Positions 1 to 64,000 of a DNA stretch of 64,000 nt are shown in pieces. Both the position numbers and the translations under genes were made by a program. The notes beneath the pieces are model-generated. The model ran no database searches. It was not told the DNA's origin and saw nothing but the letters and a program-made list of their open reading frames with translations. The stretch's first letter is position 1; each line of letters opens with the position of its first letter. The stretch comes from Planctomycetota bacterium. GTDB taxonomy: Bacteria > Planctomycetota > Planctomycetia > Pirellulales > Pirellulaceae. The stretch lies in NCBI GenBank assembly GCA_017303505.1, contig JAFLCP010000003.1, forward strand, positions 1-64,000, read 5' to 3'.

Positions 1-93
1 AACGATCAAGACCTGCGTTGGTTCTTCGGCTTGGATCGAAGAGCAGAGTAAGCTACCAATCAAAACGGCGAATTGCCACAGCATCTTTTTCAT
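1..93 (-). CDS. Secreted protein, N-terminus only (runs off the left edge)
   Basis: The minus-strand frame opens with ATG at 93-91 and is still open at base 1, so only the first 31 residues are present. They begin MKKMLWQFAVLIGSLLCSS and end IQAEEPTQVLIV: a two-lysine n-region, a hydrophobic core and an alanine-type cleavage site (IQA followed by EE), i.e. a classical Sec signal peptide. The product is exported; its function cannot be read from this fragment. The 166 bases between its start and the next gene hold its promoter, but no clear boxes are seen. Confidence 0.6.
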   Translation of the reverse strand, partial: MKKMLWQFAVLIGSLLCSSIQAEEPTQVLIV

Positions 94-259
94 CAAAGAC
101 TCCCGCCATAAAGTGCCGAACGAAGGAGTCTAACAATTTAGCATTGCGCTGATCGCGAAGTCTATGGCAACCCTACGTGCGATGAATTTATCTGTTGCTC
201 TGCATACGAACAACTAGTCGTTTATCACCATTGTTTGACTAAGAATTGCGGCGAACGAT

Positions 260-544
260 TTACATTGGGGCCGGTGAAGCTGGTTCGGTGGAATCAGAAA
301 GTGGCGGTTGGGTTTCCGTTGGCACCTTGGCGTAGTCCCCATTCTCTTTGATCGATTCCAATTCCGCTCGTATTCGGCCAATTTCTTCTTGAGCGTGTTC
401 GATCACAATCTTTGCTGGCAACTGTTTCGGGTTCTTAGGGGGGGCCTTTACTTCTGGTGTAGATACCCAGTTGACCACGACAATGACCCCAGCGATCAGG
501 AAGAATGCCGGGATCTGTACAATAGCTCGATTGATGTGACTCAT
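260..544 (-). CDS. Small single-pass membrane protein
   Basis: A 94-residue protein with one membrane segment near residues 10-28 (IPAFFLIAGVIVVVNWV). A proline/lysine-rich stretch follows (APPKNPKQLP), then a short helical, possibly coiled-coil segment (residues 45-67, rich in E, I and R), then an acidic, proline-rich tail. No family is recognised. The ATG at 544 is the only sensible start. It stands alone between the partial gene at the left edge and the DUF1684 gene on the other strand. A plus-strand ORF over the same bases lacks protein-like features and is treated as a shadow. Confidence 0.6.
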   Translation of the reverse strand: MSHINRAIVQIPAFFLIAGVIVVVNWVSTPEVKAPPKNPKQLPAKIVIEHAQEEIGRIRAELESIKENGDYAKVPTETQPPLSDSTEPASPAPM

Positions 545-1055
545 AATTTCGTTTCGCGAATTTTTCGAGAAATTTCGCTTCTGAGTTTAACTCAGGATTC
601 GTTCGAATGCGACAGTGCGCGATCCGAACTGGAGCCTGGCTTTCCCTGCGAAGCAACCAAGTAAGGAATGACAGCCTTACGACAGTGATGTATCCATGAT
701 TCGCTGTCAGCGGCGATTTATTTGGAATTTCGCGTTGAAATTTTCAGTATTAGAAGAATTCATTCGATTAGAGATTTTACTTTTTTCCTCAAGATTTCAT
801 GGAAAAAGAACTGGAGTGTTTTGATCGCTGGTGAGTCCCAAGCGCGGACGCCTCGTTCGAGGGCTTCATTACAGAACGATTGTTGCAACAAGGAAACGCG
901 TTCGATACGCCTCTCTCTGGCCGTGTTCGGCCCTCGATATTGAGGTCTAGCTTTACGTTTGTTCTATCTCCCTCATGGTGGCGGCTTGGAATACACTCAG
1001 AAAAGTCTCCCGGTCAAATATTACGAGTCTCATTCGCTCCAAAGAGTTCATCTGT
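545..1055. other. 511-bp gene-free stretch between divergent genes
   Basis: This lies between the divergent small membrane protein and the DUF1684 gene and should contain both promoters. Short ORFs here have no protein-like composition. No hairpin, repeat or conserved promoter box stands out by eye. Confidence 0.5.
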
Positions 1056-1964
1056 ATGCATCCCATCGTGTTGTCATTGATATTGTTTGCGGTCGGATTC
1101 ATGACGAATCCACTCGCCACTGATGAAGCGAAGTTTATTGAAGAAACCAAAGCATGGCAGAGCGAACGCGAAACGAAGCTGAAAGGCGAAAATGGTTGGC
1201 TCACTTTAGTGGGACGATTTCCGCTGAAGGAAGGTGTCAATAGGTTTGGTGTCGGTTCGGATAATGACGTTGCGCTGCCGGGTGATTTGAAAGAGATAGG
1301 CCCGACTCGGTTAGGTTCCATCACTGTCAATGCACTCGCTGGAACGGCGAGCTTAAAATTGGCAGACGATGTTGCGATGAAGAGTGAGGGAAAAGAGTTT
1401 CGCGGTGAACGAGCTTTTGTGCTTGATGCTGAAACCAGGGACTGGGTTTCTTTAGGTCGAATGAGCATGCATGTGATTGCACGCGAGGGAAAGTTCTTCT
1501 TGCGTGTGGCCGACAATGAGTCGGAGCAGCGAACGAAGTTTCCTGGTTGCACTTGGTTCGAACCTAATTCAAAGTGGCGTGTCGAAGCCAAGTACGTCGC
1601 CTATGCCGAAGAAAAGACGCTTGTGATTAACAACATTCTGGGTGAGCGCTTAGAACAGCCATGTTGTGGGTATGCCGAGTTTCGTGTTGACGATGTGAGG
1701 TATCGATTGGATGCCATTCGGGAAGGTGAAGGTTTGTTTTTTGTTTTTCGCGACGCAACGGCGGGTGAGGCTACCTACGGCGGAGGGCGCTTCATCGATA
1801 TCGAAAAATGTCCTGCTGACGGAGATACATTCATTCTGGACTTTAATCGAGCCTACAATCCACCTTGCGCGTTTTCGAAGTACACCACATGTCCTCTTCC
1901 ACCACCGCAAAACATTCTGAAGGTACGCATAGAGGCTGGCGAAACGTTGAAGCGTAAAGAGTGA
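1056..1964 (+). CDS. DUF1684 family exported protein
   Basis: A 302-residue protein when started at the ATG at 1056, which gives a signal-peptide-like N-terminus (MHPIVLSLILFAVGFM). An upstream in-frame start would add a basic leader unlike a secreted protein. The body matches DUF1684: an N-terminal region with GWLTLVGRFPL, then the hallmark C-terminal block around FNRAYNPPCAFSKYTTCPLP (near residue 270) followed by PPPQN. DUF1684 proteins are exported and of unknown biochemical role. The TGA stop at 1962-1964 directly abuts a possible GTG start of the PepSY gene, so the two are probably one transcript. Confidence 0.85.
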   Translation: MHPIVLSLILFAVGFMTNPLATDEAKFIEETKAWQSERETKLKGENGWLTLVGRFPLKEGVNRFGVGSDNDVALPGDLKEIGPTRLGSITVNALAGTASLKLADDVAMKSEGKEFRGERAFVLDAETRDWVSLGRMSMHVIAREGKFFLRVADNESEQRTKFPGCTWFEPNSKWRVEAKYVAYAEEKTLVINNILGERLEQPCCGYAEFRVDDVRYRLDAIREGEGLFFVFRDATAGEATYGGGRFIDIEKCPADGDTFILDFNRAYNPPCAFSKYTTCPLPPPQNILKVRIEAGETLKRKE

Positions 1965-1979
1965 GTGAAAGATAACGAT

Positions 1980-2996
1980 ATGACTGAGGCAACAAATGAA
2001 GTGAGCCCGACAAAGACAACCAATGATGGGACGCGTTGGGGTAAGGTGATGACGCTATGGCTCCGGCGATGTCATCTGTACCTAGGGCTCTTCCTGGCGC
2101 CGTGGGCTCTGCTGTATGGAATCACCGGTTATCTATTCAATCATCCGACGCATTTTTCTGATCGTGGATTGAAAGAGATATCGAGTGCCGATTTGGCGAC
2201 CTGTGGATTTGATGGAACCTTACCAGATCCACTTGAAGCAGCGGAGGAAGTGATTTCGAAACTCAATGAACGTTTTCCTGAATCGAAGCTTGTTATCGCT
2301 GAAGCGGCAGATGCTCGCTACGTTGGTGACTTCTTTTTTGCGACCGCCAACGGGACAGAGAAAACGTATCAACTATTGATACGCCGTGATGGAGGTGGTG
2401 GAACCTATATGGATTCAACCGTTCCGAAGAAGACGCCCCCGCCGGTGGCGGAGTTTGTTATTAACCCACGAGGTGGTGCCAGTTCGAACGGCGAAGCTGG
2501 AACAGGCTCGATGGAAAAGCCGGAGCCATTGAAAATTGAACAAGGCGTGGCTGCCAAGGTAGAAGCGATATTGCCAGAGCTGGCCAAGCGGTTGGAGTTG
2601 CCGGGATTGGACAAGCCTTTTCGGCTAACGAGCGCGCCACAATTGCAATTTCGGGCAATGAGTCAGGATAAGACTTGGTTGATCAAATATGATTCTTTCT
2701 TGGGAGGTGTCAGCGCTGAATGGGAAGATCCATCCCAAGCGAAAGAGCCATTGAGTTGGCGGGCGTATCTGTTGCGATTGCATACGGCTCATGGTTATAT
2801 GGGAATCTTCGAAGCCCGTTGGTTTTGGGCATGGATTGTGGATGCCATGGCTTTTGTTATGGTCTTTTGGGCATTGTCGGGCTTTATCATGTGGTGGCAA
2901 ATCAAGCGTTTGCGACCCTTTGGTTGGATGGTGATCGGCTCGAGTGTGATAGCGGCGGCTGCGTTGTTCCTCGCGATGGCATACGAACTGCACTAA
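1980..2996 (+). CDS. PepSY-associated TM helix protein
   Basis: About 338 residues from the ATG at 1980; a GTG at 1965 in the same frame, immediately after the upstream stop, is an alternative. The first membrane segment has the PepSY-TM signature HLYLGLFLAPWALLYGITGY followed by LFNHP. A long soluble loop rich in G and P follows. The C-terminus carries a histidine-bearing stretch (LRLHTAHGYMG) and two more helices (around WIVDAMAFVMVFWALSGFIM and MVIGSSVIAAAALFLAM). Proteins of this family sit in the inner membrane and are often linked to iron/siderophore reduction. That role is family knowledge; no siderophore genes are nearby. Confidence 0.8.
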   Translation: MTEATNEVSPTKTTNDGTRWGKVMTLWLRRCHLYLGLFLAPWALLYGITGYLFNHPTHFSDRGLKEISSADLATCGFDGTLPDPLEAAEEVISKLNERFPESKLVIAEAADARYVGDFFFATANGTEKTYQLLIRRDGGGGTYMDSTVPKKTPPPVAEFVINPRGGASSNGEAGTGSMEKPEPLKIEQGVAAKVEAILPELAKRLELPGLDKPFRLTSAPQLQFRAMSQDKTWLIKYDSFLGGVSAEWEDPSQAKEPLSWRAYLLRLHTAHGYMGIFEARWFWAWIVDAMAFVMVFWALSGFIMWWQIKRLRPFGWMVIGSSVIAAAALFLAMAYELH

Positions 2997-3011
2997 GTAG
3001 AAATTCTTGAA

Positions 3012-3044
3012 AGCCAATTGAGATTTGGCTCTTGGTACTTTTTT
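3012..3044 (+). terminator. Weak terminator-like hairpin after the PepSY gene
   Basis: AGCCAA (3012-3017) and TTGGCT (3025-3030) form a 6-bp stem with a 7-base loop. A T-rich run follows about eight bases later. The stem is short, so this is only a candidate. Confidence 0.3.
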
Positions 3045-3142
3045 CAGATTTTCGCGTAAAAGGCCGCGCTCCTGTGGCAGGTAAAGGATCTGTGGGAGTA
3101 TTACCTACCTCACCGGAATGCCTACCGCAGCAGGAGCCCGCC

Positions 3143-3541
3143 ATGAATCCTTTTCAGGCCCCACCCACGGACCGAACTGACCAAGAAATCTGGAGGGATG
3201 TCGAATATCAGCGTCGTTACGATCCACGCCGTATCCTAGCTCAACAACAACTGGCTACTTTCGTGGCGTTCATTTGCTTATTTGTGGCCTGTCTGCTGAT
3301 GTGTAAAGTGGATTACCTCCTCCGTCCGCACCGAATCCATATGCCGTTCCCTATATTTTTGTCGCTCGTTGTTTTTCCACTGCCAGGTACATGCTTGCTT
3401 GTGTTGAGGCGATATCTCTGGCCTAATCTTCAAGTTCGTCAGCTTGGGCAGGCTCTTTGCGCTGGGTGTGCGTTAGGATATTTTCTTATCCCATTCAGTT
3501 TTTATATTCTCAGCGCGATGATGGGTTGGGGCATGGATTAG
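3143..3541 (+). CDS. Three-TM membrane protein with planctomycete NPFQAP N-terminus
   Basis: 132 residues from the ATG at 3143, chosen because CAGGAG lies about seven bases upstream and because the protein then begins MNPFQAPPTD. This NPYQSP-like N-terminus is common on small planctomycete membrane proteins. Three hydrophobic segments follow: LATFVAFICLFVACLLM, IFLSLVVFPLPGTCLLVL and LCAGCALGYFLIPFSFYIL. An upstream in-frame extension to 3032 looks non-coding. Function unknown; inner-membrane location is inferred. Confidence 0.7.
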   Translation: MNPFQAPPTDRTDQEIWRDVEYQRRYDPRRILAQQQLATFVAFICLFVACLLMCKVDYLLRPHRIHMPFPIFLSLVVFPLPGTCLLVLRRYLWPNLQVRQLGQALCAGCALGYFLIPFSFYILSAMMGWGMD

Positions 3542-3821
3542 AGCGTTGCGTAAATGCCAGATTACGTGGAGATGTGGTCCGGTCGATCCGGGAAAATTTC
3601 GAAATGGTGCCAGGGTTTGATTCAAAAGCAGGCAAGATCACGCACTTTGGTTTCGCACGCTTTGTACGTGATCTTTCCATTTTATGCCGTATGGATTCCG
3701 ATCTTATTTCCCGACGCGGTATTCTGGGTATGAGCTCATAATCGGTTAACCCGCAGTCCAGCGCGTCGAATTACTGAGCAGTTGCGAGCTTCTGAAAACG
3801 AGCACTGCAAATGGCTGACAT

Positions 3822-4205
3822 TTACTTTCCAAATTGAAACAACCACGCTGCCATCAAATAAAGGCCTGGTCCAAAGAGCAGGCCAATCAAGAAGAGACCG
3901 AACACGATCGTGCCGATGGTTACCTTCGAATCGTGGTCTTGTAAGTCGCGAAGCTCTACAAAAAATGCAATACATGCGGTGAGCCAAATGGCTAGTGCAA
4001 CGTACCAAACCGCAGCGGGTACCGTTGGATTAAAGTAATGTGCCAATCCTCCCAGAATCGCCACGATTGGAAGGATGAGAGCACAGTACCAATCGAAGAT
4101 CGACTTCGGCCGATGAGAGGACTTGATATCTCGCAAAGATGATACACAGAACGCTGTCACACCCAATGAGTAGACCAGCAATAACGCGAGCTTGAGATAG
4201 AGCAT
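3822..4205 (-). CDS. Four-TM hypothetical membrane protein
   Basis: 127 residues from the ATG at 4205, where the protein begins directly with a hydrophobic helix (MLYLKLALLLVYSLGVTAF). Starting further upstream at 4346 would add a basic, non-hydrophobic leader and overlap the M20 gene start. Three further helices are seen (YCALILPIVAILGGL, VWYVALAIWLTACIAFF, GTIVFGLFLIGLLFGPGLYL). No family recognised. It is divergent from the M20 gene, with about 107 bases between them. Confidence 0.65.
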   Translation of the reverse strand: MLYLKLALLLVYSLGVTAFCVSSLRDIKSSHRPKSIFDWYCALILPIVAILGGLAHYFNPTVPAAVWYVALAIWLTACIAFFVELRDLQDHDSKVTIGTIVFGLFLIGLLFGPGLYLMAAWLFQFGK

Positions 4206-4312
4206 AAGATAGGGTGATTCAAGGTGTGTGGTGTTCCGGTGTAACGGTTTAGCGCGTATCTTGATAGTAAAGATGCTAAGGTTGCAGCGGTGGAGTATAA
4301 AGGGAGAAATCG

Positions 4313-5509
4313 ATGATTTCAATGAACGAGATTTTTGCAGCGGCACAGAACCATGAGAATTGGATCATTGAAAAACGTCGATTTCTGCATCGTATTCCCG
4401 AGTTAGGCTATGAATTGCCAAAGACGAGCGCTTATGTGCGAGAACAATTGTCTGCCTTGGGAATAAAGTTTCGCTATCCCGTTGCTCGCAGTGGCATTGT
4501 CGCCGAGATCGGTCATGAAGGTCCGTGCGTAGCCTTGCGGGCGGACATGGACGCGTTACCGATTGTGGAGGAAGCGGACGTCGATTTTCGCAGCGAACAT
4601 CCCGGTCGTATGCATGCTTGTGGGCATGATTGTCATACGGCAATGCTCTTGGGGGCGGCAAAGATTCTCAAGGAATCAGAGGCCAAGCTTCCAGGTCGCG
4701 TCAAGTTGGTATTTCAGCCCGCTGAAGAAGGTGGTGGTGGAGCGGCGATGATGGTTGAGGAAGGAGCACTGCAAGATCCTCCCGTACAAAAGATATTCGG
4801 TATTCATGTGTGGCCGCAATTGGCTACGGGTGAGATCGGTGGTAAAGAGGGAACATTCTTAGCAGCCAGCGGAGCGTTTCGGCTCATGATCAAAGGGAAG
4901 GCGGGGCATGGTGCTTATCCACACCAATGTCGTGACCCTATCGCCGCAACGGCCCAGATAATCACGGCGATTCAAACACTCGTTTCTCGCGAAGCGGATC
5001 CAGTGGAACCTCGAGTGGTCAGTGTTACCATGGTTCATGCGGGGACGGCATTTAACGTGATTCCGGGGAGTGTAGAAATCGGTGGAACCATACGCGCTAT
5101 GTCGACCGCCGAAGTGCAGAAGATTCGCATATCATTGGAGCGACTGGCGAAGGGAATTGCATCAGCCCTGCAGTGTGAAGCGGAAATGGTCACCTACGAA
5201 GGTGCATTCGATTATCCACCCACCTTTAATGATGCAGAGACTTGGAACCTCACTCAGGAAGTAGGCAAAGACCTGCTATCAAGTGACCGAGTTCACACGA
5301 TACCTTCCGTGATGGGAGCGGAGGATTTCTCGTTTTATGCGAAAGATGTACCAGCCTGTTTCATTGCGTTAGGGATCCGCAATGAGGCGATTGGGGCTGT
5401 GTATGATGTGCATCATGGTTGTTTCAAAGTGGACGAATCCGCTTTGAAGATCGGGACGGCAATGCATGTAGGATTTGCCGTGCGGGCGCTGACGCAGTTG
5501 CAGAATTGA
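4313..5509 (+). CDS. M20 family metallo-amidohydrolase
   Basis: 398 residues, the usual length for the M20D/amidohydrolase group (hippurate, N-acyl-amino-acid and IAA-amino-acid hydrolases). These remove the acyl group from N-acylated amino acids using two metal ions. Visible motifs are RADMDALP (around residue 77), MHACGHDCHTAMLLG (around 100, metal ligands and the catalytic region), QPAEEGGGGA (around 133, general-base glutamate) and the late metal-site block MGAEDFSFYA. The dimerisation insert begins near GHGAYPHQCRDPI. The start at 4313 is supported by AAGGGAGAAA just upstream. No signal peptide is present, so it is cytoplasmic. The exact substrate cannot be told from sequence. Confidence 0.9.
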   Translation: MISMNEIFAAAQNHENWIIEKRRFLHRIPELGYELPKTSAYVREQLSALGIKFRYPVARSGIVAEIGHEGPCVALRADMDALPIVEEADVDFRSEHPGRMHACGHDCHTAMLLGAAKILKESEAKLPGRVKLVFQPAEEGGGGAAMMVEEGALQDPPVQKIFGIHVWPQLATGEIGGKEGTFLAASGAFRLMIKGKAGHGAYPHQCRDPIAATAQIITAIQTLVSREADPVEPRVVSVTMVHAGTAFNVIPGSVEIGGTIRAMSTAEVQKIRISLERLAKGIASALQCEAEMVTYEGAFDYPPTFNDAETWNLTQEVGKDLLSSDRVHTIPSVMGAEDFSFYAKDVPACFIALGIRNEAIGAVYDVHHGCFKVDESALKIGTAMHVGFAVRALTQLQN

Positions 5510-5534
5510 AAAGTAGCTGCCGCCGAATAGCTAA

Positions 5535-6299
5535 CTAGACTCCACGTCGTTCGCCAAAAACGGCGACATGGAGTCGATCCGAGTATCGCCATCCTCGACG
5601 AACGCAGAGTTCAAAAATCCAGCCGCGGTTTTTTTCGAGCTCGTGTTGTGTTCTGGCTTCTGGCATCACCAAGAGTCGTCGCCCAGCAATGGAGTATCGT
5701 TCTTGGATCGCAGCCACTTCAGCTTCATCGCTGGGGGCGCTGACGACAAATTTGAACGTCGCTTTTGGGCAATTTGCGAACCACAGCATGGCGTCGGAAC
5801 GCAATCTTGAATCGATGTCCATACGCGAGTTGGCTAGTTTGGGTGATACGTTGTAGCGGTGCATGATCGCATCGAACGCGGCTAGCGGAATGATGGTCCC
5901 ATTCGTTTCCGCTTCGAATTCATAAGCTGAATTTTGAGCGAGCAATTTACTTGCCACTTCGGTCAGTTTTTGTTGTTGAAGCAACGGTTCTCCGCCGGTA
6001 AAGATGACGTTGTGGCATTTGAGTTCAAGGATTCTTTGGGCTATTGCTTCGGGCGTTATTCGCAACTGAACTTGTGATCGTTCGAATTTGTTATCGCCGG
6101 CAAGATTGTCTCGGGCGTGCCGATAGTTGGTTCCTTTCCAATTCCAGGTGTAGTCGGTATCACACCAATAACATTGCAAATTGCAGCCACTGGTTCGAAT
6201 GAAAATACTAGGAACGCCCGCAGAGACCCCTTCACCTTGAAGGCTATAGAAAATCTCGGGTTCATCCCCGAGTTTGGCCAAAACGATCTCGTCAGACAT
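5535..6299 (-). CDS. queE: 7-carboxy-7-deazaguanine synthase QueE
   Basis: 254 residues. QueE is a radical SAM enzyme that contracts the ring of 6-carboxy-5,6,7,8-tetrahydropterin to 7-carboxy-7-deazaguanine in the pathway to preQ0 and queuosine. The N-terminus has the family start EIFYSLQGEGVSAGVPSIFI, then the 4Fe-4S cluster motif CNLQCYWCDTDY (CxxxCxxC) and the SAM-binding FTGGEPLLQQ. An insert between the cluster motif and the GGEP motif is typical of this group. The C-terminus ends in LHVAVFGERRGV. No other queuosine genes are adjacent. It is convergent with the M20 gene. Confidence 0.93.
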   Translation of the reverse strand: MSDEIVLAKLGDEPEIFYSLQGEGVSAGVPSIFIRTSGCNLQCYWCDTDYTWNWKGTNYRHARDNLAGDNKFERSQVQLRITPEAIAQRILELKCHNVIFTGGEPLLQQQKLTEVASKLLAQNSAYEFEAETNGTIIPLAAFDAIMHRYNVSPKLANSRMDIDSRLRSDAMLWFANCPKATFKFVVSAPSDEAEVAAIQERYSIAGRRLLVMPEARTQHELEKNRGWIFELCVRRGWRYSDRLHVAVFGERRGV

Positions 6300-6599
6300 T
6301 AGGGGTCCTTGTGGGCCGCTTCAGAACTTTTTTCAGAATCTTGTTTCATTCTGATAGAGATGCGGCATATCGACAATAGCACCTTTTGCTTGGCGTTTTC
6401 ATTCGAGGATTTTCAGAGCAGAATCCGCAAGTGCTCACTGGGGCAAATACAGGCTTTTTAGTGGAATTTTGCATACTGCGTAGGGTGTATACCCAATACC
6501 CATAATCTTCGGATAGATTAAAGATCGGAGCGGTTCGGAGTACATAGTCGAACCGCGACGGATTTGGCTTCAGTGGTTAAGCAAATTGGGACCGACACA
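6300..6599. other. 300-bp intergenic region with an 8-bp perfect inverted repeat
   Basis: This lies between the divergent queE and the next plus-strand gene. GCGGTTCG (6530-6537) and CGAACCGC (6549-6556) form a perfect 8-bp stem with an 11-base loop, about 45 bases before the ATG at 6600. It could be an operator or a 5' leader hairpin. The queE leader shows no recognisable preQ1 riboswitch. Confidence 0.45.
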
Positions 6600-7034
6600 A
6601 TGTTTGAAAAATCGGACGAAGATTCCAGCGATGATTTGAATGGCGAGATGGTATCCGATGATATGGATTTACCTGCAACTGGCTTAAGGTTGACGACAAG
6701 CGATTTGATTTTGGAGAGAAAGAACGGCGTGTTGATTGCCAGTTGGCCGGTTGCAGAGATCTCATCTGCACGAGCTGTAAGGCAACTCAATCCGTTTTCC
6801 TTAGGATTGATCGGTTCCGCTTGCGCCATGGTTTACATCGTATTGTCGATACCAATTTCCTTTTGGTTCGTCGTAGGGTTGTACGTCCTTGCCGTCCTAT
6901 GCGGATTAGTAGGGTTACTGGTCATCATGGGGACTTCATTGCGTTTCGAATACCGAGGTAAGTCCGTGAAGATCGATTGCGATGACGAGTTTTTTATGGT
7001 GGATGCTTTCGCGCAAATACTGAGCATCAAATAA
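6600..7034 (+). CDS. Two-TM hypothetical membrane protein
   Basis: 144 residues from the ATG at 6600; a TTG at 6564 in frame is less likely. An acidic N-terminus (about 25 residues) leads to a beta-rich stretch (LRLTTSDLILERKNGVLIAS). Two adjacent helices follow (LGLIGSACAMVYIVLSIPI and FVVGLYVLAVLCGLVGLLVI), then a short basic/acidic tail. Function unknown. The next gene starts 38 bases downstream on the same strand, so the pair may be co-transcribed. Confidence 0.6.
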   Translation: MFEKSDEDSSDDLNGEMVSDDMDLPATGLRLTTSDLILERKNGVLIASWPVAEISSARAVRQLNPFSLGLIGSACAMVYIVLSIPISFWFVVGLYVLAVLCGLVGLLVIMGTSLRFEYRGKSVKIDCDDEFFMVDAFAQILSIK

Positions 7035-7072
7035 CAAAAAGCGGATTCAAATTTCACAACTCAAGCCAACAC

Positions 7073-7603
7073 ATGACCACAAAAACTGCCATCATCTTTC
7101 TTGTACTTGTAGCAATCTTGATGGCTAGTGGCGCAATGATTTGGAGCATTTATCGTCAGCCCAAGATTTTGGCGTCGACGGAAATCGCTTACCCCTGTTT
7201 GCGAATTCATGATTCGAATACTTGGGAGATCATTGACGATGCAACCCAACTCAAACGCATGAACAGCAATCTCTATATCATGCGAAATGCAGAACCTTGG
7301 GTGATCGATTCAAACCTGCGTGTCCTCGAGATGCATAAGTTGAGCATGAAAGGGAGTCCTTTTTGGCTGATGTTTACAGGGCCAAGAATGGTGGACGTTT
7401 CATTTGAGCTCAAGATGTCCAAGGGGGACACGCTGGCTGCTGCGAGAAAGTTGGTGGGCCGTGTGTTGCAAAGTGTCGAAGCTGAGCTTGATCCACAGTT
7501 GGCTGAGGAGCTTCAGCAGGCGAAGACATGGCAGGAGATGACCGACCTGTTGATCCGTGAAGATCGAACAGGAAAGTACAGTCAACGTCCAACTCCTGAG
7601 TGA
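7073..7603 (+). CDS. Membrane-anchored hypothetical protein
   Basis: 176 residues with an N-terminal membrane anchor or signal sequence (AIIFLVLVAILMASGAMIW) followed by a soluble domain of about 150 residues. The C-terminal third is helical (KGDTLAAARKLVGRVLQSVE). No domain recognised. The stop codon is immediately followed by the left side of the MITE-like element at 7604. Confidence 0.6.
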   Translation: MTTKTAIIFLVLVAILMASGAMIWSIYRQPKILASTEIAYPCLRIHDSNTWEIIDDATQLKRMNSNLYIMRNAEPWVIDSNLRVLEMHKLSMKGSPFWLMFTGPRMVDVSFELKMSKGDTLAAARKLVGRVLQSVEAELDPQLAEELQQAKTWQEMTDLLIREDRTGKYSQRPTPE

Positions 7604-7783
7604 AGCGGTGCCGTGTTTATCCTACACATCTTCTGTCGTATCAAAATCAACTTATATAACCACTCGTTAGCTAGGGTTCGTTTAACCCGTAGCTGGAACG
7701 CAGCGTAGGCTAGGTGGACTGGAGAAAGTCTCCAATCCCCAAATACGCTCTCAAAAAAGCTGTGTAGGATAAACAGAGCGGTG
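7604..7783. mobile_element. MITE-like element with perfect 15-bp terminal inverted repeats
   Basis: TGTTTATCCTACACA at 7614-7628 is the exact reverse complement of TGTGTAGGATAAACA at 7761-7775. Each arm is flanked by the 7-mer AGCGGTG (7604-7610 and 7777-7783), which could be a target-site duplication although it sits 3 bases outside one arm and 1 base outside the other. The 132-base interior holds two further hairpins, GCTAGGGTT/AACCCGTAGC (7670-7693, one bulge) and GGAGA/TCTCC (7721-7733), and no ORF. This matches a small non-autonomous transposable element. A structured RNA is the alternative. Confidence 0.5.
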
Positions 7784-7814
7784 GTCTCTAGCGCCAGTCT
7801 CTATTGTTCGAAAA

Positions 7815-7838
7815 CCGCTGCGCAGCGGGTCTTTTTTG
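7815..7838 (+). terminator. Palindrome followed by a T run
   Basis: The 14-bp palindrome CCGCTGCGCAGCGG (7815-7828) is followed by GTCTTTTTT. It resembles an intrinsic terminator reading rightward and would insulate the sigma factor gene from upstream transcription. The remaining sequence up to 8085 holds no supported gene; a minus-strand ORF there is basic, low-complexity and rejected. Confidence 0.4.
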
Positions 7839-8085
7839 GGAACTCCCCTGCACTTTTTGGCGTTCTACCCTTCTGTGCGAACTTACCGAGTGACCCTTTT
7901 GGCTGAAGCCTTTTCACCAAATGTGCGGTGGTTTTACTTCTTATGGGTGGATTGTGGGCCGTTTTTGAACGAAAATGGAGATCTTTCCCTAAGAATCGGC
8001 GCCTAATTGTTTCTTCTTTTTGGGGAGAGGTCGCCAGTTCACAACCAGAGTGTTCGTCCCATGCCAACAGCAAACTGAGCGTTAC

Positions 8086-8655
8086 ATGCTTCAGCCGACG
8101 CCATTGAAGTCCACTACGGAAATCAAGAAGGGTGTTTCGTCCAAAGACGGAATCACTTTACGGTCGCTGTTTGATCATGAGGAATCCAATTTGCTTCGCT
8201 TCGCATTTTCTATTGCGGGGCGAAGAGAGGTTGCGGAAGAGATCGTGCAAGATGTTTTTCTGCAGCTGCATGCTCGCTGGAGTGAAGTCGAATCGCCCCG
8301 GGCTTGGCTTTATCAAAGCGTGCGTAACGCAGCGTTCAATTATTTGCGCAAAGCGAAACGCGAAGTTTTGCAAAGTGATGATGATCAAGCAACTCAAAGC
8401 GTTGAAGTGAAAGATCAACCACCTGATGTGGTGCTGGAACATATGGAAACAACCAACACATTAAAGCGATTGTTGGAGAAGCTGTCGGAGACCGACCAGC
8501 AACTTGTCCGGCTGAAATATTTTGAAGGTCTCAAGTATCGCGAGATCAGCGAACGAACCGGTTTAACAGTGAGCAATGTGGGTTACCGCTTGCATCAAAT
8601 CATGCAAACACTCGCCAGCGGTTTGCAGCCGATGGGGAGGGATGATTCAAAATGA
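8086..8655 (+). CDS. ECF-type RNA polymerase sigma factor
   Basis: 189 residues from the ATG at 8086; a start at 8020 would add an unlikely leader. Region 2 spans about residues 30-95: helix LLRFAFSIAGRREVAEEIV, then QDVFLQLHARW and the promoter-melting/-10 helix ending SVRNAAFNYLRKAKRE. Region 4 (about residues 135-180) has LSETDQQLVRLKYFEGLKY and the helix-turn-helix REISERTGLTVSNVGYRLHQ. No region 1 or 3 is present, so it is an ECF sigma. Its stop overlaps the ATG of the next gene by four bases (ATGA), implying translational coupling to a protein whose N-terminus looks like an anti-sigma factor. Confidence 0.9.
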   Translation: MLQPTPLKSTTEIKKGVSSKDGITLRSLFDHEESNLLRFAFSIAGRREVAEEIVQDVFLQLHARWSEVESPRAWLYQSVRNAAFNYLRKAKREVLQSDDDQATQSVEVKDQPPDVVLEHMETTNTLKRLLEKLSETDQQLVRLKYFEGLKYREISERTGLTVSNVGYRLHQIMQTLASGLQPMGRDDSK

Positions 8656-11600
8656 ATACTCAAATGATTCCTGATGGAATAGATCCAGAAATCGATGTAC
8701 GTTTGACCGCGATGGTGTTGGGCGAAGCTTCTGATTTTGAAGCCGCTCAATTGTTCGAGCTCATGAGTCAACGCCCCGAGTTGGCCGCTTGGTATGAACA
8801 GTTGCAACGTTTGCATGGCGAACTCAATCAGTGGGCGATGCTTGAACAGCATCTTGAAGATATGTCGGCTGGCGAGCAAACCGATGCTGCTGGACCTTGG
8901 ACATTGTCGCCTGAAAAGCGTGCCAGCGTGTTGGCTGTTTTGGGGCATGGCAACGTTGAATCGCCCGTTAAGGTTCAACACGTAACGACTTGGCAAAAGC
9001 TATCGAGCTATCGACCGAAGCGCCGCAGTTTGTGGATCGCTTCGGGCTTGGCTGCCAGTTTGGTGATGTTATGCAGTGCGCTGCTACTGAACAGTTCAAG
9101 TTCTGCGTTGACGGTCGCTCGTTACAAGAATGCATCATTGCCTTTTGACGCTGCTGCCACCGATTTCGTTCCTCCAACTTCTGCGCCACCCGGCGGGCAT
9201 GATGGGCTTGGTGTTGGGAGAGATTTGGAAACGAGTGGTGGTGGGCGTGGTCTCGATTATACAGACAACTTCGAAGCTCGATCGAGCACCGTAGGAGACG
9301 TCGTCGCAACTCCGCCTGCTCCCAATGTCTTTTACTCTTTACCGTCTCCTGTTGGAGCATCTGGGCCAGCTGGAGCTCCGGGGGCAGGACCGACTAGCGC
9401 ACCAACTAATACCTTTTCGTTGAACACACCAAAGGATGCTTATCTACAGGATGATGTTCAATACGTCCCAAATCCAAATGAGCCGACATCGTCGTGGGCG
9501 TACGCTCAACAGGGAGGTAGCGCTCAACCGCCCATGGCATCATCTGCTCCAAGCCAAGGTTCGGGATCGCCAAGTCCACCTAGTTCCGGAACGCCAACAG
9601 GCTCGAATGCAGCACCGAATCAAGCAGACAATATGCTGCAAACTGTCACGCCGCGAATTGTGATCGCCGACGAAGTGGCAGAAATGCCGCAAGTCACCGT
9701 TCCTGACGATGGAAGGATGATGCTCGGCGGTGTAGTTGTTACACCCACCGCACCAGCTGCTCCTGCGATCGGTTCGCCGTCGTCTGAAGTGAATGGAAGA
9801 GCTGAGCTGGATGATTTATTTGGCCTTGCAACAAAAGCTAAAGATGTAGATGGGTTAGGTATCTCAGACTTTGAGGATAAATCGATCAGCGCAACAAACG
9901 AGTTGTTGCGTCAAGAAATGGCTCGTAAGGAACTGGAATTGTCAAGCACGCAGGCGTCACGGAGAGGCTCCTCAATCGCGGGTCTTGAAAATAGCGAACG
10001 CTTCCGCGATGCAGAGCCATCAGAAGAAGATGTACTGGATTCGAAAACAGTTGACACATCTCGTGGATATTTTGGTAATGAAGCGAAGGGAGAAAAATCA
10101 CCTGTTCCTGCGTCGCCCGCTCCACCTACTTCGTTAGGCCGTTTGGATCAACTCGTCGAGAACAAGCCGCAGGGCGATTCCGGTATGGATCCTTTCGGCG
10201 GAGAACCTCTTGCAAAAGAACCTAGCAGCGGTGGGAAAGCGAAGCAAAGTCAACAAGGTCAAACTTGGGAGGGGAGCTTGGGTGGAGATGATTTTGGCAC
10301 GAGCACGGGCACTGCTCCCAATAAGCCAGATACGGCTGATCGATTGGCACGCGGGAGTGTAAACGCATTCGGCGGGCGTGGTGGGCGTGGTGGGGAAGGA
10401 CTTGGTTATCAAAAAGAAGATACGTCTCGCGTGCTTAGCGAATGGGAAGAGCGAAGTGGCGAAGACGCACGAGCCGAAAGCGACGGAGAAAATCGATCGG
10501 ACGTTGCGAAAGGAAAAGATGGATCCGATTGGTCCAAATTGAATTCCCGTCCCGGAGAAAGCAAAGAACGCATGCGTGAAAACTTGGCACTTGGCGATAT
10601 CAAGAAACAAGAAAGTGCTGAAGAAGGGCTCGCGTTATCTATGGATGCTGACGTAAAGGAAATGGAGGAAGCGAGAACTCGCTTTTATCGCGATAAAGGC
10701 CGCAAACTTGAGTATCGCGAACAACTATTTAGTGATTTCGCAGTGACCGGTAAAGAAATCAAACCACGTCAACAGCTATCCGAGAAGGCAAAGCCATCGC
10801 CGGGACTCGACGAGACGTTAACCGAAAAGGAACGTTTCTCTACGTTCTCTTTGCATGTCAGTGATGTTTCCTTTAAGTTAGCGCTCGACTCATTAGCTAA
10901 GGGACAGTGGCCAGAAGCAGCGAAGATCCGCCTCGAAGAATTTCTTAACGCATTTGATTATCAAGATCCTTTGCCTAGTGAAGAAGAAAAGGTGGCATGT
11001 CAAATTGAACAAGTCATTCATCCTTTTTTGATGCAGCGCAATATGCTGCGAGTCGCAATGCGAACCTCGGCAACCGGCCGTAACAGTGCAACCCCATTGC
11101 GTTTGACGCTTCTCTTGGATAACTCCGGATCGATGCAGCGTGCCGATCGAGCTCAAACAGTTCGACGCGCTTTTGAGACTCTGGCAAAGCAATTGACGCC
11201 CGCAGATCAAGTGACCCTGATTAGTTTCTCGAACGAACCAAAGTTAAGAGCTGATCGCGTTTCTGGCAGCGATATCATGAACTTCGTCAGTATTTTGGAG
11301 AATTCACCGGTTGAAGGGGGAACCAATCTCGAAGCGGCTCTGCAACTCGCGTTTGAAAAAGCACAAGAGGCTAAAACTGATGGGGCTCAAAGCCGGGTGA
11401 TCTTGATGACGGATGGCGCTGTGAATTTGGGTGATGCTGATCCAAGCCGTTTGTCGCAACTCGTATTGAAAATGCGTGATAATGGTATCGCTTTTGATGC
11501 AGCTGGGATCAGTGCCCAGGATCTTAATGACGAAGTATTAGAAGCCCTCACACGTCAGGGCGATGGAAGGTACTATCTGCTGGATAATGCTGAGCAAGTT

Positions 11601-11870
11601 GATGGCGGATTTGCTCAACAAATCGCAGGTGCTTTGCGACCCTCGGCCAAGAACGTCAAGGTTCAGGTCGAATTCAATCCACAGCGAGTTCAAAGTTACA
11701 AATTGCTTGGCTTCGAAAAGCATGTTTTGAACAAAGAAGATTTCCGCAACGATAAAGTTGATGCGGCTGAACTCGCCGCTGCGGAAGCGGGCGTCGCCCT
11801 TTATCACTATGAAGTTCTTCCAGATGGTGTCGGTGATGTTGGGTCGGTGTCAGTGCGGATTGATGGTTGA
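8652..11870 (+). CDS. Anti-sigma-like / VWA (YfbK-type) transmembrane fusion protein
   Basis: 1072 residues before an apparent frameshift. Residues 1-120 are soluble and resemble anti-sigma N-termini of planctomycetes (DPEIDVRLTAMVLGEASDFE, then LFELMSQRPELAAWYEQLQ). One membrane helix follows (about 126-147, WIASGLAASLVMLCSALLL). Residues 150-700 are low-complexity, rich in P, G, S and charge. From about 725 comes the YfbK N-terminal block (FSTFSLHVSDVSFKLALDSL) and then a VWA domain (about 815-990) with a MIDAS site (DNSGS, GGTN, TDG). A DUF3520-type C-terminus begins but breaks at 11870. The protein probably holds the upstream sigma factor at the membrane while displaying the VWA domain outside. 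That role is inferred from gene order and domain order. Confidence 0.85.
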   Translation: MNTQMIPDGIDPEIDVRLTAMVLGEASDFEAAQLFELMSQRPELAAWYEQLQRLHGELNQWAMLEQHLEDMSAGEQTDAAGPWTLSPEKRASVLAVLGHGNVESPVKVQHVTTWQKLSSYRPKRRSLWIASGLAASLVMLCSALLLNSSSSALTVARYKNASLPFDAAATDFVPPTSAPPGGHDGLGVGRDLETSGGGRGLDYTDNFEARSSTVGDVVATPPAPNVFYSLPSPVGASGPAGAPGAGPTSAPTNTFSLNTPKDAYLQDDVQYVPNPNEPTSSWAYAQQGGSAQPPMASSAPSQGSGSPSPPSSGTPTGSNAAPNQADNMLQTVTPRIVIADEVAEMPQVTVPDDGRMMLGGVVVTPTAPAAPAIGSPSSEVNGRAELDDLFGLATKAKDVDGLGISDFEDKSISATNELLRQEMARKELELSSTQASRRGSSIAGLENSERFRDAEPSEEDVLDSKTVDTSRGYFGNEAKGEKSPVPASPAPPTSLGRLDQLVENKPQGDSGMDPFGGEPLAKEPSSGGKAKQSQQGQTWEGSLGGDDFGTSTGTAPNKPDTADRLARGSVNAFGGRGGRGGEGLGYQKEDTSRVLSEWEERSGEDARAESDGENRSDVAKGKDGSDWSKLNSRPGESKERMRENLALGDIKKQESAEEGLALSMDADVKEMEEARTRFYRDKGRKLEYREQLFSDFAVTGKEIKPRQQLSEKAKPSPGLDETLTEKERFSTFSLHVSDVSFKLALDSLAKGQWPEAAKIRLEEFLNAFDYQDPLPSEEEKVACQIEQVIHPFLMQRNMLRVAMRTSATGRNSATPLRLTLLLDNSGSMQRADRAQTVRRAFETLAKQLTPADQVTLISFSNEPKLRADRVSGSDIMNFVSILENSPVEGGTNLEAALQLAFEKAQEAKTDGAQSRVILMTDGAVNLGDADPSRLSQLVLKMRDNGIAFDAAGISAQDLNDEVLEALTRQGDGRYYLLDNAEQVDGGFAQQIAGALRPSAKNVKVQVEFNPQRVQSYKLLGFEKHVLNKEDFRNDKVDAAELAAAEAGVALYHYEVLPDGVGDVGSVSVRIDG

Positions 11871-12132
11871 GAAACGTTGGCCTATCGCCTACGAACCTTC
11901 TACGGCGCGACTGGATCAAGCGAACTCATCGATGAAGCTCGCTACGTCCGCCGTGCTCTTTGCCGCTCATTTGAAGGGCGAGCCACTGGGTGAAAATGTC
12001 GACTTGCCATTTATCGCCGAAACGTTGGGAAGTTTAGATAGCTCGTATAGCAATGTCGAACGCGTGCAGCAACTGCGACAAATGGTAGAGTCGGCTCGGC
12101 AGATTGCTGGAGCAAGCTCAGGCAAACGTTGA
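11863..12132 (+). pseudogene. C-terminal piece of the VWA protein in the +1 frame
   Basis: After the TGA at 11868-11870 the conserved C-terminus of the YfbK/DUF3520 family continues in the next frame: VEKRWPIAYEPSTARLDQA, SMKLATSAVLFAAHLKGEP, and a helix ending RVQQLRQMVESARQIAGA. The break lies near 11855-11870, where the expected sequence between VSVR and EKRW is garbled. An ATG at 11863 lies in the new frame and overlaps the stop by eight bases, so the piece could still be made by coupled re-initiation. Alternatives are a sequencing error, a true disabling mutation or programmed shifting. Length 89 residues from that ATG. Confidence 0.6.
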
Positions 12133-12208
12133 TTACTTGGTTCGATGGTTCAATACATTCAATTGATTTAGTCCGATTACGTCAAACCTCTATTGAGGAA
12201 TTTGCATC

Positions 12209-15200
12209 ATGAATAAAGTTCTTGTCTATGGATTATTATGGGCGTTGGCTTGTCTAGCGTCACCTGTGGCGCGATCCCAAGAAGATCCGGCCAATCTCCC
12301 GCAGAGCCAACAGGTAGCGGTACCACAGGAAGCTGCTGCACCGACACAGACCGCGTCTGACGTGACCATTCCCGATGGTTCATCAACAATTATTGTGACG
12401 CCCGGGAAAACAACTGAACCGGCGTTTCTTTATTCGGCAAATTCGAATGCACTGATTCAAGTGTCACCAACAGCACTCGAACAAACGGTCGAACTCAAGA
12501 TTCGTGTGCTGCAGGGTAAACCTGGGACAGTGAGCATCGGCCTTGTTGGGGTTGGCGATGTCAAAGAAGTTGCGGGAGAGTTTATCGAATCGTGGTCCGT
12601 CCGGAGCAAGGGAGGAGAACGATTTATCGAGTTACAACTTAAACCAGACCAAACCGATTATGGGGCGACTCTAAAACTATCGACTCCAATTGTCTCAATT
12701 CCTGGCGACGTGGAAGTTCTTCATCTTTCTCCTGGGAAAGTGCTTGGCTTCGATTCGCGAATCCAGGTCGATTATGCCCCAGGTTTAGTTGGGAAAGCTG
12801 TCGTGGCGGAAGGATTCGCACCACTGTTGAGTGACGATCTCAAGGTTCGCTTTCAATCCTCCACCGGCGGTAAGTTGGTGTTGAAAATCAACCGACAGAG
12901 TGCACTTCCCCCTGCCGTTGAGTTGATCAATTCGCAATTGGTCGGAACACGCCATGCTAATGGCAAGTCAATTAGCTTTCGTTTGACCGGCACCGCTGTG
13001 GTTACTGAAGCGAATGCCCGCGTGCGAATGCTATCTGGTAATGCGGCCTTGAACAAACTGCCCGATAGTCCAGCCTATAAGATCGAACTCGACAAGAACC
13101 CAGCTGAAGCTGCATATGACATGGTGTTTCCAGCAGCAGGATCTTTTCCATTGGAACTAGAGTTTGTGGCTGGTGTTACTGTGCCAAATGCCAACTGGCA
13201 AGCGGTCGATTTCTCTATTGCTGCTAGCGCGGTAGTCCCCTTAACGCTAGAAGGCTTTGCGAGTGATTTAGAATTTGTCCGGGATACGCAAGCAGTTGTA
13301 CCGAAGTTGAACGCCGATAAATGGAGTGGTTTTTTGCCCGCGACAGGCCGCGTCTTCTTGCAATGGAAAAACGCACAAGCCAGTGTCGAAGGCAAGTTGT
13401 TCTTTGCAACCAATGCCAAAATTGAAACGCAAATTGGTCCTGGGTTAATGAAACAAGATCACCTTCTCACCTACCAAGTGCTCCAGGGACAATTAAAAGC
13501 TCTAACGATTCAACTGCTCGGGCCAGGCGAGATACTCGATGTCGAAGGACCGAATCTGGTGGGCTGGAAAGTGGTTACCGAAGGAGAGCAGCGCAGACTC
13601 GAAGTAACTTTAAGTCAAGCTTTGGCAACCGACAGTGTCATCAAGGTTCGAAGTCAAACGGCAGTCGGAGCTTTCCCAGTGCGGGTCGAAGGTTTGCGGC
13701 TTATGCCACAGGGGGCCATTCGTCACTCGGGTTATGTGCGAATCTCCAACATAGGCTCGGTCCGCGTCGATCCGACTGGGCTTGAAGGCTTGACACAACT
13801 ATCGCCGGAGCAGTTTCCTGGTAATCCGCTCGAAGCTCGACAGTTGTTTGTCTATCGATTTCCATCAGCGGACTATCAATTCAGCATCGTCGCCGATCGC
13901 ATCCAACCTGAAGTCAGCATCACTGAGATGCTCGTCTATCAAATCACCGAAACCAATCGTGTGATTCAGGCAGACATTGAACTCGATATTCGCGAAGCAG
14001 CCATTCGCGAGTGGGACTTCCTGTTGCCCGGTGATTATTCGATTGTCTCTGTCGTTCATCCTGGTCAAGACTATGTGGCCGCCTCAGATGTGGTGGATGG
14101 GAAAAGGAACTTAAAGGTTATCTTCGGGCAAGACGTGCAAGGACGCCAATTGGTCCGCATTCGCCTAGAAAAAACAGAAGCTGCCGTGGCGGGTGTGTGG
14201 GCATTGCCGCGTATCGATTTCAAAGACGCCAAAGCAGTGCGAGGTGACATTGGCATTGTTGGGTCACCTGGTTTTCGAATTGTACCTGCCTCGGTAGAGA
14301 TGTTAGTGGAGAAGCCGCTCTCAAATTTCCCAACCCCTATTCCGTATTTGCAACAAGCCTTCCGAATTCGTGAACCAAACTGGTCGGCTTCCATGCAAAT
14401 CGAATCCCTGGAACGAAGCATTCAGGCCGACGTATTCCACCTTTATTCGTTGAGTCAAGGGACTGTATATGGTAGTTCGCTTGTTAACTATTTCATAACA
14501 GGCGCACCTACAGCGGAATTGCAATTGACTGTCCCAGCCATTTTGGGAAATGTCACGGTCGATGGACAAGATATTCGCACTTGGAGACGTGATGGTGACA
14601 AGCTCTCCGTTTCGTTGCACCAGCCGGTGATGGGCCCTTACACTCTTCTGGTTACCTTTGAAGAGAAACCCAATGCGACCGATGGAACTTTTCAACCTGG
14701 TTTGATCGCCCCACTGGATGTTCAAGGTGATCGCGGCTTTATTGAAGTCGTGAGCCCCATTCAAGTGGAAATAGCCCCTGTTTCTGTTTCGAGTCAATTG
14801 TTAGTTCTGGATCCGTTGGAGTTACCCGCCGAATTCCGCTTGCTCAGCACGGCTCCACCTCTCGGGACTTGGCAATACACAGAGCGACCCTTCGAATTGA
14901 AGTTGAAAGCCAAGTGGTTCGAACCAGGGACGACTGCGGCACAGGTTGTTGAATTCGCAGAAGCTAACAGCAGTGTATCACCCGATGGCGAATTGGTGAC
15001 GGATGTTGTGTACTACGTTAAGACGCGTGGGCAACGGTCTTTAAGAGTGAAACTGCCAGAGGAACCTGTTCGCCTGTGGGCTGTTTCCGTGAATGGTCAA
15101 CCTGTAACGGCTCGTCAAACGGGTACCGACACATTGATTCCGTTGCCAAGTGCGGCAGATCCGAATGCTCCGATGGAAGTGAAGTTGCGATTGGGCAAGC

Positions 15201-18200
15201 CGGCCATTGAAGATGCTTATGCAGAATTGAAGCTGCCGGTGATTGACTCACCTGTGCTCAAGACGAAGTGGAGTTTGCAATGCGATTACAACTACGTATT
15301 GACCTTTGTGGATGGGACGGTTGAGCCGACCGTTCCCGTGCTTTGGCCCAATGGATTTGAATGGATCGCCGATAAGGGTCTATTTTCAACGATTGCCGTC
15401 GTGGTCTTGGCTTTGTTCGGTGGACTCGTGGCATCGCAACGGGGCATGATTCGATTCAGCGCGATTCTGTTCTATGGCCTGGCGATTTTTGTAGCTGGAG
15501 CAGCCTGTGTTCAGGCGGTAAAAGAGGCAGGGCCTCCCACTCCATTACAGATGGATTTGCCCGTGCTGGCTGCTGGTGAGAGTTTAAGTGTCAACGTCCA
15601 TGCGATTCCGCTGTGGCGCGTTCAAGTTTCCTGGACAGGAGTAGGGTTGATTTTGGGAGGTCTCGGCGTGTTGATGATTGCATGGTTCGCGCGTAAGTCC
15701 GCCACGGTACGTTTTTGGCTGATGACTTCCTTTGCATTGTTGTCAGTCGGCGCATTGTTGCAAGCCAATGGTGGCGTCATCTTCTTCGCTGCCGTAGCAC
15801 TGATCGGTTTCTTTGCGTGGGTCATCCCATCGCTGGGTATGTGCATTGATGCCATGTCTGCCAAGGAAGAAGAAAAGACCGATGGAGGCGAGAAGAATCC
15901 TGCGACTGGTGATGGTGGAAACGCCGTTGTAACAACGCTATTGTTCTGGCTTAGCCTCACAAGTGCAGCGTTACTCTCCGGTCATTCGCTAAATGCAGCC
16001 GCTCCAACCTGGCAAGATACCAACGGCTTAGAAGAGATTCGACGAGCCGAATCGTTGACGCAAGAATGGACAATCAACAGCCGTGCTGGCAAGTTGGACG
16101 CCAAGGGCACGATGACCTTTACCGGAAAGCCGGGCGATCGTTTTGTTCTCTTGAAGTTCCCTGCCATCTTAACTCGATTTGAAGGTGAGGGGCTTCGCCT
16201 CTCCAAGGTTGAGATGCCTGGTGTGGGACTTACCTACATCGTTACCATTCCATTAAACACCAATGCGGATGGTGCCAATGTTGAAAGTGCCAATGAAAGC
16301 AAGAAGTATACGGTTTCGTTCGACTACCAAATCGAAGCGGTTCGACCGAATGAGGGTATCCCTGTTTTGACTGGGGTTGCAGCCTTGCATGAAATCGACT
16401 TGCGTTATGATGCGCCAGGCTGGGATGTACAGTGTGCAAACGCCGCTCGAATTGAACCAGCAGCGGATCAGACTACGGAAACACGTGCCAAGATCCTTCT
16501 TCGCGCCAGTGATGCGGTTGTCGTGTTACAGCCACAAGCTCGCGACTTGATGACCGAGAAAACACAATTCTTTGTTGAAGGGAGTCAGTTGTACGTCCCG
16601 GGGCCTGGTGTTGTCGACGGACGGCATCTCTTTTCCGTGAGAACAGCGCAAGGTAAAGTTCGCGATTTGGGAGTCATTATTCCAGAAGGGCTCACGGTAA
16701 GTACAGTCAATGGACCTGTGACGGCTTGGCAATTTGACGCCGATAACCGTCGACTCAAATTGCAGATTGATCCCGCTGCCGCAGCCAACTTTGAAGTGGT
16801 TATTGAAACGCAACGCGGTCTGGAAACTCTACCTGCCGACATGGTCGTGTCTCCGCTACGTATTGAAGGCACCGATGGCGAAGTCGGTCTGATCGCAGTC
16901 GCTTTTGGACCTGATGCTCAACCCGAGAAGGTAGAATCTGCAACACTATCGCAGGTTAACCTGGGTGACTTCAACGCGGGTTTGAACACAAATCCGCAAG
17001 CCGTTTTACATCGCGTCTATCGATACGGAGCAGAGGCTGGAACAGTCGAGATGCGAGTGGCCCCAGTGTCTGCAGAAGTTCGAGTTGGTAGTACGCAAGT
17101 TCTCTCGTTGGGGGACGAACGTATTGTGATGAACGTGAACTTTACAGCGGAAATCACTCGAACCGGTTTGTTCCAATTGAGTTTCAAGTTGCCAGCTGGG
17201 TTAGAAGTCGAATCGCTGTCGGGACCCTCGTTACATCATTGGTCTGAAATAACGGAGGAAGGTAATCGACAAGTCATTCTTCATCTCAATGGCAAAACCA
17301 TTGGACCTCAAACCTTTGCTTTGGTGCTGGCTGGACCAGCTCCTGTGGATGTCGCTGAGTGGGAGGTGCCGCGTTTTGAATTGACGGAAGCCAGTCGTCA
17401 GACGGGTGATCTCGTGATCAATCCAATCACAGGCGTCCGCATTCGCGCCGTAACTCGCCAAAACGTGTCCGATCTTGATCCTCGCGCGATGGGTGGTCAA
17501 AGCGAAGGAGCTCTGGCCTTTAGACTGTTGCAGCGCGATTGGAAGTTGGTGCTTGGAATCGAAAAACTTGACGCTTGGGTTGTCGGTCAAGTGCTGCACG
17601 AGGTCGCTCTACGAGAAGGCCAAACGAAAGCGGTCGTTGTCGGCGATTTCAATATTCAAAACGCATCCGTACGCAGTTTGAAAGTGGTTTTGCCGCTAAC
17701 CAATGTCGATGAAATCAAGACGGTTCGCGCCAGCGGTAAACAAATTGCTGACTTTGTGCGAACTGCTCCCGATTCGAATGTCTGGGAATTGCAATTCAAA
17801 CGTCGCATCATCGGACGAGTTCAATTTCAAATTGAGTATGAACGCCGCGGTGAACGCGTCAACGATAGTGAAACCTTAGCGCCTCTCGAATTTACGGACG
17901 CGAGACAAATGGGATACTATTTTGCGGTCCGAGCTGGTGGACGTTTGGAATTAGAGCCTGGTGCCTTTTCCGAAGGTTGGCAAGCGGTGGATTGGAGCGT
18001 AATACCAGCCGCTTTGCGAGAAGCTGGAAACCGCAATGCTCCCGCGCTAGCCATTCGCTCACTGGCTACTACATCGTCGATGAATATTCGCGTGATTCGC
18101 CATACTTTGGCTGAAGCCCTAAAGCTGCGTGTGTCGGATGGAACCCTAACGACGGTACTGTCGCCCACTGGAGATCAGCTCACGTCGGTCGACATTACGA

Positions 18201-19201
18201 TGGAGGTGATTCAACGCAGTAGCCTCTCAGTTCAGCTTCCGGAAGGTGGCGAGTTGTTCAGCATCTTCGTCAATGGCGAAAGCGTTCACTCTATTCGTCA
18301 GAATGGAACTACTTGGCAGTTTTATATCTTGCCAGGTATCGATGATCGAACTGCGCAGGTCCGATTTGTCTATTTGCTGAAAGGTGCTGGGTTGAGCGAA
18401 TTGAAACTTGCGAGCCCATTATTGAATGTCCCCTTGGAATCCGTCCGCTGGAACGTGATTGCACCCAAGGGCTATAAGCTCAGCGATAACGACGGCGATA
18501 TGGAACTTGTTGAGGAAGTGAAACGCAACGATTTGAATCGAGATACGTATCTCTCCTCAGTGCTCGAGAAGAAGAATTCTCAAGCTAAACAAGCTGCTCA
18601 ACTGTTGGAGCAAGCAGGACAGTTCTTGCAAGCGGGCGAGCAAGGCAAAGCTTGGCGTGCATACAACAACGTGGCAAACCGAAATGCATTAGATGCTGCT
18701 TCTAACGAAGATGCGCGTGTGCAACTTGAAAACTTGCAAACACAACAAGCGATTGTGGGTTTGAATACCCGAAGGCAACGTATGTTCTTGGACAACGATT
18801 TATCCGATTCGTCGGTCGAAGAGAATGAGCAGATGCGGATAGCGGCCAATATGAATCCGATTCTGCAGCAGAATGACATCAACTTCCGTCCACAAGAAAT
18901 GAGTCAATTGTTGGCAGGCAACTCCAGTAAAGATAACGCTGTGTTGCAGCAGATTGCTGGTCGTTTAGTTCAGCATCAGCGGGCCACGGAACCTGCTCCG
19001 CAAGCGATTGTTATCAGCGTGCCCGACGATGGAACGGTTTACAGTTTCGTTCGCGGAGTTCAGGTTGCCGAAAATGCTCCACTGGAACTTGAACTCGAAT
19101 TCAGTTCGCAATATCAATTGCACGCATGGCAGTGGATAGCTGCAATTGCTTCAGTCGTGCTTCTTTCCTTGGCCGTATTGGTTCCCATGCGTAAGGCATA
19201 G
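12209..19201 (+). CDS. Giant (2330 aa) exported membrane protein, third gene of the sigma module
   Basis: It begins with a signal peptide (LVYGLLWALACLASPVARSQ). Residues 30-1050 and 1270-2290 are long beta-rich, apparently extracytoplasmic arms with recurring sandwich-like segments (VEIRTQ/VEVTLSQ-style strands). A cluster of about six membrane helices divides them (about 1057-1076, 1081-1100, 1142-1161, 1168-1185, 1190-1210, 1241-1259). A helical, glutamine-rich region lies at about 2110-2230, and a final anchor at about 2305-2325 (WIAAIASVVLLSLAVLVPM). No enzymatic motif is recognised. It starts 76 bases after the VWA gene and probably belongs to the same operon. It may be the target or partner of the VWA domain or a cell-envelope scaffold; both are inference. 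Confidence 0.85.
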   Translation: MNKVLVYGLLWALACLASPVARSQEDPANLPQSQQVAVPQEAAAPTQTASDVTIPDGSSTIIVTPGKTTEPAFLYSANSNALIQVSPTALEQTVELKIRVLQGKPGTVSIGLVGVGDVKEVAGEFIESWSVRSKGGERFIELQLKPDQTDYGATLKLSTPIVSIPGDVEVLHLSPGKVLGFDSRIQVDYAPGLVGKAVVAEGFAPLLSDDLKVRFQSSTGGKLVLKINRQSALPPAVELINSQLVGTRHANGKSISFRLTGTAVVTEANARVRMLSGNAALNKLPDSPAYKIELDKNPAEAAYDMVFPAAGSFPLELEFVAGVTVPNANWQAVDFSIAASAVVPLTLEGFASDLEFVRDTQAVVPKLNADKWSGFLPATGRVFLQWKNAQASVEGKLFFATNAKIETQIGPGLMKQDHLLTYQVLQGQLKALTIQLLGPGEILDVEGPNLVGWKVVTEGEQRRLEVTLSQALATDSVIKVRSQTAVGAFPVRVEGLRLMPQGAIRHSGYVRISNIGSVRVDPTGLEGLTQLSPEQFPGNPLEARQLFVYRFPSADYQFSIVADRIQPEVSITEMLVYQITETNRVIQADIELDIREAAIREWDFLLPGDYSIVSVVHPGQDYVAASDVVDGKRNLKVIFGQDVQGRQLVRIRLEKTEAAVAGVWALPRIDFKDAKAVRGDIGIVGSPGFRIVPASVEMLVEKPLSNFPTPIPYLQQAFRIREPNWSASMQIESLERSIQADVFHLYSLSQGTVYGSSLVNYFITGAPTAELQLTVPAILGNVTVDGQDIRTWRRDGDKLSVSLHQPVMGPYTLLVTFEEKPNATDGTFQPGLIAPLDVQGDRGFIEVVSPIQVEIAPVSVSSQLLVLDPLELPAEFRLLSTAPPLGTWQYTERPFELKLKAKWFEPGTTAAQVVEFAEANSSVSPDGELVTDVVYYVKTRGQRSLRVKLPEEPVRLWAVSVNGQPVTARQTGTDTLIPLPSAADPNAPMEVKLRLGKPAIEDAYAELKLPVIDSPVLKTKWSLQCDYNYVLTFVDGTVEPTVPVLWPNGFEWIADKGLFSTIAVVVLALFGGLVASQRGMIRFSAILFYGLAIFVAGAACVQAVKEAGPPTPLQMDLPVLAAGESLSVNVHAIPLWRVQVSWTGVGLILGGLGVLMIAWFARKSATVRFWLMTSFALLSVGALLQANGGVIFFAAVALIGFFAWVIPSLGMCIDAMSAKEEEKTDGGEKNPATGDGGNAVVTTLLFWLSLTSAALLSGHSLNAAAPTWQDTNGLEEIRRAESLTQEWTINSRAGKLDAKGTMTFTGKPGDRFVLLKFPAILTRFEGEGLRLSKVEMPGVGLTYIVTIPLNTNADGANVESANESKKYTVSFDYQIEAVRPNEGIPVLTGVAALHEIDLRYDAPGWDVQCANAARIEPAADQTTETRAKILLRASDAVVVLQPQARDLMTEKTQFFVEGSQLYVPGPGVVDGRHLFSVRTAQGKVRDLGVIIPEGLTVSTVNGPVTAWQFDADNRRLKLQIDPAAAANFEVVIETQRGLETLPADMVVSPLRIEGTDGEVGLIAVAFGPDAQPEKVESATLSQVNLGDFNAGLNTNPQAVLHRVYRYGAEAGTVEMRVAPVSAEVRVGSTQVLSLGDERIVMNVNFTAEITRTGLFQLSFKLPAGLEVESLSGPSLHHWSEITEEGNRQVILHLNGKTIGPQTFALVLAGPAPVDVAEWEVPRFELTEASRQTGDLVINPITGVRIRAVTRQNVSDLDPRAMGGQSEGALAFRLLQRDWKLVLGIEKLDAWVVGQVLHEVALREGQTKAVVVGDFNIQNASVRSLKVVLPLTNVDEIKTVRASGKQIADFVRTAPDSNVWELQFKRRIIGRVQFQIEYERRGERVNDSETLAPLEFTDARQMGYYFAVRAGGRLELEPGAFSEGWQAVDWSVIPAALREAGNRNAPALAIRSLATTSSMNIRVIRHTLAEALKLRVSDGTLTTVLSPTGDQLTSVDITMEVIQRSSLSVQLPEGGELFSIFVNGESVHSIRQNGTTWQFYILPGIDDRTAQVRFVYLLKGAGLSELKLASPLLNVPLESVRWNVIAPKGYKLSDNDGDMELVEEVKRNDLNRDTYLSSVLEKKNSQAKQAAQLLEQAGQFLQAGEQGKAWRAYNNVANRNALDAASNEDARVQLENLQTQQAIVGLNTRRQRMFLDNDLSDSSVEENEQMRIAANMNPILQQNDINFRPQEMSQLLAGNSSKDNAVLQQIAGRLVQHQRATEPAPQAIVISVPDDGTVYSFVRGVQVAENAPLELELEFSSQYQLHAWQWIAAIASVVLLSLAVLVPMRKA

Positions 19202-19212
19202 TCATGACGGTT

Positions 19213-19242
19213 GCCCGCGCGGCGGTGTTCTGCCGCGCGGGC
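19213..19242 (+). terminator. 11-bp GC-rich hairpin at the end of the giant gene
   Basis: GCCCGCGCGGC (19213-19223) pairs perfectly with GCCGCGCGGGC (19232-19242) around an 8-base loop, 12 bases after the stop of the giant gene. No T run follows, so it could be a terminator, an mRNA-stabilising hairpin or a REP-like unit. Confidence 0.5.
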
Positions 19243-19328
19243 CCTTGCCACGATGAGTATTGGCTCACCCATTAATGCTGATCCACCACTCCGTGCCAGC
19301 ATGCTATAATGAAGGGCTCTGGCCACAG

Positions 19329-19351
19329 CTAGCGCCATTCCTGGGCGCTAG
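19329..19351. repeat. 8-bp inverted repeat in the leader of the SGNH gene
   Basis: CTAGCGCC (19329-19336) pairs with GGCGCTAG (19344-19351) around a 7-base loop. A TATAAT hexamer lies about 20 bases upstream (19304-19309), so the hairpin would sit near the 5' end of the SGNH hydrolase transcript. Confidence 0.35.
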
Positions 19352-19393
19352 AAGAGTCGCCCGCTTTTACCCTTCCTCCAAGTTGTGCCAATC

Positions 19394-20092
19394 ATGTTGC
19401 GTATCGCCCTCCCCAGCTGGCTGCTTATTCTCCAGAGTTTCGTGCCTGCCGTTTTGTGCCAAGAAGCAAAATCACCCATTCCAGAACGAGTCCTCTTCCT
19501 TGGCAATTCGATCACGCTCCATGCGCCGGCTCCGAATATCGGTTGGGAAGGGAATTGGGGTATGGCAGCCAGTGCGATAGATAAGGACTTTGTGCATGTG
19601 CTCTTGCAAAAGTGGAAGGAATCGTGCGGCCAAACACCGAAAGCGATGGTCAAGAACATCGCGGAGTTTGAACGCAAGCTGGGAGATTATGCGATTGAAG
19701 AACAGTTGAAAGAGGAATTGGCCTTCAATGCGGACGTTATCATTTTGGCGATTGGCGAAAATGCCACGGTTCCCAAAAGTGATCAAGAGAAGATCGCTTT
19801 CTCTGAGGCAATGGATCGATTATTGGAAGCGCTCAAGAGAAATGAAGAAGCCGCCATTTACGTCCGCAGTCAATTTTGGCCCGATGAAGTGAAAGATGCG
19901 CTGATGAAGAGTGCGACAGAGAAAGCAGGTTGCGTTTGGGTTGATTTAGAACGCATCGGTACGGACCCGAAGAACGCAGCGAGTGCCGAGCGACATTTCG
20001 AGCATGCCGGCGTCGCTGGTCATCCAGGTGATAAAGGGATGCAAGCGATTGCTGATAAGATCTGGCGAGCGGTTGAGCTACAAAACAAATAG
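19394..20092 (+). CDS. Secreted SGNH/GDSL-type hydrolase
   Basis: 232 residues from the ATG at 19394; a GTG at 19385 is possible. A signal peptide (LRIALPSWLLILQSFVPAVL, cleavage near LCQ) is followed by the block I motif VLFLGNSITLH, where the serine of GNSIT is the expected nucleophile. The block with the oxyanion asparagine appears as IILAIGENATVP, and the C-terminal Asp/His region is AGHPGDKGMQAIADKI (HPGD in place of the usual D-x-x-H order). The family hydrolyses esters, often acyl groups on carbohydrates or lipids. The substrate is unknown. It is convergent with the LssY-type gene, with only 16 bases between them. Confidence 0.8.
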   Translation: MLRIALPSWLLILQSFVPAVLCQEAKSPIPERVLFLGNSITLHAPAPNIGWEGNWGMAASAIDKDFVHVLLQKWKESCGQTPKAMVKNIAEFERKLGDYAIEEQLKEELAFNADVIILAIGENATVPKSDQEKIAFSEAMDRLLEALKRNEEAAIYVRSQFWPDEVKDALMKSATEKAGCVWVDLERIGTDPKNAASAERHFEHAGVAGHPGDKGMQAIADKIWRAVELQNK

Positions 20093-20108
20093 TCTCGCGA
20101 GGGAGCGG

Positions 20109-20876
20109 TTAGTTTGATTTCGCAGGAGTTGTCGGAGTCATCAGCTTCGTGACTGCGACCGACAAGCTGCCGTCGGTATGCCAAGCATCCCCTCCCCCGT
20201 TCTTGCCTTCCAGAATGGTGTGGAACCCCGCCACGATACGCACTTCGATTAGCAGATCGGTTTTCTTTAGCGTATCCATAATGTGATCGCGTTCAGCATC
20301 CACATTCCCATCGATGTGATGAGTGATTTCTCCGGTCGTGTGACTCAAGCCAACGCGTTCGTCATAGGTAGCTGAGCCGAACCAAACGTCGCGTCCATCG
20401 GGTGTTTGTTCGTTATATTTCCAAAAACGGACATGATGTCGTTTGCGTGGGTTATCGCCAACAGGTTGTTCAAACGCGAGATCTTGTTTCCTGTCAAACA
20501 GAAACAAGCTACTGACTGGCGCTTCGTCATACTTTCGATCCAAAACGGAGGCTTCTGCTATTTCCAAAGAGCTCTTCAGTGTCAATGGATCGGCAGGATA
20601 CCAGCCTGCAGCGAGCAGCGTTTTCTTGAGTTCATACTCGGTGCCAATGATGGCCACATTGAGCGGATCGCCTGGGTGTTTATCGCCCGTGTGCGTAATT
20701 CGCGGGACATCCTCCCAGGCTGGATGTCTGGCCGCGTATTGTTCCCATAGGAACGGCGCGAGAATGTAGGCCAAGCAAAAATAGACCACGATAAATCCGA
20801 GCAGTACAACCCCCAAACGACGATAGAGTTGTTTGGGTTGGGGAGCGGGTGTTGGCGAATCGGAGGTTGTATTCAT
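20109..20876 (-). CDS. LssY C-terminal domain protein
   Basis: 255 residues: a short proline-rich N-tail, one membrane helix (LGVVLLGFIVVYFCLAYILA) and a soluble domain matching the LssY C-terminal domain (PF14067). The match shows in GDPLNVAIIGTEYELKKTL, AAGWYPADPLTLKSSLEIA, LFDRKQDLAFEQPVGDNPRK, RHHVRFW and HTTGEITHHIDGNVDAERD. The domain occurs at the C-terminus of Legionella-type LssY phosphatase-like proteins but is found alone here, without the PAP2 module. Its own biochemical role is not established. Confidence 0.82.
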   Translation of the reverse strand: MNTTSDSPTPAPQPKQLYRRLGVVLLGFIVVYFCLAYILAPFLWEQYAARHPAWEDVPRITHTGDKHPGDPLNVAIIGTEYELKKTLLAAGWYPADPLTLKSSLEIAEASVLDRKYDEAPVSSLFLFDRKQDLAFEQPVGDNPRKRHHVRFWKYNEQTPDGRDVWFGSATYDERVGLSHTTGEITHHIDGNVDAERDHIMDTLKKTDLLIEVRIVAGFHTILEGKNGGGDAWHTDGSLSVAVTKLMTPTTPAKSN

Positions 20877-21132
20877 GAGCGATTTCGGTGAAAGGGCCTG
20901 ATGACGTTCTGCTCTATCGTAATCGAATTGCGGGGAGTTTGCAGCCTAAGTTTGTGTGTACTTTCAATCGCATCTGTGCGTATAATGTAAAAATGGCGAA
21001 CTGGTTAAAGATTGTAATCTCATTGAAGCTCAGGTTTTGCCGCTGCAGAATTGCTCTTTTGGTGTTCATGTGAATCACGATTCATTTCAGCGCATTTGAA
21101 AAGACTGCTTGGGCAATAGCACGGCTAACCAT

Positions 21133-21357
21133 ATGACAGACGATGAATTCAGGATGGAGCAAGCCAAGCGTGATTCACGCATCACCCCAGCGCAACGTCA
21201 AGCTTGGGGTGACGGCTTATTGGAGGCTATGGTGGATACTCCCGCTTATCGGCTAAAGTGCACTAAAGAAGCGCGACTAGCGGAGCAAGCGAAATTGCTC
21301 AAATCCATAGAAGAGTGGATGGCAGATCAGGATCGTAAATCGGATTCTGCAACCTAA
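21133..21357 (+). CDS. Small charged hypothetical protein
   Basis: 74 residues from the ATG at 21133 (MTDDEFRMEQAKRDSRITPA), helical and charged with no membrane segment. An in-frame TTG at 21109 is the alternative start. It could belong to a small regulatory or toxin-antitoxin type family, but nothing in the sequence proves this. The 255 bases upstream hold no other supported gene. Confidence 0.45.
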   Translation: MTDDEFRMEQAKRDSRITPAQRQAWGDGLLEAMVDTPAYRLKCTKEARLAEQAKLLKSIEEWMADQDRKSDSAT

Positions 21358-21395
21358 ACAATTTTCGAATGATCGCCAACAGCGACCATGTTTGG

Positions 21396-22523
21396 TTAGG
21401 GATTTCGAGTATTGATCGCCCCAACGGCAACTTTCGCTGCGTCGGCGACATTGGCTGGAATGCCTCGTTTTTTGGACAAGGCGTTCAAGGTTGCCACGCT
21501 TTTCTTGGTGCCGATATCTCGCAAAATATTGCATACGACAATGTGCGCGTAGCCTCGATCTTTTTCCACGGGTTGTTTGAGCAACGCCAACGAAAGTGGC
21601 TCTGCTTTTTCTCCATGGCGAGTCAAGATTTTATGCACTTGGCCACCAAATTCTTCGTCGCTCATTCTTGCTATCAAGCTTTTCGCACAGCTAACATCTT
21701 TAGAATGGACCACGCCATGTAAGCCAGCAGTCCATTGATGAAAGTTCTTGGACTCGAGCAACTTCAGATACTCCTCACGGAAACCGCTGTGTCCGAGTTC
21801 GGCGATAATCTCTGCGGCATTCATGGCATCAAAGCCTTTGGCCGACTCAAGTATCTTGATGGCTGATTCGGTTGCTTCCTTTTTGACCGATTCGGGGATC
21901 GTTTTCTGCTCAGCTAACCATTCTGCCGCGTACTTTCGAGTTAGTTCTTCTTTGGCTCCAAGATCCAATGCGGATTGCAGCGTGCGCTTTTCAACTCCAA
22001 TTTTGCGTTGTTCCCAAAGGCGGATCAATCGTGTGTGAATCTCGTCGTTGGGATCGTTGATTCGACGGACGATGATCAAATCGGCCGACTTTCCCCATTG
22101 CAGCAAAATGGCTTCCGCTTTTTTCCCATCATCAAACGGATCATTCAAGATCTCGACCAGTGGTTCTAAGCTGCGTTCGTCTTGGAGTTTTTCCAGAATG
22201 GCTAGCACGACATCTCGATCAAATCTCTTCTCTTTAAGTATGTTGTGGAGCATCGGAACATTTTCAGCGGTAGCCCATACCTTCAGAGCAGGTTCCGCCG
22301 TTTGTCGACGTTGATCTTGGTCGAGAGAGTTTAGGGCTTTCGAGACCGTTTGTTGTTTTTTGGGGTCGAGTGGTTGGTTAGCGAAATATTCAACCGCTTT
22401 TTCAATCTTCTGTTCATCGTTGCTAAGCAGTGCGGATACTTGGTCACCGAACTCATCCGCAACAACGGTGGCGCATGGATTGAGTAAGGCCAAGATGCAA
22501 ACAGCGAAGAAGATTCGTAGCAT
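21396..22523 (-). CDS. Secreted HEAT-repeat-like protein
   Basis: 375 residues with a signal peptide (MLRIFFAVCILALLNPCATVV, cleavage near VVA-DE). The remainder consists of repeated paired helices of HEAT type, for example VVLAILEKLQDERSLEPLVE, AAEIIAELGHSGFREEYLKL and a C-terminal unit ending NVADAAKVAVGAI. Such proteins act as binding scaffolds; no catalytic motif is present. It is the last of three minus-strand genes that may form an operon with the TrkA-C protein. Confidence 0.75.
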   Translation of the reverse strand: MLRIFFAVCILALLNPCATVVADEFGDQVSALLSNDEQKIEKAVEYFANQPLDPKKQQTVSKALNSLDQDQRRQTAEPALKVWATAENVPMLHNILKEKRFDRDVVLAILEKLQDERSLEPLVEILNDPFDDGKKAEAILLQWGKSADLIIVRRINDPNDEIHTRLIRLWEQRKIGVEKRTLQSALDLGAKEELTRKYAAEWLAEQKTIPESVKKEATESAIKILESAKGFDAMNAAEIIAELGHSGFREEYLKLLESKNFHQWTAGLHGVVHSKDVSCAKSLIARMSDEEFGGQVHKILTRHGEKAEPLSLALLKQPVEKDRGYAHIVVCNILRDIGTKKSVATLNALSKKRGIPANVADAAKVAVGAINTRNP

Positions 22524-22563
22524 AGATGGGGCAATAGAAAAGAGGAGTGTCGGTAAGAAGTTT

Positions 22564-23178
22564 CTAGTCTAAAAGTAAGATCAAGCTCAGGCAACCTTTT
22601 TCGTGAATGTTTGCCACGATGAGCAGCCCAGACATCGCTGCACCATCACCAATTCTATAGATCTTGAGTTCACGAATAGCCGATTGGTCAAATGCACCTC
22701 GCAAAGCTGTCTGAGCGGCTGCGGCGTCTTCTTGGTTTTCTAGGAGCAAGCCCGCAGACATGCGCACACCCCTGTCTGGAATGGTCTTAAGCTCTTGGAT
22801 AATATCCGGTGGCGAGTTCAGGTTGCGTTCATATACCACACCCCAAGTCGATAGCCAGTTTGCCTCCCCTAGTTTCTCCCAGGTATCACCCAAGAAGTAG
22901 CGATAACGCAACATTGCTTCTTCTTCCAGGTTTGGCATATTCTGTGGATTGTAGAAAACGCTGCTCCCAAAGGCCTGTTGGCTGGGGGGACCAAAGGTGA
23001 TTTCTAAGTCGGTTACAAAAGAGGGTTTAGAGATGATTGTGGGATTGGTATCATTCGGCATTGGGCAAAGCTCGATATAAAAGTGCGTTCTGTTTTTGAG
23101 GAAAGTAACCTCGCAATGGTTATCAATCAAGTTCTGCAATCCATGAATCGCTAGGAATCTAAGGTGCTGAAACTTCAC
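22564..23178 (-). CDS. Hypothetical protein, middle gene of the TrkA-C operon
   Basis: 204 residues, no signal peptide, soluble. It starts at the ATG at 23178 and overlaps the 3' end of the upstream TrkA-C gene by 20 bases; an internal methionine (MPNDTNPTI) is a possible later start. The protein alternates strands and helices and ends with a hydrophobic strand (CLSLILLLD). No family recognised. Overlap with its neighbour supports co-translation. Confidence 0.6.
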   Translation of the reverse strand: MKFQHLRFLAIHGLQNLIDNHCEVTFLKNRTHFYIELCPMPNDTNPTIISKPSFVTDLEITFGPPSQQAFGSSVFYNPQNMPNLEEEAMLRYRYFLGDTWEKLGEANWLSTWGVVYERNLNSPPDIIQELKTIPDRGVRMSAGLLLENQEDAAAAQTALRGAFDQSAIRELKIYRIGDGAAMSGLLIVANIHEKGCLSLILLLD

Positions 23179-23857
23179 TAATAGGTAAATGCATCAAACG
23201 CATTGCATCCTTTTCTTGCCCATAGAGAACCAAGACATCACTGGCTTGAATCGTTTGGCTAGGACCTGGTATGCCAGGCAGAAGTTCATCGTTTCGCCGA
23301 ATCGCAAGTACAACAACTCCCGAGTCCCAGGGACGCGAATCCCGAAGCATTTTTCCCACCAACGGATTATTGTCTTCAATCAGATACTCCGAGACAACGT
23401 AACCATGTTCAACACGCAAGAGTAGCTCGTAGTCGAGGGCCCGCACTAATCCTGCTTGAGTGAGTGAATACGAAATCATACGGTCCAGCGTGCGCCGCAA
23501 ATAACGAACTCTTCCAAGTAAACTAATGGTCAGCGCGATGACTACCGCAGATAAGATGAGCAATAGCGACTGGAATACATTGTTGCCTTGCACAAAAGTG
23601 GCTACCATCGTAGCCAAGGCCGATGTGAGACCAATGTTCCCAATCAAAATCAGATCGCGAATGATTCTGCGGCGCACAGGATGATTGACTACCAGTTCAG
23701 CTTCTTTGGTCGTGAATCCAACTCCGAAGAAGGCTGAGTAGCTTTGGAAACTTGCCGTGTCAAAACTAAGTCCGGTCATCATTAGTGCTGTTGTGGCTAC
23801 TTTGATGGCGAGCCAGGAAAACAGCGCGATGACAGTAAGCGTAATGATGGCGGTCAT
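23159..23857 (-). CDS. Membrane protein with C-terminal TrkA-C (RCK_C) domain
   Basis: 232 residues from the ATG at 23857, which places the first helix (IITLTVIALFSWLAIKVATT) at the N-terminus; the longer frame to 23974 adds a non-hydrophobic leader. Further helices are seen around LILIGNIGLTSALATMVATF and LLLILSAVVIALTISLLG. The last 90 residues form a TrkA-C domain: VSEYLIEDNNPLVGKML, VVVLAIRRNDELLPGIPGPS, DVLVLYGQEKDAMRL. TrkA-C domains bind regulatory ligands in K+ channels and transporters, so this may be a regulatory or sensor membrane protein. No pore motif is seen. Confidence 0.8.
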   Translation of the reverse strand: MTAIITLTVIALFSWLAIKVATTALMMTGLSFDTASFQSYSAFFGVGFTTKEAELVVNHPVRRRIIRDLILIGNIGLTSALATMVATFVQGNNVFQSLLLILSAVVIALTISLLGRVRYLRRTLDRMISYSLTQAGLVRALDYELLLRVEHGYVVSEYLIEDNNPLVGKMLRDSRPWDSGVVVLAIRRNDELLPGIPGPSQTIQASDVLVLYGQEKDAMRLMHLPISEVSAP

Positions 23858-24173
23858 AACTACTTTGAACCCATTCTCAACGTTGAGGCACGAAGCAGGA
23901 CATTGCTTTACTGACAGCAGGCTTACCCTAAAATCAAATGCAGAAAGTCTTTCTGTATGCAGTTTCCATGCCAAACCTTACTCGCGAATAAGGACCGTAT
24001 TTTTCTCGATTTGATGCGAATTTGGGCAAAATCGAAGTCGTTTTTGCTTCGATTGTGTGCGGAATGGCGCAAAATTTGCCTAGGTGTGCGATTGGGCCCG
24101 ACGAGGGCGAGTACGCTCCTCGCCCCTATTCGATGGTCGCTTTTGGACTCTTGTGACGGCGAGGATTCAATGC

Positions 24174-24824
24174 ATGACTGACGAGACGCGTTCATCTAGC
24201 CGCGAATCGATGTACGATCGGTTCCGCGCGTCGGCACATTTACATGCGGGCAATTGGCGTGATCCTGAGCACGATCTGGAAGCGATACGTTTGGCGAATC
24301 TTGAGGAGCGAACGGCAATCGAACAGTTCTTGATTGCCCGAGGTATTCAGCATTTCATCGACGCGGAAGCCTTAGCTTTGCTCGATACCCCAACGGCACA
24401 ACAGGCTTTGCTTCAAGCATTTCATTCGGGCTCGCCCGAGTTGCGGGCTGCCATTGTTCGTGTTGCCCCTCAACTTATTTCGAACGATGAACAACTCACG
24501 GAGTTACTTCAGCGCGTTGATGAATGCGATGCTTACAAGGGGCTCGACCTAACATTGCAGCAAATTGAATCGACCCATCATCCAAGTATCGTAGAGGCCA
24601 TGTTGCGCAGAATCGTAAGAGACCCAGGTGTTGTTGCTGTTCATTATGCTGCCCTATTGCTCTTCTTGTTTGACAAGGCGTCGTCGCCGTTTGATTGGGA
24701 GAAGCGGCCTTTCTTTTTGAGATTTAATGCAGGCGATGAAGCCGATCGTCGGCAAGCGTTTGTTGAGTTGTGCGAACATTTGGGCTATGCGTCTGCTCCT
24801 TTCTGCGACGCATGGCCAACATAG
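24174..24824 (+). CDS. HEAT-like hypothetical protein
   Basis: 216 residues from the ATG at 24174, preceded by GAGG at a usable distance. The body is helical with HEAT-like pairs (LDTPTAQQALLQAFHSGSPE, LRAAIVRVAPQLISNDEQL). It resembles planctomycete proteins that count or bind through helical repeats. No catalytic motif. The next gene starts 17 bases downstream, so they are likely co-transcribed. Confidence 0.65.
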   Translation: MTDETRSSSRESMYDRFRASAHLHAGNWRDPEHDLEAIRLANLEERTAIEQFLIARGIQHFIDAEALALLDTPTAQQALLQAFHSGSPELRAAIVRVAPQLISNDEQLTELLQRVDECDAYKGLDLTLQQIESTHHPSIVEAMLRRIVRDPGVVAVHYAALLLFLFDKASSPFDWEKRPFFLRFNAGDEADRRQAFVELCEHLGYASAPFCDAWPT

Positions 24825-24841
24825 GATTATGAAGGGTAAGT

Positions 24842-25525
24842 ATGGGTTGGCTCGTATGGTTTCTGGCAGTACTAATTCACGCAGCTATGGCGTTCGCTTT
24901 TGTCCGAGGCTTCGGATCGGGTGTTGGTGCCGCTTTGTATTCCTGCTGCGTATTAGGCTTTATCGCAACGGCTGGGTTTGCTTTGAAAAGTTCGACTCTC
25001 AATACGGTCACATGGAAGAACCGGCTAGCTGGCTGGTTCTTGCCGTGGACGCATTGGGTAGGAGGTGGCTCGTTGACCTCCTTGCTGATCAAGAACGCGA
25101 TTATGTCGATCTTGTTCGGCGCATTGATCATGGGATGTGATCGATACGGCTTGCTTCACGAATTGGTAGGCATGAAAGCCAGCGACCACTCCCAGCGTTT
25201 CTCCTGGCTGGAACTAGCCACTCTCTGGGGTACCGTTGTCTGCTGGATCGTATTGTTATCGGCGTGGTCCTTGCTCGTTCGAGCCTGGGCCAAGAATCAA
25301 TTGAATGTGTTATCTGTGTTGTTGAAGGGACCTGGAAATTGGGTTCCGTTCCTCTTGCCTCCCGCTGCGGTCGGTTCTTCTATAACGCTGCGATATGCGG
25401 GCTTTCCGAGCTTAGGATTGTTGGTTGTGGCAATACCACTATTGATCACAACGGGCCCCGTACTCTTGATGCTGGCTGTGTTCTTCTGGCATCACCTACG
25501 AGGTAAGCCAATCCGGTGGAACTGA
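24842..25525 (+). CDS. Six-TM hypothetical membrane protein
   Basis: 227 residues, strongly hydrophobic, with about six helices (for example WLVWFLAVLIHAAMAFAFV, LYSCCVLGFIATAGFAL, AIMSILFGALIMGC, LWGTVVCWIVLLSAWSLL, LLVVAIPLLITTGPVLLML). GAAGGGTAAGT just before the ATG gives a plausible ribosome site. Function unknown. It forms a pair with the HEAT-like gene upstream. Confidence 0.7.
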   Translation: MGWLVWFLAVLIHAAMAFAFVRGFGSGVGAALYSCCVLGFIATAGFALKSSTLNTVTWKNRLAGWFLPWTHWVGGGSLTSLLIKNAIMSILFGALIMGCDRYGLLHELVGMKASDHSQRFSWLELATLWGTVVCWIVLLSAWSLLVRAWAKNQLNVLSVLLKGPGNWVPFLLPPAAVGSSITLRYAGFPSLGLLVVAIPLLITTGPVLLMLAVFFWHHLRGKPIRWN

Positions 25526-25643
25526 GTTTTGGACTGAAATGGAATTGGTGCGGAGAAAATTTTGTCTTCTAGCGGGCTATACGATCCATGAGTTAACATG
25601 GTGTCGTTCCGAATTCACTGAATCGTCCAATGAAAGAGAAACC

Positions 25644-26033
25644 ATGAAAGGTTCGAAAACAGCGAGTATCGCCGGCTGGGTATTGAGTGGGCTCCTGGCA
25701 TTGTTTCTCATTGTCGCCAGTGCCATGGGTAAGTTCACGGAGTGGGAAGGTAAAGCCGAATTGTTTCAAAAGATGGGCTTTACCAATGAACTCATGATGA
25801 AGATTGGAATCGTTGAAGTCGCGATTACCGTTTTGTTTTTGATTCCTCGGACCAGTTTTGTCGGAGCGATACTGCTCACCGGATACCTTGGCGGAGCGAT
25901 CGTAACGCATTTGCGTGTGAACGACTCAATTGTTTTTCCCGTGATTATTGGAGTTGTCGTGTGGGTGGCTCTCGGTCTGCGTTGTCCGACGATCTTTACT
26001 TTAGCCTTCGCGCCAGCTGACCTTAAAAAGTAG
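25644..26033 (+). CDS. DoxX-like family membrane protein
   Basis: 129 residues from the ATG at 25644; the frame to 25539 adds a non-homologous leader. Four helices in the DoxX-like arrangement: GWVLSGLLALFLIVASAMGK with the typical KFTEW that follows, then KIGIVEVAITVLFLIPRTSF, GAILLTGYLGGAIVTHLRV and FPVIIGVVVWVALGL. The GYLGGA.ATHLR-like motif is typical of the family. DoxX-like proteins are small membrane proteins of poorly known role. A bidirectional terminator lies directly downstream. Confidence 0.82.
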   Translation: MKGSKTASIAGWVLSGLLALFLIVASAMGKFTEWEGKAELFQKMGFTNELMMKIGIVEVAITVLFLIPRTSFVGAILLTGYLGGAIVTHLRVNDSIVFPVIIGVVVWVALGLRCPTIFTLAFAPADLKK

Positions 26034-26063
26034 CCACTGAGTTTTATAGTGGTGTCAAAAGAA

Positions 26064-26104
26064 AAAGTGAGCCTTACCTTGCATGGTAGAGCTCACTTTC
26101 TTCT
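26064..26104. terminator. Bidirectional terminator between convergent genes
   Basis: AAAGTGAGC (26064-26072) pairs perfectly with GCTCACTTT (26091-26099), with an inner TACC/GGTA extension. T-rich sequence follows on the plus strand (TTTCTTCTT), and the A-rich left flank gives T's on the minus strand. It serves both the DoxX gene and the DUF1254 gene that face each other. Confidence 0.7.
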
Positions 26105-26135
26105 TACAAGAGTCTGTTTGGAAAAATTGTGTCGC

Positions 26136-27551
26136 TTACTTTACCTTTTGGGCTGGTGGTGGAACCCAACTTCCATCAATGATCGAAGGCTTCTCTTCTC
26201 GTGGCCAATAGAGTCGGAGCATCAAGACGAATTTGCCTGCCGGTGCTGGAAGCCAATTGGATACTTTGTCTGGGCCAGGGTTTTTATTCTGCAAATAAAG
26301 CGTGACAGAGCCATCAGGGTTTTTCTTGAGTTCATCGCGAGCACTCAGCGTTTGCCGATTCAATTCGTTTTCGATGAAGAAGTATTCAGCGTTGTACATA
26401 GTCAACGACCAGAAGCCGTTTACGGGCGGCATCTGACCGGCGGGGATGTTGATCACGTAATTGCATTTCCCGTCATAAGGTTGGCCGTCTGCGTCAGTTT
26501 GCGACGTGGGATAGATCGCATCTTGTGGGCGATTCGCACCTAAGCCAATAGCCGTCACGAGAGCTCGCTGCAGATAGTCCGTGCCGTATGTTCCCGCATT
26601 GGTCGTGAATGTCCAGCCGTTGATAGCGGTTCCTGCATTTTTGAAGTGACTCATGATCTTTTCAAATCCGAGCTTAGGGACGTTGGCCAATGCGGATTTC
26701 ACTTTGCCATCGAGTTTGCTGAAATCGACGGGCTTACCAGGTTCAATACCCAGACGTGCCATTTTCTTGAGCATCGGAGCATCTGCTTCCGCAGGAGGGT
26801 TGTCTTTCATCAATTGTGCCAACAACTGGAAATAAGCTTGGCTATCAAGCTTGTTGACTTGATCGCGAACCGGCGTCTTCATGTCGATGCTTGGATCAAC
26901 TTTACCTTTGGGTGGGGTATAGTCTTTGCCGTAAGCACTTAGGGGACATACTTTGATTTCATTTTGGATCTTGTGAACTTCGGCGTAATCGGCCACTGTA
27001 CCGGTGCAGTAGATTCGACCAAGGATCCAGATCATGTTGGTAGGTGATTTGTATTCGACAACACCCTCGGGCAAAGTTCCTTTCCAATTCGGACCCGTTA
27101 TGGCGTAGGTCAAGGCCTCAGTTCCTGTGGTGCGTTTACCTGGGACTTGAAACACGTCTGTCCAACCATCCAACATCGGAAACAAGTAATATCGTCCATT
27201 GACATCGGGCAGGCTTACGACCCAGGGCTCGCTTCCAACATCAAACCAGCCCGTTGTATAAAGAGTATCAGCGTTGGGTGCCGTTACATCACGGAACTGA
27301 GCCGATGGATAGGTCTTCATGCGGACAAGATGCCCCATGGGGGCTCGAGTTCCAATCGGTTCGGCTACGTTGGTCATGACTCGGCGCGTCATTTCCATCG
27401 TCACCAACGGATAGCCGTAGATGTAAGCCTCCAAAGCAATGTTCTCAGCTTCCTGGGCTGTAACATCTTGTGCCGTAATCTCTTGAGTCGTAGCTCGATT
27501 GGCAAGAAAAAACGTGGCCATAATCAGAAGGTAATGAAGGGGCTTGTTCAT
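26136..27551 (-). CDS. DUF1254/DUF1214 exported protein (copy 1)
   Basis: 471 residues with a signal peptide (LHYLLIMATFFLANRAT). The DUF1254 half starts around residue 32 (AENIALEAYIYGYPLVTME) and includes NADTLYTTGWFDVGSEPWVV and the GRYYLFPMLDGWTDVFQVPG block. The DUF1214 half carries NYVINIPAGQMPPVNGFWSL, TMYNAEYFFIENELNR and the C-terminal WLPAPAGKFVLMLRLYWPRE. These paired domains form a secreted two-lobed protein of unknown activity, common in environmental bacteria. A near relative lies 55 bases upstream on the same strand. Confidence 0.88.
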   Translation of the reverse strand: MNKPLHYLLIMATFFLANRATTQEITAQDVTAQEAENIALEAYIYGYPLVTMEMTRRVMTNVAEPIGTRAPMGHLVRMKTYPSAQFRDVTAPNADTLYTTGWFDVGSEPWVVSLPDVNGRYYLFPMLDGWTDVFQVPGKRTTGTEALTYAITGPNWKGTLPEGVVEYKSPTNMIWILGRIYCTGTVADYAEVHKIQNEIKVCPLSAYGKDYTPPKGKVDPSIDMKTPVRDQVNKLDSQAYFQLLAQLMKDNPPAEADAPMLKKMARLGIEPGKPVDFSKLDGKVKSALANVPKLGFEKIMSHFKNAGTAINGWTFTTNAGTYGTDYLQRALVTAIGLGANRPQDAIYPTSQTDADGQPYDGKCNYVINIPAGQMPPVNGFWSLTMYNAEYFFIENELNRQTLSARDELKKNPDGSVTLYLQNKNPGPDKVSNWLPAPAGKFVLMLRLYWPREEKPSIIDGSWVPPPAQKVK

Positions 27552-27606
27552 AAGTGCTTTCTCGATGAGGTGAAATAAGGCTAGAGTTCAGCCGCGATGT
27601 GAAATG

Positions 27607-29019
27607 CTATTTTACTTTGACCAGCGCAGGTGGTTTCCATGATCCTGATCCAATAGGCAGAATGGATGGTTCCTTGTCGGTAGGCCAGTAAAGTCGCATT
27701 ACCAAATAAATGGGGCCGTTAGGTGCTGGCAACCAATTGGATTCCTTATCTGCACCGGGTGAATCCTTTTGGATGTACAATGTAAGTGATCCATCCGCGT
27801 TCTTTTTCAGGTTTGGTAACATCGGAGCATTGATCAGATAGCGATTGATCGGATTCTTGATCAGAAGTTGAGTTTTACCATCGTACATCGTGACCGACCA
27901 AAACGCGTTGACAGGTGGCAGGTCACCGGCTGCAAAGGTTAATGTATAGTTGTGTTTACTTCCGTCGAGCAATTCACCATTCGGTAGAGTTTTAGCCATC
28001 GGATAGACGGCTTCGACTGCATCATTGCCATAGATGCCTGCAGTCGCTGCCGCAGCTCGCAAGGTCCAGTTGCCGTTGTAAAACTCGCGATCACCGAAAG
28101 CAGAACCGACGCGCCAGCCATTGATATCTTTCATAGCTACTTCAAGCAGCTTCTTGATTTTCTCTTCGCCTTGCTGCATTCCTTCTTTTACTGCCCCCTT
28201 CATTTCAGGAGATGCATTTTTTAAGGCCTTAAGCAGCTTTTCAACCTTCGCGCGGATCGCGATTTCTTCAGGACCAGGAGGAGCGAATTGAAGTGAGAAG
28301 GCTAGGTATTCCCAAAAGTTCTGGATCAACAACTCTTTGTTGACTTTCGGGAAATCGATCGCTGGTGCCATCTGTGGAGCCGGCTGTTTGAGAAACGCGG
28401 ATAGCGGTTGCACCTTATAGTTTGCTTGGATCTTGACAACGTTGGGCATGTCTTCCGGATTGAAGAGCTGAGTTCGATAGGCTACTGCCGAGAACCATGT
28501 CGAAGAGTAAAAGACATCTTTGATACCAGCAGGTTTTTCTCCCTTCCAGCCAGGTCCAACCACCAGATAGTCACCTGCTTCTGGGCCAGTGGCTCGTTGT
28601 CCGATGTAGCCATAGTTGAATGTGTTACCGTCGCAGAGCATCACCGAATAATAACGCTCTTTGGGGACTGCAGGGACTGACAACACGATGGGTTCGGTAC
28701 GCAGGTCCAACCATAACAACGAATAAGGAGTGTCGCTGTTGGGAGTGACGATGGCTGTATCTTCGTAGGTGAAGACGCGAGCTTCATTTTTGATTTGATT
28801 GAACGGTGCTTTGTATTGGCCTGAGTTTTTATCAACGCAGTATTCGTACATGATGCCGTAGTTCATTACGATCGGCAGGCCATAAATGAACGCTTCTTCG
28901 GCAAGTGTCTTTGTTTCTGCAACGTTAAGCTCTTGGGCGCGTAGCGATGTGTGCGAGGATAAAAGAGCAATGATGGCGAGTAAGAAGTTTTGCAAGTAGT
29001 TTCGCATGTTGTATGTCAT
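27607..29019 (-). CDS. DUF1254/DUF1214 exported protein (copy 2)
   Basis: About 470 residues from the ATG at 29019 (29007 and 29058 are alternatives), with a signal peptide (LQNFLLAIIALLSSHTSLRA). It has the same domain order as copy 1: DUF1254 with EEAFIYGLPIVMNYGIMYEY and NSDTPYSLLWLDLRTEPIVL, then DUF1214 with NYTLTFAAGDLPPVNAFWSV, TMYDGKTQLLIKNPINRY and ESNWLPAPNGPIYLVMRLYW. A lysine- and glutamate-rich helical insert (about residues 250-300) is specific to this copy. The two copies are diverged, so the duplication is old or they were acquired separately. Confidence 0.88.
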   Translation of the reverse strand: MTYNMRNYLQNFLLAIIALLSSHTSLRAQELNVAETKTLAEEAFIYGLPIVMNYGIMYEYCVDKNSGQYKAPFNQIKNEARVFTYEDTAIVTPNSDTPYSLLWLDLRTEPIVLSVPAVPKERYYSVMLCDGNTFNYGYIGQRATGPEAGDYLVVGPGWKGEKPAGIKDVFYSSTWFSAVAYRTQLFNPEDMPNVVKIQANYKVQPLSAFLKQPAPQMAPAIDFPKVNKELLIQNFWEYLAFSLQFAPPGPEEIAIRAKVEKLLKALKNASPEMKGAVKEGMQQGEEKIKKLLEVAMKDINGWRVGSAFGDREFYNGNWTLRAAAATAGIYGNDAVEAVYPMAKTLPNGELLDGSKHNYTLTFAAGDLPPVNAFWSVTMYDGKTQLLIKNPINRYLINAPMLPNLKKNADGSLTLYIQKDSPGADKESNWLPAPNGPIYLVMRLYWPTDKEPSILPIGSGSWKPPALVKVK

Positions 29020-29186
29020 TCGATAGGGTTGATCGGCACAATCAGAGCCTGGACTCAATGGTCACTGGGGTAGATCTATTCTATACCAACCTTGTGGCTA
29101 AGAAAGCGTTATTGTCAACGCATTTCGGGTTCGGTCGTTTGAGCGTAGCTGTATTAAAGCGGTGGCTGGTTTATAATCTAGGCTAG

Positions 29187-29210
29187 CACGGGCAGTGCCC
29201 CTGGCCCGTG
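29187..29210. repeat. GC-rich hairpin between divergent genes
   Basis: CACGGGC (29187-29193) pairs with GCCCGTG (29204-29210); an overlapping alternative hairpin GGGCAGTGCCC is also possible. It sits between the divergent DUF1254 copy 2 and the Uma2 gene, 15 bases after a TATAAT-like hexamer, and may be a leader structure or a REP-like repeat. Confidence 0.35.
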
Positions 29211-29280
29211 GCGTACGGGGTAAATGACCGCCGCTGGGATACTGCGGATTCCAGTGAGACTTAAAGGAGCAATAGCCAAA

Positions 29281-29853
29281 ATGAGTAGCTCCCAGCCGCC
29301 GATCATGAGTGTAACTGAATACCGCCAGTGGGAGCTGCAGCAAAAAGAGCGGCATGAGTATTGGCATGGGAATGTCTATTCACAAGCTGGGGGCACTCGC
29401 AGGCATAGTTTGATCGCAACGAATCTTTTGGGTGAAGTGAGTTCTCTTCTTCGAGGAAAGCCCTGTGAGGCGCACGGTAGTGATATGCGGGTTTATATAC
29501 GGGAAACCGGCTATCAGGCCTATCCCGATGTGTCCGTGGTCTGTCCTCCCGTTGAGGCAGACTCGGAGCACGAAATCAGCAACCCTTCATTGGTCGCAGA
29601 AGTCTTATCGCCCAGCACCGAGGATTTTGATCGAGGGACAAAGTTCGGACATTATCGCACCATGGATTCGTTGCAGGAGTATCTAGTGCTCTGGCAGGAT
29701 CGAGCCAAGATCGAGCAGCACACCAGAACGGCTGAGGGATTCTGGTTGCTGCGCGAAATCGAAGGCCTTGAAAAATCGATCGCTCTGGCCAGCTTAAATG
29801 GAGCAGAGCTTCGCTTGGTCGATATCTATGACAAAGTAGATTTTCTTAGTTAG
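29281..29853 (+). CDS. Uma2 family endonuclease-like protein
   Basis: 190 residues from the ATG at 29281, with AAAGGAG about 12 bases upstream; a start at 29224 is less likely. It is a PD-(D/E)xK fold protein of the Uma2/DUF820 family: TEYRQWELQQKERHEYWHGN, MRVYIRETGYQAYPDVSVVC (with the conserved Asp), SLVAEVLSPSTEDFDRGTKF (with the conserved Glu), then HYRTMDSLQEYLVL. The family is predicted to be a nuclease and is strongly amplified in cyanobacteria and planctomycetes; its biological substrate is unknown. It overlaps the 3' end of the convergent dehydrogenase gene by eight bases. Confidence 0.88.
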   Translation: MSSSQPPIMSVTEYRQWELQQKERHEYWHGNVYSQAGGTRRHSLIATNLLGEVSSLLRGKPCEAHGSDMRVYIRETGYQAYPDVSVVCPPVEADSEHEISNPSLVAEVLSPSTEDFDRGTKFGHYRTMDSLQEYLVLWQDRAKIEQHTRTAEGFWLLREIEGLEKSIALASLNGAELRLVDIYDKVDFLS

Positions 29854-30907
29854 CTTCAAGCGAAGCCATATCGATCGAGAAGCGATATTTGACTTGGCTC
29901 TGGAGCATGCGATCGTAGGCCTCATTGATCTGCTGAATTGCGATCACTTCAACATCGGCAGTGATCGAGTGCTGACCGCAGAAGTCGAGCATCTCTTGCG
30001 TCTCGGCAAATCCACCGATCATCGAACCGCTCAGCGTCTTGTTACCGTAGATGAGCGAAAACGCATTGATGGGTGTTTGGTGTTCGGGAACACCTACCAA
30101 AGTCATATTGCCACCACGACGGAGTAAGTCGAGGTACATGTTGAGATCATGCGCCGCAGAAACCGTATCCAAGATCATGTCGAAACTTCCCGCATGCGCC
30201 GCTAATTGATTTGCATCGTTCGACAGAATCACTTCATGGGCTCCCAAGCGAATTGCGTCTTCGATCTTGCTCGGCGATGTGGTGAAGACTACCACGTGAG
30301 CTCCCATGGCTCGCGCGATCTTTACGCCCATATGTCCCAGTCCACCTAAACCAACAATGCCCACCTTTTTACCGACGCTGATGTGGTTTCGTTTGAGCGG
30401 TGAGTAGGTCGTGATCCCTGCGCACAATAATGGTGCGGCAGCTGCCAGATCGAGATGAGCGGGCACCCGCAGTACAGCACGTTGGTTAACGACGATGCTA
30501 TCCGAGTAGCCACCATAGGTGACCGGAGCTGTTTCATATTTATCGGGACTGTTGTAGGTGAAGGTCGTGTCAGGGCTAAACTGTTCAAAGCCCTCTTGGC
30601 ACGTCGGGCACTTTGAATCGCAATCCACCATACAGCCCACGCCGACAATATCCCCTACTTTGAACTTGCTGACATTGCTACCGACCTGTGTTACGCGACC
30701 GACGATTTCATGGCCGGGAACGCAGGGATAAATCGTAGGCATCATTGCATGCCATTCATCTCGCACTGTGTGTAAGTCAGAATGGCAAACACCGCAGAAC
30801 AGGATTTTGATTTGCACATCGTCCGGAAGAGAATCACGCCGTGGGATTTCCATACCACTAAGAACGGAAGTTGGGCTGGTGGCTGCGAATGCTTTAGACT
30901 TGTACAT
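29846..30907 (-). CDS. Zinc-dependent NAD(P) alcohol dehydrogenase (YahK/CAD-like)
   Basis: 353 residues, the normal length for the cinnamyl-alcohol-dehydrogenase-like group that reduces aldehydes with NADPH. The catalytic zinc site is visible as FCGVCHSDLH and PCVPGHEIVGRV, and the Rossmann motif as VGIVGLGGLGHMGVKIARAM. The structural zinc lobe is unusual: C-x3-C-x2-C replaces the standard C-x2-C-x2-C, and the fourth cysteine is replaced by serine (QEGFEQFS). The enzyme may still be active because that zinc is not catalytic. No other redox genes are close by. The substrate is probably a broad aldehyde range. Confidence 0.9.
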   Translation of the reverse strand: MYKSKAFAATSPTSVLSGMEIPRRDSLPDDVQIKILFCGVCHSDLHTVRDEWHAMMPTIYPCVPGHEIVGRVTQVGSNVSKFKVGDIVGVGCMVDCDSKCPTCQEGFEQFSPDTTFTYNSPDKYETAPVTYGGYSDSIVVNQRAVLRVPAHLDLAAAAPLLCAGITTYSPLKRNHISVGKKVGIVGLGGLGHMGVKIARAMGAHVVVFTTSPSKIEDAIRLGAHEVILSNDANQLAAHAGSFDMILDTVSAAHDLNMYLDLLRRGGNMTLVGVPEHQTPINAFSLIYGNKTLSGSMIGGFAETQEMLDFCGQHSITADVEVIAIQQINEAYDRMLQSQVKYRFSIDMASLEAN

Positions 30908-31107
30908 CAGGCTGCTTCATGAAATGGTGTAAACGACTTTCTCCGGGACGATAGCTACTACATTGAAATGGAAAATGTGATTTGGTTAAAGGAGTGGCAA
31001 GTGTAAATTTCATTCTTCCCATGTGTCATGGAGCGGCCTAGTCCAGTAACGAATTTTGGAAGACGCAGTTTGCGAGAGCCCGGGCTGGAGAGAATAGCGT
31101 CAGGAAG

Positions 31108-31575
31108 TTATTGCGTTTTTTTGCTTCGCTTGCTTTTATCTTTCTTCTTGCTGGTCACACTTTGCGCATTCTTCAACTCAGTCTGTAAGCGTTCGATCTC
31201 TTTCTGTTGCCACCGTAGCATCTCTTCGTTTTGACGGATGATTACCTCTTGTTGCCACCGAATCGTTTGCTGCGCTTCCTTCATTCCAAACGGGTCAAAG
31301 TGTTCACTGGCAGCAGCAAAATTCGAGCTGATGCTTTTAGTGGCATCGATCAAAGGAATCGCCAGAACCTGAGCCAATTTGAAAACTTGCGTCAGCAGTT
31401 GGTTTGAATCCAACTTCGCCTCCGGCAGCTTTAAGTCGGAGGAAAGGATGTTGTTCCATAGCGAAGGCTTTGGAGAGGCTTTCGGTTTCTCTGGTTCCTG
31501 AGCGGTAGCCAAGTTCGGAACGAGAGGAAACGCAATGGCGATGAGAAGATAACTTCGCCAGAGAAGCTGATTCAT
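31108..31575 (-). CDS. Exported coiled-coil protein
   Basis: 155 residues. A signal peptide (LLIAIAFPLVPNLATAQE) is followed by a proline-rich linker, a hydrophobic helix region (LLTQVFKLAQVLAIPLIDAT) and a long coiled coil from about residue 98 (QQTIRWQQEVIIRQNEEML and so on, with regular Q, E, R heptads). It ends in a very lysine-rich tail. No family recognised. It probably lies in the periplasm and may oligomerise. Confidence 0.7.
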   Translation of the reverse strand: MNQLLWRSYLLIAIAFPLVPNLATAQEPEKPKASPKPSLWNNILSSDLKLPEAKLDSNQLLTQVFKLAQVLAIPLIDATKSISSNFAAASEHFDPFGMKEAQQTIRWQQEVIIRQNEEMLRWQQKEIERLQTELKNAQSVTSKKKDKSKRSKKTQ

Positions 31576-31758
31576 ATTTCACCTAAATTTCCTGCAATTG
31601 CCAAACCGCATTTTGTGACCGTCTTGGGTTTGTCTATGATGTACGGGCGGCTGACAAAAGTAAAGTGACCGGCGATAGCAGTGACTTTTCGGTCAAACTC
31701 CTTTCTCGTGAGACATGTGAAATCTCTTCTTCTCCGTGGATAAGAATGGTTGATTGTC

Positions 31759-33147
31759 ATGGAAACTCCCTTGAAACCCGAACCAATATTTCGTCCGATG
31801 AGAATCGTTAAATTCTTCGGAATACCGCTGTTAGTCATTGGCTGTGTAGTCGGATTGATTCGAGTTGGCTACACGTTACGTGAATGGCAAGGCCAGTGGA
31901 AGTTGTCGCAAGTCATCGAGGACTTAAAAAGCAAAGGTATCAGCACAAATTCTGAAGCAATCGAATTGGCTTATCACGCCAACACTTCTGATACGGATAC
32001 TCAGGCATGGTTAGACTTGCTTGCGAAAATTGATTCGGTTGAGTTTAAGGAGGCTGCTCAAGGAGTGCCAAACTTTGATTCATCCGTTGAGATAGACGAG
32101 TGGGGGGATAGCTTCGATACTTCTGCAAACTGGAAGTACGCGCAAGTTTCAATTCCGTTTGTCGAACGTCAGCAAGGTCTGGTACATCGCATTCGCGAAT
32201 TAGCTGCGGCTCCGCAACCTGTTCGTTTTCCCATTCGATTCGCATCGCTGAATACCTTGTTGCCGGAAGTTCAGAGCTCGCGTGGACTAGCGCGACTCCT
32301 ATGGCTCGACGCCCAGGTGGCTCTGCATCTTGGCGATTCGCAAAGGGCTTTGGATGACTTTCTTGCCTTGCATAACTTGAGTCGTCATGTAGAAGCCGTT
32401 CCGTTCGCGATCTCTATTTTAGTATCAAAGTCATTCAAAGGTATGGCGCTGACTATTGCACAAGAAGGGATAGAGCAGGATTTTTTCAGCGATCAGCAGC
32501 TTCAGTATATCGATGACGTTTTGGCTCGGAATTGTGACATCGGCGACGAATGGAACGCGTATTGTGAACGGGAATTGGGAATGTGCATTCCGGTATTTCT
32601 TGACCCTGCGCTAGCATCGGAGAAATCCGGAAAGCCATTGCCAGCTCGGGGACACGACGCGATCTATTTCATCGACATGATGACTCATCTAGCGGATATG
32701 CCCACAGAAGACTGGGAGTTGTTTTACAAAACAGTCAGTCAGCAGGACGTGAAGTTCAATGAAGATGTACGCTCATGGCGGGGCAGAGTTGATTTGGTCT
32801 TAACCGGGTTATTCGTTCCCGCGCTGACGTCGCTGTCGATTTCTAGTATCGATCGGGCTCAGCATTATCGACAAGCTCGCCATGGCGTAGCGCTTCGCCT
32901 GTTTCAGCATAAGCATGGCGAGTTTCCTCAATCACTGACGGAGTTACCTCCCTTTGATCGCGACATGCGTGCCTTCAAGCAACAGTCTTTTGGTTATGTT
33001 CTTGCGCCAGATGGCGCAACTTTATGGGGAGGCCGATTTAAGGGCGATAATCAGCTGATTTCCCCCACCATTCCGCCGACGGACCAGCAGACTCAAGAAT
33101 CCCTCGAGAATCGAGGCTATGTTTGGAGCTTAGAGATTCGCAAGTAG
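31759..33147 (+). CDS. Membrane-anchored hypothetical protein (462 aa)
   Basis: 462 residues from the ATG at 31759. One N-terminal membrane anchor (FFGIPLLVIGCVVGLIRVGY) precedes a long soluble, helical domain with alternating TPR-like stretches (LARLLWLDAQVALHLGDSQR). The C-terminus has a beta-rich segment resembling the pseudopilin-like tail of planctomycete proteins (FQHKHGEFPQSLTELPPF, then FGYVLAPDGATLWGGRF). No enzyme motif. Function unknown. Confidence 0.75.
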   Translation: METPLKPEPIFRPMRIVKFFGIPLLVIGCVVGLIRVGYTLREWQGQWKLSQVIEDLKSKGISTNSEAIELAYHANTSDTDTQAWLDLLAKIDSVEFKEAAQGVPNFDSSVEIDEWGDSFDTSANWKYAQVSIPFVERQQGLVHRIRELAAAPQPVRFPIRFASLNTLLPEVQSSRGLARLLWLDAQVALHLGDSQRALDDFLALHNLSRHVEAVPFAISILVSKSFKGMALTIAQEGIEQDFFSDQQLQYIDDVLARNCDIGDEWNAYCERELGMCIPVFLDPALASEKSGKPLPARGHDAIYFIDMMTHLADMPTEDWELFYKTVSQQDVKFNEDVRSWRGRVDLVLTGLFVPALTSLSISSIDRAQHYRQARHGVALRLFQHKHGEFPQSLTELPPFDRDMRAFKQQSFGYVLAPDGATLWGGRFKGDNQLISPTIPPTDQQTQESLENRGYVWSLEIRK

Positions 33148-33234
33148 TGGTGGCGCACATTTTTCCGTGAAGCAGGGCTTGTGGGCCGCCAATTCTTGTG
33201 CGGGTGTCGCCCCAACGTTGATCGATGTTTTTTC

Positions 33235-33290
33235 TTGACTTCAAGTGTTGACTTGTATAAAACCAAAGAGTTAAATAACTAGGTGGTTAT
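33235..33290 (+). promoter_or_regulatory. Probable promoter and ArsR-type operator
   Basis: TTGACT (33235-33240) and TATAAA (33256-33261) could be -35 and -10 boxes, although the 15-base spacer is short. Immediately downstream are two overlapping inverted repeats, AGTTA-AA-TAACT (33269-33280) and ATAAC-TAGGTG-GTTAT (33275-33290). They lie where an ArsR/SdpR-type repressor would bind to block its own transcription. Autoregulation is inferred from position. Confidence 0.5.
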
Positions 33291-33302
33291 ATAGGAGACT
33301 GT

Positions 33303-33695
33303 ATGCCGGACCAGCTCACGGAAACTTTTGCCGCTTTAGCGGATCCGACTCGTCGTGCCATTATCGATCGGCTCTCGAAAGGGGCAGCGTCCGTTTCTGA
33401 TGTGGCTGAGCCGTTTCTGGCTGAGATGAGCCTTCCCGCAGTGACAAAACACTTAAAGGTGTTGGAACGAGCTGGATTGATATCGAAGTCCGTCGATGCT
33501 CAGCGACGTATTTGCCAATTGAACCCCGATGGTTTTAAGGCCTCGTTGCAGTTCTTAGATCAATACCGCCAGCTATGGGAAGAGAGCCTCGATCGACTTG
33601 ATGTGTACATTCAGTCGGTCATGGCTGAACGAAAAAAATCTACAAGCAAGAAGAAAAAGAAAGCCAGTCATGGTCGCGAAAAAAGATCCAAGTGA
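33303..33695 (+). CDS. ArsR-family transcriptional regulator
   Basis: 130 residues; the ATG at 33303 is preceded by GGAG (TATAGGAGACTGT). The winged helix is clear: TFAALADPTRRAIIDRLSKG, then SVSDVAEPFLAEMSLPAVTK and HLKVLERAGLISKSVDAQRR. No metal-binding ELCVCDL cysteine motif is present, so it is not a classical metal sensor but the SdpR/YjbD-like type that is usually paired with an SRPBCC protein. The C-terminal tail is lysine-rich (KKKKK). It overlaps the next gene by 26 bases, so the two are translated together. Confidence 0.9.
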   Translation: MPDQLTETFAALADPTRRAIIDRLSKGAASVSDVAEPFLAEMSLPAVTKHLKVLERAGLISKSVDAQRRICQLNPDGFKASLQFLDQYRQLWEESLDRLDVYIQSVMAERKKSTSKKKKKASHGREKRSK

Positions 33696-34629
33696 AATTT
33701 CCATCACACGTGTTTACGACGCACCTGTAGAGGTTGTGTGGGATGCTTGGACAGATCCGGCGCAAGTTGCGCAGTGGTGGGGGCCGCGCGGCTTCACCTT
33801 GACGACGCATGCCAAAGATCTTCGGGTTGGCGGCATTTGGCATTACACCATGCATGGCCCTGATGGAACCGATTATCCCAACAAGACATTTTATCACGTT
33901 GTCGAAGAGCACAAGAAGTTGGTCTACGACCATGGTGGTTACGATGATCGTCCACCGCTCTTTCGTGTCACCGTTCTATTCTCCGAAGAGAATGGCAAAA
34001 CAACCATGGATATGACCATGCGTTTTCCTTCTCCCGAGGAAGCAGTTGCCACCGTGGCGTTTATCAAGAAGGCCGGCGGTACGGCAACCTGGGATCGCTT
34101 AGCCGAGTATCTCAGCGAAACACTGCACGCCCAAACGCATTTTGTCATCCATCGCAGTTTTGAAGTTCCCGTCGAAGTTTTGTTCGATATGTGGACCAAG
34201 CCCGAGCATTTGGCCCGCTGGCAGTTACCACCTGGTTTCCAATTGCGTTTCATTCACGCCGATATCAAAGCAGGCGGCAATAGTTTCTTCGAAATGAGCC
34301 ATAGCTCAGGGATGAAATTCTTCGCCAAGTTTGACTATAGTGAGGTCACTAAACCCGAAAAGATATCTTACATCCAGCAATTCTGTGATGCGGACGAAAA
34401 TCCTTCCCGCCATCCCGGCTTGCCTGAATTTCCCTCATCGATGCGCACCACCATTCTCTTCGCCAGCGAAGGGCCCAGTGCATCGCGAGTTACTGTTATC
34501 TCCGAAATCTTGCCAGGAACGCCTTCCTCCGAAATTGAAGTCTTCAAACAAGAACGCCCTGGTATGACTCTAGGCTGGACGGGTTCCTTTGACCAGTTGG
34601 AGTCTCTGTTACTGCTTTATTCTCGATAA
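33670..34629 (+). CDS. Tandem SRPBCC (AHSA1-like) protein
   Basis: 319 residues from the ATG at 33670. It contains two SRPBCC/AHSA1 domains in tandem: the first starts ISITRVYDAPVEVVWDAWTD and has PAQVAQWWGPRGFTLTTHAK; the second starts FVIHRSFEVPVEVLFDMWTK with PEHLARWQLPPGFQLRF. AHSA1-like domains form a hydrophobic pocket for small ligands. Single-domain versions are normally partnered with ArsR-type regulators as here, so the fusion of two copies is a variation on that operon. The end overlaps the convergent lipoprotein gene by 13 bases. Ligand unknown. Confidence 0.88.
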   Translation: MVAKKDPSEISITRVYDAPVEVVWDAWTDPAQVAQWWGPRGFTLTTHAKDLRVGGIWHYTMHGPDGTDYPNKTFYHVVEEHKKLVYDHGGYDDRPPLFRVTVLFSEENGKTTMDMTMRFPSPEEAVATVAFIKKAGGTATWDRLAEYLSETLHAQTHFVIHRSFEVPVEVLFDMWTKPEHLARWQLPPGFQLRFIHADIKAGGNSFFEMSHSSGMKFFAKFDYSEVTKPEKISYIQQFCDADENPSRHPGLPEFPSSMRTTILFASEGPSASRVTVISEILPGTPSSEIEVFKQERPGMTLGWTGSFDQLESLLLLYSR

Positions 34630-35558
34630 ACTTGATTCTTCTCGTACAGCTCCAGTCGTTCAAGGAATTGAGATTTCATACCAGAGTTCACAAACTTTAA
34701 CCCCAATTGCAAGAAAAGATTGTTTTCGTTGAGGCCATTGTAGCGCAAGTAGATTTGTTCTGCATCATCGGCATTGATGCCCGCAATAGCCTCTTCCTGC
34801 AGCTTTCGAGCTTGTTTAAAATCGCCGTTGGCTGCATAAACAGCAGCTGCCGTGTCAACATGGGAGTACCAAGTTTGCAGTGCTGGCAATAAATCGAATG
34901 CAAGTTTGGGATTGTATATCAGTTTATTCTTGCTGGTGGCTAGTTGCCATGCGAGTTCATTAGCTAGGTCTCGGTGTTTCGCCAGCTCTTTTTCTTTCTG
35001 TAGACGTATTGCGGCCCGCTTGTAAGCTGCGGCTGCTTTATCGAAGGATTCAATCGTAGCTGCAATCTTTCCTCGACCAGAATCCGCGTAGGCCATTGCC
35101 ACGTCTTGCGGATCTACCCGTCTCCATACTTGTCGATCTCCAATTTGCCCTTGTGAGTTTTCCTCGATTATGATCAATCTATTGTTCGTCGCTAAAGTAG
35201 CCTCGTAAAGCCTGTACGATGGACTGCCATCTTCAAAGCGCACCAGTCCTTCCAAAGTAAACGTTCCATCTTTTCGTTGACGTAATCGTCGTATCTTTTT
35301 TTCGCCAACCTGAAAGGAATACAATTCACGAGCGACCGAGGGGACCCAAAGAGATCTGGCTTCAAACTCACCAGGAGAGGTCTCTTGAATTTCAATAACC
35401 CAGTCTTGGTGCGCATCATCTTCACGAACCCATATCCCCGCTACGCCATTGTTCGCGAACGCGGGAATTAAGGTGGGCGAACACCCAACCAATGTGGCCA
35501 AAACGGCGATCAGCTGCAGTAATGCAACGCTAAGGCCGAGAAACTTCGTTACTTTCAT
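34617..35558 (-). CDS. Putative lipoprotein with TPR-like C-terminus
   Basis: 313 residues. The N-terminus has a hydrophobic signal followed by LVGCSPT, a lipobox-like sequence with the cysteine near residue 26, so it is likely a lipoprotein. Residues 40-150 are beta-rich (GIWVREDDAHQDWVIEIQE). The second half is helical and TPR-like (AAAAYKRAAIRLQKEKELAK, ANELAWQLATSKNKLIYNPK, ADAEQIYLRYNG-type units). No enzyme motif seen. It faces the SRPBCC gene tail to tail. Confidence 0.75.
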   Translation of the reverse strand: MKVTKFLGLSVALLQLIAVLATLVGCSPTLIPAFANNGVAGIWVREDDAHQDWVIEIQETSPGEFEARSLWVPSVARELYSFQVGEKKIRRLRQRKDGTFTLEGLVRFEDGSPSYRLYEATLATNNRLIIIEENSQGQIGDRQVWRRVDPQDVAMAYADSGRGKIAATIESFDKAAAAYKRAAIRLQKEKELAKHRDLANELAWQLATSKNKLIYNPKLAFDLLPALQTWYSHVDTAAAVYAANGDFKQARKLQEEAIAGINADDAEQIYLRYNGLNENNLFLQLGLKFVNSGMKSQFLERLELYEKNQVYRE

Positions 35559-36024
35559 GATTTCTTCCCAGGAAATTGAATTTGATTTGGGATTTTAAGA
35601 ATTTATGTTGAGTGAGGCCCACTATGGAAATGCCCCAACGTTCCACAGGGCGGACAAGAGCGTCCGATAGTTTTCCGAAAAAAGATGAGCGAACAATTTG
35701 CTCGACAGACTTAGTCCAAAAGTGGGTGGGGCAGAGTTCTATTAAGACTAGCGTCAAGGGCGTGGGGCTGAGTAAAAAAAGAAAAAGCCGGCTCCAACTA
35801 CATTCGTAGTCTGGGGAACCCGCGTTTTCTTATTTTTCGATTCGGCAATTGGTTCGAATCACAACGGAAACCATAGGCCAGCGGCATCTTACGATAGACG
35901 GCTTGATTGCTCAAAACACAACACCAACTTTCATTGTAACACCGACCTGTCGACGCTTTATTTGTGAGGGTTTCCTGCGATTAAAAGCAATTTCGCTGCA
36001 ACAAAGCGAGTTTCTACGCTTCAG
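35559..36024. other. 466-bp region without a supported gene
   Basis: This is the upstream region of the lipoprotein gene and the left flank of the decayed gene at 36025. Short ORFs lack protein-like composition and no strong hairpin or repeat is visible. Confidence 0.45.
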
Positions 36025-36462
36025 TTGGTACTCGCCTTGTCGATCTTGTTACCATTTACGCTAGTTCTCGCGGTAGTTTGGGTGTGTCAAACGCTCACTC
36101 CAAATGCGAGCACGAAGCGTGAAGAAGTGAATATATTTGGGCTCAATGCGGACTATTCAAAGAAATGGGCGGGGGAAATGCAGTCCACGCTTTCTTCCCA
36201 CTTTTCCTCGTCGATGTCGGCTTAAGTTATTGAGCGATCTGAAAAGTCATGGCCAGGCGTTCCCCAAAAATGGCTGCTTCCGAATCTGCTTGTTGATTGG
36301 TATGTGTTGTTGGAATCGACGAAAGACGCCTATCATCTTGTTCGCTGACATGTACAGCGATATCTTTAGCGAAGATACTTCTCGTAGCGGACCTCATACT
36401 GTCACAAAATTTCACCCGAGATATTGGAAGTGGAACGTGGTAGTTCTGCATCTTAATCGGTA
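36025..36462 (+). pseudogene. Decayed membrane-protein gene with internal stop and frameshift
   Basis: From 36025 (TTG) the frame reads a hydrophobic helix (LALSILLPFTLVLAVVWVC) and a soluble stretch, then a TAA at 36223. The same frame then reads on through protein-like sequence (ERSEKSWPGVPQKWLLPNLL, DWYVLLESTKDAYHLVR) to a TGA. The sequence after that makes best sense in the next frame (ADMYSDIFSEDTSRSGPHTV, KFHPRYWKWNVVVLHLNR) up to 36462. This pattern fits one degraded gene with at least one stop and one frameshift. The parent family is not recognised, and chance ORFs cannot be excluded. Confidence 0.35.
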
Positions 36463-36579
36463 AACAGCGTCACGACGGATAATGGCAGATCGTTGAGTAG
36501 TAGAGTGTCGTTGAATATGCATTGAGTATTCCATGAGTGAGCGAACTGAAATCGCTGCAACTATTTGATTGAGGGGCGA

Positions 36580-37209
36580 ATGGATATCAAGAGCTTGTTG
36601 GACAGATGCCGACAGGGAGACCAAGCAGCTGAGCAGGAGTTGGTCTGTTATTTCGTTTCGCGAGTCTCGGGTTTTGCCGAGAAACGTATCGCTCCTCTTT
36701 ACAAAAGACGCTTCGATGGGGACGACGTAGCAAACAGTGTTATGAAGTCTCTCATCTTGAGGGTTCGAAAGGGGATGATCGATTGCGAAGATGAGTGGAA
36801 ACTATGGAGTTTGTTGCTGCTGATGACTAAGCGGAAAGTGAATCGCCGCGTCCGGGAAGCTCAGCAGGCCAAGCGCGATATTCGTCGGGAGTTTCTACCA
36901 GCCGTTTCTGAGGATGTATCGGGAATTGAATTAGCAGATATCGTTGAGAATTCGGACAACGAAAGCTACGACGAAAGCGCTCTTCTTCTTGAGAAGGCGC
37001 TGCTATATATCGAAAGCAACCAAGCCAAGGCGACAGCCCCAAGTCATCGTGAAGTATTGGAGCTCACAATGCGCGGAATGCCTTACAGTGAAATTTGCGA
37101 GACACTGAAACAGCGAGTTGGCAAAGAGATAAGCTTAAAGATGATTCAACGGAAAATGCGAGACATTCGTGAAGCTGTTCTCGAAGTTGTTGCGGCCGAT
37201 TCGGAGTGA
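36580..37209 (+). CDS. ECF-type sigma-70 factor (planctomycete Sigma70_ECF group)
   Basis: 209 residues from the ATG at 36580, with GAGGGG just upstream. The N-terminus fits region 2 of the group (LLDRCRQGDQAAEQELVCYF, RFDGDDVANSVMKSLILRV with the DDV/DDVANSV helix). The C-terminus has a region-4-like helix-turn-helix (HREVLELTMRGMPYSEICET and SLKMIQRKMRDIREAVLEV). This sigma type is often found beside large Ser/Thr kinases in planctomycetes, as here 1.2 kb further on. It is convergent with an FHA-like gene whose end is only 27 bases away. Confidence 0.85.
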   Translation: MDIKSLLDRCRQGDQAAEQELVCYFVSRVSGFAEKRIAPLYKRRFDGDDVANSVMKSLILRVRKGMIDCEDEWKLWSLLLLMTKRKVNRRVREAQQAKRDIRREFLPAVSEDVSGIELADIVENSDNESYDESALLLEKALLYIESNQAKATAPSHREVLELTMRGMPYSEICETLKQRVGKEISLKMIQRKMRDIREAVLEVVAADSE

Positions 37210-37236
37210 TTTACACTTCGTATTAAAAATGGGGCT

Positions 37237-38133
37237 TCACGGGTTTCGGAAGTGTAAGATCTTTGCTGGAAAGATTACTGAGAAGGGCGTTTGCAAGATG
37301 CGCATCTCGCCGCATCCCAAAGGTGTCAGTTGTGGACGTATAGGGCATTCTTCATCAGGACCCTCCAGCGAGTCGTTTGGATTCACTTGATCTGGCATTG
37401 GTTGAACCTTCAATGAAATCACATCGCTGATATTCTTTAAGTAAATATGTTTGGGAGTCAGAAATACCACTTGAAGATGCTCACGGCTGCACTCCGCTGG
37501 TTGGTTCTTGGCAGCGATAATGAGTCGATTTCCTTCTTTTCCTTCCACAAAGGATACGGGTTCGGGTTCAGCAGTATGTTTCCGTTGGCGACCTACGATA
37601 AACGAGCCGAAAGCTGGTAGTGTCTCCCCGATCGCGAAAACATTGCTTTTGACATCTTGTACGGTAACAAAACATGTATAAGGAGGTTGACGAATCGAAA
37701 TTCCGAAGCGTTGAAGGTACTCTTTGGCAGAGCCTCCTTCAGCACGAATCATTCGTTCTTGTAGTTCGGACAAAGCGAGTGAGTGGTGGCTATTAAGAAT
37801 AGAACTTGACCAACCGAAGGCGATTAAGAAATCGTCCAGCCTCGGACGCAATGCAAGAGTTGCCAGAAACTGATCTGGGTTGCCCTTTTCCCAGTTTTGT
37901 TCGACATGTTCCTTCCACGAAGCCAGTAACAGGCCAAGGGTTGTCGCTATAGCATCGACCACAAAGGATTCTGGAGGAAGGGGGCGAATTTCGGATATCA
38001 GCTTCCCTAGTCGCGAAGGGAGTGTTTGCCAGCGACTCGCCAGATTGGTGTCGCAGAGCAACTCTCCACGGACCATTTCCTCGACTCGCTCAAACCAGTC
38101 GTCTTCTAAATCGCGGTTCCAGGATGCTGCCAT
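37237..38133 (-). CDS. FHA-like domain protein
   Basis: 298 residues from the second ATG (38133; another ATG lies two codons upstream). The N-terminal half is helical. The C-terminal part (about residues 175-255) resembles a forkhead-associated domain: GSFIVGRQRKH, a beta strand NRLIIAAKNQPAECSREHLQ containing the SxxH motif (SREH), then VVFLTPKHIYLKNISDVI. FHA domains read phosphothreonine. It therefore may receive signals from the adjacent kinase, whose gene is divergent (start 322 bases away). That link is inferred from position. Confidence 0.65.
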   Translation of the reverse strand: MAASWNRDLEDDWFERVEEMVRGELLCDTNLASRWQTLPSRLGKLISEIRPLPPESFVVDAIATTLGLLLASWKEHVEQNWEKGNPDQFLATLALRPRLDDFLIAFGWSSSILNSHHSLALSELQERMIRAEGGSAKEYLQRFGISIRQPPYTCFVTVQDVKSNVFAIGETLPAFGSFIVGRQRKHTAEPEPVSFVEGKEGNRLIIAAKNQPAECSREHLQVVFLTPKHIYLKNISDVISLKVQPMPDQVNPNDSLEGPDEECPIRPQLTPLGCGEMRILQTPFSVIFPAKILHFRNP

Positions 38134-38454
38134 GATCATAAACTTTGTTTCAGTATGTTGAATTTGATAGAGACTATAGCCTGCCGACGCCTAATGTAAA
38201 ACCGTGCGTAGAAACTATGCCCGAATGCGATTAGGGGTGGACAAAGCAAGTTGGAATAATTTTCGAATTCAGTAAACGGCTGCAGTACCAAAGGAAGTGT
38301 TTTGGTGTTCAGTTGGTATGGGTTGGAGTGGTAAACGTCGTCGTATTGCACCGTGTGAAAGCCTATGCATTCCTTGCAGCGTTCTAATCGCGAAAGATAT
38401 AATGTTGGGCTTCATCAGTTAGCGACTCAACTTGTTTGTTGACAGGGGGCAAAG
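38134..38454. other. 321-bp divergent promoter region
   Basis: This lies between the FHA-like gene (leftward) and the giant kinase gene (rightward). The kinase GTG start at 38455 is supported by AGGGGG about 8 bases upstream (in GACAGGGGGCAAAG). No clear operator was seen. Confidence 0.5.
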
Positions 38455-41400
38455 GTGGGAGATCTGCCGCAATTAGTAGCTCAGCTTGACGCTGGGGCAA
38501 CAGACTTGCTTGGCTGTCTGTCCAGTCTCCCCGAGCTGTCGAAAGCTGACAAGTTTCAGCTCGTCTTGGCCGATCAAAAGAACCGTGTTCGGGCTGGCGA
38601 ACCGTCAAGTGTGGAGCATTATTTGAAGTTACTGCCGTGGCTCAGTAGCGAACCTGAACTTCAGCGACAAATCATCATTGCCGAATTTTCCCTCCGTTTG
38701 GGAACGCTTCCCACGTTACAATTATTGACCCAATTCGAAGAGAATTACGCTCGATTCGGTGAACCTTTGTTGGTTCAGTTTCGTAGCATCGCCACGCAGT
38801 GGAATCAAACACCCTTGGATCGCAACCGCTTCGATGCTCTCTGTGACCAGTTCGAAGAAGCCTGGGCTAAAACTCCCTCGCCGAGCATCGAAGCTTATTT
38901 GCAACTTGTTCCTGTGGTGTCCCACAGCCCGCTGTTGCGTGAATTGATTCTGATCGAAACCCACCATCGCCGTAAGCGTAGTGAGCCAATCAATTGGCCA
39001 GACTACCTGCATCGTTTTCCAGAGCACGTCGCCTTGCTGCATCAACTCGAAAAAGAGCAGGCTGCTTTACTCGCAGCGCCCATCAGCCAGTCGATACTAA
39101 CTGACGACCCCTCCCGTAAAACCGAATTGCCCGATCTGGCCGGCTCTTACATATCTAAGCACACAATTGGCGATTTGCGCAGTGGTCGCTATCGTCTGGA
39201 ACGTCGCTTGGGTGAAGGAGCTTTTGGCGAAGTCCGTCTCGCTCAGGATATGGAACTCAAACGCCAAGTGGCGATTAAGATTCCGCGTCGCGAAGCGTTG
39301 GCGAAGCTGGTCGATGTGGAATCATATTTGGTGGAAGCCCAGATGGTTGCCGCCTTGGATCATCCGCATATCGTGACGGTCTATGATGTGGGCCGGACGC
39401 TCGATGGTTCGGTGTATGTGGTTTCCAAATTTATCGATGGTTGCTCATTAGAAGAATGGTTTAAGACACGGTCTCTCGATTTTTCCGCGATAGCCAAGTT
39501 GCTTGAACGTATCGCCGGCGCACTCCATCATGCCCATCAGCGGCGTTTGATTCATCGAGACATTAAACCAGCCAACATCTTGATCGAAGAGGCGACAGGA
39601 ACGCCTTATGTGGCGGACTTTGGCTTGGCGATCCGTGAGGAAGATTATCTGCAAGAAGGGCGCATCGCGGGGACTCCGGCCTATATGAGTCCTGAGCAAG
39701 TGCGTGGTGAAGGACATCGCATAGATGGGCGGAGCGATCTCTTTTCGCTAGGTGTGGTAATGTACTGGGTGCTCACAGGAAGATTACCTTTCCCGGGACA
39801 AACACGTGAAGAAGTGGCGCATGAAATCACGACGCTCGAGCCTCCTGCCCCGCGTCTACTGAAGAGTGATGTTCCGGCGGAACTAGAACGCATCTGCCTC
39901 AAGTTGCTGTCGAAACGGGCCTCGGATCGTTATTCGACGGGGCAAGCGCTGGCAGAGGATTTACAGGCTTGGCTTACACCGCGGGCCCTGCAGATATCTC
40001 AGTCGAGCAGCCAGCGGATTACGCCCCGTGGTTTGCGATCGTTTACTGCCGACGACGCCAGCTTTTTTCTCAAGTTGCTCCCCGGACCGCGCAATCGCGA
40101 GGGGCTGCCGGAGAGCATTGCATTTTGGAAAACCAAAATAGAACAGCGCGACGTGGAGCAGACATTTACGGTCGGCCTGCTGTATGGGCCGAGCGGCTGT
40201 GGTAAATCGTCGTTGGTCAAAGCGGGTTTGATACCCAGTCTTTCTCCTGAGGTCATTGCGATCTATATCGAAGCGACGCCGGAGGAGACCGAAAGTCGAA
40301 TCTTGCGTCAGTTGCGAAAACGGCTTCCGGAACTGCCGAGCGAATTGGGTTTGGCGGAGTGTGCCGAGCGGATTCGTCGTTTGGATTCTCCGAAGGTGGT
40401 GCTGATCATCGATCAATTCGAGCAATGGCTTTACACGCATCGCGTCGATGTGGATGGCGATTTAGTGCGGGCGCTGCGTCAATGCGACGGAGGACAGTTG
40501 CAAGCGATCTTGATGATTCGCGACGATTTCTATTTGGCAGCTGCACGCTTGATGAACCATATCGATGTGCCGATTGTGACGGACCAGAATTTCAAGTTGG
40601 TCGACTTGTTTGATCTGGAACATGCGCGGCGGGTGCTGAGTCGTTTTGGGGAGGCGTACGATAAACTCCCATCGCAAGCGGAATCGCTTTCTGCAGAGCA
40701 AACCGCTTTTATCGATCAGGTGGTCGAAGGTTTAGCGGAAAGCAACAAAGTGGTATCGGTGCGCTTATCGCTGCTGGCCGATATGCTGAAAGGTCGCCAG
40801 TGGATTCCGGCAACGCTGGAATCGATTGGTGGCTTGGAAGGGATTGGAATCAGTTTTTTGGAAGAGACATTTGCTTCGAGTCGCGCCGATGCGCGGCATC
40901 GCGCCCATCAGTTGGCAGTGCGTGGCGTGCTCCGCGCTTTGCTGCCCGACTCGGGTACCGACATCAAGGGCGCCATGCGTTCTGAGGAGGAATTGCTGGA
41001 GGCCTCAGGTTATCTAAATCGCATGCATGATTTCAAAGATTTGCTGCGGATTTTGGATGGTGAATTGAGACTATTAACACCGACCGATCCAGAGGGAAGT
41101 TCGAAGAGTGAAGTTCGAAATGAAAAGTCGAACAACACTTCAAACTTCTCACGTCCCTCTTCTACCTTCTTTCAGCTTACTCATGACTATTTGGTCCCTT
41201 CGCTGCGCGAATGGCTGACACGCAAACAACGTGAAACCAAAAAGGGCCGCGCAGAATTGAAGCTAGCCGAACGAGCGGCGGCGTGGAGCCTCAATCCTGA
41301 AGCCAAGCAACTGCCGACCTTGATCGAATGGTTTCAAATTCGGCGCTTGACCGAACCGGCCAAGTGGAAGGCGACTGAAAAGAGGGTGATGCGCGCAGCA

Positions 41401-43632
41401 TCTCGTTTCCACATCCAGCGAATCGTTATGGCGACATCAGCTCTCGTAGTCATGGTGTTGGGGGGATGGTTTGCCTATTGGGAAGTCCGTATAGCAAATT
41501 CGGTCGACAAGCTCATAAAAGTAGCGCCTGCAGGAATTCCTGAAATTGTGGAACAAATGGATGCAAATCCGTGGGTTGCCTCGCGGTACTTATCGCCCTA
41601 TTTATCTGCAGACGCAGTGCCTCAAGCAAGGCTGCATGCCCAATTGGCGAGCGTCTCGCGAGATCCTTCGCTGGTCGACCCGCTGCTGGAAGAATTTTTC
41701 ACGGCGAAGGAGACCTATTTGCTTCCGATTCGCGAACTGCTGCGACCGGCTGCACCCAAGTTCACGGATCGGCTCGCGACTCTGCTGCGCGATGAGAAAG
41801 CGGATCGGCAGCGGCGGTTCCGCGCAGCGTTGGCGTTGGCCGCTTATGTGCCCGCGGCCGACGGAGCGTTCTGGACCGCGCCAGACTGCGCACTGGTGGC
41901 TCAGCAGTTGGTCTCCAGCAATGCGGAGTATCAACCGATTTTGCGTGAAGCCTTGCGGCCGATTCAGGACAAACTACTCAGCGACCTGGAGCGGATTTTT
42001 GGTGAGACTGCGGCAAGCGATGCGGAGCGCATGGGGGCGGCGAATGCGTTGGCCGAATATGCTGCTCAAGATCTCCCGCGACTCGCACGGTTGCTAACCG
42101 TAGCGACCCCGGCGCAGTATGCCGTAATTTATCCTCTGGTTTCAGCAGCGCCCACACCGGAGACGCTTACGCAGTTAAGTGAAGTAGCGTCGCGGTTACC
42201 GCCGGATGAACTCGGTTCGGTTGCGAGAATCGCGTATGGTCAGCAGCGGGCCAATGCGGCAGTCACGCTGCTGAAGTTGGGAGAAACGGAAAAGGTGTTA
42301 TCTGTGTTCGATTGGACGGACGATCCTGAAGCGTTGACGCAGTTTATTTTTCGGTGCAAGCCGCGTGGCATCGCGATTGACCGTTTGCTCGACCTCCTAG
42401 AAATGACATCACGCAGCACAGATCAGCCGCAGAGCGTGAGTCCGAAGTTAATGTCGCGGGCTCGCTATGCGTTGCTGCTATCGATTGGTGAATATGCTCC
42501 GAGCGAATTACCTACTGGGCGGCGTGAAGGGTTGGTGACACAACTGGCGGATTGGTATGCGAACGATCCGAGTTCTGGGGTGCATGGTGCGGCGGGATGG
42601 CTGCTGCGTCGATTGGGTGAGCAGGAGCTTGCCGATCGAGTTGACCGGACGGAGGTGCCTTATGCGCCGGGCCGGGAGTGGTATACGTTGGCGATTCAGG
42701 TGGGCCAAACTCCGCTACCGAAAGCGTTGCAGGACTCGTCGCCGGAAAGTGTTGATAAGATCGAGGCTGAAGAGCCTCCGGCACCACCTCCTCAAAAAAC
42801 ATTTTATTACACCTTTGTGGTTTTTCCGGCAGGCCAATATCCGGTTGGCTCGGTGGAGGATGAGGTAGATAGAATGCCTAATGTTGAGAGGCGGGCTACT
42901 GTGACGTTGACACGTCCCTTTGCACTGCTCGATCGGGAGGTAACATTCGAGGAGTTGATTGCCTTCTCACCGCTGTACGTGGGGTTAATGCAGCAATTTG
43001 CTGCCAAGCCAACGGATGCAGGTTTTCTTGTGGACTGGTACGATTCGGTCGATTTCTGTCGCCGGTTGGGTGGAGAGATGGACTTAGCGGAATCGGATCA
43101 GTGCTATGCGGATCCGAGAGCGCTGGACGAGAAAAAATATGAGCGTGATCTGCAAGTGAAGTGGGCGCCGAAAAACTGGCCGTTGGATCTATCGAAGCGT
43201 GGTTTTCGCTTGCCGACGGAGTCAGAATGGGAGGTAGCAGCCCGCAGCGGTTCTCGAACGGCGTACGGCTATGGTAGCGACGTGGGGCTGTTGGATCGGT
43301 TTGGCTGGTTTTTGGAGAATAGTGTCAAGAAGGTGCATGGTGCTCGGGAGCTGAGGCCGAGCGTTCGAGGCTTGTTTGATCTACATGGAAACTTGGCTGA
43401 GTGGACCCATGATTGGGATGGAGCGTTTCAAATATCAGGGGTAACAGATCCAATCGGCTCTAGTACTGGCGCGTACCGCGTGTACCGCGGCGGCAGTCGG
43501 GCCCTCGAAGCAGCGCGCTGCCGGACGGCGTACCGCTCACTCGCTCCCCCGTCGTTCCGCGACACGAACCGCGGCTTCCGCCTTGCCCTAGTTCCTTCGG
43601 GTCCAGCGGGTACGGGTCCGGCGGAGAAGTGA
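38455..43632 (+). CDS. Ser/Thr kinase - STAND NTPase - TM - FGE-like fusion protein (putative DGR target)
   Basis: 1725 residues from a GTG start. Domains in order: two copies of a helical N-terminal unit (about 40-200); a Ser/Thr kinase (244-505) with GEGAFGEV, VAIKIPRR, HRDIKPANIL, DFGLA and TPAYMSPEQ, so it looks active; a STAND-type NTPase with Walker A GPSGCGKSS (about 578) and Walker B VVLIIDQFEQW (about 648); a membrane helix (about 992-1010); a helical HEAT-like region (1030-1440); and an FGE-sulfatase/C-type-lectin-fold domain (1448-1718) with FRLPTESEWEVAARSG, GLFDLHGNLAEW and YRGGS. The catalytic cysteines of true FGE are not evident. The last 40 codons have a G+C content and NNC codon pattern typical of DGR variable regions. 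The expected topology is kinase inside, lectin-fold sensor outside. Confidence 0.92.
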   Translation: MGDLPQLVAQLDAGATDLLGCLSSLPELSKADKFQLVLADQKNRVRAGEPSSVEHYLKLLPWLSSEPELQRQIIIAEFSLRLGTLPTLQLLTQFEENYARFGEPLLVQFRSIATQWNQTPLDRNRFDALCDQFEEAWAKTPSPSIEAYLQLVPVVSHSPLLRELILIETHHRRKRSEPINWPDYLHRFPEHVALLHQLEKEQAALLAAPISQSILTDDPSRKTELPDLAGSYISKHTIGDLRSGRYRLERRLGEGAFGEVRLAQDMELKRQVAIKIPRREALAKLVDVESYLVEAQMVAALDHPHIVTVYDVGRTLDGSVYVVSKFIDGCSLEEWFKTRSLDFSAIAKLLERIAGALHHAHQRRLIHRDIKPANILIEEATGTPYVADFGLAIREEDYLQEGRIAGTPAYMSPEQVRGEGHRIDGRSDLFSLGVVMYWVLTGRLPFPGQTREEVAHEITTLEPPAPRLLKSDVPAELERICLKLLSKRASDRYSTGQALAEDLQAWLTPRALQISQSSSQRITPRGLRSFTADDASFFLKLLPGPRNREGLPESIAFWKTKIEQRDVEQTFTVGLLYGPSGCGKSSLVKAGLIPSLSPEVIAIYIEATPEETESRILRQLRKRLPELPSELGLAECAERIRRLDSPKVVLIIDQFEQWLYTHRVDVDGDLVRALRQCDGGQLQAILMIRDDFYLAAARLMNHIDVPIVTDQNFKLVDLFDLEHARRVLSRFGEAYDKLPSQAESLSAEQTAFIDQVVEGLAESNKVVSVRLSLLADMLKGRQWIPATLESIGGLEGIGISFLEETFASSRADARHRAHQLAVRGVLRALLPDSGTDIKGAMRSEEELLEASGYLNRMHDFKDLLRILDGELRLLTPTDPEGSSKSEVRNEKSNNTSNFSRPSSTFFQLTHDYLVPSLREWLTRKQRETKKGRAELKLAERAAAWSLNPEAKQLPTLIEWFQIRRLTEPAKWKATEKRVMRAASRFHIQRIVMATSALVVMVLGGWFAYWEVRIANSVDKLIKVAPAGIPEIVEQMDANPWVASRYLSPYLSADAVPQARLHAQLASVSRDPSLVDPLLEEFFTAKETYLLPIRELLRPAAPKFTDRLATLLRDEKADRQRRFRAALALAAYVPAADGAFWTAPDCALVAQQLVSSNAEYQPILREALRPIQDKLLSDLERIFGETAASDAERMGAANALAEYAAQDLPRLARLLTVATPAQYAVIYPLVSAAPTPETLTQLSEVASRLPPDELGSVARIAYGQQRANAAVTLLKLGETEKVLSVFDWTDDPEALTQFIFRCKPRGIAIDRLLDLLEMTSRSTDQPQSVSPKLMSRARYALLLSIGEYAPSELPTGRREGLVTQLADWYANDPSSGVHGAAGWLLRRLGEQELADRVDRTEVPYAPGREWYTLAIQVGQTPLPKALQDSSPESVDKIEAEEPPAPPPQKTFYYTFVVFPAGQYPVGSVEDEVDRMPNVERRATVTLTRPFALLDREVTFEELIAFSPLYVGLMQQFAAKPTDAGFLVDWYDSVDFCRRLGGEMDLAESDQCYADPRALDEKKYERDLQVKWAPKNWPLDLSKRGFRLPTESEWEVAARSGSRTAYGYGSDVGLLDRFGWFLENSVKKVHGARELRPSVRGLFDLHGNLAEWTHDWDGAFQISGVTDPIGSSTGAYRVYRGGSRALEAARCRTAYRSLAPPSFRDTNRGFRLALVPSGPAGTGPAEK
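41097..41165. repeat. Repeat-derived in-frame insert inside the kinase gene
   Basis: GAAGTTCGAAGAGTGAAGTT and related units encode the odd peptide SSKSEVRNEKSNNTSNFSR between the STAND-associated region and the TM part. The segment is near-palindromic (GAAGTTCGAA versus TTCAAACTTC). The 13-mer GAAGAGTGAAGTT (41103-41115) recurs in reverse complement at 44014-44026 just after the four-helix-bundle gene. It is a dispersed repeat that has entered coding sequence in frame. Confidence 0.5.
43471..43587 (+). other. Candidate DGR variable region (VR) at the 3' end of the kinase-FGE gene
   Basis: By my count 88 of the 120 bases at 43471-43590 are G or C, well above the flanks. The codons at the surface positions of the lectin fold nearly all end in C (TAC, GCC, CTC, CGC, TTC, GAC, AAC), as expected when AAC codons of a template repeat are diversified by adenine mutagenesis. 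The segment ends with the conserved GGCTTCCGCCTT (GFRL), where the initiation-of-mutagenic-homing sequence normally lies. A matching template repeat was not found in the window, so the call rests on composition and fold. Confidence 0.5.
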
Positions 43633-43700
43633 GAGGTGAGAAGTGGGGATGAAAACTGCGAGATATTGTTGAAAGGACGTTTCGCTTTTCAGTTAGGATT

Positions 43701-44015
43701 GTGAAACTCTGTCAAGTTCTTGATGAACGGCCGGGTGTTGGGCGGACACTCGCACGGCAATTGTTTCGGTCTGGTACGTCGCTCGGCGCGAATGTTGAAG
43801 AGGCACAAGCTGGACAAAGCCGCGCAGAATTTTTATCGAAATACTCTATAGCGTTTAAAGAGGCCCGCGAGGCGCATTACTGGCTGCGGTTGATCGCAGA
43901 TTGCGAGATCTTAACTCCCATTCGACTCGCTGAAATCACGCAAGAATGCGACGAACTTGTCGCGATCATCAAGTCAACTCGCAAACCGTCATCACTTCCA
44001 ACTTCTCCCTTCTAA
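43701..44015 (+). CDS. Four-helix-bundle protein (S23/Avd-like), 5' end possibly frameshifted
   Basis: 104 residues from a GTG start. It matches the four-helix-bundle family (TIGR02436) that includes the DGR accessory protein bAvd: VGRTLARQLFRSGTSLGANV, EEAQAGQSRAEFLSKYSIAF, KEAREAHYWLRLIADCEIL. The conserved first helix (IVERTFRFSVRIVKLCQVL) lies upstream of the GTG in the same frame but without a start codon. The ATG at 43649 would supply it if one A were removed from the run at 43652-43655 (ATGAAAACTG), so a single-base frameshift is likely. The stop lies inside the dispersed polypyrimidine repeat. Position right after a VR-bearing gene is the classic Avd position; free-standing members of the family also exist. 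Confidence 0.72.
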   Translation: MKLCQVLDERPGVGRTLARQLFRSGTSLGANVEEAQAGQSRAEFLSKYSIAFKEAREAHYWLRLIADCEILTPIRLAEITQECDELVAIIKSTRKPSSLPTSPF

Positions 44016-44043
44016 CTTCACTCTTCTCCCTTCCGTCTTGGAT

Positions 44044-44075
44044 GACCGATGCGAACGCTCCGTGCGGTCTTTTTT
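44044..44075 (+). terminator. Terminator-like hairpin after the four-helix-bundle gene
   Basis: GACCG (44044-44048) pairs with CGGTC (44065-44069), followed by six T's (44070-44075). The stem is short, with an irregular inner part. Confidence 0.4.
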
Positions 44076-44189
44076 ATTGCAAAAGCAGTTGTTGGTTTCG
44101 CGCGACAGGTCTAACTCACTGTCTACCTCGTTCGAATCCTACCACCTCTCTTGGCCTGGAAGCGGTCTTCTGAGGGCGATGCAAATCCC

Positions 44190-44256
44190 CAGTATTTTCG
44201 CGACCCAGCGCGACTCGAAAAACGACTCGATTTTCGGTGCGCGGCGCGAAATACTG
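44190..44256. repeat. Imperfect hairpin element (REP-like)
   Basis: CAGTATTTTCGCG (44190-44202) pairs with CGCGAAATACTG (44245-44256) with one unpaired T; an inner CGAAAA/TTTTCG stem is also present. The ORFs that cross it are repetitive, arginine-rich and not believed. It looks like a short dispersed palindromic repeat. Confidence 0.4.
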
Positions 44257-44366
44257 GCGCCGCGATCCGCTATGCACCGAGCCAGCATGGACGCCACAGA
44301 ACTCCAAAGCCACTGGCCAGAAATGCGACAAACCTAGGTAAAACTAGAGGTTAGAAAGTAGACAGT

Positions 44367-44400
44367 AGAGCGGTCCTACGGACAGAGCGGTCCTGCGGAC
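44367..44400. repeat. Two tandem 17-bp repeats
   Basis: AGAGCGGTCCTACGGAC (44367-44383) is followed directly by AGAGCGGTCCTGCGGAC (44384-44400); they differ at one base. Each unit contains a small GTCC/GGAC hairpin. Confidence 0.6.
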
Positions 44401-44535
44401 AGGACGGGAACCAAATTTTTTGATGTTTTCCCAATTTTTGGAGGACCTCGGACGAACCCAAACCACTATCTCGGCTCCTGCACGGTTGTGATTAGCTTGA
44501 GTCATCGACGAAGCCTTCGAGATCTTCGGTAATAA

Positions 44536-44715
44536 GAGCGAATATGTGGTTGCTGCTCGACAGTATCGCGCGGCAGCCGCGTGAACCGTGGTGGTAGTTG
44601 GAACCTCGATGCCGCGAATTGCCGGACAGCGAAGCGGCATAGGTACTATCCGTCAAACCGGTACAGCAGCGTCGGTGTTTTTACCAAATCTGTTCTTACA
44701 TTCATTCTTCTTTAG
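44536..44715 (+). pseudogene. Orphan FGE-like C-terminus / possible template-repeat relic
   Basis: The frame open from 44536 to the TAG at 44713 has no start codon but reads RVNRGGSWNLDAANCRTA (from 44578). This is colinear with RVYRGGSRALEAARCRTA of the variable region of the kinase-FGE gene. Asparagine codons (AAC, AAT) sit at several positions that differ in the VR, as expected of a DGR template repeat. Silent third-base differences argue that it is a diverged paralogue or relic rather than the exact template. It is followed by PSNRYSSVG and a degraded tail. Confidence 0.5.
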
Positions 44716-44734
44716 TTCTTTTGCTTGTTACCGC

Positions 44735-45772
44735 TCAGCGGAACTGCTCAATGAATCCAGAGTTCAGTGACATAACCGCAAACGGGGCTACGGCAATGAT
44801 CATGCAAGCGACGACAATCACCATCGTGGGAAGAGGCATTTTCGCTTCTGCCTTTCCAATGGCTACTTCCATTTGACGGAGCTGTTTGGTTCGCATTTGA
44901 CTAGCGCCAGTCCGAAAGAAGTGTGCCGCTGGGGCGCCATGTTCATGGGAGATGGTCATGGTGCGGAGCACATCGTCGAATTCGACGACATCGATTCGAA
45001 CCGCCATCGCCACTAAGGCATCGTACATGGTACGGCCGCGATGAATATCGCCCAGCAATCGTGAAAACTCTTGAGCTAATGGGTGGTCTGGAAAGTCGCG
45101 TGCCAAATCTTCAATCGCTTCTGCAAATGTTCCCCCTGCCGACATCGTCATCGCCAACGTATCCAACGCGTGCGGTAACAACTTGCGAATCATCGACCGC
45201 CTGCGAGCTGCCCGCTTGAGTATACTCATCAACTGCAGTCGATAACTGACAAAGCTAACAACGCAGGTGATCAGCAGAAAGCCTAAACTCAGAATGCGGC
45301 TGTCCAATAAAAAGGCTACGACTAAGCCTGTGCACAAGCTTACTAACCAAGTTGCGGCCAAATACTCTTCCGTCGTCCAAGCTCCGCGCGATACGCCGCT
45401 TGACAAAGCCCTGGTGATTTTCGCTGGCGATACAAACAAAGCCGTCGCAAGTCGACGTAGTCCTTTGGATTGGAAGGGGAGGACCGATTCATCTATGAGC
45501 CAAGGCGTATAAAGGCGCATCCCGTTAGCGGAACCGACCACCCAAGGCTCCCAACGTTTGAAGAACCCTGACTCTTTCCGCAGAGTGATACGGCGATAAT
45601 CATCCACATCCCAGCCATAAGCGTCATGTCTATTTGCGCGTTTGGATAACCATTGCAGTGGGAGGCGACAAAAGAGAAATGTGGCAACACCCAGTAATGT
45701 ACTCGAAATCCAGAGCAAGCTCGCGGGGAATGGTTCAAATTGTGTTGACATCAAGAGGCTATATGTTGTCAT
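44735..45772 (-). CDS. tadC: Tad pilus platform protein TadC-like
   Basis: 345 residues, type II secretion F (GspF/TadC) family. Membrane helices near the N-terminus (LLWISSTLLGVATFLFCRL), in the middle (TWLVSLCTGLVVAFLL and LSLGFLLITCVVSFVSY) and at the C-terminus (PTMVIVVACMIIAVAPFAVM) bracket the cytoplasmic F domain with LLPHALDTLAMTMSAGGTFA and ALVAMAVRIDVVEFDDVLRT. TadC and TadB form the inner-membrane platform on which the TadA ATPase acts to assemble Flp pili. It is the last gene of a minus-strand run (cpaB, tadA, tadB, tadC). Confidence 0.85.
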   Translation of the reverse strand: MTTYSLLMSTQFEPFPASLLWISSTLLGVATFLFCRLPLQWLSKRANRHDAYGWDVDDYRRITLRKESGFFKRWEPWVVGSANGMRLYTPWLIDESVLPFQSKGLRRLATALFVSPAKITRALSSGVSRGAWTTEEYLAATWLVSLCTGLVVAFLLDSRILSLGFLLITCVVSFVSYRLQLMSILKRAARRRSMIRKLLPHALDTLAMTMSAGGTFAEAIEDLARDFPDHPLAQEFSRLLGDIHRGRTMYDALVAMAVRIDVVEFDDVLRTMTISHEHGAPAAHFFRTGASQMRTKQLRQMEVAIGKAEAKMPLPTMVIVVACMIIAVAPFAVMSLNSGFIEQFR

Positions 45773-45827
45773 GGTATTCTTCCAATTTTTAATTGCTCTA
45801 TATCGGGGAGAAACAACTCATTTGAAC

Positions 45828-46685
45828 TTACAGGTCGGGAGTTAGCAGACTGCGTGCCCAAGCGATTCCGATGTAGGTTAAACCAATCACACCACAGAAT
45901 AGGACTTGGCCCAACAGCGTATTGAACAGCAACGGAAACTGAGCTGGATTCATCAGCCAAAACATAGCGACAAAACCTGCCGGCATCACACTCAACATCG
46001 TGACCGTCGTTCGTCCAGACGCAGTCTTGGCATCCAATTGCTGTTCAGCCTGTACGGAATTCTGTAACGTTTCGGTTACGCCCGTGAGCGAACCGACCAA
46101 TGAACTACCGCGGGACATCGAGTTGTTTAAGGCAGTCACCAGCAACGAAAAAGCATCAAGCTGTAAACTGGATCGCACCGAGGCAATCGCCTCTTTCAAA
46201 GGACGACCGCATCGTTGTTCATTCACGATACGACGCACATAACGACCCAAGGGCTGGGGAGTACGAAAAGCGGCATCTGCCAAAGCTTGACTCAGAGTTA
46301 AGCCACCATGGGCGAGATGCTGCAAATCGGCCGAGAACATTTCCACTTGGCGACGAAGTTGAGATTCCCTATTGCGAATGGTCCAATCCATCAAGCTGGG
46401 ACGGGCGTGCACAGCAATCGCCAAGCATAAGCCTCCGATCACCCAGCCGACATAGTGGATCGCAAAGTAAACTAGAAACGCAATCAGTCCAGTTTCTGCC
46501 AAAGTAAGCACGAGTCGTACTTTATCTTCTTGATAGCCGAGTTGGGTCAGGCGAACAATCTTGTTCTCCACTTGTTTGTGGCCGATACGCTCCACCAAAG
46601 GGAGTGCCCAATACCAGCTCAAATACGCCGAGCATGCTGCGCTGAAAGATGCGAAAGCGAGGATGAAATTGGCTTGAGCGTTCAT
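45828..46685 (-). CDS. tadB: Tad pilus platform protein TadB-like
   Basis: 285 residues, type II secretion F family. Helices near ILAFASFSAACSAYLSWYW, TGLIAFLVYFAIHYVGWVIG, VMPAGFVAMFWLMNPAQFPL and LGQVLFCGVIGLTYIGIAW. The F domain has FSADLQHLAHGGLTLSQALA, the motif LSQALADAAFRTPQPL and the helix LLVTALNNSMSRGSSLVGSL. It starts inside the last codons of tadA (4-base overlap), so the two are translationally coupled, and it precedes tadC by 55 bases. Confidence 0.85.
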   Translation of the reverse strand: MNAQANFILAFASFSAACSAYLSWYWALPLVERIGHKQVENKIVRLTQLGYQEDKVRLVLTLAETGLIAFLVYFAIHYVGWVIGGLCLAIAVHARPSLMDWTIRNRESQLRRQVEMFSADLQHLAHGGLTLSQALADAAFRTPQPLGRYVRRIVNEQRCGRPLKEAIASVRSSLQLDAFSLLVTALNNSMSRGSSLVGSLTGVTETLQNSVQAEQQLDAKTASGRTTVTMLSVMPAGFVAMFWLMNPAQFPLLFNTLLGQVLFCGVIGLTYIGIAWARSLLTPDL

Positions 46686-48598
46686 GCGAGATCTCCTGTG
46701 AGCGTTGGTGCGACGTGATCGTCGAGATCTTGGAAGAAAATTTGAGGGTTCATATGGCCTTGTTGAATCATGTCGACCGCAAATGTTGGTAGTCGCCCCG
46801 TCGGTATCAATCCATAACCATCTGCAGGTGAACTACGAACGAACAAGGGTTTCACTCTTACGTGTCCCGATTGAGGATCGACCTTTCGGAGCACTTCGCT
46901 TACTTCGGTGACGTAACGTTTACCGCTGTGATGTCGTTCGAGTTGTACGACAACCTGAAAGGCTGAAGCGATCTGCTTGCGAATCGCATCGGCTGGTAGT
47001 CCCGACTCACGTACGAGTACTTCCAGACGGGCCATGGCATCTTTAGGTGTATTGGCGTGGATGGTAGTCATCGATCCATCGTGGCCGGTGTTCATCGCTT
47101 GCAGCATATCGAGGGCTTCTGAACTGCGACATTCACCGACCACAATACGATCAGGACGCATACGCAGTGCATTGCGCACTAAATCGCAGATCGAAACCCG
47201 CCCCGCACCTTCGCTGTTACTGTCTCGAGCTTCCAAGTTGACCACGTTGGGATGATGCAATTGAAGTTCACGGGTATCTTCGACAGTAACGATGCGCTCC
47301 GTTTGGGGTATTTCTAGGCCGAGGCAGTTCAATAGCGTTGTTTTGCCAGTCCCCGTTCCGCCCGAGACGAGGATACTCTTTTGGGCTCGCACGGCTCCTC
47401 TCAAGAATTCGGCAACGTTTTCGGAGAGAGTGCCGGCAGAAACCAGGTCATCTAGCGAAAATCGGCGTCCAGAGAATTTGCGGATCGTGATACAAGGGCC
47501 TTTGCTTGCCAAGGGGCGAATCACCGCGTTGACGCGGCTACCATCGCGCAGACGTGCGTCGACCATCGGCTGAGCGGTATCGATACGACGTCCTACCGTT
47601 GCCACAATTCGTTCTATCACTGCCGTTGTCACTTCGTCGGACAGGAAGCGACGTCCGGAGTTTTGGATCACACCACCTTTTTCGATAAAGATCTCATCGC
47701 TCGCATTGACCATAATTTCCGAAACCGTGGGCATTCTCAGAAGATCTTCCAAAGGTCCAAAACCATAGAGAATGTCCTTCACCTGTTTCTTGAGTTGTCG
47801 CAACGAAAGGTAAAGGCTCGAATCCTCCATCAATTTTCGTGAGACCACTTGCCATGCACGCCAAAAGTTTTGTTCTACTGCTGCGATTCTCTCCGAAACA
47901 GTTTCTTCGCTGCCCGTGAAGATGGCTCGAGCGCAGTAATTGACCAGAGTTTGTAGATCGGATTCTCGATCGGGTAGTTGAGAGACGAGTTGCATCCAAA
48001 AATCGGTGTTTGGTTGTCTGAGCGAATCGCGCTGTTCGTTACCCGATAGAATCGTCTTGAGTAATTCGTCGCGAACACATTCTCCAGCGAGATAATTCTG
48101 GCAGTCCTTATAGTTTCCATCGACTAGACCAACCTTTTTGGCAACGGCTTCGATCAAGCGTTCTACTTTGAGAAGTTCTTCAAATGTGGATGGGGCTTTG
48201 GTCGCATTCGATTCGATATCCAATTGTCGTAGCAACTCGATATGAACTAGGCGCACAACCTCATGGGTTTGATGCGAAATCAGTGGAGCTTTTCGCTGTT
48301 CCGTGTTGCGTTGTTGCTCGAAGTGAAACGTATAGGGGAAGATCGAGAAGGAGCCTAGATCCTCGATCTGGATGCTATCTCCTGAACAAATCGAGCGACC
48401 ATCAACTTCGCAGCCATTTGCACCTTGTACCAAGAGCTCCCACCCACTGCTTAGCTTTCGCACAATGACGGAGCACGGATCGATGAATGGGCCTTGCAGC
48501 TGGATTTCATTGTCGCTGGTTCCCCCAATACGAAATTGTCGGGGGACGCGTACGACCCTGGGTTGACTTTCGAACAGGCTGGCATAACGCAGATACAT
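46682..48598 (-). CDS. tadA: TadA/CpaF secretion ATPase with N-terminal FHA domain
   Basis: 638 residues. The N-terminal 90 residues resemble a forkhead-associated domain (RIGGTSDNEIQLQGPFIDPC, then WELLVQGANGCEVDG and DSIQIEDLGSFSIFPYTF), which is not part of standard TadA. The rest is a CpaF/TadA ATPase: helical N-domain, EIMVNASDEIFIEKGG, AQPMVDARLRDGSRVNAVIR, Walker A GGTGTGKTTLLN (about 410), Asp box VTVEDTRELQLHHPNV, Walker B region RPDRIVVGECRS (about 483) and the His box GHDGSMTTIHANTP. It powers Flp pilus assembly. The FHA fusion predicts control by phosphothreonine signalling. Confidence 0.92.
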   Translation of the reverse strand: MYLRYASLFESQPRVVRVPRQFRIGGTSDNEIQLQGPFIDPCSVIVRKLSSGWELLVQGANGCEVDGRSICSGDSIQIEDLGSFSIFPYTFHFEQQRNTEQRKAPLISHQTHEVVRLVHIELLRQLDIESNATKAPSTFEELLKVERLIEAVAKKVGLVDGNYKDCQNYLAGECVRDELLKTILSGNEQRDSLRQPNTDFWMQLVSQLPDRESDLQTLVNYCARAIFTGSEETVSERIAAVEQNFWRAWQVVSRKLMEDSSLYLSLRQLKKQVKDILYGFGPLEDLLRMPTVSEIMVNASDEIFIEKGGVIQNSGRRFLSDEVTTAVIERIVATVGRRIDTAQPMVDARLRDGSRVNAVIRPLASKGPCITIRKFSGRRFSLDDLVSAGTLSENVAEFLRGAVRAQKSILVSGGTGTGKTTLLNCLGLEIPQTERIVTVEDTRELQLHHPNVVNLEARDSNSEGAGRVSICDLVRNALRMRPDRIVVGECRSSEALDMLQAMNTGHDGSMTTIHANTPKDAMARLEVLVRESGLPADAIRKQIASAFQVVVQLERHHSGKRYVTEVSEVLRKVDPQSGHVRVKPLFVRSSPADGYGLIPTGRLPTFAVDMIQQGHMNPQIFFQDLDDHVAPTLTGDLA

Positions 48599-48677
48599 AC
48601 TGTTACTTCCAATTTATTGCAAACCGAGGACAGACAAGTCCAGCGTGATCAGAACTTACTTTGGAGAAGATTCGTCT

Positions 48678-49391
48678 TTACTTTCGAGTGTTGGCGGCTA
48701 GTTTTTGTACTGCTGGTTTTGTGCCCATGAGTGTGGCGGTGACTCTGTACTTTTCGTCATCAAGAAACTCTACCAAGCGTCTGCGTTCTGTACGGCCTTT
48801 TTCATCGGCCGAGTAAATCAAGAGGATGCCACCATCACCATCGCTTTGACGTTGCGAATCGAAAGCGGCAACTCGGAATGGGCCGACATGAATTTCAGGA
48901 GCGGTTTGATCTCGCCGAGGATAGCAGGTGAAGTAAACCCACTGACCAGGTCGCAAGAGCCCTGCTTCGGATTGCCCAAATTGGCTTGAGGAGAGCAGGA
49001 GGGTTTCTTCTTTGGCCGTACCCAATTCGACGCCACCAAAGTGCTTTTCGGTGATCAATTCCCCCTTTTGAACTTTCTCACCCAAGATGCGGCCTAGCCA
49101 CTCTTGCCGTTCTTCTGTCGTAACGGGAGGGACGTTCAGTTGTCCTGTTTGGCCACCGAGTTCGACGGATACCAAGTCTTCCCCGCGAAGGACATGACCA
49201 ACTGGGAGATCTGAGTTAAAAGCGACGTAGGTTCGGGTCTGCATTTGCTGAGATACCGCAGAGGCATTCAACAACGCCGCCATAACCGCTAAACCGATGG
49301 GGAGGGCGATCTTCAGGATGGAATCGGTCGTTTTGATTGACTCTCCAACGGGTTCAGTTCGAATAGGTGAAGTGTTTCCAGTAGCTGACAT
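48678..49391 (-). CDS. cpaB: CpaB/RcpC-like Flp pilus assembly protein
   Basis: 237 residues with an N-terminal membrane anchor (ILKIALPIGLAVMAALLNAS) and a SAF-like domain (TYVAFNSDLPVGHVLRGEDL, SVELGGQ and GRILGEKVQKGELITEKHFG), as in CpaB/RcpC. The C-terminal half is beta-rich and ends in a basic tail. CpaB is a periplasmic assembly factor linked to the Tad secretin in other bacteria. No secretin gene is seen in this window. It begins the minus-strand run cpaB-tadA-tadB-tadC. Confidence 0.82.
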   Translation of the reverse strand: MSATGNTSPIRTEPVGESIKTTDSILKIALPIGLAVMAALLNASAVSQQMQTRTYVAFNSDLPVGHVLRGEDLVSVELGGQTGQLNVPPVTTEERQEWLGRILGEKVQKGELITEKHFGGVELGTAKEETLLLSSSQFGQSEAGLLRPGQWVYFTCYPRRDQTAPEIHVGPFRVAAFDSQRQSDGDGGILLIYSADEKGRTERRRLVEFLDDEKYRVTATLMGTKPAVQKLAANTRK

Positions 49392-49502
49392 GTTAGGTTT
49401 CCTCGGTCAAACAAATGGTGATGAGCTTCCATCATTGCAATGCCCGAATTGGAGTTAGGGTGGACATGGAACGACGGAGGTCTACGGGTAGGCCAAAGAA
49501 AA

Positions 49503-49534
49503 AAGGCCACTCAGCGTCCTCGCAGAGTGGCCTT
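49503..49534 (-). terminator. Terminator of the pseudokinase gene
   Basis: AAGGCCACTC (49503-49512) and GAGTGGCCTT (49525-49534) form a perfect 10-bp stem with a 12-base loop. Read on the minus strand the stem is followed by TTTTTTCTTT, a classical intrinsic terminator, 36 bases after the stop of the leftward pseudokinase gene. It separates that gene from cpaB. Confidence 0.78.
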
Positions 49535-49569
49535 CGGATAAGTCAACTTTTTTGCCAGGCCGTCTGCAC

Positions 49570-52236
49570 CTAGCGGCTGGCTGTTGTCTCCAGCTTAGGC
49601 TCGGTCCGCGTAGGGACGGGTAAAGTTTGTCGGACACGTTCCGCCAAAAGTGCAGGGTCAAGCCGCAACGGGGAACGGACCTGCGAGAATGGGTTTGTCA
49701 GATAATCATCCCGTCCCTGTTGAATCGGATGGTCAGGCAAGCGATAGCGAGCCTCTAATTCGGTCCCCTTGCGTTGCCAATAGTTTAAGTCGAGAGCCGT
49801 AATTTGAGTTTGGTCGCTCACGTGTTGTAAGACGTGACCGTAAAACCAAAGTTCTTCGCCGAGCATGTTGGCCATAGCCCCATGTTTGCCAGTTCCGATT
49901 ACATCTTCTGCATGTTTGAGAGCGCGGAGAGATAGGGCGAGCATTTCTCCGGTACGTCCCCTTTGCTTAGCATAAATGTGGGAAAGCAAATGATACGGGA
50001 GTTGAAAGGGAAGATGCTCCATTTCGACTACGGCGATACTCTCATTGCAAAGTGCGATCGCAGCTTCGTCATTGTTGAGCAAGTACGCATCCAGGGCCAA
50101 CAAGAAAGAGATTCGTGGATCACGGCGTCTTTCTTTTTCCAGGGCTGCTAGCTTTAATGGCGTTGCTCGGCGCTCTGTCAGCGTGAGTGGAGCGCGATCA
50201 ATTAAGCGATATATTACGGAGCGAAGTCTCTGTTCTTCAGCCATATCGAGATTTTTGGGACTGAGTAAATCGAAAGGGAGATCAACTCGGAAGTCTATGG
50301 CAACTACCGGTTTGGATGCGGTCGATGAGGAGGGGGTATTTTTGACCAATGGGATCTCTCGGCCCACAACCACATGTTCGAATTGATCCTCGGTATCGAT
50401 ATGAATTGTTCGAGTCTGTGAATCCTCGTGTTTTTCTGACGATGTTTCCGTGAAACGAACCACATAGTTGCCCGGTGCTAGTTTCCAAAGATTCGGATTC
50501 TCCGCAGTCGGCACCTGTCCATCGATGCCTGTAACGTCGAAGCCGGGCAGAGCGGTCACGAATACGAAACAGTTCGCATTATTGAGTAGGATGGACTTCT
50601 CTGTTTCCGATGAATCGGTACGAACCTCATCTGTCTCTGGCGGATCGTCGGGTGATGATGTGATGACCGTTACAGGGTTTGCAGCCTCGGGAATCCCGAA
50701 ATCATGGCCGATCTCTTCGTTTGTTTCCTCTTGAAAACCATCCTCAACTTCGGATGACGGAGCCTGAGCGACTTCGGGTTCCGTTGTGCTACCTGCCTCA
50801 CGCTTGCCTGAAGATGCCAGAAACAAGAGACAGCCACAGAACAGCAGTACGCTTCCAGCCAGGAGAAGCTTTTGGTTTTGGTTGAGCAGATGATAGTTCG
50901 CTACAGGAGCCTTTAGCCATCCGTTCCAATCCAAGCTCTTGGATTCATATTGAAGTTGCGGTAAGCGGGGAGGCGGTCCAAAATCTTCAAGTTCGTCCGC
51001 ATCTTCGTCTGAAAAATGCAACTGTTTGGAGATGTTCGACGTTACTTCCTGAGCGCTAATCTGCTGTAGATTATCCAATTGATGAAGGGCGGCTTCCGAG
51101 TCTAGTGGACGATCGGCAGGACGTTTCTGAGTCATAGCGGTTAGTAGAGTCAATAGATCTTGAGGAACATCGGGCAGCAATTGTTGAAGAGGTGGCAACT
51201 GCTCCGATGTCGAGGCATGCCAACGAAACCAATGCACCTGATCATTTCCAGAATCTTGTACGGCAGGGCAAATGCGCTTTCTTAGTTCCCCGCGACACAA
51301 GAGGTCCAAAATGACGAAACCAAGCGAATAGAGATCCGCTCGCGGAGTCACCGCTCCAAATACCTGTGGATTCAGCATTTCGGGGGCGAGATGCGTGACT
51401 TCCTTGCCCGGTACAGAAAGTGTGGAAACCTCGCGCAGACCTGGTGTGATGCTCAATTTGGCATTGCCTTGATCATCCAACAGAATGTGTGCGGCGCAGA
51501 CGCGACCATGGACCCAGCCCCGACGATGCAACACATCTAAGCCTGAAAGTGATTGACGTAACAGTTGTCTCGCATTGTTGTAGGTGAAATTGAGCCCCTT
51601 CTTTAGGCGCAAACGTTCTGCCAACATCTGCAGGCTATCAGGTAGCCATTCCAAGATTACTTGGTAGCTCTCTGGATTGAAATCAAGTACTTTCACCAAA
51701 TGCACTGCATTACTCGACGCAAAGAAATTCGCTTCTTCTCTAAACCGACGTTGGAGTTCGGTCGTTCGCAGTTGCGAGAGATGGATTTGTTTGACAACGA
51801 CTTGGCGATCGAAGCGTTTATCCCGCGCCAACCATAACTTGGCCCGCGGTCCTTCGCTGATGACGCTGTCCAAATCGTAACGGTCTTTTTCCTCTTTGGA
51901 GTCAGTGGTCACACGACCGTTGCTGACGGTCACCGTGGTTGTGCTTTTCTTGAACGTATCTGCGAGGCTTACATCATAGACGCGACGCGATTCGCTGTTC
52001 GTTAAAAGATTACGGGCGTCTTCCAGCAGGCGTGAAGCGGCTTCGAAGACGGATCGATCGATTTCGCCAGCATCTAGGGCTTCTTGGATCCAACGGAGAC
52101 AGTTCTTCCAGGCTTCTTCGATTTCGGACTCCGTTACAGCGTTGCTTTTCAAGCCTAAACGCTGATACATATTGCGAGACGAAAGATGGCGAATCAAATC
52201 AAACTCGTTTTTCGGATTAGTAGCTGTAGCAGACAT
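49570..52236 (-). CDS. Membrane-anchored pseudokinase of the Tad locus
   Basis: 888 residues from the ATG at 52236; the frame to 52269 adds a short leader. Residues about 25-100 resemble a J-like helical unit (MYQRLGLKSNAVTESEIEEA ... SRRVYDVSLADTF) without an HPD motif. The kinase fold (about 118-380) keeps the lysine strand VVVKQIHL and PEMLNP/ADLYSLGFVILDLL. However, the catalytic loop reads HGRVCAAHIL instead of HRDxKxxN, and the DFG position reads SITPG, so all three key acidic or amide residues are missing. A membrane helix follows (about 455-478, KLLLAGSVLLFCGCLLFLAS), then a beta-rich region and a helical C-terminus (650-880). It likely acts as a scaffold that regulates the pilus machine. 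Confidence 0.85.
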   Translation of the reverse strand: MSATATNPKNEFDLIRHLSSRNMYQRLGLKSNAVTESEIEEAWKNCLRWIQEALDAGEIDRSVFEAASRLLEDARNLLTNSESRRVYDVSLADTFKKSTTTVTVSNGRVTTDSKEEKDRYDLDSVISEGPRAKLWLARDKRFDRQVVVKQIHLSQLRTTELQRRFREEANFFASSNAVHLVKVLDFNPESYQVILEWLPDSLQMLAERLRLKKGLNFTYNNARQLLRQSLSGLDVLHRRGWVHGRVCAAHILLDDQGNAKLSITPGLREVSTLSVPGKEVTHLAPEMLNPQVFGAVTPRADLYSLGFVILDLLCRGELRKRICPAVQDSGNDQVHWFRWHASTSEQLPPLQQLLPDVPQDLLTLLTAMTQKRPADRPLDSEAALHQLDNLQQISAQEVTSNISKQLHFSDEDADELEDFGPPPRLPQLQYESKSLDWNGWLKAPVANYHLLNQNQKLLLAGSVLLFCGCLLFLASSGKREAGSTTEPEVAQAPSSEVEDGFQEETNEEIGHDFGIPEAANPVTVITSSPDDPPETDEVRTDSSETEKSILLNNANCFVFVTALPGFDVTGIDGQVPTAENPNLWKLAPGNYVVRFTETSSEKHEDSQTRTIHIDTEDQFEHVVVGREIPLVKNTPSSSTASKPVVAIDFRVDLPFDLLSPKNLDMAEEQRLRSVIYRLIDRAPLTLTERRATPLKLAALEKERRRDPRISFLLALDAYLLNNDEAAIALCNESIAVVEMEHLPFQLPYHLLSHIYAKQRGRTGEMLALSLRALKHAEDVIGTGKHGAMANMLGEELWFYGHVLQHVSDQTQITALDLNYWQRKGTELEARYRLPDHPIQQGRDDYLTNPFSQVRSPLRLDPALLAERVRQTLPVPTRTEPKLETTASR

Positions 52237-52482
52237 CGTATAGCTCTTCCTGTTGGCGGTCAGCATCACCCTCGCGAGTCGAGGGATTGTTTTTTTGCCT
52301 AATGCTGAATGCCGCTTTGGGGTTGTCGCTGGACAGAACTTAGGAAATTAATGCGAGTAGGCGGGTAGCAAGTGTCCAGTGGGACTTCGGCACGGACATT
52401 ACTTTCTTTGGACAGTGTGCAAGTTGTTTTTTCACTGTTCACGAAAAGCCCTTAAGTGGTCTAGGACCGAAAGTGGAAACGT

Positions 52483-53454
52483 ATGAATCATCTGGATCTC
52501 TATCGATTAAGCCTGAAAAAATTGCTATCGCCCATCCAAGAATTGTTGGAGGACCCTGAGGTCTCCGAAGTGATGGTCAATGGGCCGAAGTGCATTTACT
52601 ATGAGCGGGGAGGACGTATCTGCGAATCTCCCCACTGCTTTGCGGGGGAGAATCAGTTGTTGGCGGCGGTTCTCAACGTGGCCGAATTCGTGGATCGTCC
52701 GCTTGGGCCAGAGAATTTATCGATGGATGCGCGGTTGCCAGACGGATCGCGTGTTCACGTGATTCTTCCCCCGGTGTCCCGTAATGGGATCTGTCTCACC
52801 ATTCGTAAATTCAAAACAGCAGGCCTTTCTTTGGATGATCTGGTTCGCCTGGAGTCGCTGCGAAGAGAGGGTGTTGAGTTGCTAGAGAAAGCGATCGCCG
52901 ATCATCGGAACATTATCGTCGCTGGCGGTACTGGTACCGGTAAAACCTCGCTGCTCAATGCTCTTTCTCAGCGTATTGATCCACGAGAACGCATCGTGGT
53001 CATTGAGGAAAGCAGCGAATTGAAGCTCCAGCAACCGCATACAATCTATTTGGAGGCTCGAGCTGAGGCAACGGAGGATGGGGCGGCATTCACTGTTCGC
53101 GAACTTTTCGTCAATTCGCTCCGGATGCGACCCGATCGTATCATCATCGGCGAAGTGCGACGTGGGGAAGCCTTGGAATTGGTGCAGTCGATGTTGTCTG
53201 GGCACTCAGGTTCGCTCGCAACACTCCACGCCAGCTCGCCGCAAGCGGCCGCAACGCGTTTAGAAACACTCTGCCTCATGAGCGATGTGCAGTTGCCGGT
53301 CTATGTCGCTCGAGCGCAAGTAGCGGCCGCTATAGACTTTGTCGTTCAAATCACGCGATCTCCTTCGGGCCATAGGCAGATCACTGAGATCGCCGAATTG
53401 ATCGAACTTGATGATCGCGATAAGTATCGATGGGAGTGTTTGTATCGCGTTTAG
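52483..53454 (+). CDS. Second TadA/CpaF-like ATPase
   Basis: 323 residues, shorter than the FHA-linked TadA and lacking its N-terminal domain. Motifs: VSEVMVNGPKCIYYERGGRI, LSMDARLPDGSRVHVILPPV, Walker A GGTGTGKTSLLN (about 148), Asp box VVIEESSELKLQQPHTIYLE, Walker B region RMRPDRIIIGEVRRGEALEL and His box GHSGSLATLHASSP. It is therefore a complete secretion ATPase core. It is divergent from the pseudokinase (about 246 bases between the start codons) and heads the rightward arm of the Tad locus. Two ATPases could serve extension and retraction or two pilus types; that is inference. Confidence 0.9.
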   Translation: MNHLDLYRLSLKKLLSPIQELLEDPEVSEVMVNGPKCIYYERGGRICESPHCFAGENQLLAAVLNVAEFVDRPLGPENLSMDARLPDGSRVHVILPPVSRNGICLTIRKFKTAGLSLDDLVRLESLRREGVELLEKAIADHRNIIVAGGTGTGKTSLLNALSQRIDPRERIVVIEESSELKLQQPHTIYLEARAEATEDGAAFTVRELFVNSLRMRPDRIIIGEVRRGEALELVQSMLSGHSGSLATLHASSPQAAATRLETLCLMSDVQLPVYVARAQVAAAIDFVVQITRSPSGHRQITEIAELIELDDRDKYRWECLYRV

Positions 53455-53503
53455 AATCGTATTCGGTAGCTAACTTCTTGCCGAATGAAGTACAACCAGG
53501 AGG

Positions 53504-53531
53504 GCCGCAGAGAAAGCTCTGCGGCTTTTTT
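53504..53531 (+). terminator. Intrinsic terminator after the second TadA gene
   Basis: GCCGCAGAG (53504-53512) pairs perfectly with CTCTGCGGC (53517-53525) around AAAG, followed by six T's. It separates the ATPase gene from the pilin, which therefore has its own promoter in the roughly 200 bases before 53741. Confidence 0.85.
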
Positions 53532-53740
53532 CATTTAGTGGGACCGCGAAAACATCGATTTTTGGGCCGGTCAGAAAAAAACGTTCAAATTCAGAAATGG
53601 CTGTCCACTCCTACTTCGCAACTGGCATTTCATTAGTGTAAGCCGAAAACGAAACGGCTTGAGTCAAGGCGAGAAATGGTACACGGGGTTCCACGGATCG
53701 CCAAGTTTTTTCTCGTAGTTGCTTTTGGGAGATTATAGAG

Positions 53741-53959
53741 ATGTTGCGAAATGTAAAGGCAGTTGTCGCTAAGTTGCATCGTGATGAACGTGGCGTTGGC
53801 TCGGTCGAAGCCATCATCATGGTGGGCTTGGGTGTATTGGTTTTGTTTACTGTAGGTAAGTTGGTTGGCGTCGGTGAGACCAATGTTAAGAACGAGAACA
53901 CCCTCATCGGTAATCTTTTTAACTTATCTGTAGGCAAGATCTTCGGATTCGGCAAATAA
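53741..53959 (+). CDS. flp: Flp-type pilin
   Basis: 72 residues, the normal size of Flp/Fap pilins. A short basic leader ends in RDERG, and cleavage after that glycine would give a mature protein beginning VGSVEAIIMVGLGVLVLF, with glutamate at +5 as required by the TadV peptidase. The hydrophobic helix is followed by a short hydrophilic tail (VGETNVKNENTLIGNLF). The gene is bracketed by two strong terminators, so it can be expressed at a much higher level than the rest of the Tad genes. Confidence 0.9.
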   Translation: MLRNVKAVVAKLHRDERGVGSVEAIIMVGLGVLVLFTVGKLVGVGETNVKNENTLIGNLFNLSVGKIFGFGK

Positions 53960-54011
53960 GGTCATTGCGGATGACTCAAGAAAGTCAGTCGCAGGTTCGG
54001 TTCTTCCCCAG

Positions 54012-54047
54012 AGCGTCCTCCTGGAAAACTCCAGAGGACGCTTTTTT
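54012..54047 (+). terminator. Strong terminator/attenuator after the pilin
   Basis: AGCGTCCTCCTGG and CCAGAGGACGCT (54012-54042) pair with a single bulged C around a 6-base loop, followed by T's (to 54047). It would end most pilin transcripts, leaving partial read-through into tadV and the minor pilin genes. Confidence 0.85.
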
Positions 54048-54112
54048 CATAATCTCATATTGTTTGATGATTCACTCGATTTCGAGTTAGCTTTAAATAA
54101 GGAGTCTGTGCA

Positions 54113-54781
54113 GTGAATTGGTCAGCTCATGTCACTTGCTGCGGGAATTTCTTACCGGTGTACTCCATCTCGGATTCCCTACAGGAAAGTTTAAGTGCTG
54201 GAACGCGCGATGGATTCAACGGATTTCTTAGCCTGCTTGTTGTCGTCAGTGGATTGGCCCTTGGAGCCTATCTTGCTGCGGGATGTTGGCAGGACTTTAG
54301 AAAGCATCGGTTATCCAATAGTCTGAATTACTCCTTTCTCTTGATTGCAATTATCTTGGCCGGAGGTAGATCTGCGGTCGAGGTTATGCAGACGCTTGCT
54401 CAGAATGACACGGGTTACGCACTCAATAAGAGCATTCTAGCAGTGAGTATGAGCGATTCTGTACTTGGAGGACTCGTCTGCTTTCTGTTCACTTTCATCT
54501 GTTGGCGATTCGGTGCTATTGGAGGTGGTGATGTGAAGTTTGCAGCGGTCCTAGGAGCATTTCTGGGACCGTGGGGTGGCATCATGGCGTTAGTGATTTG
54601 CCATATCCTGGCCATGGTGACCGTGACCCTTGATTTGGTGTCACGCCATATCAAAGTCATCCAAACCAAACAAATGCCATCCTTTTCTCAGTTACAAGGC
54701 GATCTCAAACGAGAAATTCCTATGGCAGGATTCTACGCGATCGGAGTGATAGGGTACTTCTTAGGAGGTTGGGCAACATGA
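54113..54781 (+). CDS. tadV: Prepilin peptidase TadV/CpaA (A24 family)
   Basis: 222 residues from a GTG start, supported by AAGGAG nine bases upstream. It is a type IV prepilin peptidase of the short TadV type: the first catalytic aspartate lies in CWQDFRKHRLSNSLNY and the second in the GxGD-like GAIGGGDVKFAAVLGAFLGP. Six helices are visible, including LLVVVSGLALGAYLAAGC, YSFLLIAIILAGG and LGGLVCFLFTFICWRF. It would cut the leaders of the Flp pilin and the TadE/TadG-like proteins next to it. Confidence 0.9.
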   Translation: MNWSAHVTCCGNFLPVYSISDSLQESLSAGTRDGFNGFLSLLVVVSGLALGAYLAAGCWQDFRKHRLSNSLNYSFLLIAIILAGGRSAVEVMQTLAQNDTGYALNKSILAVSMSDSVLGGLVCFLFTFICWRFGAIGGGDVKFAAVLGAFLGPWGGIMALVICHILAMVTVTLDLVSRHIKVIQTKQMPSFSQLQGDLKREIPMAGFYAIGVIGYFLGGWAT

Positions 54782-54951
54782 AGCTTTTACGCTCAAGAAA
54801 AAAACAACGCTGCGGCATGATATCTGTCGAAGTGGTGATGGCAACAGGCTTACTAACGCTCATTTTTGGCGCCATCTTTGCATTGACCAAGCTGATTTTG
54901 GCATTGTACTTCGATGCCAGCTACGCGGTAGCTCAGCGACCCTGGCTCTAG
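54778..54951 (+). CDS. Small TadE-like pseudopilin
   Basis: 57 residues, starting in the ATGA overlap with the tadV stop. A basic N-terminus (MKLLRSRKKQRCG) leads into MISVEVVMATGLLTLIFGAI, where the glutamate at +5 after the glycine matches a prepilin cleavage site. It is short for a TadE protein, so it is either a mini-pseudopilin or a truncated copy. The next gene starts 16 bases later. Confidence 0.7.
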   Translation: MKLLRSRKKQRCGMISVEVVMATGLLTLIFGAIFALTKLILALYFDASYAVAQRPWL

Positions 54952-54967
54952 AAAAGGTATTTATCAA

Positions 54968-55639
54968 ATGAACTACCCCGAAATAAATAGACGATTGCGC
55001 TCTGGTAGAGTGCGTCGACAGCGAAAGGGCTCAGCACACTCGGTCACCTTGGTGATTGCTTTACCGTTCTACATGCTGGTGTCGATTTTCGCTGTCGAAA
55101 TGTTCTTGTTATTTATCTCTCACATCGCGCTGCTGGCGGCGACCGATCGAGTCGTGCATCAGGTACAGAACCTACTGCCACATCGCGAGGCCTTGCAGGC
55201 AAACGGACGTGATTTCTCAAGTCAATTGCATCGCGAAGTGTGTGGCTCGTTGTTACCTTACGTGATAACGCGGGATAATGGACAATCAGCGGCCGCTTTA
55301 CGGCAGCAACTGGAACGCCAGCTTCGCGAAACCAATTTCGATCCAAAAATGTTAGAGCATTACGGCCGACGTTGGGAGCGAATCTTCGTATCTACCCGAG
55401 TAAAAGTGGATGACTTGGTCGGGCAAGGTCCATATCGAACGCTACCAGTAACGATCGAATATGATGCCCCGCTTTGGACACCTTGGTTCAGCGGACTATT
55501 CGGTGTCCCCTCCTCAACCGGTTCGGGTATTTATGTTTATACGCTTCGCCGAGAAGTGCAGGTACCGATCTTGATGAGCGACTGGAAACGAACGCAAATC
55601 GGTATTCCATATGATCCTTTTCGCTCAACCGCAAAGTAA
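54968..55639 (+). CDS. TadE-like minor pilin/assembly protein
   Basis: 223 residues. A basic N-terminus (RSGRVRRQRKGSAHSVTLVI) precedes one helix (ALPFYMLVSIFAVEMFLLFI) and a long extracytoplasmic domain of about 170 residues that ends beta-rich (VPILMSDWKRTQIGIPYDPF). The arrangement matches TadE-family pseudopilins, although the usual cleavage motif is weak. It forms an operon with its neighbours on both sides. Confidence 0.75.
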   Translation: MNYPEINRRLRSGRVRRQRKGSAHSVTLVIALPFYMLVSIFAVEMFLLFISHIALLAATDRVVHQVQNLLPHREALQANGRDFSSQLHREVCGSLLPYVITRDNGQSAAALRQQLERQLRETNFDPKMLEHYGRRWERIFVSTRVKVDDLVGQGPYRTLPVTIEYDAPLWTPWFSGLFGVPSSTGSGIYVYTLRREVQVPILMSDWKRTQIGIPYDPFRSTAK

Positions 55640-55671
55640 CTCCTCAGACTGAATTCGATTAGGGGTAAGTT

Positions 55672-57276
55672 ATGTTAAGAACCACGTGCTTTCGAACCAT
55701 CGAACTAGTTTCGCATCCGGTGCAAAGGCTCAATCAGGACCAACGTGGGTCTTTTGCTATTGGCCATATCTATTGGGTCGCAGTGTTTTCTGCTTTGATT
55801 GCGATGTTATTCAATATCGGCTTGTCAAGCAAAGAAAAGAGTGAAATACAAAGACCGGCAACGGCTATCAGTCACCCCGTTGGCGTCTGGCGGGCGCGTG
55901 GAATGAATGTTCTTTCCGCCCACCAGCACCTACAAGGAGAAGTTGTTTCATTAATCATCGTCCATCACGCTATCGGCGGGGATGAGCTCGATGAGAATCA
56001 AGTGGGTGATACGCGAAGGCAAGATGGACGTCTGGATCGCGCCTGGAGAGCCGCTGTAGCGGCTGGCGCACAAACACCTCAATATCGCAATGTTCGGAAA
56101 GAAGTTCGAGCTGGAGCGACGTTGCTGCGATCGAATCGAATACTCAAGGAAATGCTTACAAGAGTCTATTGGGCAAAGATGGCTGCGGAGATTATGCAAA
56201 AGAGCAAATTTCCACCTGTGGTCGCAGCAGGTATTGCTCTCGAGAACTTTATGGATTTAGTAGAAGCTCAAATAGGTAGAGAATGGCAAGCACTGCGAAA
56301 TCTATATGAGCGAGCTCGAGAGCTTTTGCCACTGAAACGAGATCTCATCAGTCGATATCTGCCAGCTGCCCGGAATCAGATGAGAAGAATCATGGACTCG
56401 ATTCCAAAGTTAACCCAACAAACGGCGAATGAGTTAGCCAATCGATATGGAGTTAAGGTCTTCGTTCCAGAAAAGGATCGAAGTTTACCTGTGGTACTAG
56501 ACCCCTACTCGAAACTACAGGGGCCACCCGCAGGATACATTCCTCCAACTGACTGTAACTGTCCAAGTATACCAGCCGACAACCCACGCTACCAAATGGT
56601 CAAGACCTCACAATTAGCTCGGGCGTCATTCCCATGGGTTGTCTACCATCGTGCAGCGATCATGCAACGTATGGTATGGCGAACTCCATTAACACGAGCG
56701 TTCGCAATCTACGAGGAGGAAACAGCTGGACAAGCTCGTGTTGTACTCGATCGACTGCAGGCCCAACGCAATCTTGGATTGTTTGTGCTACCAGGAAAAG
56801 TCGCACCCGATAAGGGTTGGGAGGATTGGACAAAGACTGAGAACTCGCATTTAGCTGATTCCCATTTCACCTCAATGGTGCTAACTGGGCAGCCTTTGGA
56901 AACTCCGATGGGAGCTCCTTACATTTTTAGCGCGCCAGCAAACAAGCATTGGGTCCGCTGGGATGCCGTCATGCTGATTAATGATAACCCTCAGCATCCA
57001 CCCGAACAGAGAATCGATTTGCTAGGGTGCAAGCGGATAGTTCCCGATGAACAGGCTCGAGTTGGATATGACACTCTAGCCTGGGATCAGTCCAGAGGAA
57101 GGTTACCTGAGTTAGTTGCTGGCGGATGGCCTAACGTTTTTCCGCGAATTAAGAATGGTTGGAATTATACACCATCTCTCGTAACCGATTTTCAGAATTC
57201 ACGAATGAAGAGTATTCCATTGCCGGACTGGGCGAAAGCCGTTCGAGAAGTGCTACCCAATCGATTGGAACAATAA
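55672..57276 (+). CDS. TadG-like protein
   Basis: 534 residues. The N-terminus carries RLNQDQRGSFAIGHIYWVAV followed by FSALIAMLFNIGLSS, the arrangement of TadG-like proteins (DQRGSFA plus a membrane helix). A large domain follows with helical (residues 150-260) and mixed parts, including a proline/cysteine-rich stretch (IPPTDCNCPSIPADNPR). No VWA motif, which some TadG proteins have, is recognised. It likely takes part in pilus assembly or anchoring on the outer side. Confidence 0.7.
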   Translation: MLRTTCFRTIELVSHPVQRLNQDQRGSFAIGHIYWVAVFSALIAMLFNIGLSSKEKSEIQRPATAISHPVGVWRARGMNVLSAHQHLQGEVVSLIIVHHAIGGDELDENQVGDTRRQDGRLDRAWRAAVAAGAQTPQYRNVRKEVRAGATLLRSNRILKEMLTRVYWAKMAAEIMQKSKFPPVVAAGIALENFMDLVEAQIGREWQALRNLYERARELLPLKRDLISRYLPAARNQMRRIMDSIPKLTQQTANELANRYGVKVFVPEKDRSLPVVLDPYSKLQGPPAGYIPPTDCNCPSIPADNPRYQMVKTSQLARASFPWVVYHRAAIMQRMVWRTPLTRAFAIYEEETAGQARVVLDRLQAQRNLGLFVLPGKVAPDKGWEDWTKTENSHLADSHFTSMVLTGQPLETPMGAPYIFSAPANKHWVRWDAVMLINDNPQHPPEQRIDLLGCKRIVPDEQARVGYDTLAWDQSRGRLPELVAGGWPNVFPRIKNGWNYTPSLVTDFQNSRMKSIPLPDWAKAVREVLPNRLEQ

Positions 57277-57349
57277 GATTCTGAAGTTGATTATGTGTAA
57301 ATTCGGAAGACATGATAGAGACTACAGTTTAGAACTGAGAGGTGTGGAA

Positions 57350-57889
57350 ATGAGACTCAATCAAGAACAGAATCGACATGGAAAGAAACGCAAGGGTACA
57401 ACAGCTGTTGAGATGATCTTTCTGATGCCTCTCACCATCGTGATGATTCTGATATTCCTTTGGCTGACAAGAGTCTACTCCGCCAAGCATACTGCTTCGA
57501 CGGAATCCTCCATGTCAGCACTGACAAAAGCACAAGAGATCAACCATACCGGCAGGCAAAGTCAGACCCTGCCCATTCGAAGCCTACAACAGGCAGACTT
57601 AGTACATTTCCTTTCTCAATGGCCAAGTCGAAAGAATATCCAGCGTGGAATGGTGCTTGGGCAAGGAGAAGAGGACACGGGAGATGGCGTTGAAGCGGGT
57701 AGTGAAGGGCTAGGTATCATTGAGAGCGAAGATTGGTTGGTAGCTGATACTTGGAAAGAGGCGTTTGTATTTCCAAGTTCTCGTCGCGAGCAACCGATGC
57801 TCACTCTACCTCGCTCTGTTCAAGCCATCGTGCCTCGCACACTACCTAGGCTCAATACGACCGCATTTACCAGATTGTCGGCTTTCTGA
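57350..57889 (+). CDS. TadE-like minor pilin
   Basis: 179 residues from the ATG at 57350 (GAGAGG upstream); 57293 is an alternative start. KKRKGTTAVEMIFLMPLTIV is a typical TadE prepilin motif with cleavage after the glycine and glutamate at +5 (GTTAVE), followed by a single helix (MILIFLWLTRVYS) and a soluble tail. It is the last gene of the rightward Tad arm. Confidence 0.8.
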   Translation: MRLNQEQNRHGKKRKGTTAVEMIFLMPLTIVMILIFLWLTRVYSAKHTASTESSMSALTKAQEINHTGRQSQTLPIRSLQQADLVHFLSQWPSRKNIQRGMVLGQGEEDTGDGVEAGSEGLGIIESEDWLVADTWKEAFVFPSSRREQPMLTLPRSVQAIVPRTLPRLNTTAFTRLSAF

Positions 57890-58274
57890 CATTCGATATC
57901 TTCCAATCGGTCCCAAGCTTCGCTTAGGCTCGATTCGCTCCTAGGTTCTCTCTCAGCCAATATGATTGCATTAAATTTTAACAACTGCCCCTTCGCCATA
58001 TTCTGGGCTCCCCGCTTTGTCCACTTGAACGTAGGCTGGTTGTCACGCAAGTAAACCATCTAACGTCTATTGAGAAGAGCGTGTTTTTCTGAGCTCAAGA
58101 ATATCGGCGGCAGCTCCACGCATTGCTCAGACAATCTGCGGACACTTTGGAAAAACTTACTTCAGGCAAGAACAAATGAGTATGACGAAAGGCTGTTCTC
58201 AACCTTTCGCTCAACAAGCGAATCCATCCGCTCGAGGCTTCACGGAAATCTGAAAAACTCTAAGTCTATTCGCT
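57890..58274. other. 385-bp region between the Tad locus and the M56 gene
   Basis: This lies between two convergent genes. The small ORFs here are not believed. No strong hairpin was noticed. Confidence 0.45.
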
Positions 58275-61200
58275 TTAAGGTTCGGAGCGGATTTCGAGTG
58301 ACAAGACATTCTCACCCTCACCGTACTGAGCGAGAGACTGTTTCTTCCCGTGGTCCAATATTTCCACCGGGGCTGCATTCTTTACCTCAGGTGTAGGAGA
58401 TTGAGCTAACCATGACATTTCTTCCTTACTGTCAACTCGGAGCTTAAGCTGCGTTTCATCTCGCTCGCCCAACTTCTGAGTCTGCAGTTGCAGCATATGA
58501 TATCCCGGTTGCAATGACTCCTGAACTGTTTGGATCTCTCCGTTCAGATCGCGAAAACGGAGTTCTACCAGAACCTTCTCAGATTCGGGGACTACTAATT
58601 GCCACATATGCCAGTTTTCGAAGGAACGAGCGCCTCCGTGAATTGCGATTTGATCAGCACGGAGCTTCAATGGTTCGAACTCTTTGGACCATTCCGCGTC
58701 AACTTCGAACATGGCGACATTGTCAACGAAGAGTTTCGTGGGGCCCACAAAGAGATTACGTTCACCGTCCCAAATCTGCTTGGATTGTAATTGGTTACGG
58801 TTGTCGCTGCGCCCGATGAGCTTCCACGTCTCATCCGCATTATCTTTCGGATTGTCAAAAGTCAATTCACCCCAACGCTCAGTCTCTTCGGGCCCGTTCG
58901 ACCAACTGGTGGTGTTTGGATAGTGAAGAATACTGAAAGATGGGATGACCGTGTCCGCTAAGCGATGGAATGACGTTCTGTAGGAAAAAGGCTCAACTCC
59001 ATATTCAAAGTGAGTGACGCGCACAAACCAATCTTCTTTAGGGCCCAGACAGACCACATCCACATCATCGCCATCGAAGCGATTGCCGCCGCGATGGAGC
59101 CCACCTCCCAGCTGGGCCAACAACTTCCCTTCAGGATCAAATACAAAAGCTGCTTCCGGAAGAGTTTGTTCTCTTTCGAAGTCGTTGAGCGTTTCATTTT
59201 GCGGATATACGCTCGCTAGAGCAATGAACCGATCGGCCGCGGGTGTCGAAACGACTTTTACAGATCCGCCGTCACCACCGTTCGGTCCACGACGACTATC
59301 CAACAGCAGCTTAACAACGGAAGGCTGTGGCGAGTCTGACTTTTTCAGCAAAGAGATCAGAGTCGCTTCGGAGGGAGATTTGATCAGTTGACGCAGCATC
59401 GCGCGTGGCGAATCATCTTCCTCCGCAGCTGAGACCGTTGTGCTTGCAGAATGATCTACTACTTGAAAAACCACGTCTGAAGAAGCAGCTTTCGCTATGG
59501 CCCAGCCTTCACTATCCAAATTAGTATTGCGATCAACATTGATAGGCGCGATGTGTAGCGAGATCTCATGCACAAGTTTGAATGTGCCGATTCGAGGCGC
59601 ATGCCAAAAAGGTTCCCAATGCTGTCGCCCAGGCAGCGGTGAGTCGCCTATTCCGACATTCAAATAAAGGGGCCCAAAACATTCACCTGGGTCCAATGTT
59701 TCCCGATAATGAGCCGGTTCTCCGACGATAGGTTTGGTAGTAAGAGATACAGACTCTCCATTCGCATCGGTGATTCGAGGTAAGTTTCCAAACATGTCGG
59801 GAGTTACAGCAACATGTTTAGGTTCCGTACCATTGTTGCGCACGAAAGCGACCATCCGTACGCGTTCACCGGCTCGGATCCGATTATCGGGCGTCGTCAG
59901 CGCGATGCCATACTGGATACCCGATTGCGCTTCGCCCCAAACCGGTTGCCACTTATCCACAAATTCCTGAGCTTTTGTGCCATCATAGTGCGTGTTTTCT
60001 TCCACTCGATCAACACGCTGATACGGTTGGGGCGGTAAGGGGCCCAACGGCTCTTTCCCGTTCAATGGCCATACCGATAAGGCCTCATAGAAGTCAGACT
60101 CGCCGACCGCGATTAGTCCGTTGTTGCCAAACTTTACGACCGAAGCCGGTGTTATGATTTCATGCCGCAGGTTACCGTCGGCTAAGGCAAACACCTTAAC
60201 GGTTTCACTCGTCTTCTCGTCCCGCTGGGCACCATACCAAGCCAAAAGTTTTCCATCGTCAGAAAACTGAATATCAGCAGTTCCTCGGCTATACGGAAGA
60301 TCGATCGTTTTCGTCAACTTACCTGTGTCAACGTCTATCAATCGGATGCCGAAAGTACCGACGATACCCAATGTCTTTCCGTCATCGGTAAGGTCGATGC
60401 CATAGACCAAATTGTTCTTGATTAACTCCGGTTCAGGGCTTTTCCAGTCTTGCGCAAAGTTACTGAAGTCATGCAGCAACTTACCCGACTTTGTTTCCCA
60501 CATGGATACGCGTTGCCCGCGACTAACGGTGGCAAATTGCTCCCCATCAGGCGTGATAGTGATGTCAGCCAAGTCAAAGCCGCCAGCTTGTTCAAAGCGA
60601 CTGAGAACTTCACCGGTCACCGCGTTCCACGCGATACCGTAGGTAGGATAAGAAAGCGTCATCTTTTCGAATGACGTCTCCAAACCGGCGACAATCACGG
60701 AGCCATCATAGGAGGCTGCCAGTTGCCGAACGGTGTCATACGACCATTCTTCTTGGGGAATGGCTAACTGCTTGATAAGTTCCCCGGTATCTGAGGACCA
60801 CACGCCCACATACGCATCGGTAACGCCAATCACTCGCTTGCCATTACCCGAAAATCGCAATGTACCTTGTTTGATCTCGCGACCATGTACATCGCTACCA
60901 AGTTTTATCTCGCTCAGCAATGTTTTGGTCGACACATCCCAGCGGCGCACGTTGACACCACCCTGAATTGAAACGGTCAAAATCTCATTAACGTTCTGAA
61001 ACCAGCATAGATCTTCGATGATCCAATGATCGGGAAGTCGGAACGGCTTTATCTCGTTGGCACCACTTGGCCGATTCGAATCCTGTGCTCCCGAAGTGCT
61101 GCCTATCGACGTGGGTGTGTCTACGATAGGAATGGTGGGTGAAATTAAATCATTCGCCCGACACGCTTTGAGAACACGGATCAGGTCGATCTGAGTAGTT

Positions 61201-64000
61201 TCTGAGCTGCAAGCAACAAATGCATGGACCGGAACAGCGAAACCATTCTTAGCACGAAACTTCTGCATAACCGCAGCGAGTGTATCATTTAAAGTATCAA
61301 AGGTGCATTCAAGCTCGGCGGATCCGTTTGAGTCACCAGCCAAGTCGTGAACTTTGATTTTTCCCTCTGCTCCAACCCATAAAAAGAGTTGCTTTATTGT
61401 AATGATCGACGGACCAACAATTGCGGACTCGTAATAGCGATGATTTTCCTTGCCTGAGGCTGGGATATCGAACTCTTTTTCCAAGGCGGTGCGGATTGCG
61501 TCGGCTGGCAGGTTGATTTTGTCCCAGCCGTCGAAAGCTTGATGCTGGATAAAGTTGGGGTCACTAAAGTCGATTCGGCGTAACTCTTGCAGTTTTACCT
61601 TTTCGTTGGGTTGTAGTTTTCGGCCTGGTCCATCACCCAGCCCCGTCGCATACCACAGTACAGGTTGGCCTTCTTCCCACACAACTTTCCAGCGCATTCG
61701 ATTGGCGAAATAGTCCGTCGCGATCGACAGCGGAACGTACCTTGGTTTCCCGTTTGCATCTTGCATCAAAATTCTGCCACTGGTCATGACGTCGCTACCA
61801 TGCACAATCTCTCGCGTGATCTCTAGCTCGTTCGTTGCATTGATTCGCCAACGGCCAGCTTGCATCGTTTCAATGATTTTCGTTAGCGCGGCGTTGCTCT
61901 GCGATTCTGCTTGAGGTTCTGTCAACCAGAGTGATGTAGTGCCTGTGTCGATCTCTTGATCAAAATCGCCTGGCCGTGGAAATATGACCTTGCCAGATTC
62001 GTCCTTCTGCATCCTGCTGTTAAAACGGATGGTGTAGCGAACATCCAGTTTTCCCGTCTGTGTGATGGAATTCAGCGAAGGAGTTAGTAAGCTCAATTGG
62101 GCGATATCACCCGGTTCAAGTCTCCAAGCGACATCAATGGGCCAACCGCTATACCAGACGTCTTGGACATCGACGGTTTCACCTTTGTCATTCTTTACGA
62201 AGACGCTATCGCCTTGACGCGATGTTTCGCTGACAAACGTGATCGGCTTCTCGCTAACGTTTTGTACATGAAAGACAACGTCGATAGGAGTTCCCACCGG
62301 AACGCCTGGAGCGATATTGGGGTTGCCCTTCACTTCGTCTGATACTCGCAACTCCACAGCTGCGCGCAAACCATCAACAGGTTTTCCCCACACCAAATCC
62401 TCTGGTTTGGTTCGTCGCGAAGGTTGGCGAATTTCGAAGTCAATCGTGTTTGAGAAAACCTCGTGGTCCCAGGTGTTTAGAATGGGTGCGTCAGGTTGAT
62501 ACCTGCGAACGTTGTTTCTCAACTCAGCGTTAGGACCCGAATATTTCACGCGTATTTTGTATTTCCCAGGGGGAAGATCGAAGTCCATCGGTGAATTGAA
62601 TTGGGCCGGTCTAAGAACTTCGACCAGCGCTTGACCTGGAGTCAGTGTATGCGTCGAACTCGATTCGGCCACGCTCCAAGCTGCATAGTATTCACGCTGC
62701 GTGCGTTGAATGGGCTTGCCTGCTGCATCGGTAAAGAGGAACTCAAAAAAATGCGGAGCGCTCATCTCCGTACGAAGCTTACCTTGTGACTCTTTCGCAA
62801 ACCCATCTCCGTATCGAATTCCGGCTAGTGTGATTGCTTGGTCGCTATCGTTTTTTAGCGCGATACCAAAGGTCATCTCGCCAGATTTCTCGAAGACATT
62901 CTGTTGCCAACCTAAATCGGGCGAATCGTCAGCCACATCAGGCCGCAACGGAACAATACGCAGGCGAATACCATGTGACTCTTCACCATAGTCCTCGACT
63001 CTGGAGTTGTTACCTTGTCCATAAGTCCAAACACTGGTGGCCACCGCCAGCGCGAGCATGATGCATAGCACGCCAATGTAGGTGCCTGATCGCGGCATTT
63101 CATGTTGGGCAGGCGCCACCAGCCTTTTGATGCGGGCCAGCAACGATCCACTCTTGGCTCCTAACGCCAATAGAGAGTCGTGAGCAGACGAGGCTCTGAA
63201 TTCTTCCACCGCGAGTAAGGCTCGCCCATATTCGAGTTTGTCGCCGAGAACATTTACGACCATATCATCGCAACAATTCTCACGTTCGATTCGCAGTCGA
63301 TGCGAAATCCACCACACGGCTGGATGATAGAAGAACAGGGTCTCAATTAGGGTCTGCAGTAAGTTGACGACATAGTCATAGCGGCGTACATGCGCTAACT
63401 CATGGGCCAATATTGCTTCTAGTTGTGAAATGGGTGTCGTGGTTATGAAGTGCGTCGGCAGCAGAATGACACTGCGAAAACAGCCGACAACAATCGGAGA
63501 TGTGATGAGCGAGGAGGCAAGGACATCTACGCGGCGTTTGACTTGCAATCGCTCCAGCATGCGTTGCATCGCTTGTTGTACAGGGGCTGCACAAGGCGAA
63601 ACACCTACCGAACGGAGGCGACGAATATTGAACCAACTCAGGATAGGACGCAATGAGAAAACGCTCACCCCACAACACCATAGGACAACAATTGTGTTGA
63701 TCCAAGGTGCAAAGAAAGTTGCCAGCGATTCTCGCCAGGACTCTGTATTTGCGGATGGAATGAATGTGGGTGTTGGTGTTTGTGTGATTTTCTGGGTAGG
63801 TGTGAGCGATGTCTCCGGTGTGCGACGCGGGGCTAAAGCGATCTCTGAATCTGTCGGTGCGTTTGGAGAATCGATTCCTACCGCTGGCGCCCTGGTTGGT
63901 TCGGTTGGAACCACAAACTGGCTGCGCAAATCGGTCGATAGCCACCAAGTGGCGATGGGGGCTGCCGTGACCAAGAGTAACATCGATAAAAGACTGAAGT
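58275..64000 (-). CDS. Giant BlaR1-like M56 peptidase/WD40 protein (5' end outside the window)
   Basis: At least 1902 residues; the frame is open to the right edge, and FSLLS precedes the first ATG in frame, so the true start lies outside. The N-terminal part is an M56 peptidase: helices (TWWLSTD region and FFAPWINTIVVLWCCGVSVF), the zinc motif AHELAHVRRYD (about 192) and ERENCCDDMVVNVLGDKLEY. A further helix (about 335, IGVLCIMLALAVATSVWTYG) leads to a long extracytoplasmic part. From about 980 to 1320 it has WD40-like repeats (SSDTGELIKQL, SVWPLNG), then further beta-rich domains. BlaR1-type proteins sense a signal outside and cleave a repressor inside. The sensor here is not a penicillin-binding domain, so the signal is unknown. 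Confidence 0.85.
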   Translation of the reverse strand, partial: FSLLSMLLLVTAAPIATWWLSTDLRSQFVVPTEPTRAPAVGIDSPNAPTDSEIALAPRRTPETSLTPTQKITQTPTPTFIPSANTESWRESLATFFAPWINTIVVLWCCGVSVFSLRPILSWFNIRRLRSVGVSPCAAPVQQAMQRMLERLQVKRRVDVLASSLITSPIVVGCFRSVILLPTHFITTTPISQLEAILAHELAHVRRYDYVVNLLQTLIETLFFYHPAVWWISHRLRIERENCCDDMVVNVLGDKLEYGRALLAVEEFRASSAHDSLLALGAKSGSLLARIKRLVAPAQHEMPRSGTYIGVLCIMLALAVATSVWTYGQGNNSRVEDYGEESHGIRLRIVPLRPDVADDSPDLGWQQNVFEKSGEMTFGIALKNDSDQAITLAGIRYGDGFAKESQGKLRTEMSAPHFFEFLFTDAAGKPIQRTQREYYAAWSVAESSSTHTLTPGQALVEVLRPAQFNSPMDFDLPPGKYKIRVKYSGPNAELRNNVRRYQPDAPILNTWDHEVFSNTIDFEIRQPSRRTKPEDLVWGKPVDGLRAAVELRVSDEVKGNPNIAPGVPVGTPIDVVFHVQNVSEKPITFVSETSRQGDSVFVKNDKGETVDVQDVWYSGWPIDVAWRLEPGDIAQLSLLTPSLNSITQTGKLDVRYTIRFNSRMQKDESGKVIFPRPGDFDQEIDTGTTSLWLTEPQAESQSNAALTKIIETMQAGRWRINATNELEITREIVHGSDVMTSGRILMQDANGKPRYVPLSIATDYFANRMRWKVVWEEGQPVLWYATGLGDGPGRKLQPNEKVKLQELRRIDFSDPNFIQHQAFDGWDKINLPADAIRTALEKEFDIPASGKENHRYYESAIVGPSIITIKQLFLWVGAEGKIKVHDLAGDSNGSAELECTFDTLNDTLAAVMQKFRAKNGFAVPVHAFVACSSETTQIDLIRVLKACRANDLISPTIPIVDTPTSIGSTSGAQDSNRPSGANEIKPFRLPDHWIIEDLCWFQNVNEILTVSIQGGVNVRRWDVSTKTLLSEIKLGSDVHGREIKQGTLRFSGNGKRVIGVTDAYVGVWSSDTGELIKQLAIPQEEWSYDTVRQLAASYDGSVIVAGLETSFEKMTLSYPTYGIAWNAVTGEVLSRFEQAGGFDLADITITPDGEQFATVSRGQRVSMWETKSGKLLHDFSNFAQDWKSPEPELIKNNLVYGIDLTDDGKTLGIVGTFGIRLIDVDTGKLTKTIDLPYSRGTADIQFSDDGKLLAWYGAQRDEKTSETVKVFALADGNLRHEIITPASVVKFGNNGLIAVGESDFYEALSVWPLNGKEPLGPLPPQPYQRVDRVEENTHYDGTKAQEFVDKWQPVWGEAQSGIQYGIALTTPDNRIRAGERVRMVAFVRNNGTEPKHVAVTPDMFGNLPRITDANGESVSLTTKPIVGEPAHYRETLDPGECFGPLYLNVGIGDSPLPGRQHWEPFWHAPRIGTFKLVHEISLHIAPINVDRNTNLDSEGWAIAKAASSDVVFQVVDHSASTTVSAAEEDDSPRAMLRQLIKSPSEATLISLLKKSDSPQPSVVKLLLDSRRGPNGGDGGSVKVVSTPAADRFIALASVYPQNETLNDFEREQTLPEAAFVFDPEGKLLAQLGGGLHRGGNRFDGDDVDVVCLGPKEDWFVRVTHFEYGVEPFSYRTSFHRLADTVIPSFSILHYPNTTSWSNGPEETERWGELTFDNPKDNADETWKLIGRSDNRNQLQSKQIWDGERNLFVGPTKLFVDNVAMFEVDAEWSKEFEPLKLRADQIAIHGGARSFENWHMWQLVVPESEKVLVELRFRDLNGEIQTVQESLQPGYHMLQLQTQKLGERDETQLKLRVDSKEEMSWLAQSPTPEVKNAAPVEILDHGKKQSLAQYGEGENVLSLEIRSEP

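Follow-up and report, generated by a model that had tools for sequence, protein, structure and literature searches.

The gene discussed here encodes a large signalling kinase whose DNA changes in composition near its 3' end. This raises the question of whether the tip of the protein was written by a diversity-generating retroelement (DGR), a system that randomises the binding tip of a protein, and whether such an element still acts on it. The initial annotation had proposed both. The window, meaning the whole 64-kb stretch of DNA that was analysed, contains the following features, in which VR is a DGR variable region and TR a template repeat.

38455..43632, + strand: kinase-STAND-FGE gene, 1725 aa (ORF call; Pkinase, nSTAND1 and FGE-sulfatase in Pfam)
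39190..39957, + strand: protein kinase domain, aa 246-501 (Pfam PF00069, Pkinase, 8.9e-46)
40030..41292, + strand: nSTAND1 NTPase domain, aa 526-946 (Pfam PF20703, 4.6e-19)
43030..43587, + strand: FGE-sulfatase / C-type-lectin domain (Pfam FGE-sulfatase, 7.9e-23)
43468..43587, + strand: DGR-type VR, 40 codons, probably orphaned (TR/VR comparison, GC, orthologue)
43573..43600, + strand: putative initiation-of-mutagenic-homing (IMH)-like 3' end of the VR, GGCTTCCGCCTTGCCCTAGTTCC... (VR and TR 3' ends compared)

The 1725-aa protein includes, in this order, a Ser/Thr kinase, an nSTAND1 NTPase, a long middle region with no assigned domain and a C-terminal FGE/C-type-lectin domain. According to the Pfam and PDB matches, the VR segment lies at the C-terminus of this C-type-lectin-fold domain. 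The PDB entry closest to the FGE domain by sequence was the DGR variable protein TvpA (2y3c; phmmer, 1.1e-25), which was also ranked first by Foldseek (3.7e-13). The TvpA match leans mainly on sequence, because the structure model of the domain has moderate confidence (mean pLDDT of 68.6, and low within the variable segment). In addition, the predicted fold is the general FGE fold, and the motif RGG..CRSA.R..GFR.A is common to FGE C-termini; both points would also suit an ordinary FGE tail.

Upstream of the kinase gene there is an ECF sigma factor gene (36565-37209, + strand, PF07638), and between the two lies a 300-aa ORF on the opposite strand without Pfam match. Directly downstream, a gene at 43701-44015 (+ strand) encodes a four-helix-bundle protein (PF05635 / TIGR02436, 23S rRNA IVP family), whose fold is akin to that of the DGR accessory Avd. 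An assignment as Avd is not favoured: the DGRs of relatives have an HRDC accessory, and the gene matches the general TIGR02436 family.

The G+C content of the segment as first noted (43471-43587) was 74.4%, against 54.9% for the gene and 50.1% for the window. There were 3 equally GC-rich stretches among the 21,295 117-nt stretches of the 64 kb, and each of them overlapped the segment. The best frame of the segment is 43468-43587 (120 nt). The GC contents at codon positions 1, 2 and 3 were 0.69, 0.69 and 0.85 in the segment and 0.63, 0.45 and 0.57 in the gene. When synonymous codons were redrawn from the rest of the gene, 63.2 +/- 2.7% was expected for 43468-43587, and none of 200,000 draws reached the observed 75%. 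Thus, amino-acid composition is not the sole cause of the jump. The initial annotation had placed this rise over the last 40 codons of the gene; the rise itself was confirmed as the highest in the 64 kb, but 14 further codons follow the segment. The conserved GFRL block with which the segment was said to close is present, as the segment ends in GFRLA.

FGE genes with tails of high GC3 and NNC codons, similar to the window segment at the DNA level, were found in several relatives. For instance, the single contig of G019 has two such tails (L113:4688-4807 and L114:5619-5738) that are 3.4 Mb apart; most of their differences fall on positions 1 and 2 of NNC codons, and outside these codons they are nearly identical. 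A TR was deduced from these tails by placing AAC at the variable codons and was searched for in 241 genomes of the family, where it matched complete DGRs in other genera. In these DGRs, the TR adjoins a reverse transcriptase (RT) with IGSLTSQ-like and YMDD motifs, and the VRs sit in FGE genes. Cognate VR/TR pairs showed 9-19 adenine differences and mostly 0-1 differences at other bases (6 for the G129v2 VR), while the TRs of different genera differed from each other at 6-26 non-adenine positions. Furthermore, the HRDC accessory was found in the DGR-bearing relatives searched, where it adjoins the RT. The cassettes of relatives are often on small contigs (3-7 kb).

The FGE tips targeted by the complete DGRs of relatives (L207, L208, L210, L204, L206, L214) belong to a kinase (the kinase-FGE protein of the intact G062 DGR) and to TIR-NACHT, SIR2-NACHT, DUF4062-NACHT and caspase proteins, apparently an immune-like sensor repertoire. 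Searches for a DGR-type RT found none in several relatives that also carry VR-like tails, for example G010, G040 and G019, the last with its two tails. Thus, members of this family may often have lost the DGR and retained a chosen sensor.

Other elements were met in the relatives. An Asn-rich TR-like sequence, SSNRGIRGGNWNNNSNN..., is common to two genera (L155 of G035, at about 6550, and L200 of G205), and in G035 it adjoins a DGR-type RT. L154 (G024:C295, at about 2873) is a genuine DGR with 20 adenine mismatches and 1 other mismatch; its TR is different and AT-richer, and it was set aside. An RT fragment near a VR-like gene in G010 (contig C126) matched RVT_1 at 64-166 only, with no TR in the 20-kb stretch, and was read as a group II-type remnant rather than as a DGR.

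The TR nearest to the window segment is that of a relative, G128, and not one of its own genome. The two differ at 22 of the 31 adenines and at 15 of the 89 other bases (p = 7e-8), and this share of mutated adenines is within the range of the VRs in cassette-bearing relatives. The Fisher test is not decisive alone, because variation in the loops of the lectin fold is common to all FGE proteins, and a small p was also reached by some FGE tails that do not belong to the DGR group; paralogue, codon and orthologue controls were therefore added. Ordinary FGE paralogues encoded in this genome had 43-50 non-adenine mismatches to the TRs (about half), with differences enriched at adenines weakly or not at all (p 0.05-0.3), a terminal GC3 of 0.33-0.42 and no GC3 jump.

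Among the codons that face AAN of the nearest TR, 11 of 14 end in C in the segment. Thus, the NNC codons claimed for the variable positions are there, in a pattern eroded by TCA, GCT and ACG. The segment has CGC ahead of GFR, where the G128/G106b/G125-type TRs have AAC, and it has CRTA in common with the G106b TR. Where the amino acid is the same as in that TR, 19 of 22 codons are identical (8.9 expected), which goes beyond composition. On these DNA comparisons, we assign the window segment to the VR/TR lineage of the relatives' DGRs.

The boundaries of the segment also coincide with the VR/TR homology of the complete DGRs, which begins within about 5 nt of the GC boundary in the window and stops soon past the GFR..A codons. 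At the 3' end, AGCT or a similar sequence in the TR corresponds in most of the cognate VRs to AGTT or AGTC. The window segment has the VR-type AGTTCC, while most TRs are AGCTCC-like. For example, CTAGTTCC in the window is the form found in the active G106 VR, and the G106 TR has CTAGCTCC. This VR-type end is a putative IMH, distinct from the TR version. The VR/TR difference resembles the IMH/IMH* difference of the Bordetella phage DGR, which prevents the TR from serving as a target (PMC4891356). A Bordetella-like downstream hairpin of at least 6 bp was not found in this genome, and such hairpins were inconsistent among active VRs.

Orthologues of the kinase were found in G040, which belongs to another family (48% identity), and in G017 (45%). 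No further member of the genus was seen in the genomes searched. In the genome collection, the closest named match to the query region came from a Roseimaritima MAG (31% identity), which points to planctomycetes. Compared with G040, third codon positions were 0.36-0.37 identical along the gene, where they look saturated, and 0.72 identical inside the VR; the excess was greater than base composition explains. Meanwhile, third-position identity with G017 in the segment was 0.28, and the tail of G017 is not VR-like and lacks the GC jump. Judged from the sequences, the simplest account would be that related templates wrote the tails of both this gene and G040 after the genes diverged; the two tails may also have a common older origin under constraint. 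In addition, CTC at codon 25 is common to the G040 tail and the window segment and is absent from all 13 TRs.

Taken with the relatives' TRs, the paralogue controls, the orthologue comparison and the sequence resembling a 3' homing site, the proposal that the segment is built like a DGR variable region holds. The proposal of a DGR still at work on the kinase is not supported. The genome is a draft of 7.76 Mb in 295 contigs and is 99.2% complete. Within it, an adenine-tolerant 120-nt pattern allowing at most 3 other mismatches matched the VR itself only, blastn of the segment gave the self-match only, and the consensus TR gave no match at E <= 1e-12, so that the TR search suggested by the initial annotation ended with nothing besides the VR. 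No local TR was present within the window at 36-52 kb. The RT search, which had also been suggested, found no DGR-type enzyme in the draft: with two DGR RTs as queries, the sole match was the only RT of the genome, a group II intron RT/maturase on contig C65 (TIGR04416, 351 bits, cut-off 300). The draft also had no match to the HRDC accessory that goes with the DGRs of relatives. The RT, TR and HRDC queries that were negative here did find their targets in positive-control relatives. A narrow test, in which the TR was sought in viral contigs with one exact degenerate pattern, gave no match.

Drift was counted over the 78 columns that have no adenine in any of the 13 TRs. The window segment has eight private bases, present in none of these TRs, and this is the most of any VR examined; the counts were 0-4 for TRs, 0-1 for active VRs (one has 4) and 0-4 for other orphans. 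The private changes include third-position C/G to A or T, and TGG to CGG (Trp to Arg), by which an otherwise invariant Trp is lost. Such third-position changes and the loss of the Trp would be expected once rewriting had stopped. A diverged, unseen TR could explain part of the private changes. Meanwhile, the 15 mismatches to a foreign TR are no proof of decay alone, because the TRs of different genera differ that widely.

Our preferred reading, which we hold with good though not full confidence, is that the 120-nt segment is a former VR of an HRDC-type DGR, written from a TR onto the tip of a kinase-STAND-FGE protein, that the cassette was lost or was never permanent in the lineage, and that the tip, fixed from then on, has been drifting. 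It is carried by the homology to the VR/TR lineage, the concentration of differences at adenines, the boundaries and VR-type 3' end, the similarity to the orthologue tail in the segment only, and an assembly without TR, DGR-type RT or HRDC. An HRDC-type DGR, present in several genera of the family, would have been the source of the segment, and mutagenic retrohoming from a GC-rich TR with AAC codons would have placed it in the lectin-fold sensor tip. The cassette (TR, RT and HRDC gene) would then have been lost, if it was ever permanent, and ordinary substitution would have led to drift in the fixed tip. The order of writing and loss is the conditional part of this account. By analogy, the FGE tip may bind a ligand and relay it via the STAND ATPase, which would couple it to signalling by the kinase. 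Ligand sensing by the DGR-diversified FGE tips of related proteins has been proposed, not proven (PMC10907252, PMC7517822). The segment is thus probably an orphaned VR, frozen on a kinase-STAND-FGE sensor.

Other explanations account for part of the same evidence. A resident, active DGR might still rewrite the tip, with its cassette missing from the assembly, as could happen in a draft when the cassettes of relatives often lie on such short contigs; the share of mutated adenines and the intact VR-type 3' end would fit. However, the completeness of the genome, the negative searches with queries that succeed in relatives, and the eight private changes make this unlikely. A broader scenario, also unlikely, has transient mobile DGRs rewriting kinase-STAND-FGE tips in trans and across lineages, with the tip kept as a fixed 'memory' of earlier diversification and the tips of this gene and G040 received independently after the genes diverged. 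We consider it improbable that the VR-bearing tail was acquired from another bacterium by ordinary recombination or horizontal transfer instead of by retrohoming here. The absence of DGR machinery and the CTC codon in common with G040 would agree with such an event, but a recombination tract is not expected to end at the boundaries of VR/TR homology. An ordinary FGE tail that is GC-rich through its Arg/Gly/Ala-rich motif and codon bias is very hard to believe. It would have the common C-terminal motif and general fold mentioned above, but this reading is already contradicted by the redraw, paralogue and orthologue controls, since codon redraws never attain the observed GC and neither the FGE genes of the same genome nor the G017 orthologue show such a jump.

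If the segment is indeed a frozen VR, DGR-written tips could be recognised from their DNA signature alone in genomes free of DGRs, and such targets would escape DGR surveys in which the RT or TR is the starting point. In addition, private non-adenine changes could provide a yardstick for the time since a tip froze. It can now be tested whether DGRs are used as a search device for a time, after which the winning sensors are kept.

HRDC-type DGRs with FGE/C-type-lectin targets are known in Treponema denticola, where isolates without RT or TR are reported to keep target genes whose VRs depart from the TRs chiefly at adenines (PMC4891356). The present case is similar in the HRDC accessory adjoining the RT in relatives, the FGE-fold targets, the best PDB match to TvpA of T. 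denticola, and a target left without RT or TR. However, the target here is a kinase-STAND protein, the host is from another phylum, and the closest TRs come from other genera, not from other strains. In cyanobacteria, variable Ser/Thr kinase-CLec proteins are diversified by DGRs, and some targets are remote from the cassette (PMC7517822). Our protein is likewise a kinase with a C-terminal CLec domain as its diversified part. Unlike the cyanobacterial proteins, which have a TR in the same genome, it has none that was found, and between its kinase and FGE there is a STAND domain followed by a long middle region. Furthermore, DGR-diversified STAND NTPase-FGE proteins of multicellular bacteria have been proposed as sensors of conflict systems (PMC10907252; PMC7159879). 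They also combine an nSTAND1 or NACHT NTPase with a VR in a C-terminal FGE domain, and kinases are among the targets, but their DGRs are mostly complete, whereas the machinery is missing here. Thus, kinase and STAND targets of DGRs were already known, as were leftover targets without RT or TR in T. denticola (PMC4891356). New in this study is a kinase-STAND protein with a probably orphaned VR, for which the template lineage was traced to other genera and the drift was measured.
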